Virus record (IMG/VR): IMGVR_UViG_3300024432_000003
Location: 1 to 41,516 of that record
DNA length: 41,516 nt
Source of the DNA: a virus
Strand: one strand, 5' to 3'
Position numbers and translations under genes: made by a program. The notes beneath the pieces were generated by a model. It searched no databases, had not been told where the DNA came from, and worked only from the letters and a program-made list of their open reading frames with translations. Position 1 is the first letter of the stretch, and each line of letters opens with the position of its first letter. Below, piece by piece: positions 1 through 41,516 of the stretch.

Positions 1-50
1 TAGGTAGGTATGAACGCATACTTGTCGCTCACGGTGGGTGCTGGGCTTTC
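1..50. repeat. Terminal direct repeat, left copy (circular contig overlap)
   Basis: These 50 bases are identical to 41467-41516. A protein-coding gene (DUF932) continues in frame across the join, so this is most simply the overlap left when a circular or terminally redundant genome is assembled. It is unlikely to be a biological terminal repeat, although a very short genuine one cannot be excluded from sequence alone. The non-redundant length is 41,466 bp. Confidence 0.9.
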
Positions 51-143
51 GCTGAAAACAGCGGGAGCCAACTTACGAACAGTGTCAAGCCCAATGGGCT
101 CCTCACTCCTCGTAAACAGCGGGAAGTTATACGGTGTTGACAT
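1..143 (-). CDS. DUF932 family protein, 5' part (continues at the right end of the window)
   Basis: This is the N-terminal part of the gene whose remainder lies at 40788-41466. Reading the minus strand from the ATG at 143-141 gives an open frame that runs through position 1 and joins the DUF932 frame at the right edge without a stop. The first in-frame stop upstream is at 171-173. The joined protein is about 273 residues, 37 more than the GTG start visible at 41498 would give. The ATG overlaps the end of the upstream gene (stop at 127-129) by 17 nt, which is typical of translational coupling. The stretch from the ATG to the known domain is short and fits an N-terminal lead-in. Confidence is high for the frame and moderate for the exact start. 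Confidence 0.8.
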   Translation of the reverse strand, partial: MSTPYNFPLFTRSEEPIGLDTVRKLAPAVFSESPAPTVSDKYAFIPT

Positions 144-402
144 TGTCAAAGACCTCCTGTAACACTTTATTCAACATTTGAAAATGTAGGTTGGAGGCAA
201 GCTCGGGCTGTGGCTCGCCTAATGCGATGCTCCTGATGCGTTTTTTATCCAAGCGTACCATCGTTCCAACTCTTATAAGGCCGAGGTTGGTAACGAGCAG
301 ATTTAACTGCTTTTCAGTCGGAGCAACAGGCTGTTCCACTACCCTGCTCATCGTGGCAAGCATGGAGTACACGCTTTCATACATTGGTAGTGGTGCAGCC
401 AT
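127..402 (-). CDS. Small conserved-looking hypothetical protein upstream of the DUF932 gene
   Basis: This gene encodes 91 residues that I do not recognise. The protein is soluble and mostly helical by composition, with hydrophobic heptad-like spacing in the C-terminal third (around residues 72-90). No signal peptide, membrane segment or metal-binding motif is visible. Its stop overlaps the ATG of the DUF932 gene by 17 nt, so the two probably form one minus-strand unit. No Shine-Dalgarno sequence precedes the ATG. A -10-like TAAAAT lies only about 7 nt upstream, so it could be translated from a leaderless message. The function is unknown. Confidence 0.6.
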   Translation of the reverse strand: MAAPLPMYESVYSMLATMSRVVEQPVAPTEKQLNLLVTNLGLIRVGTMVRLDKKRIRSIALGEPQPELASNLHFQMLNKVLQEVFDNVNTV

Positions 403-408
403 GAGTAC

Positions 409-436
409 ATTTTACGCCGACTGGCAGTCAACGCAA
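409..436 (-). promoter_or_regulatory. Putative minus-strand promoter for the 402 to 40788 unit
   Basis: On the minus strand a TTGCGT -35 (436-431) is separated by 16 bp from a TAAAAT -10 (414-409). The start codon at 402 lies about 6 nt past the -10, which would give a leaderless or nearly leaderless message. The same -35 hexamer is used by the better promoter at 34717-34745. This is a pattern match only. Confidence 0.35.
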
Positions 437-479
437 GCAGTCTTTTTGCTGGACTATGCTGGGGTTAGGGATTCAAAAG

Positions 480-500
480 CAAAACCCCTCCGAAGAGGGG
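480..500 (-). terminator. Rho-independent terminator (minus direction)
   Basis: A 6-bp GC-rich stem (485-490 with 495-500) closes a TTCG tetraloop when read on the minus strand and is followed by TTTTGCTTTT. It would stop minus-strand transcripts entering from the primase-helicase side and so insulate the small operon that starts at 402. On the plus strand no T-tract follows the hairpin. Confidence 0.6.
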
Positions 501-627
501 CTCAGCCCGACGGGAGGTGACACCGTCTACGAGGCCGGGAAGCTTCGCTACCATCATAGTAACAGGGACCGCTTGTTCTGACAAGCTGGTGGGTGTACCC
601 TGGTTGCCTACTGCCGAGGTGTGCTCA

Positions 628-2724
628 ATGACGGAACCTATTGATGACGATGGCCCGCAACCACCGTCACTAACACCAACCCCGATTACTGAAAACTTGC
701 CGGCGAACCATTTCGCCCATGCCCACGATTATCTAGCTCGTCGTGGCATTACCCCCGAATTGATTGACCGCCTTGGCATTAAGATCACATCAGCTGCCGA
801 CTGGTTTACTTCAACCTATGGCAGTAGGTCTAGCGATGAACGTATTGCCATCAAATTTACCCACTATGACACGAATAAAAAGGAAATAGAATGGCACAGT
901 GTGAAGTTTGTCAAGCCAAAGCAGAACCAGACCCTATCATTTGGGGCGCAGTTAGAAGACACCAGGCCGACACGGACCAGCCCGAAGGGTCAAATGGTCC
1001 ATGGATATCTGTGCCCCCTGAACAACTGGCGCAGCTTGAAGAAAGGCCAGCGGATATTTATTTGCGAGTCTGTTATCAAGGCGGCAAATGTATCGCTGTT
1101 AGGCTACCACGCGATTGGATTAAACGGTGTAGCGGCATTTTCCTCTGCCAAAAAGAAAGTTGACCTGATAGGGGAGCTCAAGGACTTACCCTGGCAGCGC
1201 CTCGATCTCAAACCTGTCATTATGTATGACAGTGACTACGCCAAATACGACATCACACGGGCCTATGAAACTCTAGCTAATAAGCTCAGTATCCTGTGTA
1301 ACGCTCCGCAGCCAGTTTACCTCCCCCTCGACCCACCTAATGATGAAGAGCATTGGGGTTTCGACGATGCCAGGGCAGCCAAGGGGGACAAGTGGGCCAA
1401 AGAGTTCTTGGCTGGCGATGGTCTACCTATCGTATTAGACAATGTACGTCAAGCATTACATGACCTCAACAACGAGGTTATGGTCATACGTGACCTGTCT
1501 AGTGTGGTTGAAACTGACACTGGCACCATAATGTCAGAGGGCAAGTTTCGATTGGTGAACTATGCTAATAGAATTGAGTACAGTATTGAAGATAAACCCG
1601 TACCCATCGCAAAGGCTTGGATGCAGTGGCCCCACCGCAATGAGGTCGAAAGTGTTGAATACATGCCTGGGCAGACTGGAGTACACGATAATAAGTTTAA
1701 CCTCTGGAAAGGTATGGGGGTTGACCCTAAGGAAGGAGACGTCGAGCCATTTTTGGACCTCCTTGATAACAACATCCGCTCCGATGAGGAGCGTAGGTAT
1801 TTGCTTCAATGGTGTGCATATCCTGTGCAAAACCTGGGGGCAAAGCTCATGACAAGTACCGTGCTTGTCGGAGTCCAAGGTATAGGCAAGTCTCTCTTTG
1901 GTCAAGCCCTTGGCGCGGTCTATGGTGACAATTACCACGAAGTAGACCGTAGTGATTTGACAGGAGCGTACAATGCAGACTGGGCACAGTCCCAGTTTGT
2001 AGTGGTGGAAGAGCTACATGGCGAACAAAAGTCCGACCGTAGCTTCATGGCAAAGCTAAAGAAGATAATAACCAGTGATGTCTTCCGCATAAAGCAGAAG
2101 TACATTCCTGAATATAAGGTGCGTAACCATGTCAATTTCATGCTCACGACCAACGATGCAGACGCATTGGCCTTCGAAGGAGGTGACAGGAGGTTTTTTG
2201 TGGCTCACTTTGAGCCTCGTGTGGATTATTATCGCGATAGTGGCTACTGGAATCGGTTCTTGGTATGGCTTCGCGGTGACGGTCCTGCTGCCCTGTATCA
2301 TTACCTTCTTGATGTGGATTTGGAAGGCTTCGATCCTGGTGCGCCTGCACCTGAAACGGCTTATAAAGAGGTGATGGAGGAGGCAGCATCAAGTGGACCA
2401 GAAGCATGGGTCAAAGAACTTTGGGAGCACCCGGACTCCGTACTCCCGTCAAACCGCGCCCTATGGACCAGCCGAGAACTTGCTACCCTATATTATGAGG
2501 GAGACCTCCGAGGGGGACCAGGGGCGGCCAAGGCATTCAGTAACTACCTACTTCGACGTGGCTTCATACAAGCGAATGGCAACACCAATGTCGGCAATCG
2601 TAAACTCGGGAAAGCGAAGTATTGGGTAGTGCGAGATCGATACGACGAAGCATGGCAAGACCATGGAGTCTGTGTCGAGCATCTATTGCAGTTCCAAACA
2701 GAACTGCCGAAGGACAAATACTAG
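628..2724 (+). CDS. D5-like primase/superfamily 3 helicase
   Basis: The predicted role is to unwind the phage origin or fork and prime synthesis for the family A polymerase encoded on the other strand. The product is 698 residues from the ATG at 628, which has GAGGTG 6 nt upstream. An in-frame GTG at 517 would add 37 residues but has no spaced ribosome-binding site. The N-terminal half resembles a TOPRIM-like region (DUF3854 type), with an acidic FICES segment near residue 144 and a YDSD segment near 200. The C-terminal half is a DUF5906/SF3 AAA+ helicase: Walker A GVQGIGKS at about 415-422, a Walker B-like run ending in EE near 460, and a sensor motif with TTND near 507. It stands alone on its strand, with terminators on both sides. 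Whether it has true primase chemistry is inferred from the family. Confidence 0.85.
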   Translation: MTEPIDDDGPQPPSLTPTPITENLPANHFAHAHDYLARRGITPELIDRLGIKITSAADWFTSTYGSRSSDERIAIKFTHYDTNKKEIEWHSVKFVKPKQNQTLSFGAQLEDTRPTRTSPKGQMVHGYLCPLNNWRSLKKGQRIFICESVIKAANVSLLGYHAIGLNGVAAFSSAKKKVDLIGELKDLPWQRLDLKPVIMYDSDYAKYDITRAYETLANKLSILCNAPQPVYLPLDPPNDEEHWGFDDARAAKGDKWAKEFLAGDGLPIVLDNVRQALHDLNNEVMVIRDLSSVVETDTGTIMSEGKFRLVNYANRIEYSIEDKPVPIAKAWMQWPHRNEVESVEYMPGQTGVHDNKFNLWKGMGVDPKEGDVEPFLDLLDNNIRSDEERRYLLQWCAYPVQNLGAKLMTSTVLVGVQGIGKSLFGQALGAVYGDNYHEVDRSDLTGAYNADWAQSQFVVVEELHGEQKSDRSFMAKLKKIITSDVFRIKQKYIPEYKVRNHVNFMLTTNDADALAFEGGDRRFFVAHFEPRVDYYRDSGYWNRFLVWLRGDGPAALYHYLLDVDLEGFDPGAPAPETAYKEVMEEAASSGPEAWVKELWEHPDSVLPSNRALWTSRELATLYYEGDLRGGPGAAKAFSNYLLRRGFIQANGNTNVGNRKLGKAKYWVVRDRYDEAWQDHGVCVEHLLQFQTELPKDKY

Positions 2725-2744
2725 AGACAATAAATCACAAAAGA

Positions 2745-2765
2745 AATCCCCAGGTGGTGGGGATT
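2745..2765 (-). terminator. Hairpin terminator between convergent genes (acts best on minus strand)
   Basis: AATCCCC (2745-2751) pairs with GGGGATT (2759-2765). On the minus strand the hairpin is followed by TCTTTTGTGATTTATTG, a loose T-rich tail. It lies between the ends of the primase-helicase gene and the minus-strand pair 3487-2799. Confidence 0.55.
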
Positions 2766-2768
2766 AAG

Positions 2769-2800
2769 AGGGTCCTATTATTAGTAGATTGAGGGACCCT
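2769..2800. terminator. Second inverted repeat at the convergent gene ends
   Basis: AGGGTCC (2769-2775) is the reverse complement of GGACCCT (2794-2800), with an AT-rich loop of 18 bases. It overlaps the stop codon of the minus-strand gene ending at 2799. It may help terminate the plus-strand primase-helicase message, but it lacks a clean T-tract. Confidence 0.4.
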
Positions 2801-3278
2801 AGTGCATGCGTTCCCTTAATGTTTTTCGTGCCTGTGCTACCTCTTCCCGACGTAGCTTAGACCTGGCTTCAATCACCTTGCGTTTCACCTGCGCCTTTTC
2901 CCATTCCACCTTGGCTTTGAATAGGTATTCGGCTTTGTTCCTGAAAACAGGCAACCAGCAGTCAATGGTGCCAGGCTTGAAAGTCGCCGCATACTTTTGG
3001 ATATTCAGCATGCGCTGTTCCTGGTACGACGGGTTTTCAACGTATGCCCGGTGACCTTTGCCCACCCCTTGACGGCACGCCAACTCGTCGCGATAGTAGC
3101 CCTGGTAGTGACAGCTGCGCCCCGCATGGAAGAGGGCCATAGCGATTGCTGCCTGGTAGAATGGTTGATTGTCGGGGTAGGCACGCTTCACCAATGACAG
3201 CGTTTCGCTGTACATTTTGGATCCACGCCCATACGCCACGTGAAAGCTGATCAATTTGTGGTTCGTTATTTTACCCAT
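2799..3278 (-). CDS. Hypothetical basic protein, 159 residues
   Basis: I do not recognise this family. The start chosen is the ATG at 3278, which overlaps the stop of the upstream gene as TGATG and has AGGTGG just before it. A longer reading to 3302 is possible. The last 45 residues are highly charged (Lys, Arg and Glu alternating) and should form a single long helix. The middle contains several Tyr, His and Cys residues but no clear metal motif. It is co-transcribed with the small gene 3487-3278 and followed by the hairpins at 2745-2800. It may be an accessory or host-takeover gene. Confidence 0.7.
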   Translation of the reverse strand: MGKITNHKLISFHVAYGRGSKMYSETLSLVKRAYPDNQPFYQAAIAMALFHAGRSCHYQGYYRDELACRQGVGKGHRAYVENPSYQEQRMLNIQKYAATFKPGTIDCWLPVFRNKAEYLFKAKVEWEKAQVKRKVIEARSKLRREEVAQARKTLRERMH

Positions 3279-3487
3279 CACGCCACCTGCATGATCTGCC
3301 ACCGTGCCCCATCACTAAACAGCCGCCCCGTCACGGTGTACGTTTCACCGCTGGTTAACTTCACCTGGTAGTGCGGGCTGTCTTCAAAGCGCCCAATGTC
3401 AAAGCTGGTAAACCCAGCTCCGATTTCCACCGGGTGCAGTTCGGCAATGGCTTGGATCGCCTGCCAGTAGTCTTCATAGTATTGCAT
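3278..3487 (-). CDS. Small hypothetical protein, 69 residues
   Basis: The start is placed at the ATG at 3487 because AAGGTGAAG precedes it at good spacing. A longer open frame reaches 3535, but a promoter-like -10 at 3519-3524 lies inside that extension. The product is acidic to neutral, with a helical N-terminus and a probable small beta-sheet made by the KLTSGETYTVTGRLF-like C-terminal half. It is coupled (TGATG) to the next gene. No family is recognised. Confidence 0.65.
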   Translation of the reverse strand: MQYYEDYWQAIQAIAELHPVEIGAGFTSFDIGRFEDSPHYQVKLTSGETYTVTGRLFSDGARWQIMQVA

Positions 3488-3518
3488 TGTCTTCACCTTT
3501 GTGTTGTGCCGTAGGTAC

Positions 3519-3548
3519 ATGGTACCACCGATCAACCGTCACAAGCAA
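3519..3548 (-). promoter_or_regulatory. Putative sigma-70 promoter, minus strand
   Basis: TTGCTT (3548-3543) and TACCAT (3524-3519) are separated by 18 bp, with TGG directly before the -10 as in the phage's other extended -10 sites. It would drive the pair 3487-2799. It lies back to back with the plus-strand promoter at 3620-3648. Confidence 0.4.
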
Positions 3549-3619
3549 ACTGACGCAGCCCTATGGCTACGATCCTAGGGGGCGTTTGCCTGGCCCTATA
3601 TATAAGGTGTGATGTTCCC

Positions 3620-3648
3620 TTGTGTTCGCTAGCGTTCGGGCGTACTAT
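3620..3648 (+). promoter_or_regulatory. Putative sigma-70 promoter for the small-gene operon
   Basis: TTGTGT (3620-3625) and TACTAT (3643-3648) have an ideal 17-bp spacer. The first gene of a tight operon starts about 30 nt downstream. The -35 hexamer is the same as at 40674-40679. Confidence 0.5.
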
Positions 3649-3680
3649 GGCCTTACTGGTTAGCACAAAGGTTGATGACA

Positions 3681-3911
3681 ATGTACACCAAGAAGATACC
3701 CACCGTTGAAAATACCTGCATTGACCACGGCAAGAATGCAGTTTTCATTTTGGACCACAACTACCTTGGAATGGACTTTGACCAGTGGCCCTACGAAATA
3801 AACGTAAAGGGGATCCACAGCAACTTCAAGCTGCAAAGGATCCAGCCCTTTAACGACGCCCGACTGTACATAAGCGAAAGCGGGCTGACGTTAGAAGTGG
3901 TGCAGCTATGA
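3681..3911 (+). CDS. Small hypothetical protein, 76 residues (first of the accessory operon)
   Basis: The ATG at 3681 has AAAGG 9 nt upstream; the in-frame ATG at 3675 sits too close to it. The product is a soluble protein with alternating hydrophobic and charged residues, suggesting a small beta-rich fold. Nothing in it identifies a function. It overlaps the next gene by 4 nt (ATGA). Tiny coupled genes behind their own promoter are typical of an early phage accessory or host-interaction module. Confidence 0.6.
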   Translation: MYTKKIPTVENTCIDHGKNAVFILDHNYLGMDFDQWPYEINVKGIHSNFKLQRIQPFNDARLYISESGLTLEVVQL

Positions 3912-4111
3912 CATACCGCCGGCTGACGAACGTGTATGGCCCCCTGACCGTAGGGGAACTTAAACAAATTCTGAATGGCGTATCTGACGACGACTTGTTT
4001 GTTACGATTGACGGTCTAGGGTACACCGGCTTTTCGGCCACCATTACAGAAATCGGCTACAACAGTGACCAGCTTGTGCTGGAACTAGCAACACGAAGGG
4101 AAAAGCAATGA
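3908..4111 (+). CDS. Small hypothetical protein, 67 residues
   Basis: It overlaps both neighbours by 4 nt (ATGA junctions), which supports it as a real coupled gene. It has an acidic centre (SDDD near residue 26) and a repeated hydrophobic and Gly pattern compatible with a small alpha/beta domain. The segment TVGELKQILNGVSDDD resembles the short helical start seen in many phage small proteins. I cannot assign a family. Confidence 0.6.
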   Translation: MTYRRLTNVYGPLTVGELKQILNGVSDDDLFVTIDGLGYTGFSATITEIGYNSDQLVLELATRREKQ

Positions 4112-4407
4112 CTTACGCAGAACAGACCCGCATACAAATACGGGAACGTGACCGTCTTGAACAGCTGTTTGAAGAACTGGAACAGCTGGTTGGGACCCAC
4201 GGCCCACAGGACGTCTTAGGCGAACTATACTATGTGTTCCAGAACCAAGGGCACATGGTGAACGGGTGCCCCGAACAGGGCAACTGGCAGATCCTAGCCG
4301 GACAGGTTAGGGTGCTAGCGACGAGCGAAGCAGCCAAGGGGATTGACGGGCTAACCCCAGAAGAGCGGCATTGCATAGACCACAGCCCCAGCAACGACGA
4401 GGACTAA
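4108..4407 (+). CDS. Hypothetical acidic protein, 99 residues
   Basis: The start overlaps the previous stop (ATGA). The N-terminal 35 residues are rich in Arg, Glu, Gln and Leu with heptad spacing, predicting a coiled coil. The C-terminus ends in an acidic NDED tail. A single Cys near residue 55 and one at 93 are not arranged as a metal site. It is part of the 3681-5354 operon. The function is unknown. Confidence 0.6.
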   Translation: MTYAEQTRIQIRERDRLEQLFEELEQLVGTHGPQDVLGELYYVFQNQGHMVNGCPEQGNWQILAGQVRVLATSEAAKGIDGLTPEERHCIDHSPSNDED

Positions 4408-4410
4408 ACC

Positions 4411-4713
4411 ATGCGAATATGCGTACTGTATAGTGAAGAACTGGCGGGTGCCACCCTGAAGTATCTTCAGGCGGTATTTCCCGACCAGCTTTTCACCAAC
4501 AAACGCCACGAAAGGGATGACAGCGTGGAATACGAATACGAACTGGAACACCACGGCGCACCGGACGAGCGCCTGGAACTGGACGTGAAGGCATGCACAG
4601 CCCACTTCCTGAACGGCTACAGGTCGGGCATAGCGCAATGCGAAACGATTGTCAAGGGGGACGGTGACGCAGAACACGCCGCCGTCCAAGCCACAGTGGA
4701 CAATCTGTCATGA
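4411..4713 (+). CDS. Hypothetical protein, 100 residues
   Basis: It starts 3 nt after the previous stop. The beginning, MRICVLYSEELAGATLKYL, alternates a beta strand and a helix and suggests a small Rossmann-like or alpha/beta domain. The middle is very Glu, Tyr and His rich. Two Cys residues occur in the C-terminal half. It overlaps the next gene, a membrane protein, by 4 nt. No family is recognised. Confidence 0.6.
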   Translation: MRICVLYSEELAGATLKYLQAVFPDQLFTNKRHERDDSVEYEYELEHHGAPDERLELDVKACTAHFLNGYRSGIAQCETIVKGDGDAEHAAVQATVDNLS

Positions 4714-4889
4714 GCCTAGCGTTGGGTCTGGTACTATGGGCATGGATGCTCATGGTACTGGTGTTAGGGATCTTAATGTTTGGAGGTCTATATGCGTACG
4801 ATAAGACTACTATGCTTTGTCTTCATTGCCGTGGTGTGGCTAAGCGAACGATCAGCTTATGGTCAAGGCGCTTACGTCGGAGCGACTAG
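4710..4889 (+). CDS. Small single-pass membrane protein, 59 residues
   Basis: The frame begins at an ATGA overlap with the upstream gene. Residues 2-25 are almost entirely hydrophobic (Leu, Val, Met, Trp, Gly) and form one confident transmembrane helix. The rest is a basic tail ending in several Arg residues with a CLHC pair near 36-39. Its last 98 nt overlap the secreted-protein gene at 4792 in a different frame. Possibilities include a host-envelope effector, a superinfection-exclusion factor or an accessory holin. None is proven. Confidence 0.5.
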   Translation: MSLALGLVLWAWMLMVLVLGILMFGGLYAYDKTTMLCLHCRGVAKRTISLWSRRLRRSD

Positions 4890-4974
4890 CGGCATTTGGA
4901 TCGGTGGCGTGCATCACACCTGCACCGTCATAAATCCACAAGGGCAGCTTCACTGCGTGCCTTCAGGAAAGTAA
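4792..4974 (+). CDS. Small secreted protein with signal peptide, 60 residues
   Basis: The ATG at 4792 has GGAGG 5 nt upstream, one of the better ribosome-binding sites in this operon. Residues 1-22 are a classic signal peptide: MRTIR basic start, hydrophobic core with VFIAVVW, then a polar SAYGQG cleavage region. The mature part is about 35 residues with two Cys, which could form a disulfide, and several Gly and His. No lipobox is present, so it is not an Rz1-like lipoprotein. The gene is nested across the end of the membrane-protein gene 4710-4889. A periplasmic accessory role is inferred. Confidence 0.6.
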   Translation: MRTIRLLCFVFIAVVWLSERSAYGQGAYVGATSGIWIGGVHHTCTVINPQGQLHCVPSGK

Positions 4975-4975
4975 C

Positions 4976-5155
4976 ATGAAGTATACAGTATACGAAGTAG
5001 GTGAAATGGCCGGCGAAGAAACCCGCCAAGACCTGGGCACTTATGATCACATAACGCCCGCTTTGACCGACATGCTTGAAGCCGCCCATCCTGACGATGG
5101 TGATCTGGCCAAGGGCTGGTGTCACAAGGTGGTTATGGAAATCACCAATGGGTAG
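4976..5155 (+). CDS. Small acidic hypothetical protein, 59 residues
   Basis: The frame starts 1 nt after the previous stop and overlaps the next gene by 8 nt. The sequence begins MKYTVYEVGEMAGEE and is rich in Asp and Glu. It reads like a small beta-alpha protein, possibly an anti-host factor, but nothing identifies it. Support comes from the tight packing in the operon and an uninterrupted frame between coupled genes. Confidence 0.5.
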   Translation: MKYTVYEVGEMAGEETRQDLGTYDHITPALTDMLEAAHPDDGDLAKGWCHKVVMEITNG

Positions 5156-5354
5156 CCTGACGAAATGCAACCATTGCACCGTGAATGCCCTAGCGTCGAG
5201 GGCGGCCAGGCAGGGGAAGTTCCTAAAGCTAGTGAAGTCTAACTACGCTTTGGGCGGCCATGAAGTCCATATCTGTGGGCACAGGGAAGTGCCTTGTCAA
5301 GATACGTGGTGTGCTTGGGTCATGAACCTACCGACCCGATGCTGCTGCGGCTAG
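5148..5354 (+). CDS. Small Cys-rich, likely zinc-binding protein, 68 residues
   Basis: The start is the ATG at 5148, overlapping the upstream stop. A longer in-frame reading to 5076 would run through the previous gene. A CNHC pair at residues 7-10 is followed by a basic helix, a HICGH segment near 45, and more Cys residues toward the end (a CQDTWC segment and CCC). This fits a small zinc-ribbon or treble-clef-like fold. It is the last gene of the operon, and the iteron-like field begins exactly at its stop codon. It could be a DNA- or RNA-binding factor, but that is inference. Confidence 0.55.
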   Translation: MGSLTKCNHCTVNALASRAARQGKFLKLVKSNYALGGHEVHICGHREVPCQDTWCAWVMNLPTRCCCG

Positions 5355-5626
5355 AATACCCACCCCCAAGCTAAGAATACCCACCTGCGCCGGCTCGACT
5401 GAGTGGTGCGTCCCCTCGTCTTGGGTATTCACGTGTCGTGCATGGGTTGAATACCCGGTAGTGTACCCGTCTAAGTTATTGTTTCGTAAGGTCTTCTTAA
5501 GTGGGTATTCTGGGTACACTCCAAAATGGTAAAAGTATAAAGTCTGTAATTATCGAAGTCACCCTCGTAATGGGGTAGTTGTAATAGTTATGCTTCGCAA
5601 GTGTACCCAGTGTACTCGAATACCCA
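5354..5626. repeat. Iteron-like field of GAATACCC and GTGTACCC repeats
   Basis: GAATACCC occurs at 5354, 5375, 5449 and 5618 on the plus strand and as GGGTATTC at 5423 and 5503. A sister motif GTGTACCC occurs at 5461 and 5601, and inverted at 5512. The two motifs occur as pairs at 5449-5468, 5503-5519 and 5601-5626. The first two copies are 21 bp apart, two helical turns. No gene fits here, so this is a protein-binding array: a replication origin or an operator cluster. It is not a CRISPR, because the repeats are short and irregularly spaced. Confidence 0.65.
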
Positions 5627-5653
5627 TCGCCATCTGATATGGCCCCCTGGTGG

Positions 5654-5840
5654 CGACGTCGAGTCAGAAAAGTCCCAAGTATTTAGATCTTGAAGTGATG
5701 GTCTTGTCAAATCCGAACATGGCATCGAAATCGACGTGACTTCGACCCCTGGGGAGTCGACGTCGACTTCAGTTCATTAACCTGGATCTTGGTGTCGACG
5801 TCGACCAGTCTTCTCAAACGCCCACGCGGATTTCGACGTC
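5654..5840. repeat. CGACGT repeats with two 12-bp palindromes
   Basis: CGACGT occurs at 5654, 5732, 5758, 5796 and 5834. Two copies sit inside the perfect palindrome GTCGACGTCGAC (5756-5767 and 5794-5805). The last three copies are exactly 38 bp apart. The DNA here and up to 5924 is very rich in TC on the plus strand and contains no convincing gene. With the upstream iteron-like field it makes a candidate origin or regulatory region. Confidence 0.55.
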
Positions 5841-5936
5841 AGGTCCTCTCTCGTCGTCATCGTCAGTCGTCGGTCGTCGTCTGTCGTCAAATCCTCGTCA
5901 CTGTCCATCATGGGTTGGTCGTTCATGGGTGGGGGC

Positions 5937-5979
5937 AAAAAAATTGCCAGGGCCGCGCCTGGTTGGCGCGGCCCTGGCA
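5937..5979 (-). terminator. Strong rho-independent terminator (minus direction)
   Basis: A perfect 15-bp, very GC-rich stem (5945-5959 with 5965-5979) closes a 5-nt loop and is followed on the minus strand by seven T residues (5943-5937). It lies 8 bp past the stop codon of the 6296-5988 gene and is strong evidence that this gene is transcribed. Confidence 0.85.
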
Positions 5980-5987
5980 GGGCTTGG

Positions 5988-6296
5988 CTAGCCCTTGGTG
6001 GCCTTGGCGGGCTGGTTGGTGGTTACCACCCAACCCCTGCGCAGGCAGTACCTGGCAAAGCGCACGTTGCTTGCCACGGGGCCGTTGGCCTGGCCCATTT
6101 GGGCCAGGGTGGCACCGCTGGCAATGGCGGCCAGCAGCTGCTGCCAGCTGTGCTGGTTGTGCTTGGCCTTTACCGCGTAGGGCTTGCAAGGGTTAACCGC
6201 CAGGTACACAGGCTTGGCCTGTGCGGGCTTGGCGGGCTTGGCCTTGGTGGCCTTGGTGGTGGTGGCCTTAGCGGCCTTGGCTTTGGTAGTGGGCAT
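5988..6296 (-). CDS. Lys/Ala-rich basic protein without Asp or Glu, 102 residues
   Basis: The ATG at 6296 has AAAGG upstream; a longer frame to 6458 has no support. Residues 2-29 are a histone H1-like tail of Lys, Ala, Thr and Pro. Residues 30-102 look folded, with a helix around HSWQQLLAAIASG and a likely strand near the GWVV segment. The protein contains no Asp and no Glu, because the gene lies in the GA/TC-free island: every Ser is AGC, every Phe TTT and every Ile ATT. It is very basic and probably binds DNA, perhaps the neighbouring repeats or the island itself. A strong terminator follows. The function is inferred only. Confidence 0.65.
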   Translation of the reverse strand: MPTTKAKAAKATTTKATKAKPAKPAQAKPVYLAVNPCKPYAVKAKHNQHSWQQLLAAIASGATLAQMGQANGPVASNVRFARYCLRRGWVVTTNQPAKATKG

Positions 6297-6364
6297 GGTG
6301 TTGTACCTTTGTGCTAGTGGTGTGCCTGGCAAGCCCTGGCGGGCTTGCCTGTGCCTGGTACGCG

Positions 6365-6382
6365 CCTGCGCATGTGCGCAGG
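6365..6382. repeat. Perfect palindrome upstream of the basic-protein gene
   Basis: CCTGCGCA and TGCGCAGG form perfect 8-bp arms around a TG centre, about 70 bp upstream of the start at 6296. It could be an operator or a cruciform or hairpin element. It lies in a gene-free part (6297-6555) of the GA/TC-free island, where I found no convincing promoter or other gene. Confidence 0.4.
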
Positions 6383-6677
6383 GCCAGGTGGCCTTTGCTG
6401 CCGTGGGCAACCCAACAGCCAGCACAGGCCACCATACAGCAATGCACCACCATTGCAACCCCTGCCTGGCAAATAAATTGCTTGCAACCCTTGCCAGGGT
6501 ATGCTAGGCCAACCAAGGCCATGCAAGGGCCGTGCCAATGGTGCAGCGCACAAGGGATGGGCATTAAAGTATTACAACTTAGATTACTACCCCGGGGCGG
6601 GTGAACCCCCGAAATGTTTACGTCGACGGTTACTCCACCTCCAGACATAATCTTCAAAATTTTGGGCTTCAAAGAAC

Positions 6678-6706
6678 TTGCGCTCACGTGCGCGTGAGTG
6701 TATAAA
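6678..6706 (+). promoter_or_regulatory. Promoter-like site with an embedded inverted repeat before the late genes
   Basis: TTGCGC (6678-6683) and TATAAA (6701-6706) are separated by 17 bp. The spacer, with the end of the -35, contains the inverted repeat CTCACG-TGCG-CGTGAG (6683-6698), which could be an operator. The start codon at 6714 is only 7 nt past the -10, and the AAGGAG ribosome-binding site overlaps it. The first gene would therefore be leaderless, or the true promoter lies further upstream. A better placed late promoter was not found in 6556-6677. Confidence 0.4.
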
Positions 6707-6713
6707 GGAGCAC

Positions 6714-6875
6714 ATGCCCTCGAAGTCTGTAAAGCAACGAAAGTTCATGGCAGCGGCTGCGAACAGTAAGAAGTTCGCGGACAAGGCTGACATCCCCCAG
6801 GGCGTCGCACGAGAATACCACAACGCAGATAAGATGCGAAGGCAACGCACCATCGCCAACGAGCTGAGGAAGTAG
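6714..6875 (+). CDS. Small basic phage protein at the head of the late genes, 53 residues
   Basis: The start is the ATG at 6714, with AAGGAG at good spacing. The sequence begins MPSKSVKQRKFMAAAANSKKFA, the hallmark of a widespread family of 50-70 residue phage proteins found near packaging and structural genes. They carry the pattern of a basic start, a KFMAA segment, a FA-K-IPQ-VA turn and a C-terminal ADK helix. Its biochemical function is not known to me. It is followed after 2 nt by the next late gene. Confidence 0.75.
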   Translation: MPSKSVKQRKFMAAAANSKKFADKADIPQGVAREYHNADKMRRQRTIANELRK

Positions 6876-6877
6876 CA

Positions 6878-7201
6878 ATGCCAAGCAAGATGAACCCCTA
6901 CGCAGAGAATTCCCCCGGTGCAGCGATGGAGGCTTGTTACAATGCCTGCCAATCGTGCAAGTACGCGATGGACCATCGCATGATGCTCCAGTGCTGCCAC
7001 CCGAAAAGAGCCAGCATCATGGTGTACGACATCCAAGGCAGGCCCGAAACCGACGAAGGCTTCAAGTTGCAGGAGAATTCCAACTACTGCGTGGAAACGA
7101 ACTGGTGGTGCAACAAGTATGAAGCCTGCGGGTACGAAAATTCGCCGGCTCAGTACGGCGGAGGAGCAGTCGGTGGCGCAGCGGTGGGCGGAGCCACATG
7201 A
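6878..7201 (+). CDS. Cys-rich hypothetical protein, 107 residues
   Basis: It contains about nine Cys residues, including CQSC, QCC and CNKYEAC arrangements, strongly suggesting zinc binding or disulfides. The C-terminus is a flexible Gly/Ala tail with GGGAVGGAAVGGA. It overlaps the next gene by 4 nt. No family is recognised. Its position just before the terminase genes suggests a packaging or minor virion role, which is inference. Confidence 0.65.
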   Translation: MPSKMNPYAENSPGAAMEACYNACQSCKYAMDHRMMLQCCHPKRASIMVYDIQGRPETDEGFKLQENSNYCVETNWWCNKYEACGYENSPAQYGGGAVGGAAVGGAT

Positions 7202-7398
7202 CCGACATCCCCAGCACTAGCCTTACCGTAGAAGGCACCCGAAAACAGACCGCGACCTCGCGGGACGCACATCCTGGGGGAGGTAAAAGCGACGAAATGC
7301 GGAAATTGGGCTTGGTGCGTCGCCGAGCCAAGGGTTTGGACGATATTCCTACCAGTGTGGGGCGGAGCAAGAAGAAAAAGAAGAAAAAGGGGCCATGA
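7198..7398 (+). CDS. Small basic hypothetical protein with poly-Lys tail, 66 residues
   Basis: It overlaps both neighbours by 4 nt (ATGA). It is polar and Thr/Ser-rich at the N-terminus, basic in the middle (RRRAKG), and ends in seven consecutive Lys. It is likely disordered and nucleic acid binding. The poly-A run that encodes the Lys stretch (about 7371-7390) is prone to sequencing or ribosomal slippage. The function is unknown. Confidence 0.6.
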   Translation: MTDIPSTSLTVEGTRKQTATSRDAHPGGGKSDEMRKLGLVRRRAKGLDDIPTSVGRSKKKKKKKGP

Positions 7399-7796
7399 AC
7401 GAGCAAGAAACCAAAGTAGTTGAGTTTTTGACCCCTGAGGAGTACGAGGGGCAGCAGGCGCTGGAAACTCAGCTAAACGACATCGCCGCAGCACCGAAAA
7501 AGGTGCTAAAATTCAATCGGGCAAGCAAGGTCACACGTCAAGACGTGGTGAATGCGTTTACGAACGCATTTCAGATGATTGGAGGGGTGGATAGGCTGGC
7601 CGTTTGGGCAGATGCCAACCCAGGCGAGTTTTTCAAGATATTCGGCAAACTCCTCCCGCCCTCGAACACGGATTTGCTGGATGGCAACCGTGAATTCGTT
7701 GTGCGGCACATTCTGCCGCCGCCTGTGATGGATACAACTCCTAAAACCATAGTAGAAAACGCCGAATTTACAGAGGTGAAAGACGATGCCAGTTGA
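7395..7796 (+). CDS. Putative terminase small subunit
   Basis: The product has 133 residues. The segment from about 51 to 85, with AFQMIGGVDRLAVWADAN followed by an FFKIFGKLLPP run, is characteristic of proteins encoded directly before phage large terminases and often annotated as small subunit. That role is DNA recognition during packaging. The C-terminus contains a beta-rich stretch and an acidic tail. It overlaps the next small gene by 11 nt and the large subunit follows 160 bp later. I infer the role from position and this motif; a helix-turn-helix is not obvious. Confidence 0.55.
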   Translation: MNEQETKVVEFLTPEEYEGQQALETQLNDIAAAPKKVLKFNRASKVTRQDVVNAFTNAFQMIGGVDRLAVWADANPGEFFKIFGKLLPPSNTDLLDGNREFVVRHILPPPVMDTTPKTIVENAEFTEVKDDAS

Positions 7797-7959
7797 CCCG
7801 GATACTACGTTCACATGCCCGATACATGGTTCTGGGCAGGCGGGCATTATGATCAGCCAGGCAGCCGAGCCGGACTTATTCATCTGCTACGCCTGCTGGC
7901 AAGACTTTCTCACTGACGATACCGTCCACAAGTGTGAAATTGCCACGCCGGAGCCGTAG
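7786..7959 (+). CDS. Small putative zinc-binding protein between the terminase subunits, 57 residues
   Basis: The frame starts inside the end of the preceding gene and its TAG overlaps the GTG start of the large terminase as TAGTG, so it fills the gap exactly. Cys and His occur as CPIH near 11-14, CYAC near 38-41 and HKC near 53. This could be a compact zinc knuckle. Such a small factor between terminase genes might help DNA recognition, but that is inference. Confidence 0.55.
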   Translation: MPVDPDTTFTCPIHGSGQAGIMISQAAEPDLFICYACWQDFLTDDTVHKCEIATPEP

Positions 7960-9272
7960 TGCCCGAAGTATCGGTACCCTATGAACCGCGCCACCAGTTC
8001 ATGCCGCTTCACACGCGGAAACAGCGGTGGGCAGTCGTTGTCGCCCACCGCCGAGCTGGAAAGACGGTGGCAACTCTTAATGACCTTGTTAGCATGGCGC
8101 TCTATGTCCAAAAGGAGCGCGCTCGGTATGCTTACATCGCTCCTTACTATTCCCAGGCGAAGCAAATCGCTTGGGACTACCTTGTACACTATACTCAGGC
8201 TGTCGCTACGAAAGTTAGCCTCAGTTCTCTTAGTATTGACCTTTTCAATGGTGCTCGCATCACCCTTTATGGTGCTGATAATCCTGACGCATTACGAGGG
8301 GTCTACTTTGACGGTGTTGTTATCGATGAGTATGGTGATTGTAAGCCTAGTCTTTGGACCGAAATTATTCGACCGACTCTGGCCGATAGGCGAGGGTGGG
8401 CTACTTTCATTGGGACGCCTAATGGGCTAAATCACTTCTACGACATATGGGAGTTCGCCAAGGCGCACCCGGAAGAGTGGCTTACGATGGCCCTCCCTCA
8501 AAGCAAAACCGGCATTCTCGACGCAGACGAGGTCGAAGAAATGCGGGCCATGATGGATGAAGATGAGTTCTTACAAGAAATTGAATGTTCATTCATGGCG
8601 GCTACCAGGGGAGCCTTCTACTCCAGTGAACTTAAGAAGGCTCATATTGGCTCCTATCCTTTGGACCCTAGTCGGCCTAGCAATTATGTGTTTGATCTTG
8701 GTTACACAGATAGCACGGCTATCTGGCGATGGCAGGAGTACCCGGACGCCATAGAGCTCAACCTAAGCTATGAGCAAGATAACAGGTCGATACAGTATTA
8801 CATTGATTGGCTGCACTCTCAGCGGGAAGCCGGTATTAAGATTGGAGATGTGTGGCTGCCTCACGACGCAAGAGCCAAGACACTCCAGACTGGTAGAAGT
8901 ATCGTGGAACAATTTCTCTCTGGTGGGGTACGGCCTCAGATTGTCCCCAAACTTGATTTGCTGGACGGAATTCAAGCAGCCAGAATGCTTTTTCCATCCG
9001 TGTACTTCGACGCCGAAGGCTGCAAAGATGGACTATTGGCTCTCCGGTCGTACAGACGCATTTGGAACGCCGATAGGAACGAGTATAGTGCCAAGCCCCT
9101 CCATGACTGGAGTTCAAATTTTGCCGACGCGTTCCGGTATTTCGGGCTTGTGGCAAAAATGCGTGAAGACCCCAAGCCTGAGAAAGATAGGCCGTTTGCT
9201 CGCGAAATTAACTATGGTTTCTGCTTGGACGACCTTTGGGACAAAAGGCCCGAGAATAGCGGCTGGCACTGA
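7959..9272 (+). CDS. terL: Terminase large subunit (DNA packaging ATPase/nuclease)
   Basis: The product has 437 residues from a GTG start coupled to the preceding stop. The N-terminal ATPase has a Walker A RRAGKT at 31-36 and a Walker B VIDE at 121-124. The coupling motif GTPNG follows at 152-156. The C-terminal RNase H-like nuclease has Asp246 and Asp251 in a VFDLGYTDS segment and a final DWSSNFADAF segment near 405-415. It pumps DNA through the portal and cuts genome-length units. Length and motif order are normal for the family. Next come two small genes and then the portal. Confidence 0.95.
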   Translation: MPEVSVPYEPRHQFMPLHTRKQRWAVVVAHRRAGKTVATLNDLVSMALYVQKERARYAYIAPYYSQAKQIAWDYLVHYTQAVATKVSLSSLSIDLFNGARITLYGADNPDALRGVYFDGVVIDEYGDCKPSLWTEIIRPTLADRRGWATFIGTPNGLNHFYDIWEFAKAHPEEWLTMALPQSKTGILDADEVEEMRAMMDEDEFLQEIECSFMAATRGAFYSSELKKAHIGSYPLDPSRPSNYVFDLGYTDSTAIWRWQEYPDAIELNLSYEQDNRSIQYYIDWLHSQREAGIKIGDVWLPHDARAKTLQTGRSIVEQFLSGGVRPQIVPKLDLLDGIQAARMLFPSVYFDAEGCKDGLLALRSYRRIWNADRNEYSAKPLHDWSSNFADAFRYFGLVAKMREDPKPEKDRPFAREINYGFCLDDLWDKRPENSGWH

Positions 9273-9709
9273 TGGCTAAATCTCTGAAAAACCTTATTCG
9301 CCCAACTCTGCTATGGGCTAGGGAAATCACAGAACGACTAAAGCGTTTGGAGGATATTGTAGCATTTCTGGGCGCTGCAACTTTCATATTTCGTAGTGGA
9401 GTACAAGTCGGCGACCCAGGTGTTGCAAGATTCTATTTAGACAATACTGTAAAAGCCTTGTCAACGAGTGCTAGTATAAGTAACATTACGGAAGGCGGGG
9501 TAGATGTTGATGAGGTCTACGATGGAGTGGATCCAGGCGATCAAATGATAATCTCTCAAGAAAACGACCCCGGACGCAATCTTCACACCACTGTTAGTTC
9601 TGTGACTGACAACGGCACCTGGCACGAATTTGATTATACGGTTGACGCCGCCAATGGGGGCGAGTTTCAAAACAACCGGAGTTGTTCAGTTACCATAATC
9701 AGGAATTGA
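9272..9709 (+). CDS. Hypothetical protein between terminase and portal, 145 residues
   Basis: It overlaps the terminase stop. The first 35 residues are a basic amphipathic helix, followed by an Ala/Phe-rich hydrophobic stretch (about 27-38). The remaining 100 residues are beta-rich with many Asp, Gly, Asn and Val, resembling a small beta-sandwich. It could be a minor virion or head-decoration component. No family is recognised. Confidence 0.65.
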   Translation: MAKSLKNLIRPTLLWAREITERLKRLEDIVAFLGAATFIFRSGVQVGDPGVARFYLDNTVKALSTSASISNITEGGVDVDEVYDGVDPGDQMIISQENDPGRNLHTTVSSVTDNGTWHEFDYTVDAANGGEFQNNRSCSVTIIRN

Positions 9710-9710
9710 C

Positions 9711-9899
9711 ATGGCATACGAAAGAGTGTACGCCGACATGCTTCGGCAACAGCCCACCCCTGAAATGCTGGGAACGGGAACGGCGGCGCAGGCTGGAAAA
9801 ACTGCCCAGACACGAAACAAGTACAAGGCTTACGTCGCAGAAGTAATGATGGAGGGCGGCACGCCTAAGTCTTACGAAGATTGGATGGCGGGGAAGTAG
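9711..9899 (+). CDS. Small hypothetical protein before portal, 62 residues
   Basis: The frame starts 1 nt after the upstream stop and ends 1 nt before the portal start. The sequence is helical and basic, with the YVAEVMMEGGTPKSYEDWMAG pattern at the C-terminus; similar short proteins precede podovirus portal genes. The function is unknown. Confidence 0.65.
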   Translation: MAYERVYADMLRQQPTPEMLGTGTAAQAGKTAQTRNKYKAYVAEVMMEGGTPKSYEDWMAGK

Positions 9900-9900
9900 T

Positions 9901-11898
9901 ATGCCAGCGCTCACCGAACAAGGTATATCCGCCGTAGAGCCACGGGCCAACGACGACCGAAACGACTCGGCACTTGGCGAAGAGCTTGGCCTTCCTAAAT
10001 ACGACATTGCGTACTGGAAAGACCAGATACGCATCGCTGGTAAAGAACTGGAGAAGTTTCACGAGCGTGGGCGCAAGACACAACGTCGCTACCTTGATGA
10101 ACGCGAAGCAAACGATGAGCAAAGCCGAAAGTTCAACCTCTTCTGGGCTAACACGGGAGTCCTTCGGTCTGCTCTATATGCTAACCCACCGTCACCCACC
10201 GTTAAGCGCGAGTGGGACGATTTCAATGACGATGTGGGCCGAGTGGCAGCGGAAATCCTGGAACGACTACTCAAACTTGGACTCCAGCGCCCAAGAGGCG
10301 ATATGGACGTCGCGTTCGCCTACGCCACCGAAGACCGTCTCGTTCCTGGGCTTGGTCAGGTGTGGCTCAGATATGATGTAACTACGGCTGAGCAGACCAT
10401 ACCTGGCACTCCTGTTACCTACGAGCAAATTGTAGACGAGGACGCCATTACGGATTACATTCACTGGGAAGATTTCCTGTGGGCACCGTGCCGTGTCTGG
10501 GAAGAGTGCCGGTGGGTGGCGCGACAGGCGCACATGACTAAAGAGCGTATGGTCAAGCGTTTCGGCGCGGATACAGCCGACCGTGTTTCCTACAGCGACA
10601 AATTCGAGAATGTGGACCGCGTGGGCGCACAGGACAATACCCCTGTTCGCCGCCCCGAGGCTACAGCCTCAGTGTGGGAAATTTGGAATAAGACCAATAA
10701 GACGGTGTATTGGGTTTCCGTTACAGATACGGACCGTCTGCTCGACAAAAAGCCTGACCCCCTCGGCCTGGTAGGGTTTTTTCCGTGCCCGAAGCCACTT
10801 ACTGCGACCAACAGCACATCCAACATGGTGCCGCGTCCTGACTATTACATGACGAAGGACCAGTATGAAGAAATTGACACCGTCAACACCCGCATCAACT
10901 GGCTTATCAAGGCATGTAAGGCCGCGGGAGTCTATGACAAGTCAGCTGAAGGAATTCAACGCCTATTTGAACAAGGTACGGAAAACTCCCTTATACCTGT
11001 TGATAATTGGGCCATGTTCGCCGAGCGTGGCGGGGTACAGGGGCAAATCGACTGGATACCGCTTGACCAAATTGCCGCCACTATCCAAATCCTGAATGAG
11101 CAACGCGGAAACATGGTGCAGCAGCTCTATGAGTTGACTGGTATCAGTGACATTATGCGTGGCAGCACGAATGCCCGCGAAACGCTGGGTGCTCAGCAGT
11201 TGAAAGCACAGTATGGCTCTGTTCGGCTACAGTACATCCAGGGCACCATTTCCGAGTTTGTTCAAGAGGCCATGCGTATCAAGGCCGACATAATCAGCAA
11301 GCATTTTCAGCCTGAGACTATTATCAAGAAAAGCCTAATACAGATGATACCTCAGACTGACCACCGTCTTATCCAGCCCGCTGTCCAAATGCTGAAGAAT
11401 ACGCCCGTTGTTTCCTACCACCTGGAAGTGCAGGCGGACGACATGTCTATTCCGGACTACGCTGTGGAAAAGCAGAGCCGTATGGAGTACATCACGGCTA
11501 TGGGGCAGCTTATCAGTCAAAGCTGGCAGGCTGTTCAGGCCGCGCCGGAAATGGCTCCCCTCGTTCTGCAAAGTCTTCAGTGGGCAGCGGCTGGTTTCAA
11601 AAATGGCCGCATGCTGGAAGGCGTGCTGGACCAGGCTGTGGACCAGGCCCTCAAGCAGTTGGCTGCGAAAGCGCAGCAGCCTGAGCCGCCACCGCCTGAG
11701 GTCATCGAGGCCCAGGCCGATGCACAGCGTAAGGCGCAGGAGGCTCAGCAAGAAATTGCACAGGATTGGGCTAAGACTCAGGCTGAAATTGCACAGGATA
11801 ACCAGGATGCAGCCAACGAGCGCAGACTCGCTTGGCTCAAGGGTAACACAGATGCGGATATTGCCCGCATGGTAGCGAGGGCCAGAACCAGTGCGTAG
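9901..11898 (+). CDS. Portal protein (head-tail connector)
   Basis: The product has 665 residues. It forms the dodecameric vertex through which DNA is packaged and ejected and to which the tail adaptor binds. Evidence is its length, its place after terminase, and a typical portal layout: an early KFHERGRKTQRRYLDER segment, a central region with an ITDYIHWEDFLWAPCR run, a stem-like LYELTGISDIMRGS segment followed by an ETLGAQQLKAQYGS motif near 425-440, and a long helical, Gln/Ala-rich C-terminal barrel (about 575-660). This resembles P22-like and marine podovirus portals more than the shorter T7 type. The next gene overlaps by 8 nt. Confidence 0.9.
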   Translation: MPALTEQGISAVEPRANDDRNDSALGEELGLPKYDIAYWKDQIRIAGKELEKFHERGRKTQRRYLDEREANDEQSRKFNLFWANTGVLRSALYANPPSPTVKREWDDFNDDVGRVAAEILERLLKLGLQRPRGDMDVAFAYATEDRLVPGLGQVWLRYDVTTAEQTIPGTPVTYEQIVDEDAITDYIHWEDFLWAPCRVWEECRWVARQAHMTKERMVKRFGADTADRVSYSDKFENVDRVGAQDNTPVRRPEATASVWEIWNKTNKTVYWVSVTDTDRLLDKKPDPLGLVGFFPCPKPLTATNSTSNMVPRPDYYMTKDQYEEIDTVNTRINWLIKACKAAGVYDKSAEGIQRLFEQGTENSLIPVDNWAMFAERGGVQGQIDWIPLDQIAATIQILNEQRGNMVQQLYELTGISDIMRGSTNARETLGAQQLKAQYGSVRLQYIQGTISEFVQEAMRIKADIISKHFQPETIIKKSLIQMIPQTDHRLIQPAVQMLKNTPVVSYHLEVQADDMSIPDYAVEKQSRMEYITAMGQLISQSWQAVQAAPEMAPLVLQSLQWAAAGFKNGRMLEGVLDQAVDQALKQLAAKAQQPEPPPPEVIEAQADAQRKAQEAQQEIAQDWAKTQAEIAQDNQDAANERRLAWLKGNTDADIARMVARARTSA

Positions 11899-12220
11899 AC
11901 GTTGGATTCAGCGTAGGCAACCTGATGGCACGTATAAACTCGAAGAGGTCCCGCTCAACCACTGGTCGCCCAGGCGTAACCTGTCGGATACTGATGCTCT
12001 TATCAGTGACCGTCATTATGATGGGATGCGCGCAACCGACGGTACTGATATTAGTTCGCGCGCAAAACATCGGGAGTATATGCGCCGTAACGATCTCACC
12101 ACAATTGACGACTTTAAGCAAGAATGGGCCGATGCCCCACGGAAAAGACAATTAGAGGCTGATAAAGGCCGCCGTGAGGACATTGAAAGAGCAATCCACC
12201 ACTTAGAAGGACCACCATAA
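11891..12220 (+). CDS. Hypothetical basic virion-region protein, 109 residues
   Basis: It starts at a GTG that overlaps the end of the portal gene and shares the A of its stop with the ATG of the scaffold gene. The N-terminus is Arg-rich (RRRWIQRRQ), and the centre contains an SDRHYDGMRATDGTDISSRAK stretch with many Arg and Asp residues. Short proteins like this commonly lie between portal and scaffold in podoviruses. The function is unknown. Confidence 0.65.
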   Translation: MRRRWIQRRQPDGTYKLEEVPLNHWSPRRNLSDTDALISDRHYDGMRATDGTDISSRAKHREYMRRNDLTTIDDFKQEWADAPRKRQLEADKGRREDIERAIHHLEGPP

Positions 12221-13329
12221 TGGCCGAACCATCCTTAAAAGAAAGTCTGGAGGCTGCGTTTGATGAAGATACTGACAGCAGTGGGAGCGTGGATACGCCG
12301 CCAGTGGACGAGACTCCGCCAGTGGTGGACGAACCTGTGGCAGAAGAAGCCCCAGCCGCCGAAGAGCCCGAGGCCGGGGGAGAAGAGGGAGCCCCACCCA
12401 GCGATGAGGGCAGCGGTGAGCCAGCCCCCGCCACAGCCGAACAAGAAGAAGGCCAAGCGGAAGAGCAAGAAGAAAGCCAAGCTCCCGTCGGGCTAAAGCC
12501 TCCAGTAAGCTGGAAGCCCGCAATGCGGGAAAAATTTAAGGGATTACCTGCCGATGTACAGGGCGAGATATTGCGTCGCGAAGTGGATATGTCGCGTGGC
12601 ATGGAGATCGTTGCCGAGGCCCGTAAATTCAAACAAGAATTTGACCAGAAATGTGCGCCGTACCAGGCGGAAATGGCAAGCCGAGGCGTCACGGCTATGG
12701 ACGCCTTCGACAACTACCTGAGTACCGCGTACAAGCTGCGACATTCGCCACCGGCGGAGAAGGCCGCCCTCGTGGGTGGACTCATTCAACAGTACGGGGT
12801 GAGCATAGAGATGCTGGACCAGGTATTGGTCAACCAGCAAAATGTGAATCCAGGTAACGGAGCGCCCCCGCCAGGGGACGCCAACGTCACCTATGCGATT
12901 CAGCAGGCGATGGCTCCGTATCAGCAGTTCATGGACAGTGTGCAGCAGAACCAACTTCAGACTGCAGAACAAGTGCAGACTGATGTACGCAGTGAAATCA
13001 CAGCGTTTGCACAGGACGAGAAAAACGAGTTCTACGAAGATGTAAAGTTGGAAATGGCAACATTTCTGGAAGCCGCCGCACAGCGGAACCAAAATATGAC
13101 TTTACAAGAAGCGTACGACCGTGCTATTTTGTTACGACCAGACTTAGCTGAGCTCGTTGCTCAACGCAAGCTGCAAAGCGAAGCGGACGCAAGAAGCACA
13201 GCGGCAGCAGCGGCGAAAGCGAAAGCCGTAGGGGTCCAGGGAGCATCGCCAGACACTGGTGCTGGCAGATCCCAACCCGCAAGCCTTCGCGGAGCCATAG
13301 AAGCTGCAATGGACTCGACCGACTTGTAG
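12220..13329 (+). CDS. Putative scaffolding protein
   Basis: The product has 369 residues. The first 85 are an extremely acidic, Pro/Ala/Glu-rich disordered tail. The middle is long helix (about 95-300) with many Gln and Glu, and the last 50 residues are Ala/Lys/Arg-rich. An acidic tail plus coiled coil plus basic end that contacts the capsid is the usual scaffold plan. It sits between portal and major capsid, as scaffolds do. I see no protease domain. Confidence 0.8.
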   Translation: MAEPSLKESLEAAFDEDTDSSGSVDTPPVDETPPVVDEPVAEEAPAAEEPEAGGEEGAPPSDEGSGEPAPATAEQEEGQAEEQEESQAPVGLKPPVSWKPAMREKFKGLPADVQGEILRREVDMSRGMEIVAEARKFKQEFDQKCAPYQAEMASRGVTAMDAFDNYLSTAYKLRHSPPAEKAALVGGLIQQYGVSIEMLDQVLVNQQNVNPGNGAPPPGDANVTYAIQQAMAPYQQFMDSVQQNQLQTAEQVQTDVRSEITAFAQDEKNEFYEDVKLEMATFLEAAAQRNQNMTLQEAYDRAILLRPDLAELVAQRKLQSEADARSTAAAAAKAKAVGVQGASPDTGAGRSQPASLRGAIEAAMDSTDL

Positions 13330-13429
13330 TCTCCCAGTTCGGGGAGACCCTAGAGCAAAGAGGGCTCAAATGTCCTCGCCCACTAGGGGGAAGCCGAACA
13401 GGTAATAGGTTCACCTATGGAGATTACAA
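13330..13429 (+). promoter_or_regulatory. Leader region of the major capsid gene with two inverted repeats
   Basis: A short hairpin (GTCTCC with GGAGAC, 13329-13347) follows the scaffold stop. A perfect inverted repeat ATAGGT-TC-ACCTAT lies at 13405-13418, directly before the GGAG ribosome-binding site (13419-13422). These could stabilise the capsid message or control its translation. No clear -35/-10 pair was found. Confidence 0.4.
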
Positions 13430-14410
13430 ATGGCATTCCCAAACGTATCCGACATCGTCGCTACGACTATCGAAAGTCGTACGCGGCAAATCGCGGATAA
13501 CGTAACCAAGAACAACGCCTTGCTCGCTCGGCTCGAGCAGCGGGGCAATGTGAAGCCTTTCGGTGGTGGTTCCGTTATCTTCCAGGAGCTGAGCTTCGCC
13601 GAGAACGGCAACGTCGGCTGGTACAGCGGTTACGACCTCCTGCCGGTGGCAGCGCAGGACGTGATTTCCGCAGCCGAGTACGCCATCAAGCAGCTTGCCT
13701 GCCCGGTGGTGATGTCCGGTCTCGAGATGCTCCAGAACAACGGCCGCGAGCGCATGATTGACCTTATGGAAGGTCGTATCAGCGTGGCCGAGTCCACCAT
13801 GTCCAACACGCTGGCAGATGGCGTGTACTCCGACGGCACCGGCGACGGTGGTAAGGAGATCGGTGGTCTCGACATCGCCGTACCCACGGATCCCACCGTG
13901 GGCACGTATGGCGGTATCGATCGTGCCGCGTTCCCGTTCTGGCGCTCCCAGGCATTCGACTCCGCGGTCATCAACGGTGGTGCCCTCACGGCGGCCAACG
14001 TCCAGAACCTGATGAACCAGGCGTGGGCGAGCCTCGTGCGTGGCAGCGACCGTCCCGACCTCATCCCCATGGACAGCGTGTTCTGGAACTACTACATTTC
14101 CAGCCTGCAGAGCCTCCAGCGGTTCAACGGCACGGAAGTGGGCAAGCTCGGATTCCCGACCATCAAGTACATGGACGCGGACTGCGTGCTCGACGGTGGT
14201 ATCGGTGGGTTCTGCCCGCCGGAAACGGCGTTCATGCTCAACACCAAGTACATCTTCCTGCGGCCTCACCGCGACAGGAACATGGTACCACTGATGCCGA
14301 GCAAACGCTACGCCATCAACCAGGACGCCGAAGTGCAGATCCTCGGCTGGGCCGGTAACGTCACCACCTCCGGCTCCGAGTTCCAGGGTCGCCTCTTCGA
14401 TACCACGTAA
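13430..14410 (+). CDS. Major capsid protein
   Basis: The product has 326 residues. It begins MAFPNVSDIVATTIESRTRQ, with an N-terminal arm helix and an FGGGSVIFQELSF E-loop-like stretch, then beta-rich A-domain segments, a pattern expected of HK97-fold capsids of podoviruses. The gene has the most regular, C-ending codon use in the window, as expected of the most abundant virion protein. It is preceded by the scaffold gene and its own leader with a good ribosome-binding site, and followed by a terminator, so it can be expressed at a distinct level. The assignment rests on position, length and composition. Confidence 0.85.
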   Translation: MAFPNVSDIVATTIESRTRQIADNVTKNNALLARLEQRGNVKPFGGGSVIFQELSFAENGNVGWYSGYDLLPVAAQDVISAAEYAIKQLACPVVMSGLEMLQNNGRERMIDLMEGRISVAESTMSNTLADGVYSDGTGDGGKEIGGLDIAVPTDPTVGTYGGIDRAAFPFWRSQAFDSAVINGGALTAANVQNLMNQAWASLVRGSDRPDLIPMDSVFWNYYISSLQSLQRFNGTEVGKLGFPTIKYMDADCVLDGGIGGFCPPETAFMLNTKYIFLRPHRDRNMVPLMPSKRYAINQDAEVQILGWAGNVTTSGSEFQGRLFDTT

Positions 14411-14433
14411 CATCCCAGGTGGTGGGTTGCTTC

Positions 14434-14463
14434 GGGCGGGGTAAGGCCCCCGCCCATCTTTTC
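14434..14463 (+). terminator. Rho-independent terminator after the capsid gene
   Basis: GGGCGGGG (14434-14441) pairs perfectly with CCCCGCCC (14448-14455) around a 6-nt loop and is followed by ATCTTTTC. It would partly end transcripts after the capsid gene and lower expression of the tail genes downstream. Confidence 0.75.
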
Positions 14464-14479
14464 GGCAAAAGGAGGTTAG

Positions 14480-14875
14480 ATGACTTTTCCAACCGCACGA
14501 GCCGGAGCCTTCATCGACCCGGATCCTTCGCAGACCAATGACAACGCTGTCGATGACAACGGTGGCGGTGTCTGTTGCGGTATCGGTATCGGCTCCAAAG
14601 CAGTCTTCGACGCACCGGATTACGGGCCGTATCCTCAGCCCTGGTCCACCCCCAATGACCTCACCGCGCTGCAACGGCGCATCGGAGAAGACGGGGCAGC
14701 CGTAGGCGGCCCCTCCATCGATGGCCAGGACGTGGAGTTTCAGCCATCCACGCTGGTGTTCATCACGGTTAACGCCGTGATTGCACCGGATGGCGTCATG
14801 ACTCCTGGCACGGCCCTCAACCGCACGGGCAAGACTCTGCAGGCCGGTCAGTCGGCGTGGGGCGTCACCCCGTAA
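14480..14875 (+). CDS. Hypothetical structural protein after capsid, 131 residues
   Basis: It has a strong AGGAGG ribosome-binding site 5 nt upstream. It is Gly/Asp/Pro/Thr-rich and acidic, with a beta-rich C-terminal half and a CCGIGIG segment near 32-38. A capsid-decorating or head-completion protein is plausible from position and codon use similar to the capsid gene. No family is recognised. Confidence 0.6.
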   Translation: MTFPTARAGAFIDPDPSQTNDNAVDDNGGGVCCGIGIGSKAVFDAPDYGPYPQPWSTPNDLTALQRRIGEDGAAVGGPSIDGQDVEFQPSTLVFITVNAVIAPDGVMTPGTALNRTGKTLQAGQSAWGVTP

Positions 14876-14876
14876 C

Positions 14877-15242
14877 ATGGCTCTCGTAGAGCGAGAGTAC
14901 GCAAGAACCAACGAGGGCGGGGTGTGCTCCGCCCTCGTTGAATACGACGACGTTACACTTCAGCTTACCGCGCTTATCATGCGTGGTAACATTAATGATA
15001 GGTCTGTAATTTCCATCGCAGGTACGGGCGACAGCCGGTCCGATGGATTAAAGGACCAGCCTGAAGTACGTATGGATCTCACCGCCGATAATGTTTTTAT
15101 GGTATCTGACCCTGATGGTGGGGTCAGCATACCTACTGATCTTGTGATTGGCCTGGACAATATAACTGAGAGACTTAGGCCAGACGCTGTGCGAGATCGT
15201 CGGACAAGGTTGAAACCCAGAGAGCCTATAAGACGTAGATGA
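14877..15242 (+). CDS. Hypothetical protein, 121 residues
   Basis: It starts 1 nt after the previous stop and overlaps the large PKD-repeat gene by 4 nt. The N-terminal 70 residues have strand-turn-strand character with an ALIMRGNINDRSVIS segment, and the C-terminus is very Arg-rich. This could be a small beta-sandwich that anchors the large protein to the virion, but this is inference. Confidence 0.6.
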   Translation: MALVEREYARTNEGGVCSALVEYDDVTLQLTALIMRGNINDRSVISIAGTGDSRSDGLKDQPEVRMDLTADNVFMVSDPDGGVSIPTDLVIGLDNITERLRPDAVRDRRTRLKPREPIRRR

Positions 15243-18200
15243 CTGCTCAAGTAGAAGGCACAGTTTCAACAGATGTAGATGATACAGTAATATCTGTAAC
15301 ATTTGCTCACACCGTCCCGGTAATGACCGACGGTATGCTGCTCGTCACCACGGCGTTCAACAACCGCACTGATTTCAACGTTGTTTCTACCGTCACCTAT
15401 AATGGTGTTGCCCTGACCTTTGTCGGGCAGGTGACGGAAGACGATGATACTCGTGTTGAAATGTGGAGGCTGCTGGCTCCTCCTGTAGGCACGTTCAATG
15501 TTGTTATCACGCTTGACCAAGTTCTAGGTACTGACCAGGGCATTGTCTCTGGTGCAGTTAACTACTCTGGTGTTGACCAGACAGTTCCTATCGGCAACAT
15601 TGCCACGGCGAGTTCTTCTGGTTCTGGTACAGCTACGGTCAACATTGCCTCATCGGTAGGCGAGCTTATTCAAGACGGTGTTGGCTCTGAGGATACTGGC
15701 GGGCCGTTCACGGTTGGCGCTGGGCAGACTCAGTTGTGGAACCTGTCCTCGCCAGTAGCCGGTGCGAGGCAGGAGCATGGTGCAGCCAGCACCGAGCCAG
15801 GTGCTGCGACAGTCACTATGTCGTGGACCCTCAACGCTACCGACCGCTGGGGCATCATTGCAGTTGAGCTCCTGTCTGCGGCGACGCCAGTCCCGCCTGT
15901 GGTAGATGCTGGAGGTCCGTACAATGGAGACGTCAACACTGCGACGGCGCTCAATGCCACCGTTACTCCTGGTACTGATCCTACTCCTGTCCTCACTTGG
16001 ACCATTGACTCTGGTCCTGGTGGTGGCACATTTCTCCCATCCGCCAATGTAGAAGACCCCACGTTTACTCCAGACACGGTAGGCGCGTATGTGCTGAAAC
16101 TGGAGGCTAACCCCAGCGACGGCCCCCCTGTCAGCGATACGGCCAACTTTGAAAGTGATGACATACCTCCTACAGTAGAAGCTGGTGGTCCGTACACCGG
16201 CGATTGGAATACAGCTACAGCTTTGAATGCCACAGTGACGCCAGGCAGCGATCCTGCGCCGGTGTTACTGTGGACAATTGAGTCTGACCCACCTTTTCCG
16301 GGTAGCGGCATTTTTTCCAATGACGCTATAGAAGATCCTACATTCACTCCGTTTAATGTTGGCTCTTATGTTCTGCGATTAACGGTCACGCCTAGTGATG
16401 GACCAGCGGTCTTTGATGATGCTAACTTTGAAGCTGACCCTGTCCCGCCTACGGTGGATGCTGGTGGTCCTTACACAGGTGACCCAGGTGCGCAGACTCA
16501 ACTGGACGGTACTGTCACTGTTGGCAGCACCAACGAAATCACGACATTGTGGACTATTGACTCAGGTGGCACGGGGTCGTTTTCTGATGACACAGTGTTG
16601 GACCCCCTCTTTACTCCTGATGACGTAGGCCCTTACGTTCTGCGTTTGACAGCCACAGCCCTTGATGGGCCAACTCCGTTTGACACAGCTACATTCAGTG
16701 CTGCTGCGCTGGCTGATGCTCAGATTCTCAACGGCAGGTTGATACGTGGGGGTACGCAGGAGCTCGTGTTGACTCAGCTCGCACTAGGGGCGGACCCACC
16801 TGCGGGTACAGTTTTCGTTGAAGGTACAGCGCAGGCAGGGTCGGGTGAAATGTACGTCGCAATAGACGACGGCGTAGTCCCCCGTGTGTTCATTGCTGGT
16901 ATTGCCCATCAACATAACGGCGTCCGTCTTGTTACTTTCAATACTCCACAGTTCTTTGTCAGTGGTTGGGGCATAGATGGTAATGGAGCTCAGTGTGTCG
17001 GAGGTACAGGCACAGGGCATTCCAATGAAGGCATTAAGGTGACCAATGACGGTTTTACTGTCGTTGATGGTGTAACGCCTATTCCACCTACGCCTACTGC
17101 ATTCCCGCAGCCGTCGCGAGTTATTCACGACTTTGACTTTGGTGACCAAAGTCAAATGCTCGCTGGTGGGGCCTTCAACTTCCCCATTCAAGATGGTGGC
17201 GGCATTACCAGAATACTGAATAAGGGCACCGACGGTACTTCTCTTGACTATTCAGGAGTTAGCACTGAGGCCCCCACTTGGATTCAAGACCCAACTGGTC
17301 TTCCTGCTGGTAGTGGCGCGGCTAGATTTGAAATAACAAAGAACACTGAGCTCTTTAAGAACATTGTCTCTGACCCAGGGGGCAACCTCTCAGTTGCTAT
17401 GATTTTCAAGGGCATGGAAGAGCCCAACCCTGGGATGAACCAAATGTTCTGGGGTACCACGGGGCCTCAAAATGCTCTTGGAATGAATTATCGTGCGCCA
17501 CCGAACAACGTAGGTAGTGCGCTCCTCTACGGTCAAAGTATGCAGGCGGAACCTCCTCCTGCAACTGCGCTGATTTCATATAATTGGTACATGGTTGTCG
17601 GTTCTGTTGACACAGCGTTCAATTTTTATGCCCAGAAAACTGGTTCAATACCGTTCACAGTAACGGGTATTTCTGGCAACGGTCCAGGTCCGAACAAAAT
17701 ATTCCGCCTAGGCGATAGAGACGATGCAGCGCGTCAATTTGGTGGTGATATCGCGCGTGTGTGGGTGTGGGACACCAAACTTACTCTTGCTGAAGGCCAG
17801 CAAATGCTGGATTGGGGCGATGAAAACTACGGGCCGTTTTCATACAACGGCATACCGACTCTGCCTCCCATACAGAACGATATACTGGACACCGTGGGCG
17901 TCCCCCTCTCTGGCACTGATGACATAGAAGGCTTTGCCCCTGACAAGCTGTTTGTCACATCTAATTGGGACGTCTTTGGAGTTTTCGCTGGGGATACTAT
18001 TGAGCAGAATACTACATTTTCCCCCAATGTGGATATGACGGGTAAATTCCTTGTTGAAAAGGTAACGTCTGACTTGCAGTTTCACGATACAGTAATTGTT
18101 TCTCCGCACAGTATATCGGCCTTTGGGCCGTACATAGGCATCGCCTTTCCTCCACCAACTAACTTCGCTTTAGACATACTCTATGACTCCACAGCTGATT

Positions 18201-18487
18201 TAGGCTTGTTGGCCTTACAGCTCACACTTAATTGGTTCAGCACATTGATTCAGTTGCCCACTGATGGTGTGTCTAATTGGGAATCTTATGGAGTTGTGCC
18301 AGGCGATATTCTGCGGTTTGAAAATTCTTTGAACCACGGGCCATTGGACATACGTGTACGTGGATTCCAAGGGTCGCAAGGTGGCGGGGGCAAGGATATT
18401 CAAATACCAGCAGGTAGTATTCCAGGACTGCCGTACCTCGGGGCAGATATATCCGATGTTAGACTTATAAAGAGAGCTACAAAATGA
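15239..18487 (+). CDS. Large receptor-binding or fibre-like virion protein with Ig/PKD-type repeats
   Basis: The product has 1082 residues. Residues about 1-220 resemble a beta-sandwich found in secreted proteins. Three tandem repeats of about 85-90 residues then follow (roughly 222-305, 310-400 and 405-490). Each starts with a DAGGPY-like or EAGGPY-like motif and carries a W-TI-S core and a DPTFTP-DVG-YVL pattern, typical of PKD/Ig-like domains. After a Gly/Val-rich linker, a region around 620-870 has LamG/concanavalin-like features, including the FRLGDRDDAARQFGGDIARV strand pattern. The end is another beta-rich domain. It probably binds host surface glycans. It sits between head and adaptor genes, not with the collar fibre at 26871. 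Confidence 0.75.
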   Translation: MTAQVEGTVSTDVDDTVISVTFAHTVPVMTDGMLLVTTAFNNRTDFNVVSTVTYNGVALTFVGQVTEDDDTRVEMWRLLAPPVGTFNVVITLDQVLGTDQGIVSGAVNYSGVDQTVPIGNIATASSSGSGTATVNIASSVGELIQDGVGSEDTGGPFTVGAGQTQLWNLSSPVAGARQEHGAASTEPGAATVTMSWTLNATDRWGIIAVELLSAATPVPPVVDAGGPYNGDVNTATALNATVTPGTDPTPVLTWTIDSGPGGGTFLPSANVEDPTFTPDTVGAYVLKLEANPSDGPPVSDTANFESDDIPPTVEAGGPYTGDWNTATALNATVTPGSDPAPVLLWTIESDPPFPGSGIFSNDAIEDPTFTPFNVGSYVLRLTVTPSDGPAVFDDANFEADPVPPTVDAGGPYTGDPGAQTQLDGTVTVGSTNEITTLWTIDSGGTGSFSDDTVLDPLFTPDDVGPYVLRLTATALDGPTPFDTATFSAAALADAQILNGRLIRGGTQELVLTQLALGADPPAGTVFVEGTAQAGSGEMYVAIDDGVVPRVFIAGIAHQHNGVRLVTFNTPQFFVSGWGIDGNGAQCVGGTGTGHSNEGIKVTNDGFTVVDGVTPIPPTPTAFPQPSRVIHDFDFGDQSQMLAGGAFNFPIQDGGGITRILNKGTDGTSLDYSGVSTEAPTWIQDPTGLPAGSGAARFEITKNTELFKNIVSDPGGNLSVAMIFKGMEEPNPGMNQMFWGTTGPQNALGMNYRAPPNNVGSALLYGQSMQAEPPPATALISYNWYMVVGSVDTAFNFYAQKTGSIPFTVTGISGNGPGPNKIFRLGDRDDAARQFGGDIARVWVWDTKLTLAEGQQMLDWGDENYGPFSYNGIPTLPPIQNDILDTVGVPLSGTDDIEGFAPDKLFVTSNWDVFGVFAGDTIEQNTTFSPNVDMTGKFLVEKVTSDLQFHDTVIVSPHSISAFGPYIGIAFPPPTNFALDILYDSTADLGLLALQLTLNWFSTLIQLPTDGVSNWESYGVVPGDILRFENSLNHGPLDIRVRGFQGSQGGGGKDIQIPAGSIPGLPYLGADISDVRLIKRATK

Positions 18488-19089
18488 GCACACCACCATC
18501 AGTTATGGATTCACGTTACGTTGACGAAGCGAGCGCCACAGGTGCCCAGCGTTTCAGGCATGATGACCGTCTGTACGCTACGTTCAGCACCAAGGCAGTC
18601 TTCGACCAGCACTCTTCCAACGAGCAGGGGCGGCCCATTTACTTGGACCGAGACTTTGTTACCATTATCGTGCCAGGTGATAAGCACTCTGTGGTCATGC
18701 GGCAGGCACGCCAGCAGGATATTCAGCGGTTTCCGCGCCAGTACGAAGCATACAAGCAGGGTAAGGAAGAGCAGCAGGTGGGCACGCCCCTCAGCCTCAT
18801 GCCTTGGATGACCCCTGGCCGCGTGGAAGAGTACAAGTTCTTCAAGATTGTTACGGTGGAGCAACTGGCCGCAGCAGCCGACGAGGGCGGCAAAAACTTC
18901 ATGGGCTTCCAGGCCGACAAGCAGAAGGCCAAGGAGTACATGGATGCCAGCCAGCGCGGAGTAGGTGCCCAGGAAATGGAGGACCAGCTGTCCGAGCGCG
19001 ACAAGGAAATTGCCGAGCTCAAGGAGCAGATGGCCGCCCTCATGGCCGCGCAGGAGGTAACCGATGCCATTCCAGATAACGCGGACTGA
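18484..19089 (+). CDS. Hypothetical virion protein with C-terminal coiled coil, 201 residues
   Basis: It overlaps the PKD-repeat gene by 4 nt and the adaptor gene by 26 nt. The N-terminal 135 residues form a compact domain with an YLDRDFVTIIVPGDKH stretch. The last 40 residues are a heptad coiled coil (SERDKEIAELKEQMAALMA) with an acidic end. Proteins of this plan occur between capsid and tail-adaptor genes of podoviruses and are probably structural. The exact role is unknown. Confidence 0.7.
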   Translation: MSTPPSVMDSRYVDEASATGAQRFRHDDRLYATFSTKAVFDQHSSNEQGRPIYLDRDFVTIIVPGDKHSVVMRQARQQDIQRFPRQYEAYKQGKEEQQVGTPLSLMPWMTPGRVEEYKFFKIVTVEQLAAAADEGGKNFMGFQADKQKAKEYMDASQRGVGAQEMEDQLSERDKEIAELKEQMAALMAAQEVTDAIPDNAD

Positions 19090-19813
19090 CACACTACTCA
19101 ACCTGGCAAACCGAGTCCTCCAGGCTGTAGGGTTCCCAGCGCAAACTGATGTGGCGGGGTCTAACGACCCCGCCGTGCAGCAGATGGTGCAGTCTGTGAA
19201 CCAAGCGGGCACGGACCTCTTGGGCATGCACGATTGGCAGCAGATGCTTAAGACTTTCACCACGGTTGTCGTGGAGGATTTCCCAGGGCAGAGCAGTAAG
19301 CTCATACCATTGCCTGAAGACTTCCTTATGTTCAAGGACCAAAGCCAGTGGAATGTCAGTCAGCAGTTACCTATGATTGGGCCTGTCCTATCACAGGATT
19401 GGCAGCGTGTGACGGTACGGACTGCCGATTTTGTGACCCGGCTCTTGTGGCGTGTCAGGGACAACCAGTGGGAAATAAAAAGCCCTCCGCCACCCCCAGG
19501 ACAAACGCTGAGCATGGAGTATATCAGTCAGGGGTACGTCCAAGACCAGGATGACGCGCTGTTATTCAAGAACTTTGCCACTAAGAATGGTGATGTTTTT
19601 CTTATTGACCAGTACCTCATCTACTACCTGGCGAAAGCCAAGTGGCTTGAGGTAAAGGGGTTCGACTCAGCTGCTGCCATGCGCGATTTTCAGGTGGCCT
19701 ACGAGCAGCGTTTCGTACAGGACCAGGGCGCTCCGGTGCTGTCGCTTATCAACCGCACTGGTTATCGCTACTTGGATTACTGGAACATACCTGACACGAA
19801 TTACGGAGTCTGA
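19064..19813 (+). CDS. Head-tail adaptor, gp4/tail tubular protein A-like
   Basis: The product has 249 residues. The beginning, with TLLNLANRVLQAVGFPAQ, and the motifs FVTRLLWRV near 125 and LSMEYISQGYV near 150 are typical of P22 gp4/T7 gp11-like adaptors. These form a ring under the portal and prepare the site for the nozzle. It is followed immediately by the nozzle gene, sharing the stop/start junction. The family call is from these patterns and gene order. Confidence 0.75.
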   Translation: MPFQITRTDTLLNLANRVLQAVGFPAQTDVAGSNDPAVQQMVQSVNQAGTDLLGMHDWQQMLKTFTTVVVEDFPGQSSKLIPLPEDFLMFKDQSQWNVSQQLPMIGPVLSQDWQRVTVRTADFVTRLLWRVRDNQWEIKSPPPPPGQTLSMEYISQGYVQDQDDALLFKNFATKNGDVFLIDQYLIYYLAKAKWLEVKGFDSAAAMRDFQVAYEQRFVQDQGAPVLSLINRTGYRYLDYWNIPDTNYGV

Positions 19814-21459
19814 TGCCATTACAACCAGTACCGCGGATGGGAGTAGGCGTTGGTCTAAGGACGGCGCAGACTCGTAACACGCAACGTGTCACGACTCCCT
19901 CCCCTGTTAACGGGCTTATTTCTCAGAAGCCCCTTGCAGGGATGTTGCTGCAAGACGCACTTCAGCTGCGCAATTTCTGGTCCAAGCCCTATGGTCTAGA
20001 GCTACGGCCAGGGTACCGCATACATCAGAATAAACTTAACGATCCTGTAAATACGCTCATGGCGTATGAAGCACTGGACCCTGGCGACAACAAACTTTTC
20101 GCAGTAACATTTGAAGGTATCACAGATGTTACTGACAGGCAGGACAACCCCATACAACCCCCGCGCGATGTCACATTTGCTACTCAGATACCAGGCATTA
20201 CCGACCAATGGTCGTGGATACAGTTTTCCACAGCGGGTGACAACTTCCTGTGCGCCGTTAACGAGTTCAATGGGTACCTCACATATTCCACTGCTACGGG
20301 CTGGGTTCAACATCCGGCGGGCGTGGGGGTCGGTGAGATAGACGGTACCGACCCCCTAAACTGGGACTATGTTATGTCCTGGAAGCGCAGGCTGTGGTTC
20401 ATTGACCGCAATAGCACGAGAGCATGGTACCTCCCCGTAGACCAGATTGCCGGGGAGGTGCAGGAGTTTGACTTTGGCGCTTACATCCGGCAGGGTGGTA
20501 CTCTTCAACAACTCGTTTCGTGGACTCGCGACGGTGGCGATGGCCTTGACGATTTTCTTATCGTTATTGGTAGTCAGGGCGATGTCATTGCTTACCAGGG
20601 TAGTGACCCTGAAAATGCTGACACATTCAGTATGGTTGGCGTTTGGGATGTTGGGCGCGTACCTACTGGTCGTAGAATAGCTATGAAGTCTGGTGGTGAC
20701 GTACAGGTATTGTGTGAAACTGGCGTTATTCCACTAAGCGAGCTCTTTACTGGTGCGTTGAAAATTGGCTCCGCTGAGTCAATGGGGTTTGACATACAGA
20801 CTATCTTGGCCCGTAAGGTTAGCGAAAATCTTGACGAGCCACAGTGGGAACTGCACTACTATCCTAGGGAAGAGCAGTTCATGATTAAGGAGCCAGTCAC
20901 TATTAACGAGAGAGCGGCTCGTATATGGTCTGCCAGTGTTCACAATAACGCATGGTCACAGTTGACCAATCTGCCTATTCAGACTGTAGTAGTGTTTGAA
21001 AGCACTATGTACGGAGGGGACCAGGACGGCAACGTGTACGAATTGTTCGTGGGTAACTCGGACAACGTAGGCTTTGACGGCTTGCCCAATGAAGACCTTA
21101 TTGGCCGAGTGCAAACAGGGTTTTCCAATTTTGACACACCTGAACTTAAGAGATGCCAGCTTGTGGAACCCGTGTTTCAGGGTAGTTCCGCCCCTGGTGT
21201 TCAGATTGTCATGTATAATGAGTGGGACTTTGACAACCTACAAGGGTCGCCGCAATTCTTTGCTCCTAATGACGGGGCCATGTGGGATGTCGACTTCTGG
21301 GACCAAGCCTTTTGGTCTGGTTCAGGCAATACCTATAAAGCCTGGTCAGGAGTCGGTTGCTTGGGTAGGTTCTTGTCACTATATATGACGGTGCGGGGTC
21401 CGGCACGCCTAGTATTCACACACTGGACGTTGTCGTTTGAACAGGGTGGCCTGATGTGA
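19813..21459 (+). CDS. Tail nozzle or hub protein, gp10/tail tubular protein B-like
   Basis: The product has 548 residues. It forms the hexameric nozzle below the adaptor and retains the packaged DNA. The N-terminus, with PSPVNGLISQKPLAGM and LQDALQLRNFWSKPYGLELRPGY, is characteristic of podovirus stabilisation/nozzle proteins. The rest is beta-propeller-like, with repeated W-V-FIDRNSTRAWYLP and GDVIAYQGSDP blades, and an intact length. It overlaps the next gene by 4 nt. Confidence 0.8.
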   Translation: MPLQPVPRMGVGVGLRTAQTRNTQRVTTPSPVNGLISQKPLAGMLLQDALQLRNFWSKPYGLELRPGYRIHQNKLNDPVNTLMAYEALDPGDNKLFAVTFEGITDVTDRQDNPIQPPRDVTFATQIPGITDQWSWIQFSTAGDNFLCAVNEFNGYLTYSTATGWVQHPAGVGVGEIDGTDPLNWDYVMSWKRRLWFIDRNSTRAWYLPVDQIAGEVQEFDFGAYIRQGGTLQQLVSWTRDGGDGLDDFLIVIGSQGDVIAYQGSDPENADTFSMVGVWDVGRVPTGRRIAMKSGGDVQVLCETGVIPLSELFTGALKIGSAESMGFDIQTILARKVSENLDEPQWELHYYPREEQFMIKEPVTINERAARIWSASVHNNAWSQLTNLPIQTVVVFESTMYGGDQDGNVYELFVGNSDNVGFDGLPNEDLIGRVQTGFSNFDTPELKRCQLVEPVFQGSSAPGVQIVMYNEWDFDNLQGSPQFFAPNDGAMWDVDFWDQAFWSGSGNTYKAWSGVGCLGRFLSLYMTVRGPARLVFTHWTLSFEQGGLM

Positions 21460-21911
21460 TTGTTGTAAGGCCAGAAAAAGACCTACACTGGTGGCTCAAC
21501 CAACGAGTATCTGTGTCTTACTCTGACGACTTCCGTGCAATAGGTTGGGTGGAAAAGGGTGTATTGAAAGCCGTCGTGGGGTATACTGACACCAATGGAA
21601 AAACTGCACAAATTCATGTAGCAGCAGACGGTAAGAACTGGATGCGCCGTGAGTTCCTGTGGTTCACCTTTTACTACCCCTTTGTTCAGCTCAAGCTGAA
21701 TTGGCTAATTGGAGTGGTGAATGCAACCAATGCCAAAGCCCTGAAGATGGACACCAACATAGGGTTTGAAGAATTCACACGTATCCCTGACGGTTATGCT
21801 GATGGGGAGGATCTTATTTTGCTGCGCTTGCACCGTGAGCATCCGCGTGTGCAGAAATGGCTCAGCTTAGGAGAGAAATATGGGCAAGGCATCACCGCCA
21901 CCGCCGCCTGA
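21456..21911 (+). CDS. GNAT-like acetyltransferase
   Basis: The product has 151 residues from a GTG start. It has the GNAT layout: strand pair with AVVGYTDTNGKTAQIHVAAD, a helix, then NWLIGVVNATNAKALKMDTNIGFEEFTRI. That is the motif B region where a beta bulge, an Asn and a Gly-Phe usually contact acetyl-CoA. Small GNAT genes lie between the nozzle and internal-protein genes in many podoviruses. The substrate is unknown; a virion protein or host target is possible. The classical Q/R-x-x-G-x-G/A P-loop is not clear, so activity is uncertain. Confidence 0.6.
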   Translation: MIVVRPEKDLHWWLNQRVSVSYSDDFRAIGWVEKGVLKAVVGYTDTNGKTAQIHVAADGKNWMRREFLWFTFYYPFVQLKLNWLIGVVNATNAKALKMDTNIGFEEFTRIPDGYADGEDLILLRLHREHPRVQKWLSLGEKYGQGITATAA

Positions 21912-22959
21912 TTATCGGGGTGCAGCGGAGGAGCAAGCTGAGTCTAGCAGAATTGCTACGAACCAGCAGATGTACTTCAACCGGCCGACGGTCAGCACGC
22001 CGTTCGGAGGTGAAGATTGGGAGTACAGGGCGCAGCGAGACCCTGTTACGGGGGAGAAGTACACTACCGCCCATCAAACTACTACGCTCACCCCTGAAGC
22101 ACAGGAGGCACTGAGTAGTCAACTCCGTATACAATCTGCCCGAAGTGGTTTCGCGGAGGACATGCTTGGCAGGGTGGAGCAAGGGTACCAAGCAGGGCCA
22201 GATTTCAGCCAGTTTGGCGACTATGTAGGGTTGTCAGCTGACCCCAATGAGATGCGCGACCAAGCCTTTGGTCGTATGTCTAGCCTCTATGCGCCGCAGC
22301 GCGAACAAGACCGCAGCAGGTTGGAAACTCAGCTGAGCAACCAGGGTATCCAGCGAGGCACAAGAGCGTGGGACAACGCCATGCGCTCCTTGGGCGATGC
22401 AGAAATGCGCCAGGACTTGCAGATGATGCAAGCGTCCATGGGGGAGGCTCAAGGGCAGTTGGGAATGGAGACAACCGCCGCCAACTACGCGAACAACCTG
22501 CGCCAGATGCAGATAGCAGAGATGCTCCAGGAGCGCCAGACGCCGCTCAACGAGCTGAATGCTCTGCTCACCGGCCAGCAAGTGTCCGCCCCTCAAATGC
22601 CAGGGTTCCAGGCTGCGGGCCGAGCGGAGACAACGCAGTACATGGATGCAGCCAAGAGCCAGGCCGACTATGAAATGGACATCTTTAATGCCGAGCAGGC
22701 CAGTAAGGACGCTCTCATGTCTGGTGCTATGAATATGGGTAGCAGCATGATGATGTGCGACCTACGTGTCAAGCGCAATCTGGAACATATAGGCTACTAC
22801 GAGGACAACATTCCATGCTACGCCTTCCAGTATGTCTGGGGCGAGGAGTGGTTCGTTGGTCCGGTGGCTCAGGAAGTGGAAGAGGTACACCCCGAGCTTG
22901 TTGTTGAAATCAACGGCATCAAGCACGTTGACATGAGAGGATTAGGCTATGCCCATTGA
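21880..22959 (+). CDS. Internal/tail-tip protein with C-terminal S74-like chaperone segment
   Basis: The product has 359 residues from the ATG at 21880 with GGAGA upstream, overlapping the GNAT end by 32 nt. The N-terminus is PPPPPDYRGAAEEQ followed by long Gln/Met-rich helices, the plan of podovirus internal or ejection proteins. From about residue 288, CDLRVKRNLEHIGYYEDNI then a PCYAFQY run and GPVAQEVEEVHPELV match the Peptidase S74/intramolecular chaperone family. That family normally trimerises and then releases itself from fibres and spikes. The catalytic Ser-Lys pair is not clear: the usual S-D-x-R-x-K start is C-D-L-R-V-K here, with Cys in the Ser position. Confidence 0.75.
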   Translation: MGKASPPPPPDYRGAAEEQAESSRIATNQQMYFNRPTVSTPFGGEDWEYRAQRDPVTGEKYTTAHQTTTLTPEAQEALSSQLRIQSARSGFAEDMLGRVEQGYQAGPDFSQFGDYVGLSADPNEMRDQAFGRMSSLYAPQREQDRSRLETQLSNQGIQRGTRAWDNAMRSLGDAEMRQDLQMMQASMGEAQGQLGMETTAANYANNLRQMQIAEMLQERQTPLNELNALLTGQQVSAPQMPGFQAAGRAETTQYMDAAKSQADYEMDIFNAEQASKDALMSGAMNMGSSMMMCDLRVKRNLEHIGYYEDNIPCYAFQYVWGEEWFVGPVAQEVEEVHPELVVEINGIKHVDMRGLGYAH

Positions 22960-23512
22960 CCCAAGAATGGCAGCGCAGGTCCAGGCGCTCAGGGCGCAGG
23001 GCGGCCCCACAGGAGTCGGCCCAGCACCAGGTCTTCCAGCACCAATGCCGGGAGGTCGCCCAATGGGTGGCCCACCTATCATGGCAGGCCCTGGAGCCGG
23101 GGTTCCTCCCGGTGTCCCCGCCGCCCCTCAGAGTGGGCTAGGCCTCCCTCAACAGGGACCTAGCATCAACGCAGGTATCCCGGCGGCACTTCAACCCGGG
23201 GCTGCCAATCTGGTAGCTGGAATGCCGCAGGCGCAGGAACGTTTCAGCCAGGGTCAGCGGGCCGGTGCCCTCTCTGACGAGTTGCGGCAAGGGTCGCTGG
23301 AAGCTCCAACAGGTAAGATGGTCGGGCGTGTGTACGTCCCTGCCAGCGTTACTCAACATGGAGCTAAGCTCGTGCAAGCCTGGGTCGCTCGTGAAAAAGA
23401 AAAAGAGCAAAAAGAAGAGCGTCGGTTGGCGAGTGAGGAAATGTCCATGCTGCGGTCCGGGTACTTAGAGTCGTTGAAAGGAGGCGCAGGCAGCGACGAG
23501 GATGAAGTCTGA
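22949..23512 (+). CDS. Pro/Gly-rich internal virion-region protein, 187 residues
   Basis: The first 90 residues are low-complexity Pro, Gly, Ala, Met and Gln; then comes a helical section and a highly charged helix (EKEKEQKEERRLASEE). It overlaps both neighbours by 1-11 nt. A disordered start plus helical end suits a minor internal capsid protein that is ejected with DNA. The assignment rests on position and composition. Confidence 0.65.
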   Translation: MPIDPRMAAQVQALRAQGGPTGVGPAPGLPAPMPGGRPMGGPPIMAGPGAGVPPGVPAAPQSGLGLPQQGPSINAGIPAALQPGAANLVAGMPQAQERFSQGQRAGALSDELRQGSLEAPTGKMVGRVYVPASVTQHGAKLVQAWVAREKEKEQKEERRLASEEMSMLRSGYLESLKGGAGSDEDEV

Positions 23513-24627
23513 TGGCTGAGAAAACCGCAGAAAATCCGTACGGCCTGAGCAACAGCGAGTTAGCGCAGATTGATGCTATGTCCGCAGCTGCGAACAGACC
23601 CAACATCAACTTGATGGCGGGTATGGTTGCCGGCGACCCTGTTACTTCCAACATGGCAAGCCAGATACAGGCGCAGCAATTTCGTGGAGGGCAGCAGCGG
23701 GTCGCTGGGCTGAGGGGCGCCCTCCAAGCTCGGGCTGGTGCTCGTGACGTAGAAAGGCGTCAAGGAGTACTTCAAGCTGCTAGAACAAGGTCGGCACAAG
23801 AGGCTGCTGCCCTTGAGCGACAGCAAGAGGAAGCAGATTACACGCGTGACCGTGCGGATGAATTAGCTGACCTGCGTTTCAAGCGTGAACAAGCCATGGA
23901 TTTGGCTCGTCTTCGCAATGAGCGCATGGTCTCTCAGTCTGACAAAGAGAAAGCCCGGTTAACAAGGCAGGAAAATAGTTTCCGTATGCGTCATCACAAG
24001 ACGCAGCAGCCGAAGTCTTTGAGCAATAGCGAAGCAACGCAGCTGAAAGATGGCAATAAGATGATAAAAATAATGGTTGACAACCTTGCCACTTTCAAAG
24101 ACAGCTATGTCACGCCACAGGCAGGCATGATCGGCCGCATGGAAAACTTGGCTTCGCAAGAGTTTGGCATGTTCACCAGCAAAGAAACTGATGAACAGGC
24201 GGCCTGGTGGGAGCAGTACAAGCGTTTCATTGAGTTGGTGGAGCGGCATGAGTTCTTTGGTGCTACACTGACTAAAGGTGAGAACCAGTCTTGGAAGCAA
24301 GCTGAAATCAACATGGGTATGAAGCCTGAAAAGCTACGGGCTAACCTGAAAAAACGTGTTGAACGGTTGAAGGAAGTGCTGGACAGCTACGCCTATGCCG
24401 TCACTGTTTCCAGAAAGAACCCCAAGGCTGTGAGTGCATTAGTCAAGAGCAGCCTGGGGGAAGAGTGGTCTGTGCCCAAGGAGGAGTATTACGAACCATT
24501 CCCAGAAGAGTTGTTAGTGGGTGGTGGAATTGAGGATACCGTTTCTGGCTACGAAGAAATGTCTGATGATGACCTACGGCAAAAGATGATTGACGCAGGG
24601 TTGGACCCAGCAGAACATGGCCTCTGA
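23512..24627 (+). CDS. Putative internal/ejection protein, helical, 371 residues
   Basis: The ATG overlaps the previous stop (TGATG). Residues 45-160 are a long Arg/Gln/Glu-rich coiled coil. The remainder is also mainly helical, with an acidic end. Podoviruses encode two or three such helical core proteins here, which leave the head before the DNA and bridge the cell envelope. No enzymatic motif, such as a transglycosylase, is visible. Confidence 0.7.
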   Translation: MAEKTAENPYGLSNSELAQIDAMSAAANRPNINLMAGMVAGDPVTSNMASQIQAQQFRGGQQRVAGLRGALQARAGARDVERRQGVLQAARTRSAQEAAALERQQEEADYTRDRADELADLRFKREQAMDLARLRNERMVSQSDKEKARLTRQENSFRMRHHKTQQPKSLSNSEATQLKDGNKMIKIMVDNLATFKDSYVTPQAGMIGRMENLASQEFGMFTSKETDEQAAWWEQYKRFIELVERHEFFGATLTKGENQSWKQAEINMGMKPEKLRANLKKRVERLKEVLDSYAYAVTVSRKNPKAVSALVKSSLGEEWSVPKEEYYEPFPEELLVGGGIEDTVSGYEEMSDDDLRQKMIDAGLDPAEHGL

Positions 24628-26461
24628 AGCTGAAAAGTTAATTGCCGAAGCGAATCGCCGCAGGCTTGTTCGAGAGGCTGCTAGACGGTCCGCAGCACCG
24701 GGGGCAGGCACCCCTAGCCCTGGCGCAGTCGAAGGCGTTACGGGCGTTCCTGTGGCCGCTCAGGCACCTCAGGCAGCGGTGGCCCCCACGGCAGGGCTGG
24801 ACATAGGCAGTAAAACTCCTGAAGAGGCTGCGCGTCTGGCTAAGGTTGCTGAATATCAGCGCTCGCAGGCAGGTGGTCCCATCTCTGTGGGACGCCGTGC
24901 CATGCCCGAAACTATAAATAGAATCATGCGTGAGCGTGGCATGGACTACAACCAACGAGCTGATGCCCTCATCGGTAAAGGCGTAGCTGATATAGGTCAC
25001 GGCATCAAGCAACTTACCGTCGGCCTTGACCCTGGAGATGAGGCTGACGTACAGGCGTGGCGTGATCTTAGCGCAGGCGCGGGCATGGATGAAGGCGAAG
25101 CCTTTATCAACGCAGGTACAACTGGTGATATCGCCGGCAATGTCGGCGCGTTTGCCGTCCCCCTCGGTGCAGCAGAACAAGCAGCTATGAAGCTTACCTC
25201 TGCTCTACCCCGGTGGGCATCAAAGATGACTGCTGCGGGTGCAGTCGGTGGTGCAGAAGGTTTCGCGCAGCCTGTGCTAGAAGGTCAAACACTCGGGCGT
25301 GGTGCCACGACTGTCCTTGGTGCCGCCCTCCCTGTAGCCCTGAGCGCAGGTGTTCAGGCAGGCCGCAAAACCTTGACTGGAATGTTTGAGCGTAACGAGG
25401 CTGCTGAAATTCTAGCAGACGAAGGTGTGCAGACTACTCTAGGGCAGGGTGTGGAAACCAGTGGGCTACGACCCTTCGCCAAACTGGTAAAGAATATTGA
25501 GGAAAACTTGCAGGACATCCTGCCTGGCCTCAAGGGTGGGCGCGAACGTGCAGAAAATGAAGTTTCCGCAGCGCTCGCCAGAAGGGCTGTCCCCCCTGGA
25601 CATGCGCCACCTGTGAGCCAGCCTGGTACGGACACGTACTTTAAGGAGATGGACACTATATTCAATGGTGCGTACGACGATGCCATTGCGCCAATCAAGG
25701 GTAAGTTTACGTACGATGACCTTGACATAGGAGTAATTGACGCATTCGCTAATAAGGGGCGGATGGTGGACAAGGGTGTTAGGGACAGCTTTGAAAAGAA
25801 AATGTACGACTTGCTGGAGGAATACCAAGTCAGTGGTATGACTGCACAGCAGTTGAAAAGATTTCAAAACCATATCCGCAGTGAAATACGTGACCTAAGC
25901 CAGCGTGAAACTCTGTCGGATAATGCTCAGGGTATAAAGGAAATATACTCTCAAATCGACACGCACCTCAACGGCCTGTTTGAATCACGCCTTACCACGG
26001 AGGGAGCCAATCAACTGCGGGCGGTGAATAAAGCCTACGGGGCCAAGATGTTGCTGGAGGATGCGCGGGGGTTCACACGTGCCAGGGACGAGCCAGAAAT
26101 TCCTGTGCGTAATCTGGAAAGGGCAGTCCGCAAACGCACCAGTCAGCGCAACCGTATTCGTGGATATGGTGGGGGCCAGGACATTATAGACCCAGCGTTT
26201 CAAACGATGGGGCCAGGCCAAGACCCAAGATGGTTCCGTGCTCTGGGTGGCGTCGGTCTCGGCGCTGGCAGCATGGTATACGCTCCCCTCATGGCTCTGC
26301 CTGCTCTGGGCACGAGCATGGTGGGGTCCAGGCGTGGGGGCGCACGAATGCTATTCGGGCTAAACCCCATGCAAGAGCGAGCCAAGCAGATCATGGACTC
26401 AATTGTGGAGCCAAAGATAGGCACGGCGTCCGCAACACTTCTAGATAGTGGGGAAGAATAA
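24617..26461 (+). CDS. Putative internal/ejection protein with hydrophobic segments, 614 residues
   Basis: The ATG at 24617 overlaps the upstream stop. A TTG at 24590 would add 9 residues. The N-terminal 90 residues are Ala/Arg/Pro-rich. Between about 165 and 235, and again near 560-585, are Gly/Ala-rich hydrophobic stretches, including FAVPLGAAEQAAMKL and an LGAGSMVYAPLMALPALG segment, that could insert into membranes. The middle is helical. It is the largest of the putative ejection proteins and probably helps form the DNA translocation channel. No peptidoglycan-cleaving motif was seen. Confidence 0.7.
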   Translation: MASEAEKLIAEANRRRLVREAARRSAAPGAGTPSPGAVEGVTGVPVAAQAPQAAVAPTAGLDIGSKTPEEAARLAKVAEYQRSQAGGPISVGRRAMPETINRIMRERGMDYNQRADALIGKGVADIGHGIKQLTVGLDPGDEADVQAWRDLSAGAGMDEGEAFINAGTTGDIAGNVGAFAVPLGAAEQAAMKLTSALPRWASKMTAAGAVGGAEGFAQPVLEGQTLGRGATTVLGAALPVALSAGVQAGRKTLTGMFERNEAAEILADEGVQTTLGQGVETSGLRPFAKLVKNIEENLQDILPGLKGGRERAENEVSAALARRAVPPGHAPPVSQPGTDTYFKEMDTIFNGAYDDAIAPIKGKFTYDDLDIGVIDAFANKGRMVDKGVRDSFEKKMYDLLEEYQVSGMTAQQLKRFQNHIRSEIRDLSQRETLSDNAQGIKEIYSQIDTHLNGLFESRLTTEGANQLRAVNKAYGAKMLLEDARGFTRARDEPEIPVRNLERAVRKRTSQRNRIRGYGGGQDIIDPAFQTMGPGQDPRWFRALGGVGLGAGSMVYAPLMALPALGTSMVGSRRGGARMLFGLNPMQERAKQIMDSIVEPKIGTASATLLDSGEE

Positions 26462-26922
26462 TGCCACGTAACGCAGCAGGTCAGTATACTCTGCCCGCAG
26501 GGAATCCGGTAATAACGGACACTCTAATCGAGTCCGATGGCTGGGCTAACCCCACCATGGAAGACCTAGGTGCGGAGGTAGAAGACTCCTTAAGTCGCGA
26601 CGGCAAGGGAGCCATGAGGGCCGCCCTCGGTATCATTGACGGTTCCGAGGCTAATCCGGGTCTGCGGTTTATCGGTGAGACAGGCAGTGGTCTGTACCGT
26701 GAAAGTGATGGCCGCTGGTGGCTGGTGGTCAAGGGTGTGCAAAAGATACTGGTCAGCGAGTTGGTCGGCGTCATTATTGATGATAACCTCACTATTGAAG
26801 GCGATGTTATTATCAACGGTGCCGGTGGTCTGGTCACCGCACCAGTATTCATTGATGGTGTGGCTGATGAATGCAGCTCCGCATCCAAGGCAACGACCCA
26901 GAACAAGATGAACATCTCGTAG
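26461..26922 (+). CDS. Tail fibre or tail-attachment protein, 153 residues
   Basis: It overlaps the stop of the ejection protein by 1 nt. The N-terminus reads MPRNAAGQYTLPAGNPV, then a helix ending in EVEDSLSRDGKGAM. This is the typical start of podovirus fibre proteins that attach to the tail hub. The C-terminal half has short repeated strands (TIEGDVIINGAGGL). It overlaps the collar-fibre gene by 52 nt in another frame. It may be a fibre adaptor that hands on to the collar fibre, or an ancestral single fibre split in two. Confidence 0.75.
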   Translation: MPRNAAGQYTLPAGNPVITDTLIESDGWANPTMEDLGAEVEDSLSRDGKGAMRAALGIIDGSEANPGLRFIGETGSGLYRESDGRWWLVVKGVQKILVSELVGVIIDDNLTIEGDVIINGAGGLVTAPVFIDGVADECSSASKATTQNKMNIS

Positions 26923-27884
26923 ACTACGAGTTGTTTGATGGTAGTATCATAGCCTATGTTCAGGGTGATGGTCGCCCTGTGTGGCTTATCAATTCAGACC
27001 AAGCCAACCATGTTCGCTTAGAGAACAGCATTCCCGAGGCTTTGCTCGTAAAGGCCACGAATGAAAACAGCGGTGGTGAAGTAAGGCTGGGGGCCACTAT
27101 CAGCGCCGCTGTCGGTACGAACCATGTGGCCCACTACCCCTTCGGCGGGCAGGCCGATGCCGACACTGCCCGTTTGAGCTTACTTGAACAGACAGGGGGA
27201 GGCAATCTGCCTGGTGGCGCGTTCGAAACCAGTAATCTGGGAGCAGGCTACAACAAGAGCTTCACCAAACGCCTGAGCGCTGGGCAGACGGACAACCTTG
27301 CTGAGTGGCGGGATGAAACCGGCGCTGTCATGTCCGCCATTGACTTTGAAGGTAACTTCGTGGGCGGGCCTGGTGGTGGAGGGTCAGGTGGTAACACCCC
27401 GACATCCACCGGCAACCAGCCTGTCGGGCAGATAGCAGGCTTCCCACTCAACCCTCCCAACCTTGGCACAGAGTGGTTAATCTGTGACGGCACCAGCTAC
27501 CTGACGGCCAACTTCCCTGAGCTCTTTGCTTACCTCGGCTATGCCTACGGTGGAGCGGGACCTAACTTTAATGTGCCTGACCTACGGGGTGAGTTCCTAC
27601 GTGGGCAGGACTTGGGCAGAGGCCAGGACCCTGACGCTGCCAGCCGTGGTGACCGAGGGGACGGCACCACAGGGGATGCTCCCGGTACGACACAGCTTGA
27701 AGGGGTCGGCCCCCATCAACACAGCTACGAAGCTCCCAACGGTGTGGTGAACCTCAAGGGGTTTGACCCCAATCCGCTGCGAGTTAGTTTCCAAATCAAA
27801 CAGACCACGGCAGGCACAGGTATGGGCAATGAAACTCGCCCAGACAACGTCTACGTGGTTCTGTGTATCAAGGCGGTGGTGTGA
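26871..27884 (+). CDS. Tail fibre with phage tail collar domain
   Basis: The product has 337 residues. The N-terminal 150 residues are a beta-rich shaft. After a Gly-rich linker (about 163-178) comes a collar domain: PVGQIAGFPLNPPNLG, then a GTEWLICDGTSYL run, FPELFAYLGYAYGG, FNVPDLRGEFLRGQD and GPHQHSYEAP. It ends in NETRPDNVYVVLCIKAVV, the standard terminus of this family. The predicted role is host adsorption. The start has a weak ribosome-binding site and overlaps the upstream fibre gene, so translation is probably coupled. Confidence 0.85.
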   Translation: MQLRIQGNDPEQDEHLVDYELFDGSIIAYVQGDGRPVWLINSDQANHVRLENSIPEALLVKATNENSGGEVRLGATISAAVGTNHVAHYPFGGQADADTARLSLLEQTGGGNLPGGAFETSNLGAGYNKSFTKRLSAGQTDNLAEWRDETGAVMSAIDFEGNFVGGPGGGGSGGNTPTSTGNQPVGQIAGFPLNPPNLGTEWLICDGTSYLTANFPELFAYLGYAYGGAGPNFNVPDLRGEFLRGQDLGRGQDPDAASRGDRGDGTTGDAPGTTQLEGVGPHQHSYEAPNGVVNLKGFDPNPLRVSFQIKQTTAGTGMGNETRPDNVYVVLCIKAVV

Positions 27885-28201
27885 TGACTGACTGGTACGA
27901 CCGTTGGAACCCAGGAGGGATGCTGGTTGACGAGGCGGGCGACCCCGCCGACCCTACTGCCCCGGAGTTTCAAGGGACAAAGCCGTTTGCATATTCAGGA
28001 TATCCTTGGCAACAAGAACGAGAAATTGCCAGGCAACGTCAGGAATGGCAGGCTAGGCTGCTTCGTGAAAACCCAGAGGACATGCGCCTGAGCGTACAGA
28101 ATCCAGAGAGCCCCAACTTTAAGTCACCAGCGGAGCGTGAAAAAGAGTTGGAGGATTTTATGGAAGAGTACGAGAAGGAGCTAGGAGTATTCAACAAATG
28201 A
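27884..28201 (+). CDS. Hypothetical protein, 105 residues
   Basis: The ATG at 27884 shares its A with the previous stop (TGATG). A longer frame from 27863 lacks support. The sequence is acidic and polar, with a Trp-Tyr-rich start (DWYDRWNPGG) and a charged helical C-terminus rich in Glu and Lys. It overlaps the following secreted-protein gene by 4 nt. It lies between fibre and lysis-region genes. The function is unknown. Confidence 0.65.
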   Translation: MTDWYDRWNPGGMLVDEAGDPADPTAPEFQGTKPFAYSGYPWQQEREIARQRQEWQARLLRENPEDMRLSVQNPESPNFKSPAEREKELEDFMEEYEKELGVFNK

Positions 28202-28707
28202 AGACATTGCTTGGAATTGTGTTGTTCGCCTTGGCGTCGACCGCCCTGGCCGGCGAGTATCGTCAAACGCCACGTAACAAACAGATCGCAGTGCAAGTAC
28301 AGAAGGCGCAGGCTACAGCCGATGGATCTGCTGTAATCAACGAAGCACCTCCGGCAAAGATACCTGACCCAGCAGCTATCGCACCAAACCCTTCTGCCCC
28401 ACCTCCCAGTGCTCAGTGTCGGTTCGGCTGGGGTGTGACTGGAGCCGTGCCAGCCTTCGGTGCAGGCATTACTGCGAGCGAGTGGGACGAGATATGCGGG
28501 TTGTGGCTCGCTGCCCAGCAGACAACTGGCGAGGCGAAATCCGAAGCAGCTGCCGCTGCCTTCTGCCTGACAATGAAGAAGGCAAAAGTACACAGCCCGA
28601 CCTGCGAAACATGGAAGGCGGGGCAGGGACAAGCTGAGGTAGTGATGAACGATAACCGAGCCAACGTGTCGTTCGGTGGTGCAGGGTACAGCGGTGGCTG
28701 GAACTAG
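28198..28707 (+). CDS. Secreted periplasmic protein with signal peptide, 169 residues
   Basis: Residues 1-18 (MKTLLGIVLFALASTALA) are a textbook signal peptide with an ALA cleavage motif before Gly19. The mature protein has a Pro/Ala-rich linker (about 50-72) and four Cys that may form disulfides, followed by Gly-rich ends. Similar exported proteins appear beside podovirus lysis genes. I do not recognise an enzyme. Its place suggests an envelope role during lysis. Confidence 0.7.
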   Translation: MKTLLGIVLFALASTALAGEYRQTPRNKQIAVQVQKAQATADGSAVINEAPPAKIPDPAAIAPNPSAPPPSAQCRFGWGVTGAVPAFGAGITASEWDEICGLWLAAQQTTGEAKSEAAAAAFCLTMKKAKVHSPTCETWKAGQGQAEVVMNDNRANVSFGGAGYSGGWN

Positions 28708-28714
28708 CACGACT

Positions 28715-29041
28715 ATGAAAATTGCTGGTGGAGTACTGACGCTGGGGGCCGTCGTGTCTATGGCCTTCGGTGCTTACTTTGTCATGCAAGGGGCTGTCGG
28801 GGAAGAAGCTAAGACCCGACAGCTTGCTGATGAACAGCTTCGGTTGCAGAATACCGCTGACGATATGGACTTCGCCATCTATAAGGTGGTTAATGAAATG
28901 GAAGTTATAGAAAAGAGGAACGCCAATGGTGTACATTATCATGGTGATGACAGGCGTCTATCCGCTCTCCAGCGGCAACTTGATATTCTGTTGAACAAAC
29001 AAGACGCAGTCCTACAACGTCTTGAAAGTCAGGTTAAATAG
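28715..29041 (+). CDS. Single-pass membrane protein with coiled coil, 108 residues
   Basis: The ATG at 28715 is chosen because the hydrophobic helix (about 3-25) follows directly; an in-frame GTG at 28676 is possible. After the membrane anchor come two heptad helices separated by a basic, His-containing turn. This plan, an N-terminal anchor then a coiled-coil ectodomain, resembles i-spanins or accessory holins. No matching lipoprotein gene (o-spanin) was found. It overlaps the next gene by 20 nt. Confidence 0.65.
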   Translation: MKIAGGVLTLGAVVSMAFGAYFVMQGAVGEEAKTRQLADEQLRLQNTADDMDFAIYKVVNEMEVIEKRNANGVHYHGDDRRLSALQRQLDILLNKQDAVLQRLESQVK

Positions 29042-29405
29042 GTTTCTTCAAAACGACCGGTGTAGTCTGGGGGCACTGGTCGCGCAAGGGTTTCGCGCCT
29101 ACGTGCTAGAGCCACCCTGGAAAAACAACAAGCCGAATGAATCTTGCATACCACCTGGTGAATATGAATGCCACTGGCATCGCTCACCCAAGTACGGCTG
29201 GGTCTACCTCGTATCAGGGGTGCCCAAGCGAAGCCACATCCTAATACATCCTGGTAACATCCCTCGTCATACGCGGGGGTGCCTACTGCCAGGCTCGAGC
29301 ATAGGCGAGCTACATGGATTCCCTGCGGTGTTGACTAGCAGGGCCACCACTCGTCGACTGTTTAAGCATCTAGGAAAGCAACCGTTCTTGCTGGAGGTAG
29401 CGTAG
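29022..29405 (+). CDS. DUF5675 family protein, candidate lysis enzyme or regulator
   Basis: The product has 127 residues from a TTG start, which puts the usual LNRFLQND family start at the N-terminus. Motifs are FRAYVLEPPWKNN, then an ESCIPPGEYEC segment, and a HILIHPGN motif followed by GCLLPG near 75-93. That is the DUF5675 signature with conserved His, Cys and Gly. Members often sit beside holin genes. No other endolysin is recognisable in this genome, so this is the best positional candidate for a peptidoglycan-active protein, but that activity is inferred. Confidence 0.75.
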   Translation: MKVRLNRFLQNDRCSLGALVAQGFRAYVLEPPWKNNKPNESCIPPGEYECHWHRSPKYGWVYLVSGVPKRSHILIHPGNIPRHTRGCLLPGSSIGELHGFPAVLTSRATTRRLFKHLGKQPFLLEVA

Positions 29406-29884
29406 TGGATATCATACTAGGTCTGCTCACGGGCGGGGCCACCGGCCTGATTGGCACCGCCCTCAGCGGGGTGATGAAATACTTCACCAACAAACAGGAA
29501 CACGCACAAGAGCTTGCCATTATGGATATGGAACTCAAGCACATGGACAAGGAGGCAGAGGTAGCGCTCAAAATAGAGTCCAAGAAACAGGAGGGTAAGG
29601 AAGCCGAAGCAGCATGGCGTGGTCTTGAAGCCAGCTACCGTGAAGCAGGCCAGCGATGGTCCACGGGGGACAGCGGCTGGATAGTCTTTGTCGATGTGGT
29701 ACGTGGACTGATGCGCCCCCTCCTGACGCTCATACTGGTAGTGCTCATGGGCACCATATTCTTCACGCATGCCACAAACAACATGGAAATGCAGGAGCAG
29801 ATTGTAGCCACAGTTCTTTATCTGGCGACAAGCGCAGTCCTCTGGTGGTTTGGCAGTAGAATGGCCCAAACGGGTAAGAAGTAG
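29405..29884 (+). CDS. Holin-like membrane protein, 159 residues
   Basis: It begins at a GTG overlapping the previous stop. An N-terminal Gly/Leu-rich hydrophobic helix (about 3-25) is followed by a charged helix (30-80) and two strong C-terminal membrane helices (about 97-118 and 133-152). Its three-segment topology, late position and neighbour at 29022 support a holin, which would form the inner-membrane hole at lysis. It is the last plus-strand gene before the convergent junction. Confidence 0.65.
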   Translation: MDIILGLLTGGATGLIGTALSGVMKYFTNKQEHAQELAIMDMELKHMDKEAEVALKIESKKQEGKEAEAAWRGLEASYREAGQRWSTGDSGWIVFVDVVRGLMRPLLTLILVVLMGTIFFTHATNNMEMQEQIVATVLYLATSAVLWWFGSRMAQTGKK

Positions 29885-30016
29885 CAAAACGGAGCCGTCA
29901 GAGCCTTCGAGACCGTACTTCTATAGGGCGGTAGGGTACCAGGCAAGGGTACCATAACGGAACGGTCTGGTGGCGTACAGGCCGTCCTACCTATAAACCC
30001 CTGTAAAAACAAAGGG
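29885..30016. terminator. Convergent intergenic region, probable bidirectional termination
   Basis: This 132-bp spacer separates the end of the plus-strand late genes from the end of the minus-strand operon. It contains two GGTACC sites (about 29936 and 29951), inverted AGACCGT and ACGGTCT arms, and a weak hairpin AACCC with GGGTT near 29996-30018 whose A-rich loop becomes T-rich on the other strand. No single strong terminator is visible, and I find no gene. Confidence 0.4.
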
Positions 30017-30586
30017 TTAGCACCACATTTTCACCCGCAGCCAGGTGGTGCAGATGTACTTTGTCCCAGACACAGGGGTTAGTCCACGGTGGGGGTGAGT
30101 CCAGTACGGTGGGAAGACCACTAGCTTGCCAGCCTCCGGTCGCACTTTAATTCCTTGATGTAAAAACTCTGTTTCCCCACCCTCCTCTACATCGTTAAGG
30201 TACCAGATAAGTGCCAGCATCCTGTTGATTATTCCGGGCACCGGGCCGGTGTCCACATGGTACTCATATTTCTGCCCAGGTTCGGTTCGCTGTATTCTAC
30301 AGCCAGGGTAGTCGAACTGGTCCTCATTGCCCACAAATTCTTGGAACCATGCAAAGATTTCAGTAACTGAGTCAAGAAATGCTTGACCCTCTACTTGCCA
30401 TTCCGCACGGTTAGAGATATCAGTAAGGTCAGTGGATGCTTTGAAGTTGGGGTCGTGGGTGCCCTCCCCAAACCTGCCGACTTCTTTATTGGGGTCAAGC
30501 TCAAATTTAGATATGGCCCCCTCGCAAAAAGGTCGACTCAGCGTTTGGGGAAACTCGTAGATGAAACTGCCAGGTTTTACTTCCAC
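30017..30586 (-). CDS. 2-oxoglutarate/Fe(II)-dependent oxygenase, prolyl 4-hydroxylase-like
   Basis: The GTG at 30586 is chosen because GGAGG sits 8 nt upstream; the open frame extends to 30745 but that part overlaps a membrane-protein gene. The product has 189 residues. The motif YHVDTG (about 118-123) gives the iron-binding His and Asp. EGGETEF follows, then FPPYWTHPHRG provides the second His and the TKYICTTWL strand carries the basic 2-oxoglutarate contact. The fold is the double-stranded beta helix. The substrate could be a protein or, given the base-modification cluster in the same unit, a modified nucleotide. The phage P4H-like group does not include TET/JBP. Confidence 0.75.
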   Translation of the reverse strand: MEVKPGSFIYEFPQTLSRPFCEGAISKFELDPNKEVGRFGEGTHDPNFKASTDLTDISNRAEWQVEGQAFLDSVTEIFAWFQEFVGNEDQFDYPGCRIQRTEPGQKYEYHVDTGPVPGIINRMLALIWYLNDVEEGGETEFLHQGIKVRPEAGKLVVFPPYWTHPHRGLTPVSGTKYICTTWLRVKMWC

Positions 30587-30813
30587 ATTCTTTTCCTCCA
30601 GCGCACGTACATGAGTGTCCCACTTACAGCAAAAGTCATGAGGGTACCTATTGTGACTATAGCTCCCCCCGCCCAGGTGACAGCTTGGTCTTCTAAGATG
30701 GCACCCACTATAACTTGAACGCCACCTATAATGACGGCCCACCAAGAGTTCTTATTTATCCACTCCGCTACATCCATGACGCGGTGCAGGTGTTCTTGCT
30801 GGTACATCTTCAT
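30577..30813 (-). CDS. Small two-pass membrane protein, holin-like
   Basis: The product has 78 residues from the ATG at 30813; a longer frame to 30909 is not supported. Two hydrophobic helices (about 21-38 and 46-68) flank a short turn with an LEDQAVTWAG segment, and the end is strongly basic (RWRKRMWK). It overlaps the oxygenase gene, with its stop lying 8 nt inside. This topology resembles small class II holins or envelope-stress proteins. It may be an accessory holin, although the main lysis genes are on the other strand. Confidence 0.6.
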   Translation of the reverse strand: MKMYQQEHLHRVMDVAEWINKNSWWAVIIGGVQVIVGAILEDQAVTWAGGAIVTIGTLMTFAVSGTLMYVRWRKRMWK

Positions 30814-30928
30814 GATAAAAGCCGGTTGGTCGCTGCAACGGGACCGGCAACTCCGCCACAAAGGCAGGGAGGTTGTCTGTCGCTTGTGCGACCTCCCCTC
30901 CCCCGGCAACCTACGGGGGACACGCTAA
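30814..30928 (-). other. Short gene-free spacer with a stem-loop
   Basis: GGGAGGT pairs with ACCTCCC around 30868-30898, and a smaller GTCGC/GCGAC hairpin lies inside it. It sits between two minus-strand genes and could regulate the membrane-protein gene downstream. No T-tract follows, so it is not an obvious terminator. Confidence 0.35.
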
Positions 30929-31213
30929 TCATGAGTACCAATACCTTTCAGGGTCGTTAACTGTGGTACTCGGGTCGTCATGTCTGTTAAACCTGCGGTT
31001 CTCCTTTCCGCCTACCAAGGGGATGCACTCCACTTCGCGCACCATATCCTCAGCCATGTCTTTCCACTGGCGGGCTTCAACGCCCACGCGGGTTAATTCA
31101 TTGTTGAGCCACCAGATGTAATGCCCGGTGGCCGGATCCATCTTGGGCTGGGAGTTGGTAACCATGTATCCAGCCACCAGTATCATCATCGCTATGTATA
31201 CCCTTGTGTTCAT
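30929..31213 (-). CDS. Membrane-anchored or secreted hypothetical protein, 94 residues
   Basis: The first 20 residues (MNTRVYIAMMILVAGYMVTN) form a signal anchor or signal peptide. The rest is polar, with a helical middle containing WWLNNELTRVGVEARQ and an Asp/Arg-rich tail. It is part of the minus-strand unit after the DUF3310 gene. No lipobox is present. The function is unknown; an envelope role is suggested. Confidence 0.6.
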   Translation of the reverse strand: MNTRVYIAMMILVAGYMVTNSQPKMDPATGHYIWWLNNELTRVGVEARQWKDMAEDMVREVECIPLVGGKENRRFNRHDDPSTTVNDPERYWYS

Positions 31214-31221
31214 GTTGCACC

Positions 31222-31503
31222 TCAGTCTTGGTTGACATAACCCTGGCCTCGCGGCTCCCCGCTGTCAGGGTTCATTTCCCTGTTGGCTGCGTCAATTGTG
31301 GGAGTGTTCCACTCAATCAGCTTGCGCAGAAAATGCTGTGCTTTCCGTAGGTCAGAGATGCCATTCTTCTGTTTCCATCTCAGCACGTACTTGAATATTT
31401 GTGCCTCCATGTACGGCATGTCATGCATCAAGGCAAAATCCCAATGTTCAATGGGCTGGCCTTTATAATGAGTGCCACCTACCTGTTCGTCATTTGCTGG
31501 CAT
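31222..31503 (-). CDS. DUF3310 family protein
   Basis: The product has 93 residues. The signature is near residues 8-20 (VGGTHYKGQPIEHWDF), followed by the IFKYVLRWKQKNGISDLRKA helix and an FLRKLIEW end, the common architecture of phage DUF3310 proteins. Members are often called nucleotide-kinase-like, but a biochemical role is not established to my knowledge. It overlaps the thymidylate synthase-like gene by 14 nt, which suggests a link to nucleotide or base modification. Confidence 0.85.
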   Translation of the reverse strand: MPANDEQVGGTHYKGQPIEHWDFALMHDMPYMEAQIFKYVLRWKQKNGISDLRKAQHFLRKLIEWNTPTIDAANREMNPDSGEPRGQGYVNQD

Positions 31504-32464
31504 ATCTACGCTCCAACCAGGCTTTGCAGGCCAGACGCCAGTCCGGAGCGTCTACTTGGTCTGCCCATTCAAGGGCGCCTTCCCTTTCGCCCTGCTTGTG
31601 GTTAGTGAAACTTAGCCACATAGGGTATGCTACCCCAGATAAAAAGGGATAGCTACTTGAGCTTGTGGGGGTGTCCAGCCAGTCCTCTAGTTCCATTAGA
31701 AAATTTTGAAAGTCACCTTGGAATAAGAGGGGGCCGGGCGACACGGCCTCCCCTAAATAGTAATTCGTAGATGAGGGGTGGGCGTACAGTTTTTCAAACC
31801 TGGGCATTTCAGGGTACACGTGGAAGTTATTGCTGAATTGATACAGCTTACCGACCATCTTTTTCAACGCGCAGGCCAAGAACTCTTGTAGGTAACTGAA
31901 GTGTACGACATTGGCCCCATAGCATCCCCAGATTGCGTCGTTGCTGCGGCATGTGACAGTCATGTCTAACAAGTCCCCTCGAACGCTTATAAAGAGCTGA
32001 GTATTACAGGGAACGTCCTTCCCAGGAGCACGTAAGTCACTAGGGTCCCACATCTGTATGACAGCCCGCCTACTTTCAGGGTCCTTTTCTAGGTGGTCTA
32101 TGATAGTAAACAGCTGGTCCTCTTCCCAATTACGTCGCCAGCGGTACCCGTACGAACCTTGAAGCACTACACCGTCATCGCTGTATTCTGCCATACGGGG
32201 AAGCAGGTGCTTCACATAGGCTAGGTCATTTCTGCCAGCCAGCATCCATAGTGATTCGAAAAAGTGAAAGTACGGGTTGGCGTCACGTACCTCAGAGAAT
32301 AACACACGTTCACGTGGGCGGTGGTAGACATTGAGCACAGGGCCAGGAGCTACAATGACTCTACCATTACGACTGTCCTGCATCTCGCCGGCAGTCTTGA
32401 GCCACCACAGCCCATCGGGGTAATTCTCGTTGACGTTATTCCTGCTGATCTGGTGTGCTGACAT
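31490..32464 (-). CDS. Thymidylate synthase-like enzyme, likely dUMP (hydroxy)methylase
   Basis: The product has 324 residues with all the hallmarks of the ThyA superfamily: GSYGYRWR at 103-110, an Arg pair near 132-133, catalytic Cys153 in a VPCNTQLF segment, CRSNDAIWG at 172-180, Asn185 and the HVY motif at 215-217. An Asn at the position of E. coli Asn177 favours a uracil (dUMP) substrate, because dCMP hydroxymethylases carry Asp. The enzyme either makes dTMP or, given the base-modification genes beside it, 5-hydroxymethyl-dUMP. Sequence alone does not separate the two. The start has GGAG about 10 nt upstream. Confidence 0.85.
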   Translation of the reverse strand: MSAHQISRNNVNENYPDGLWWLKTAGEMQDSRNGRVIVAPGPVLNVYHRPRERVLFSEVRDANPYFHFFESLWMLAGRNDLAYVKHLLPRMAEYSDDGVVLQGSYGYRWRRNWEEDQLFTIIDHLEKDPESRRAVIQMWDPSDLRAPGKDVPCNTQLFISVRGDLLDMTVTCRSNDAIWGCYGANVVHFSYLQEFLACALKKMVGKLYQFSNNFHVYPEMPRFEKLYAHPSSTNYYLGEAVSPGPLLFQGDFQNFLMELEDWLDTPTSSSSYPFLSGVAYPMWLSFTNHKQGEREGALEWADQVDAPDWRLACKAWLERRYASK

Positions 32465-32573
32465 TATCTATGAACTCCAGGTTGTGGTCCTCACAAAATA
32501 CTTCAGCGTCTTCCAGGCAGCCAAAGATCTGTATCCAGGTGGGTGGTCCTTCTGGTATATTCAGGACAGCCAT
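32436..32573 (-). CDS. Small hypothetical protein, 45 residues (start uncertain)
   Basis: A frame open to a GTG at 32681 exists (81 residues), but that would overlap the preceding gene by 98 nt. The ATG at 32573 has a GGGAGG run close upstream and is preferred. The sequence is acidic with a WIQIFGCLEDAEVFCEDHN segment, which resembles a short beta-alpha element. It overlaps the thymidylate synthase-like gene by 29 nt. No family is recognised; it may be a cofactor of the modification cluster. Confidence 0.45.
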   Translation of the reverse strand: MAVLNIPEGPPTWIQIFGCLEDAEVFCEDHNLEFIDNVSTPDQQE

Positions 32574-32583
32574 TACCCTCCCG

Positions 32584-33432
32584 TCATGGTATTGGGTTCG
32601 TACTGTCAGGGTGCCTTCCGTCGTATCGCTGCTTGGGTTTTGATTCTCCAAAGTATGTACGCTCCCATTTGTCAAACTCACACAGGCAGTTTTGAAAGTC
32701 CTGCATGTCTATTTCAGGCATGGGGTCCAGCAGGGGGACAACCCGCTGGCGTGCAGCCTGCGCCACCCTTAAGAATGCCTTCTTAGACGGCCTACGCCCG
32801 TTCTCGAGCCGCGCAAGCCCGCGCAGGCTACCAGGGCCAGGGGCGCACCACGTGAGCCGGTCTGGAGCCTCCTGTAGCGGGTGTCCAGGTGTGTTCTTAA
32901 GGTCAGCTATCACCTGTGCTGCCAGGAAACTACCTAGCCCCTTGACCTGAGTTAGCTGTCGGTGCCAGTGTTCCAGAGTATTTTCTGGTTGTATGCTGAC
33001 CATTGAATTGCGTGTATCATCAGCCACCCGGAATACATAGTCTATCTTATCCATCTTCACACCACAGGTAGTGATGAGGTACGCACCGTTGAATATCTTA
33101 ATACCACAGGCCCGACGGTCTTTCAAACCAAAGGCCATATCTTCAACATCCCAAAAGTGTGGGAACCCCAGCGCCTGAAGTGTGTCAGGCAAGTTAAACA
33201 TCCGCGCCAGCACCAGAGCGGGGATAAGGTTTTCATGTTTCACATTGGGGTTACGCCAATGTTCTGCTATCCACTTGGTGACCTTGTCGTTTTCCCTGTG
33301 TACGTTACAGAACCGAAAGTCCTGTAGTATACGGTCCGTTGTCCATGGTCTAGGGTCCCCACGCTCCCGCTTAACCAGTATATTCCACCGGTGATTAATC
33401 CAGTATGCTATTCGCTGCTCTGCCGTGTTCAT
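32584..33432 (-). CDS. DNA base hypermodification protein, aGPT-pyrophosphorylase/5-hmdU kinase helical-domain family
   Basis: The product has 282 residues from the ATG at 33432, which has GGAAG upstream; the longer frame to 33627 overlaps the glycosyltransferase too far. The core motif RFCNVHRENDKVTKWIAEHW (about 40-59) and the helix-hairpin-helix-like LTQVKGLGSFLAAQVIADLK (about 164-183) followed by PGSLRGLARL are the signature of this family. Members occur in phages with hypermodified thymines and are predicted to pyrophosphorylate 5-hydroxymethyl-dU in DNA, activating it for addition of another group. The P-loop kinase domain that some relatives carry is absent. It lies between the glycosyltransferase and thymidylate synthase-like genes. 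Confidence 0.8.
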   Translation of the reverse strand: MNTAEQRIAYWINHRWNILVKRERGDPRPWTTDRILQDFRFCNVHRENDKVTKWIAEHWRNPNVKHENLIPALVLARMFNLPDTLQALGFPHFWDVEDMAFGLKDRRACGIKIFNGAYLITTCGVKMDKIDYVFRVADDTRNSMVSIQPENTLEHWHRQLTQVKGLGSFLAAQVIADLKNTPGHPLQEAPDRLTWCAPGPGSLRGLARLENGRRPSKKAFLRVAQAARQRVVPLLDPMPEIDMQDFQNCLCEFDKWERTYFGESKPKQRYDGRHPDSTNPIP

Positions 33433-34177
33433 AGGCTTTCTTCCACTGTATGCGAGTGTCAATGCGGGTGCCCCCGCCCCAGGCAGTCTTGGTTTCTTTT
33501 TCCACAGCCTTAACGAATGGCCGGTGCAGTTCCTCCAGTCGGCGGGCTGCGTCAGCCAATAGCTCAGGTGTACGGAAGTGACTGCACCCACCGGGGGCGT
33601 CACTACCACCTTTTTGATTGTTGACAAATTCTGAGAGTATACAGTTGGGGTACCCGAGCTTCAGTAAGCTGAGATTCATGTGGTGGTCCTGCATAAGCGG
33701 AATATCCGTAAACTTCAGGTTGTGGTGCTTGAGTACCTCCGTCTGGTATCCCAGCACTCGAATCATACGCCCCACTTCCTTAGTCTCTTCCGTGTAGCGG
33801 TTCCCGCCCTCGCGCCCCATCATGCCCACATGCACGAAGTTGTTCAACATGTCTTCTAAACAAGTGAACATGAATAGTACATCTTCATTGGTTAGCTTGC
33901 GAAACTTGGTGCGGTCATCTTCCCTACGCCTGTAGAATAACAGGTCATCATCAAGCATGAGCAGCTTACCGTTGAACATATCAAGAATCCACTGGCGCGT
34001 GGGCGATATAGTTTCAATGCCAGCAGGCAGTGCGATGTGAGGGTACTGGGAATACAGGTGTGACTCACGTGCTTGTACGATTAGAGTCGGCTTGTACTTA
34101 GATTGCAGGTAGCCATCAAAGACATCAAACGTAGTCTGCTGTCCCGAACGCCCATAGGTCGGAATAAATATTCGCAT
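33395..34177 (-). CDS. Glycosyltransferase of the TET-associated (TAGT-like) type
   Basis: The product has 260 residues. It opens with MRIFIPTYGRSGQQTTF, a GT-A beta-alpha start. A GKLLMLDDDLLFYRRRE segment gives the DxD metal/nucleotide-sugar motif (about 75-78), and LMQDHHMNLSLLKLGYPN supplies the acceptor-side acidic motif (about 162-180). A SDAPGGCSHFRTPE region follows. This pattern fits the glycosyltransferases found beside DNA base-modifying enzymes, predicted to attach sugar to a hydroxymethyl or amino-modified base. It overlaps the hypermodification protein by 38 nt, so the two are co-translated. The sugar donor is unknown. Confidence 0.75.
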   Translation of the reverse strand: MRIFIPTYGRSGQQTTFDVFDGYLQSKYKPTLIVQARESHLYSQYPHIALPAGIETISPTRQWILDMFNGKLLMLDDDLLFYRRREDDRTKFRKLTNEDVLFMFTCLEDMLNNFVHVGMMGREGGNRYTEETKEVGRMIRVLGYQTEVLKHHNLKFTDIPLMQDHHMNLSLLKLGYPNCILSEFVNNQKGGSDAPGGCSHFRTPELLADAARRLEELHRPFVKAVEKETKTAWGGGTRIDTRIQWKKAYEHGRAANSILD

Positions 34178-34194
34178 AGGTCACCTCGAAAATG

Positions 34195-34217
34195 ACCCCG
34201 CCCCACGAGGGGGCGGG
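34195..34217 (-). terminator. GC-rich attenuating terminator between the Lys/Ala-rich protein and the glycosyltransferase
   Basis: CCCCGCCCC and its complement flank a 4-5 nt loop. On the minus strand the stem is followed by TCATTTTC. Readthrough would feed the glycosyltransferase and downstream base-modification genes, so this could set their level below that of the 34676-34245 gene. Confidence 0.65.
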
Positions 34218-34244
34218 GAAGTGCAGCGCGAACCAGGGAGGAGG

Positions 34245-34676
34245 TTACGCGCTGGCGCGAGTGCCGCCTTCGGTCTTTTTGTCCTCGGCGGCGGCTTTCT
34301 TCTTGGCGTCGGCAGCAGCCTTCTTTTCGGCAGTGGCCTTGGCCTTCGCGGCCTTGGCATCCGCCTTGGCCTTCTGGTCGGCTTCCCATGCCTTGCGCTG
34401 TTCCGGCGTCTCGTTGATGGCAACGAAACCGTGCTCCGTGTCCCACTTCAGGGTGCTGTAGGTGCCGCCCTTCTTCATGAACTGTTCCACGGTATCGCCC
34501 GTCTTGTACAGAGCGAAACGGGCGTGGGCCTTGGAGCCGACGCGCTTGGGGTTGGAGTCCACGCGCACAGTGATCTTGCCGTCCAACGGGAAGTTGGGGG
34601 AGCCTCGCTGCTTGCGCTCTTTCGCGCCCTCTTCGGCGGCGCTCGGGTCTTTGGTAGCTCGGGATGCTTCGGGCAT
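34245..34676 (-). CDS. Abundant-type hypothetical protein with Lys/Ala/Glu-rich tail, 143 residues
   Basis: It is preceded by the clearest promoter of the region and a strong AAGGAGAGG ribosome-binding site, then followed by a terminator, which suggests high expression. Residues 25-90 form a probable beta-rich domain with an ITVRVDSNPKRVGSKAHARF segment. Residues 93-143 are a charged helix of Lys, Ala, Glu and Asp. Codon use is biased to C-ending codons as in the capsid gene. It could be a DNA-binding or host-takeover protein. No family is recognised. Confidence 0.7.
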   Translation of the reverse strand: MPEASRATKDPSAAEEGAKERKQRGSPNFPLDGKITVRVDSNPKRVGSKAHARFALYKTGDTVEQFMKKGGTYSTLKWDTEHGFVAINETPEQRKAWEADQKAKADAKAAKAKATAEKKAAADAKKKAAAEDKKTEGGTRASA

Positions 34677-34716
34677 TGTGCCTCTCCTTTCGTTGAGTTT
34701 GCCAGGTGGCTCTTAG

Positions 34717-34745
34717 AGTATACCACATAGCCTCTTCACACGCAA
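34717..34745 (-). promoter_or_regulatory. Sigma-70 promoter with extended -10, minus strand
   Basis: TTGCGT (34745-34740) and TATACT (34722-34717) are 17 bp apart, with TGTGG directly before the -10. It lies about 40 bp upstream of the start at 34676 and overlaps the end of the SNF2-type helicase gene. It should drive the modification and oxygenase genes down to 30017. Confidence 0.7.
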
Positions 34746-36184
34746 GCGGTCTTTTTAGCATACGTGTCAACCCCACTAAGGAAGGTCTCTTGCGTGGCAC
34801 CCTTTTCATACAAAGTGTCCACGACTACTTCGTCCAACGTACCCTCTGCAATGATACGGTGAACAATAACGTGCGCGGCTTCGTTACCTTGACGCCAGAC
34901 TCGCCTGATGGTTTGTAGGTAGTACTCCAAATTCCATGTGATGCCGTAGAATATGATGTGGCAACAGTTATCCTGTAGCCCATCAATTCCATGACCCATG
35001 CTCGCAGGGTGCCCGATAAGTACAGGCAATTCACCTCGTGAAAACGCCTGTATATACGCATCACTTTTCTTGGCACTTGTCCCCCCTCCTATGGCTGGGG
35101 CATTCAGTTCTGTTTCTAGCCGTTGCCGGTCGTGGTCAAATTCGTAGATTACCAGGGCAGGGGCGCCAATCTCTTCTAATAGGTCCTTGGTGGCTTCCAG
35201 TTTGGCGTCATGTAGGTAGTGGATTTCACGCTGCGGCCGGTAGTCTATTTCAGCTCCGTATATGCCGCCGTTCGCTATCTGCCTACATTTGATTCCAGAT
35301 GCTGCCTTATTCATGGCAACCAGAGGCTCACTGTTAAATACAGCAAAGAATTCCTGTTCCATTTGCTTGTAGATATACATGGCCTCCCGAGGCAGCTTGA
35401 CCTTTATGTCATTCGGTATGAGCTCTGGCATTTCCAGCCAGTCGCTGTCTTTAATACGGAGCACGTAGGGGTCAACGGCCTCCTGGATACGCTCCATCGC
35501 ATTGTCCTTAGGAGTCCAAGTATAACCCCCATAGCCTGAGGGGTAAAAGTATTTCGTCCGGTAGTGGGTGATATACCGGCCCAACGACAAACCTTCATCC
35601 AAGATGTATATTTGCCCAAACAGGTCCATGAGACCATTAGGCGCAATGGTTCCGGTGAGTATGTAACGGCGCTTGAAATAACCGATATGCTTTCGTAACA
35701 CCTTGGAACGGATGCTTTGTCCATTCTTGAATTTAGTGCTTTCATCAACGCATAGTATGTCTGGCTCGAAAAGTCGTAACCGCTGTGTGTCACTGTGCCA
35801 CCCTTTCTTCTTACGCACGTAGTTGAATAACCAGGGGACGGCTTCCGGATTTATTAGGTAGATGTCCGCATCATCCAGTAGGCGGTCCGCCTTGTCCTTC
35901 CCATGGATAATAGTCCAAGTTAGATCGCAGAAGTTGCTCCACTTGTCCACCTCTTTGGGCCAGACAGAGTAGCAGACCCTGAGGGGTGCTATCACCAGCA
36001 GCTTCCTGTTGATACCTAAGTGCTTCAGGAGTTTCAAAACCGTAAGCATCGTAGATGTCTTCCCGAGGCCGGGATCCATAAGCAGGCCCAAACAGGCTTG
36101 GGTCAGCATACGACGGGCTCCCTCCTCCTGGTATGGATGAGGCTCCCATAACGGCTTGTGTGAAGAGGATAGCGTTGTGCTCAT
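34736..36184 (-). CDS. SNF2/SF2-type DNA helicase
   Basis: The product has 482 residues from the ATG at 36184; a TTG 6 nt earlier is possible. Motifs run in order: Q-like HPYQEEGARR at 16-25, Walker A PGLGKT at 38-43, DES Walker B at about 147-149, RYILTGT motif III, GHGIDGLQDNC motif V and QTIRRVWRQG motif VI at about 424-433. This is the compact SNF2-like helicase that phages encode beside a VRR-NUC nuclease. It may remodel protein-DNA complexes or forks. The VRR-NUC gene overlaps its first 314 nt. Confidence 0.9.
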   Translation of the reverse strand: MSTTLSSSHKPLWEPHPYQEEGARRMLTQACLGLLMDPGLGKTSTMLTVLKLLKHLGINRKLLVIAPLRVCYSVWPKEVDKWSNFCDLTWTIIHGKDKADRLLDDADIYLINPEAVPWLFNYVRKKKGWHSDTQRLRLFEPDILCVDESTKFKNGQSIRSKVLRKHIGYFKRRYILTGTIAPNGLMDLFGQIYILDEGLSLGRYITHYRTKYFYPSGYGGYTWTPKDNAMERIQEAVDPYVLRIKDSDWLEMPELIPNDIKVKLPREAMYIYKQMEQEFFAVFNSEPLVAMNKAASGIKCRQIANGGIYGAEIDYRPQREIHYLHDAKLEATKDLLEEIGAPALVIYEFDHDRQRLETELNAPAIGGGTSAKKSDAYIQAFSRGELPVLIGHPASMGHGIDGLQDNCCHIIFYGITWNLEYYLQTIRRVWRQGNEAAHVIVHRIIAEGTLDEVVVDTLYEKGATQETFLSGVDTYAKKTACV

Positions 36185-36428
36185 TGTCAAATGTTTCTAC
36201 TATCTGCAGGCGTTTGTGGAGTTCACGTTGGTGGTGCGCCTGAAGGTCGTATAGTCCAGTGTCGGGCCGCTTAAACTCTATGTATATACTACCACCGACT
36301 GGCAGGACGACCAACTGGTCAGGGCGGGCCTTGTGGCCCAGGACATTCAGCTTGATGCACATGCACCCGATGGCAGTCGCCATTCTTACATATTTCTTTT
36401 CTATTTCCTTTTCTAGCCGAAACGGCAT
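35871..36428 (-). CDS. VRR-NUC domain nuclease with overprinted C-terminal extension
   Basis: Residues 1-95 are a complete VRR-NUC domain: LEKEIEKKYVRMA, then a PDQLVVLPVGG run with the catalytic Asp, and an IYIEFKRPD segment with the E-x-K pair (about 50-53). It is a PD-(D/E)xK-fold nuclease acting on branched DNA in related systems. Instead of stopping at the helicase start, the frame stays open for another 90-100 codons inside the helicase gene. The extra part is Gly/Pro/Gln-rich and looks overprinted, or it reflects a missed stop or frameshift near 36160-36190. Confidence 0.8.
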   Translation of the reverse strand: MPFRLEKEIEKKYVRMATAIGCMCIKLNVLGHKARPDQLVVLPVGGSIYIEFKRPDTGLYDLQAHHQRELHKRLQIVETFDNEHNAILFTQAVMGASSIPGGGSPSYADPSLFGPAYGSRPREDIYDAYGFETPEALRYQQEAAGDSTPQGLLLCLAQRGGQVEQLLRSNLDYYPWEGQGGPPTG

Positions 36429-37060
36429 GGCCCTCCCTCCGATTTACGATATTCACACCATTTACAGTACCATCCAGGACGCGGCGCACACTCTGTGTCT
36501 ACATCCATCATTACTACCCGACTGTCCCACCTGGCCCTGATGGCAATCATATTGTCACGGTCTACGAACACGGGCTTGCCCCACGACCCTGGCTTTTCAT
36601 CTAGATAGTAGCACTTGCCTTCTGCCCGCTCTATTTCAGGGAGCGCCCACAGGACTGCCGCACTATAGAGTTCAATCTGCTCGGCGTGGTTGTCATATCG
36701 CTTGCCAGACTTATAGTCAATGACAGTGGCGAACGGCTCTTCAATGTGCAGTAAATCGATTATGAATATACACGCCTCATCGCCTTCTGCTACGACCTCC
36801 CACTCTTCGTTAAGACATATCCGTTGTTCCTTCAAACCGTTAGCATATCGTTCTAGATGGGGTTGATGGGGGCGCATCCACTCCGGCACTTCATACAGCC
36901 CCTTATCAATATGGAGCTCTAGGTCCTTGTGTAACTCGTCCCCTCTTAACGCCGCAGCCGACTTCTCAGCGATAGGTCGAAGTCGTTCGTCGTACTTAAA
37001 TCCTTTCTTCTTGGGGCAACGTTCGTATGTGCTGACCTTGCTGTATGACCATCTACTCAT
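36413..37060 (-). CDS. Cas4/RecB-like PD-(D/E)xK nuclease
   Basis: The product has 215 residues from the ATG at 37060, which overlaps the small HTH gene; a longer frame to 37171 has no support. MSRWSYSKVSTYERCP opens the family. An H in the LRGDELHKDLELH helix, Asp near 105 in a FIIDLLHIEE segment and VIDYKSGK supply the catalytic H-D-(D/E)xK set, then QIELYSAAVL. A Cys near residue 14 together with CKWC and a later Cys at the end could bind an iron-sulfur cluster as in Cas4 and AddB. The likely role is end processing in recombination or replication. Confidence 0.85.
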   Translation of the reverse strand: MSRWSYSKVSTYERCPKKKGFKYDERLRPIAEKSAAALRGDELHKDLELHIDKGLYEVPEWMRPHQPHLERYANGLKEQRICLNEEWEVVAEGDEACIFIIDLLHIEEPFATVIDYKSGKRYDNHAEQIELYSAAVLWALPEIERAEGKCYYLDEKPGSWGKPVFVDRDNMIAIRARWDSRVVMMDVDTECAPRPGWYCKWCEYRKSEGGPCRFG

Positions 37061-37271
37061 CGTCTGCCTCCGGGTCAACACGTACAGGCTCACGATTCTT
37101 TTTCCGCCAAGCAAGCACATCCTTTTCCAGGTACTTAACATCGTTGCCGACTTTGTAGTACACCGGACCACGTTTACGACTACGCATTCCCTCCAGCGTA
37201 GTTTTCTTTATACCCAGAAGTTCTGCGGCTTCTTGAGAGGTTATCAATTCTTTTATATCAGGTGTGGTCAT
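37053..37271 (-). CDS. Small HTH DNA-binding protein (excisionase/MerR-like)
   Basis: The product has 72 residues. A helix-turn-helix of the HTH_17 type reads LITSQEAAELLGIKKTTLEGMRSRKRGP, followed by a wing strand and an acidic end (DPEADDE). The beginning overlaps the polymerase stop as AAATGA, and it is followed by the Cas4-like gene with 8 nt overlap. No integrase is present, so an excision role is unlikely; a transcription or replication accessory factor is more plausible. Confidence 0.8.
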   Translation of the reverse strand: MTTPDIKELITSQEAAELLGIKKTTLEGMRSRKRGPVYYKVGNDVKYLEKDVLAWRKKNREPVRVDPEADDE

Positions 37272-39073
37272 TTACATTTCTCCAGATCAAACCAGTTGCT
37301 TCCTACAAAACCTTCGCTTTGGAATGGTACGTCAAAACGGGGGGCATCCATCACACGTTGTAAGTCCTCCATATCTAGCTTCCAGCCTACTAGCGGAGCA
37401 CTTATGTTTATCTCATCATGCACCGTAGCCATAAAGACGGTGTCGTCTCTTCGCATTGCATCCCACTCAATGATGGCTTGCTTGGTCTGGTCGGCAGCGC
37501 CACCTTGGATAAGATAGTTGAGCAGCTTGTACTCAAACGAACGCATACGGCCCTTGATGAGTTTGGGAGGTTCAGTGTAGTATACTCGCCCGCCCCAAGT
37601 TCTAATGGGGCGTCCCATTTTACCTCTTCGCTTGGTGGCGGCACTAAGTTCTTTGATACCTGGGAAGGCTTTGAAATAAGCATCAAGAGTCCTGCTTGCA
37701 GCAGCATTAGACACGCCCAAGCCAGAAGCCAAACCCGGGACCCCCGAACCATAGATAATGCGAAACGCCGTAATCTTGACATGCTTCCTCGCTAGCTCCA
37801 GTGAGCTTTGTGCCAGTATGATTTGCCTAGCAAGTTCATGTGGGTCCAGCGATGGGTTCTTAATGTACGCTTCAAGTAGCGCACCATCTTCATAGTGTGC
37901 TGCAATGCGGACTTCCTGGCTGCTAAAGTCCCTCTTGAGCCACACATGGTTCTCTTCAGGCAATAGGTAACGTCGTACCAGGGGGAGCTCTGGCAGTCCG
38001 GCGGGTATAATCTGTTCAAACTCATTACTAATATTCATGAGGTAGGGCTTACTTCCAGACAGCCGTCCTGTCCGCGTGCCTACCTTCCCCCCGCCTATGT
38101 CGCTACGTACCTGATTCCATGTGGTGTGGAGCCTGCCGTCATGTGCGGCCAGGCCAGACCAAGGCCGCAGGAACGTTTGTAAGCAGGTCGCGAGGGCACC
38201 CCGGTACCTTAGCATAGCCAAGGTGTCGTCGCAGCTTACAGCGGCTTCGAGAGCGTCCTTGGCTACACTTCGCTTGCCGGTGGGGGTTAGCCGCCACTCG
38301 CTAATAAGGCCAGCATTGTCAAGGGCGTCGGCCAGCAGGGCAGGCTTGCTCCAATCAATACTGTCACCTACCTTGGTGTCTAGCATCTCCTCGACTCTAA
38401 CCATAGCGTCCTCATATATGGCTAGGTCATGGTCAAGCCTGGCAACGTCACAGCGCACACCCTTCTTTTCAGAGTGGTATAGGATGGGCATTAGCTTCTG
38501 CTCACGCTGGTATGCGTCAGCCATGTGCTGTCCTTCAATGGTGGGCATCAGAAGCTGGTATAGTTCATAAGTCATGTCCACATCCTGGCAGGCATATTCA
38601 CCTACCAGTTCGCCCGGTGCTTTGCTGATGTGCGCCGCCCACTCCTTATTGTTGGCCCCCTCCACGTTGGCTCGAATCCATGCCTCTAGACGGTCCTGTG
38701 CTTCAGGAGCCATGTTAAGCAGAGCCTCAGCATTGGGCTTGAGCTTTAGATTCGGGGAGTAAGGGTCGTTAAGGAAAATGAGGAACATGGTATCGTGGAT
38801 ATCCATAATGGACGGCCACGGGATATCAAACCAATACTTTGACACACTGAGGTCAAATTTCGCATTGTGACAAAGTATGGGTTCGCCGCTGGTAAGGACC
38901 TGGCCTGTCGCTTCATAGCCACGTTGCCAGTCGGTGTTGTTTCCAATCGGGTGCCCCCAGCGCAGATAGTAGCTGGGGGCACCGTCATGTTTCAAGGCGA
39001 CACCCACCGGCTTCGGTGGGTGCCAGGACGTGTTGTCCGTTATAGCCTCGGTTTCAAAGTCCAGGGTCCACAC
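37268..39073 (-). CDS. DNA polymerase, family A, with 3'-5' exonuclease
   Basis: The product has 601 residues from a GTG start that overlaps the upstream stop (TAGTG). The exonuclease triad is complete: Asp5/Glu7 (TLDFETE), Asn70/Asp74 (CHNAKFD) and Tyr160/Asp164 (EYACQD). Polymerase motifs are the TGRLSGSKPYLMNI segment near 335-348, motif A Asp382 (KRDFSSQEVRIAA), motif B R429/K433/F437/YG441-442, and motif C HDE552-554. The residue equivalent to E. coli Phe762 is Phe437. This is the replicative enzyme and is shorter than T7 gp5, with no obvious thioredoxin-binding loop. Confidence 0.95.
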   Translation of the reverse strand: MWTLDFETEAITDNTSWHPPKPVGVALKHDGAPSYYLRWGHPIGNNTDWQRGYEATGQVLTSGEPILCHNAKFDLSVSKYWFDIPWPSIMDIHDTMFLIFLNDPYSPNLKLKPNAEALLNMAPEAQDRLEAWIRANVEGANNKEWAAHISKAPGELVGEYACQDVDMTYELYQLLMPTIEGQHMADAYQREQKLMPILYHSEKKGVRCDVARLDHDLAIYEDAMVRVEEMLDTKVGDSIDWSKPALLADALDNAGLISEWRLTPTGKRSVAKDALEAAVSCDDTLAMLRYRGALATCLQTFLRPWSGLAAHDGRLHTTWNQVRSDIGGGKVGTRTGRLSGSKPYLMNISNEFEQIIPAGLPELPLVRRYLLPEENHVWLKRDFSSQEVRIAAHYEDGALLEAYIKNPSLDPHELARQIILAQSSLELARKHVKITAFRIIYGSGVPGLASGLGVSNAAASRTLDAYFKAFPGIKELSAATKRRGKMGRPIRTWGGRVYYTEPPKLIKGRMRSFEYKLLNYLIQGGAADQTKQAIIEWDAMRRDDTVFMATVHDEINISAPLVGWKLDMEDLQRVMDAPRFDVPFQSEGFVGSNWFDLEKCK

Positions 39074-39447
39074 TAGCTACCGAACTCCTGGTGCAGTTGC
39101 TCATAGATAGCTTTGGCATCTGCACGCGAGAGTTCAATAGGCCGGTGCCCAGGTAACATCAACCGCCAGCTGCTCTGAACCACAGCCACTTCCTTGCCCT
39201 TACCGTTCGGCTTGTTCACCCGCAGCGGGGGCATGGGCTCCTTCAACGGTTTGGTGTGCCGTTTCCAGACAGCCTTCCCCTTCTGCTTTTGGTAGCTGGC
39301 GAGGCCCATTTCACGCAATGTTGAAAGGGCATGGTTGACAATAGAGCGGTGAAGCCCTGACTTTTTGATGATGGCTGGCATGCCCATGTACTCATGAGTG
39401 AGTAGCACTTTGTTGACAGCCGTTGTGTTGGCTTCTGAAGTAGCCAT
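39073..39447 (-). CDS. Winged-helix/HTH-like DNA-binding protein, 124 residues
   Basis: Residues about 10-55 have a winged-helix pattern: NKVLLTHEYMGMPAIIKKSGL, then a VNHALSTLREMGL recognition helix and a basic YQKQKGKAVWKR wing. The remainder is basic and ends in a helix with an ADAKAIYEQL segment. It overlaps the polymerase start, so it is probably expressed with it. A perfect palindrome lies 29-43 bp upstream of its start and could be an operator. The protein may regulate the replication genes or act in replication. Confidence 0.7.
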   Translation of the reverse strand: MATSEANTTAVNKVLLTHEYMGMPAIIKKSGLHRSIVNHALSTLREMGLASYQKQKGKAVWKRHTKPLKEPMPPLRVNKPNGKGKEVAVVQSSWRLMLPGHRPIELSRADAKAIYEQLHQEFGS

Positions 39448-39475
39448 AGTATTCCACCTCGTGTTGCGTTATGCG

Positions 39476-39490
39476 AGCTACAGTGTAGCT
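39476..39490. promoter_or_regulatory. Palindromic operator candidate
   Basis: AGCTACA-G-TGTAGCT is a perfect 7-bp inverted repeat in the 51-bp gap between the SSB-like and winged-helix genes. Its place directly before the start of a probable DNA-binding protein fits autoregulation. It could also be a small RNA hairpin. Confidence 0.4.
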
Positions 39491-39498
39491 AGGCCATG

Positions 39499-40236
39499 TT
39501 AATACTTGTCGCTATCCTCTGCAACCCCCTGTTCAGCCGGCCCAGGAGGATCATATGGCTGGGTGAGGGCGGGTACCACCGAGCCACGTTTGGCGTCCAG
39601 AGCTCCCAGTAGTGCATCATCCAGTGCGCTAGGTGAGTCAAATGTCACCTTAAACTGAGTTTTCTGGTCCGGTACCACCTTGACGGTGGTCACTACGGCC
39701 CACGGTGGACGCCTGTACGCCGCTCCCACCTTGTTCACGTAGTTGCTCCAGTTCTTAACCGACGTTACCGGGATGCTCATGAGGGCCACCTCAGCCTCGG
39801 TTACCATGTCCGGTGTCAGCTCCTTGCTGTACGGTATGATAGCCAGCCTGCGGATCTCACCACATGCCTTCCCCTTACTGGTGGGCCGAGGGTCGCTCCC
39901 CCATTTGGCCTTGGGACACTCAGCACAGGACTTAGCCTGGGCGTCAGCGTTGTCGTGAGGCACCAATTCTTCCTTGGAAAATGCCAGGGCGAAACACCGG
40001 GGAGGGACAATGTTGTCCGGGTCCCAGTCTGTATCGTACCACCTGTTTTCCATGCAGTGGTTGACAACGATGCAATCCAGGGTATTGTCCGGATACGGTG
40101 TGTCCTCATAGGACAGGATACCACTGCGGACTGAAATGCGGCTTACACTGGGACGTTCAGTGGCTGCCACATCCTTGGCATCACCCGCCAGCCGTTCTTC
40201 CCAATTCACCAGTTCTTTCTTTTCTTCCTTAGCCAT
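39499..40236 (-). CDS. Single-stranded DNA-binding-like protein with Cys motif and acidic tail
   Basis: The product has 245 residues. A CAECPKAKWGS motif near 104-108 plus another Cys near 124 suggests a zinc site in the OB-like centre, and the C-terminus is acidic and aromatic (AEDSDKY), as in phage SSBs that recruit polymerase. The N-terminus is Lys/Glu-rich. It lies two genes upstream of the polymerase, where phage SSBs are common. The assignment is by organisation and tail, not by a strong motif. Confidence 0.6.
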   Translation of the reverse strand: MAKEEKKELVNWEERLAGDAKDVAATERPSVSRISVRSGILSYEDTPYPDNTLDCIVVNHCMENRWYDTDWDPDNIVPPRCFALAFSKEELVPHDNADAQAKSCAECPKAKWGSDPRPTSKGKACGEIRRLAIIPYSKELTPDMVTEAEVALMSIPVTSVKNWSNYVNKVGAAYRRPPWAVVTTVKVVPDQKTQFKVTFDSPSALDDALLGALDAKRGSVVPALTQPYDPPGPAEQGVAEDSDKY

Positions 40237-40253
40237 TACTTCGTACCTCGTAT

Positions 40254-40631
40254 TTAGAGTTGCGTTAGGGACAGTTTTTCCACCGGGAATGCCCCCACCC
40301 CCGGGACCTCTACTCCATCATCCCACCGCGCTTTAATTGCGGTGTCCGTCAAACGCCGGTGCAGCAGGTCAAACTCACCGGTTGCTTGAATATGTGCGTG
40401 TATCAATTCCCAATCTTCAGCTATGGGCTCATCCTTAACCACGCGCTTCGCCAGATGGGTTGTCCCCCCTATAGCTTCAGTTTCACTTTCCCGTAGGGTT
40501 TCAAGGATAGTTTCCATGTGGCCCCTCTCGACTTCCTTGATGGCCTTGGCTTCCTTTTCCTTAGCAAGCCTGTCCGCCCTCACTCTTTGATACTCATCAA
40601 TGAGTGCGGGCACTTTTTCTAGTGGTAGCAT
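40254..40631 (-). CDS. Hypothetical replication-region protein with N-terminal coiled coil, 125 residues
   Basis: The first 50 residues are a charged helix (RADRLAKEKEAKAIKEVERGH) that should form a coiled coil. The rest has a conserved-looking IHAHIQATGEFDLLHRRL helix followed by a VPGVGAFPVEKLSLTQL end. It is the first gene after the promoter at 40652-40679 and lies just before the SSB-like gene. Similar short proteins precede SSB or nuclease genes in other podoviruses. The function is unknown. Confidence 0.65.
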   Translation of the reverse strand: MLPLEKVPALIDEYQRVRADRLAKEKEAKAIKEVERGHMETILETLRESETEAIGGTTHLAKRVVKDEPIAEDWELIHAHIQATGEFDLLHRRLTDTAIKARWDDGVEVPGVGAFPVEKLSLTQL

Positions 40632-40651
40632 TTTTCACCTCGCAAACTATC

Positions 40652-40679
40652 ATTATACCACGACGTGTGGTCTACACAA
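40652..40679 (-). promoter_or_regulatory. Sigma-70 promoter with extended -10 for the replication operon
   Basis: On the minus strand TTGTGT (40679-40674) is followed after 16 bp by a perfect TATAAT (40657-40652) preceded by TGG. The spacer contains the inverted repeat CCAC-GACGT-GTGG, a possible operator. It starts the genes from 40631 through at least the SNF2-type helicase gene. Confidence 0.75.
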
Positions 40680-40705
40680 CCATTTCAACAACCTCAAATC
40701 GCCAA

Positions 40706-40733
40706 GGGAGGAGCGCCCAAATGCGCCCCTCCC
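40706..40733 (-). other. GC-rich hairpin after the DUF932 gene
   Basis: GGGAGG-A-GCGC pairs with GCGC-C-CCTCCC around a 6-nt loop. It lies in the 156-bp gap between the DUF932 stop and the next minus-strand promoter, as expected of a terminator, but only scattered T residues follow it. Confidence 0.5.
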
Positions 40734-40787
40734 ATGTCCAAGCGATAAAAAAGTCATTGCTTGCCGTCCATCCCATTTGTATGTACT

Positions 40788-41516
40788 TCAAGCAGCCTCC
40801 AGAAATACCTCCGCTCTGTCCCACAGTCCCTTGTTAAGCCTCGTATTCGCAGCTACTTGCTGCACGGGGTTCACCCAGGTACTGCGCCCCATGACTCCAA
40901 CGACATTGTGCCGCCGGTTGGTCAAGTTTTCCTGTATCACATTGAATGTGCGCCACAGGTCCTTACCCACATCTTCCTTTCGGTGCGTGGTAAGGATATC
41001 TCCAGTGTCCAGGGGAGGCAGGCCTCCGCCTGGGTATCGTAGTGCCAGGGCATCTAATGCGAAGGTATGCCTTTCCTTATCGGTAAGCTCCCTTTCCATC
41101 ATGCGCTTGCGGTGTTCCAGCACCAGGGGGAAGGTCTTTATGAGCTCTTTGCTCCCCTCCACAACCGACTCCGTGGTTTCCTGTGCCCCCAGGTGGATTA
41201 TGTTGATGCCACCGAATAGGGACTCCCCGACAACCATGCCGTTCAGGCATATCAGCCTCACCAGGCCAGCCTGTAGGGAGTATCGTGCTGTGGCATCGTG
41301 GCCGTTCAGCAACACCACCTCAGGGATTACATCCCCAACCTGCTTCGCTTTTCCTTGGCGCAGCCTGATGGCGTGTCGCACATAGGGTTCGTTGCCGGTG
41401 CGGGAGCGGTGTTGTCCAACGGCGTAGATCTGCAGTCCGCTATCCAGCAGAGCTTGCAGCACTATATAGGTAGGTATGAACGCATACTTGTCGCTCACGG
41501 TGGGTGCTGGGCTTTC
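40788..41516 (-). CDS. DUF932 family protein, 3' part (gene continues at 1-143)
   Basis: The gene reads off the right edge and joins the frame at 143-1, giving about 273 residues. A GTG at 41498 would give 236 but is probably internal. The core is typical of DUF932 (phage/plasmid-like, TIGR03299) proteins: YAFIPTYIVLQAL, GLQIYAVGQHRSRT, YVRHAIRLR, LLNGHDATARYSLQAGLVRLICLNGMVVGE and a C-terminal NTRLNKGLWDRAEVFLEAA. DUF932 genes are common on phages and plasmids; I know of no firmly established function. The protein is complete once the ends are joined. Confidence 0.9.
   Translation of the reverse strand, partial: ESPAPTVSDKYAFIPTYIVLQALLDSGLQIYAVGQHRSRTGNEPYVRHAIRLRQGKAKQVGDVIPEVVLLNGHDATARYSLQAGLVRLICLNGMVVGESLFGGINIIHLGAQETTESVVEGSKELIKTFPLVLEHRKRMMERELTDKERHTFALDALALRYPGGGLPPLDTGDILTTHRKEDVGKDLWRTFNVIQENLTNRRHNVVGVMGRSTWVNPVQQVAANTRLNKGLWDRAEVFLEAA
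41467..41516. repeat. Terminal direct repeat, right copy (circular contig overlap)
   Basis: It is identical to 1-50. The DUF932 frame passes through it, so trimming one copy restores a circular map. Confidence 0.9.

Follow-up and report, generated by a model that had tools for sequence, protein, structure and literature searches.

Why should a phage genome in which GA and its complement TC are common carry a stretch from which both are entirely missing? The window analyzed here, a 41,516-bp viral record (IMG/VR IMGVR_UViG_3300024432_000003) with podovirus-like genes including those for a primase-helicase, terminase, PolA and helicase, contains 4,658 GA/TC sites, but there are 0 GA and 0 TC on either strand between positions 5925 and 6555 (631 bp), an island flanked by TC at 5923-5924 and GA at 6556-6557 in which the other 14 dinucleotides are all represented. 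The runner-up gap between GA/TC sites in this phage is 48 bp. From the island's own base composition (64% G+C), 71.5 GA/TC sites are expected, with a minimum of 49 in 10,000 shuffles; genome Markov models of order 2 to 5 give a log10 probability of -38.9 to -42.9 for zero sites, and no other dinucleotide window of the genome is as extreme as the island (composition-corrected z of -7.6). These shuffles and Markov models rule out chance or composition as its source. The original prediction, made from the letters alone, was exact as to the limits of the island and the presence of the other dinucleotides, and under the shuffled and Markov models that it had proposed as a check the island does stand alone; its figure of about 80 expected sites was slightly high. 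Searches of open-access papers brought up no earlier account of an island like this one, with priority uncertain for Iggyvirus, which is discussed below. After the island, the k-mer gap that stands out most in the window is that at 3418-4323, where CTC/GAG is absent from 905 bp against an expectation of about 24.

The island holds a minus-strand gene (5988..6296) for a protein of 102 amino acids, P0001, which has a Lys/Ala-rich N-terminus, lacks Asp and Glu, and uses AGC for serine throughout. Its intrinsic terminator (5938..5979, minus strand), a 15-bp perfect stem at 5945-5979 with a U-run, is itself GA/TC-free and has a predicted RNA fold of -37.6 kcal/mol (z of -6.1); the GA/TC-free zone stops 13 bp past this U-run. 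On the other side, 259 bp of non-coding DNA upstream of the gene (6297..6555, minus strand) hold no GA/TC site where about 27.6-31 are expected; this segment would hold the P0001 promoter, and a search within it for a consensus promoter found none. The gene has 0 sites against 29.7 expected and the left non-coding part 0 against 6.1. With the encoded protein held fixed and codons drawn as this phage uses them, 18 sites would be expected in the gene, and the probability of zero is 10^-9.9; with the non-coding parts equally empty, a protein or codon effect is ruled out, in agreement with the original prediction. The P0001 protein itself is bent by the purge of GA/TC, its homologue in a related contig, L003 (72% protein identity), having one Asp, one Glu and eight Ser. 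In family searches the best PHROG match to P0001 had an E-value of 0.31, and neither phage proteins nor the PDB yielded a notable relative; DNA-pattern scans with the P0001 core matched L003 as the sole viral contig and no cellular genome. G015, G008 and G007 have distant homologues at this locus.

The island is not an isolated oddity of one record. Relatives were collected through the large terminase (7959..9272, plus strand; PF03237, E = 2.8e-13) and positions were anchored on the putative small terminase gene, terS (7395..7796, plus strand; assigned from position and conservation), a relative search with the primase as query having found nothing. In 9/9 contigs, representing 7 distinct lineages, GA/TC corrected for composition is lowest in a window at -1095 to -1463 from terS, with observed over expected counts of 25/53, 31/62, 36/62, 33/65, 33/58 and 32/58 in relatives and 0/52 in the window, and most contig pairs have no alignment inside this trough. 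Pooled over the relatives, with the window excluded, the troughs contain 261 GA/TC sites against 453 expected (z of -9.0), while the second most depleted dinucleotide reaches only z -2.5; the 8 GA-containing trimers fill the bottom eight places among 32, and the depletion is alike in gene and non-coding parts. Because GA/TC is the sole strong depletion and the eight GA trimers rank lowest, the avoided unit is the GA/TC dinucleotide itself, as had been proposed from the single sequence. The P0001 homologue in L017 sits on the opposite strand, yet the trough is present there, and the feature therefore belongs to the DNA region. The island is the extreme case of a trough conserved among these relatives; the close-clade genomes are all metagenomic. 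In G015, troughs of similar strength in AC/GT occur at 3326 and 38226, one of them near a glycosyltransferase gene of the TAGT family described below.

Comparison with L003, whose large terminase is 92% identical to that of the window, bears on how the sites were lost. In the aligned part of the island, 22/22 of the L003 GA/TC sites are changed in the window, whereas 33/39 are kept in the left flank. Acquisition of the island from a GA-free source is ruled out, since the gene is also present in L003, at 72% identity, and contains GA/TC sites there. A directed mutational process could empty a region completely, for instance through a TC-directed deaminase (a deaminase was among the agents of the original prediction), but the lost L003 sites became many different dinucleotides, transversions included, the 64% G+C of the island is opposite to what deamination would leave, and the same dinucleotide is partly depleted in the relatives; we regard such a process as barely credible.

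Immediately beside the island lies its converse, a GA/TC-rich zone (5650..5924) with 63 sites against 34 expected, in which GA/TC density over 200 bp reaches its genome-wide maximum, at 5701. The window, L003 and the L017 group have GA/TC peaks at about -1670 to -1695 from terS. This zone overlaps an intergenic region (5351..5680) of which the part at 5422-5680 is conserved with L003, and which contains GAATACCC/GGGTATTC in repeated and inverted copies, GAATACCCA repeats at 5351, 5372 and 5615 and, at 5505/5600, an inverted pair. Part of it (5440-5592) is free of the GC dinucleotide, and the region is a candidate origin or control region. T7 primase uses GTC, and about half of the rich zone's GA/TC sites are GTC/GAC, compared with about a quarter genome-wide; together with the nearby primase-helicase gene, this would suit a primase that starts at a TC-containing template site, with the island as a start-free zone and its neighbour as the zone of initiation. 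However, GTC/GAC is no more depleted than other GA trimers in the relatives' troughs (ratio 0.56 versus 0.58 overall), the sites used by primases are mostly three nucleotides or longer, and Okazaki fragments exceed a 631-bp gap in length, so that the effect of any one site should be small. Priming, which had also been put forward at the outset, is accordingly a decidedly unlikely explanation.

A set of genes elsewhere in the genome points to base modification, the one agent in the original prediction that fits best. A thymidylate synthase (TS)-like homologue of dUMP hydroxymethylase (P0003; 31490..32464, minus strand; phrog_5131, E = 2e-99) shares 44% identity over 98% with the M6 protein, and its same-family matches, best in the M6 group, are annotated as deoxyuridylate hydroxymethyltransferase. 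Adjacent to it on the same strand are the gene for an HMUDK_hel / aGPT-Pplase1 protein (P0002, from Met65; 32584..33435, minus strand; PF18723, E = 5.8e-37), with homologues in M6, YuA and other phages, and that for a TAGT-family glycosyltransferase (33395..34177, minus strand; PF20691, E = 2.4e-14), a family found in eight records including the window. The TAGT gene thus lies beside that of a base-hydroxymethylating enzyme and clusters with both P0002 and P0003. This three-gene cassette is common to G008, G015 and G032, and TS and HMUDK_hel recur in those clade contigs that reach the cassette part of the genome. Judged from homology, the cassette predicts 5-hydroxymethyl-dU that is further decorated. 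In TAGT-type systems, which glycosylate 5-hydroxymethylpyrimidines, a TET/JBP-type dioxygenase is the partner enzyme; the window has a 2OG-Fe(II) oxygenase gene near the cassette (30017-30676), which matches PF13640 rather than a TET-specific model.

We therefore favor, with a probability of roughly 0.58, the interpretation that the island is a modification-exempt zone in a thymidine-hypermodified phage genome. The phage would make 5-hydroxymethyl-dU, which the TAGT and the HMUDK_hel/aGPT-Pplase1 protein may decorate where T precedes C, such that every 5'-TC-3' (GA on the other strand) would be a modification site. The modified T of M6, ViI and phi W-14 lies in TG or TC, as deduced from restriction-resistance patterns (PMC6449724), and kinase-treated SP8 DNA agrees with a TG/TC context (PMC7653180). 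TC has a single T, and its occurrences on the two strands together are precisely the GA/TC sites. A bulky mark at TC may hinder a polymerase or initiator: transcription by E. coli RNA polymerase on 5hmU templates phosphorylated by the kinase was 37% of that on unmodified DNA (PMC6457204), while T7 RNA polymerase was affected variably by bulky T modifications of natural origin (PMC11550810). At the locus between the primase gene and terS, modified bases would disturb function, and TC would have been selected away on both strands.

Like M6, ViI and phi W-14, the window has the dUMP hydroxymethylase homologue and the HMUDK_hel/aGPT-Pplase1 protein; unlike them it has a TAGT, and its trough is TC-specific, spans a gene and is complete. 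With M6 gp054 and Sonora 041 as queries, no M6-type P-loop 5hmdU kinase was found in the window at an E-value of 1e-3, while homologues are present in G034, G035, G037 and G038. By its gene content, then, the window phage would not be a full member of the M6/ViI/phi W-14 type. The P-loop kinase is the enzyme credited with the TG/TC preference, and its absence from the hits in the window counts against the exempt-zone interpretation.

Across genomes, the depth of the trough goes with the presence of the cassette. Seven genomes with HMUDK_hel (the window, G008, G015, G032, G035, G037 and G038) have locus minima (the smallest GA/TC z found in the 2.6 kb that precede terS) of -6.8, -3.9, -2.9, -2.8, -3.9, -3.1 and -4.1, respectively, compared with -2.0, -2.4, -1.4, -1.3, -0.2, -2.4, -2.0 and -1.5 in eight terminase-found genomes without it (BUCT555, P26218, Venkman, Mvi-Yong1342-1, MW202481, vB_OspP_OH, MW202557 and HTVC010P). 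The ranges are disjoint (-2.8 to -6.8 versus -0.2 to -2.4), for a window size and locus limits that were set after earlier results had been seen, when other sizes and genomes were possible choices. In 500-bp windows, the genome-wide GA/TC minimum falls at the locus in 5/7 genomes with HMUDK_hel, G032 and G037 being the exceptions, and in 0/8 without it. The contrast is an association only, as the two groups are probably separate clades and hence phylogenetically non-independent; G035, G037 and G038 have large terminases just 43-44% identical to that of the window, whose TAGT finds no match in them. Two of the genomes without HMUDK_hel, P26218 and MW202557, do have a TS homologue. Cassette genomes with partial depletion keep many TC sites at the locus, so the total purge is special to the lineage of the window. 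BUCT555 also carries a GNAT gene in a place similar to that of an Acyl-CoA N-acyltransferase family protein encoded among the structural genes of the window (21456-21911).

The same comparison weighs on the idea that the locus serves as an origin or in packaging and that the proteins acting there, or the mechanics of the DNA, disfavour GA/TC independently of any base modification. The locus does lie beside the primase-terS junction, conserved repeat-bearing intergenic DNA adjoins the island, and the trough is conserved regardless of strand. However, the eight terminase relatives without HMUDK_hel show no trough there, and a structural preference is not expected to clear every copy over a gene and its terminator. 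We consider this explanation unlikely, though one to be taken seriously.

One of the more distant genomes has lost a second dinucleotide as well. The locus in G037 is depleted in both TG (z of -4.3) and TC (-3.1), which fits the TG/TC context reported for M6-like systems; a CA/TG trough at 10026-10525 in this genome (28 versus 63) lies where other genomes lose GA/TC. In M6 the lowest TG+TC window is just upstream of terS (96 versus 138) and the next is upstream of a helicase gene, and Sonora has TG+TC lows at matching places, with its lowest of all inside a tail gene. These M6 and Sonora lows are modest and in non-coding DNA, and neither phage shows a strong GA/TC-only trough at terS.

A further GA/TC-poor zone occurs in phages that are reported to modify a different base. 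In Iggyvirus Knedl, a zone at 58.5-59.0 kb has 8 GA/TC sites versus 49 per 500 bp (z of -6.2); the zone is also present in Iggy and Pa-X, close relatives that make this one independent case. Several GA/TC gaps of 150-181 bp are found in L032 (39425-43726) and L033 (8480-9306; phage Knedl). For Iggy, a single GA motif is reported in the title of Olsen 2023, cited in PMC11008142, and G is the base reported to be modified in the GA motif of Iggyvirus phages. A rival explanation of the island is therefore that the phage of the window modifies guanine in GA, as do Queuovirinae with dPreQ0, Iggyvirus among them. The window resembles Iggyvirus, a member of the Queuovirinae, in having a GA/TC-poor zone, whereas Iggyvirus belongs to another phage group, carries a DpdA-made dG modification and has an incomplete zone (8 sites per 500 bp). 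No DpdA/TGT (PF01702) was found in the window, with control genomes positive, nor any queuosine-pathway gene among the proteins scanned, and the joint loss of TG and TC in G037 fits T before G or C. Guanine modification therefore has a very slight chance of explaining the island.

Cleavage offers another route to a purge. A host or phage nuclease or nickase that cuts GA/TC in a DNA state peculiar to this locus would impose the strong cost per site that two-base recognition and complete purging suggest, but the rest of the genome retains some 4,650 GA/TC sites, half of the sites survive in the relatives, and PADLOC models, applied to six proteins, gave Cas4-like matches to an exonuclease only; we judge such an agent very unlikely. 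Avoidance of restriction sites or PAMs by phages is likewise avoidance of a short word. It is normally genome-wide, whereas the purge in the window is confined to one locus and the dinucleotide is common elsewhere. Restriction, deamination and priming all fit worse than a modification-exempt zone. Base J of kinetoplastids involves no local dinucleotide purge that we know of, and it differs from the predicted system in being eukaryotic and made by different enzymes. It is a glucosylated 5-hydroxymethyluracil with a reported link to transcription termination (PMC7055916).

If the island is a modification-exempt zone, the likeliest need for it would be that the P0001 unit is read by a polymerase that modified bases hinder, for example host RNA polymerase when infection begins; the cleared zone runs from just past the P0001 terminator to about 260 bp upstream of the start codon, which makes P0001 transcription the likeliest candidate. 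An origin adjoining the island is an alternative need, a role that the neighbouring conserved, repeat-bearing intergenic DNA may have. The opposite strand of the P0001 homologue in L017 weakens a gene-specific reading, and the GA/TC-rich neighbour has no clear role in the exempt-zone model. That neighbour, the partial troughs in relatives and the modification cassette had all been missed by the original prediction, whose proposed checks on related genomes, at the same locus and by alignment, are answered by the troughs and the losses relative to L003 described above.

Taken together, these observations lead us to suggest, tentatively and at somewhat less than even odds, that dinucleotide-hypermodifying phages keep one conserved exempt locus by purging the dinucleotide concerned, sometimes beside an enriched zone, so as to create an unmodified/modified pattern controlling transcription or replication, and that this would hold for T-modifiers and, independently, for Iggyvirus. 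If true, sequence alone would reveal the target context of a hypermodification enzyme, as the dinucleotide missing from a single locus. A simple genome-scan statistic would then serve for finding modification systems and their motifs. The site at which a fully modified phage stays unmodified would also be mapped to within a few bases, and the long-standing question of how phages with bulky modifications start transcription or replication would become testable at a named locus.
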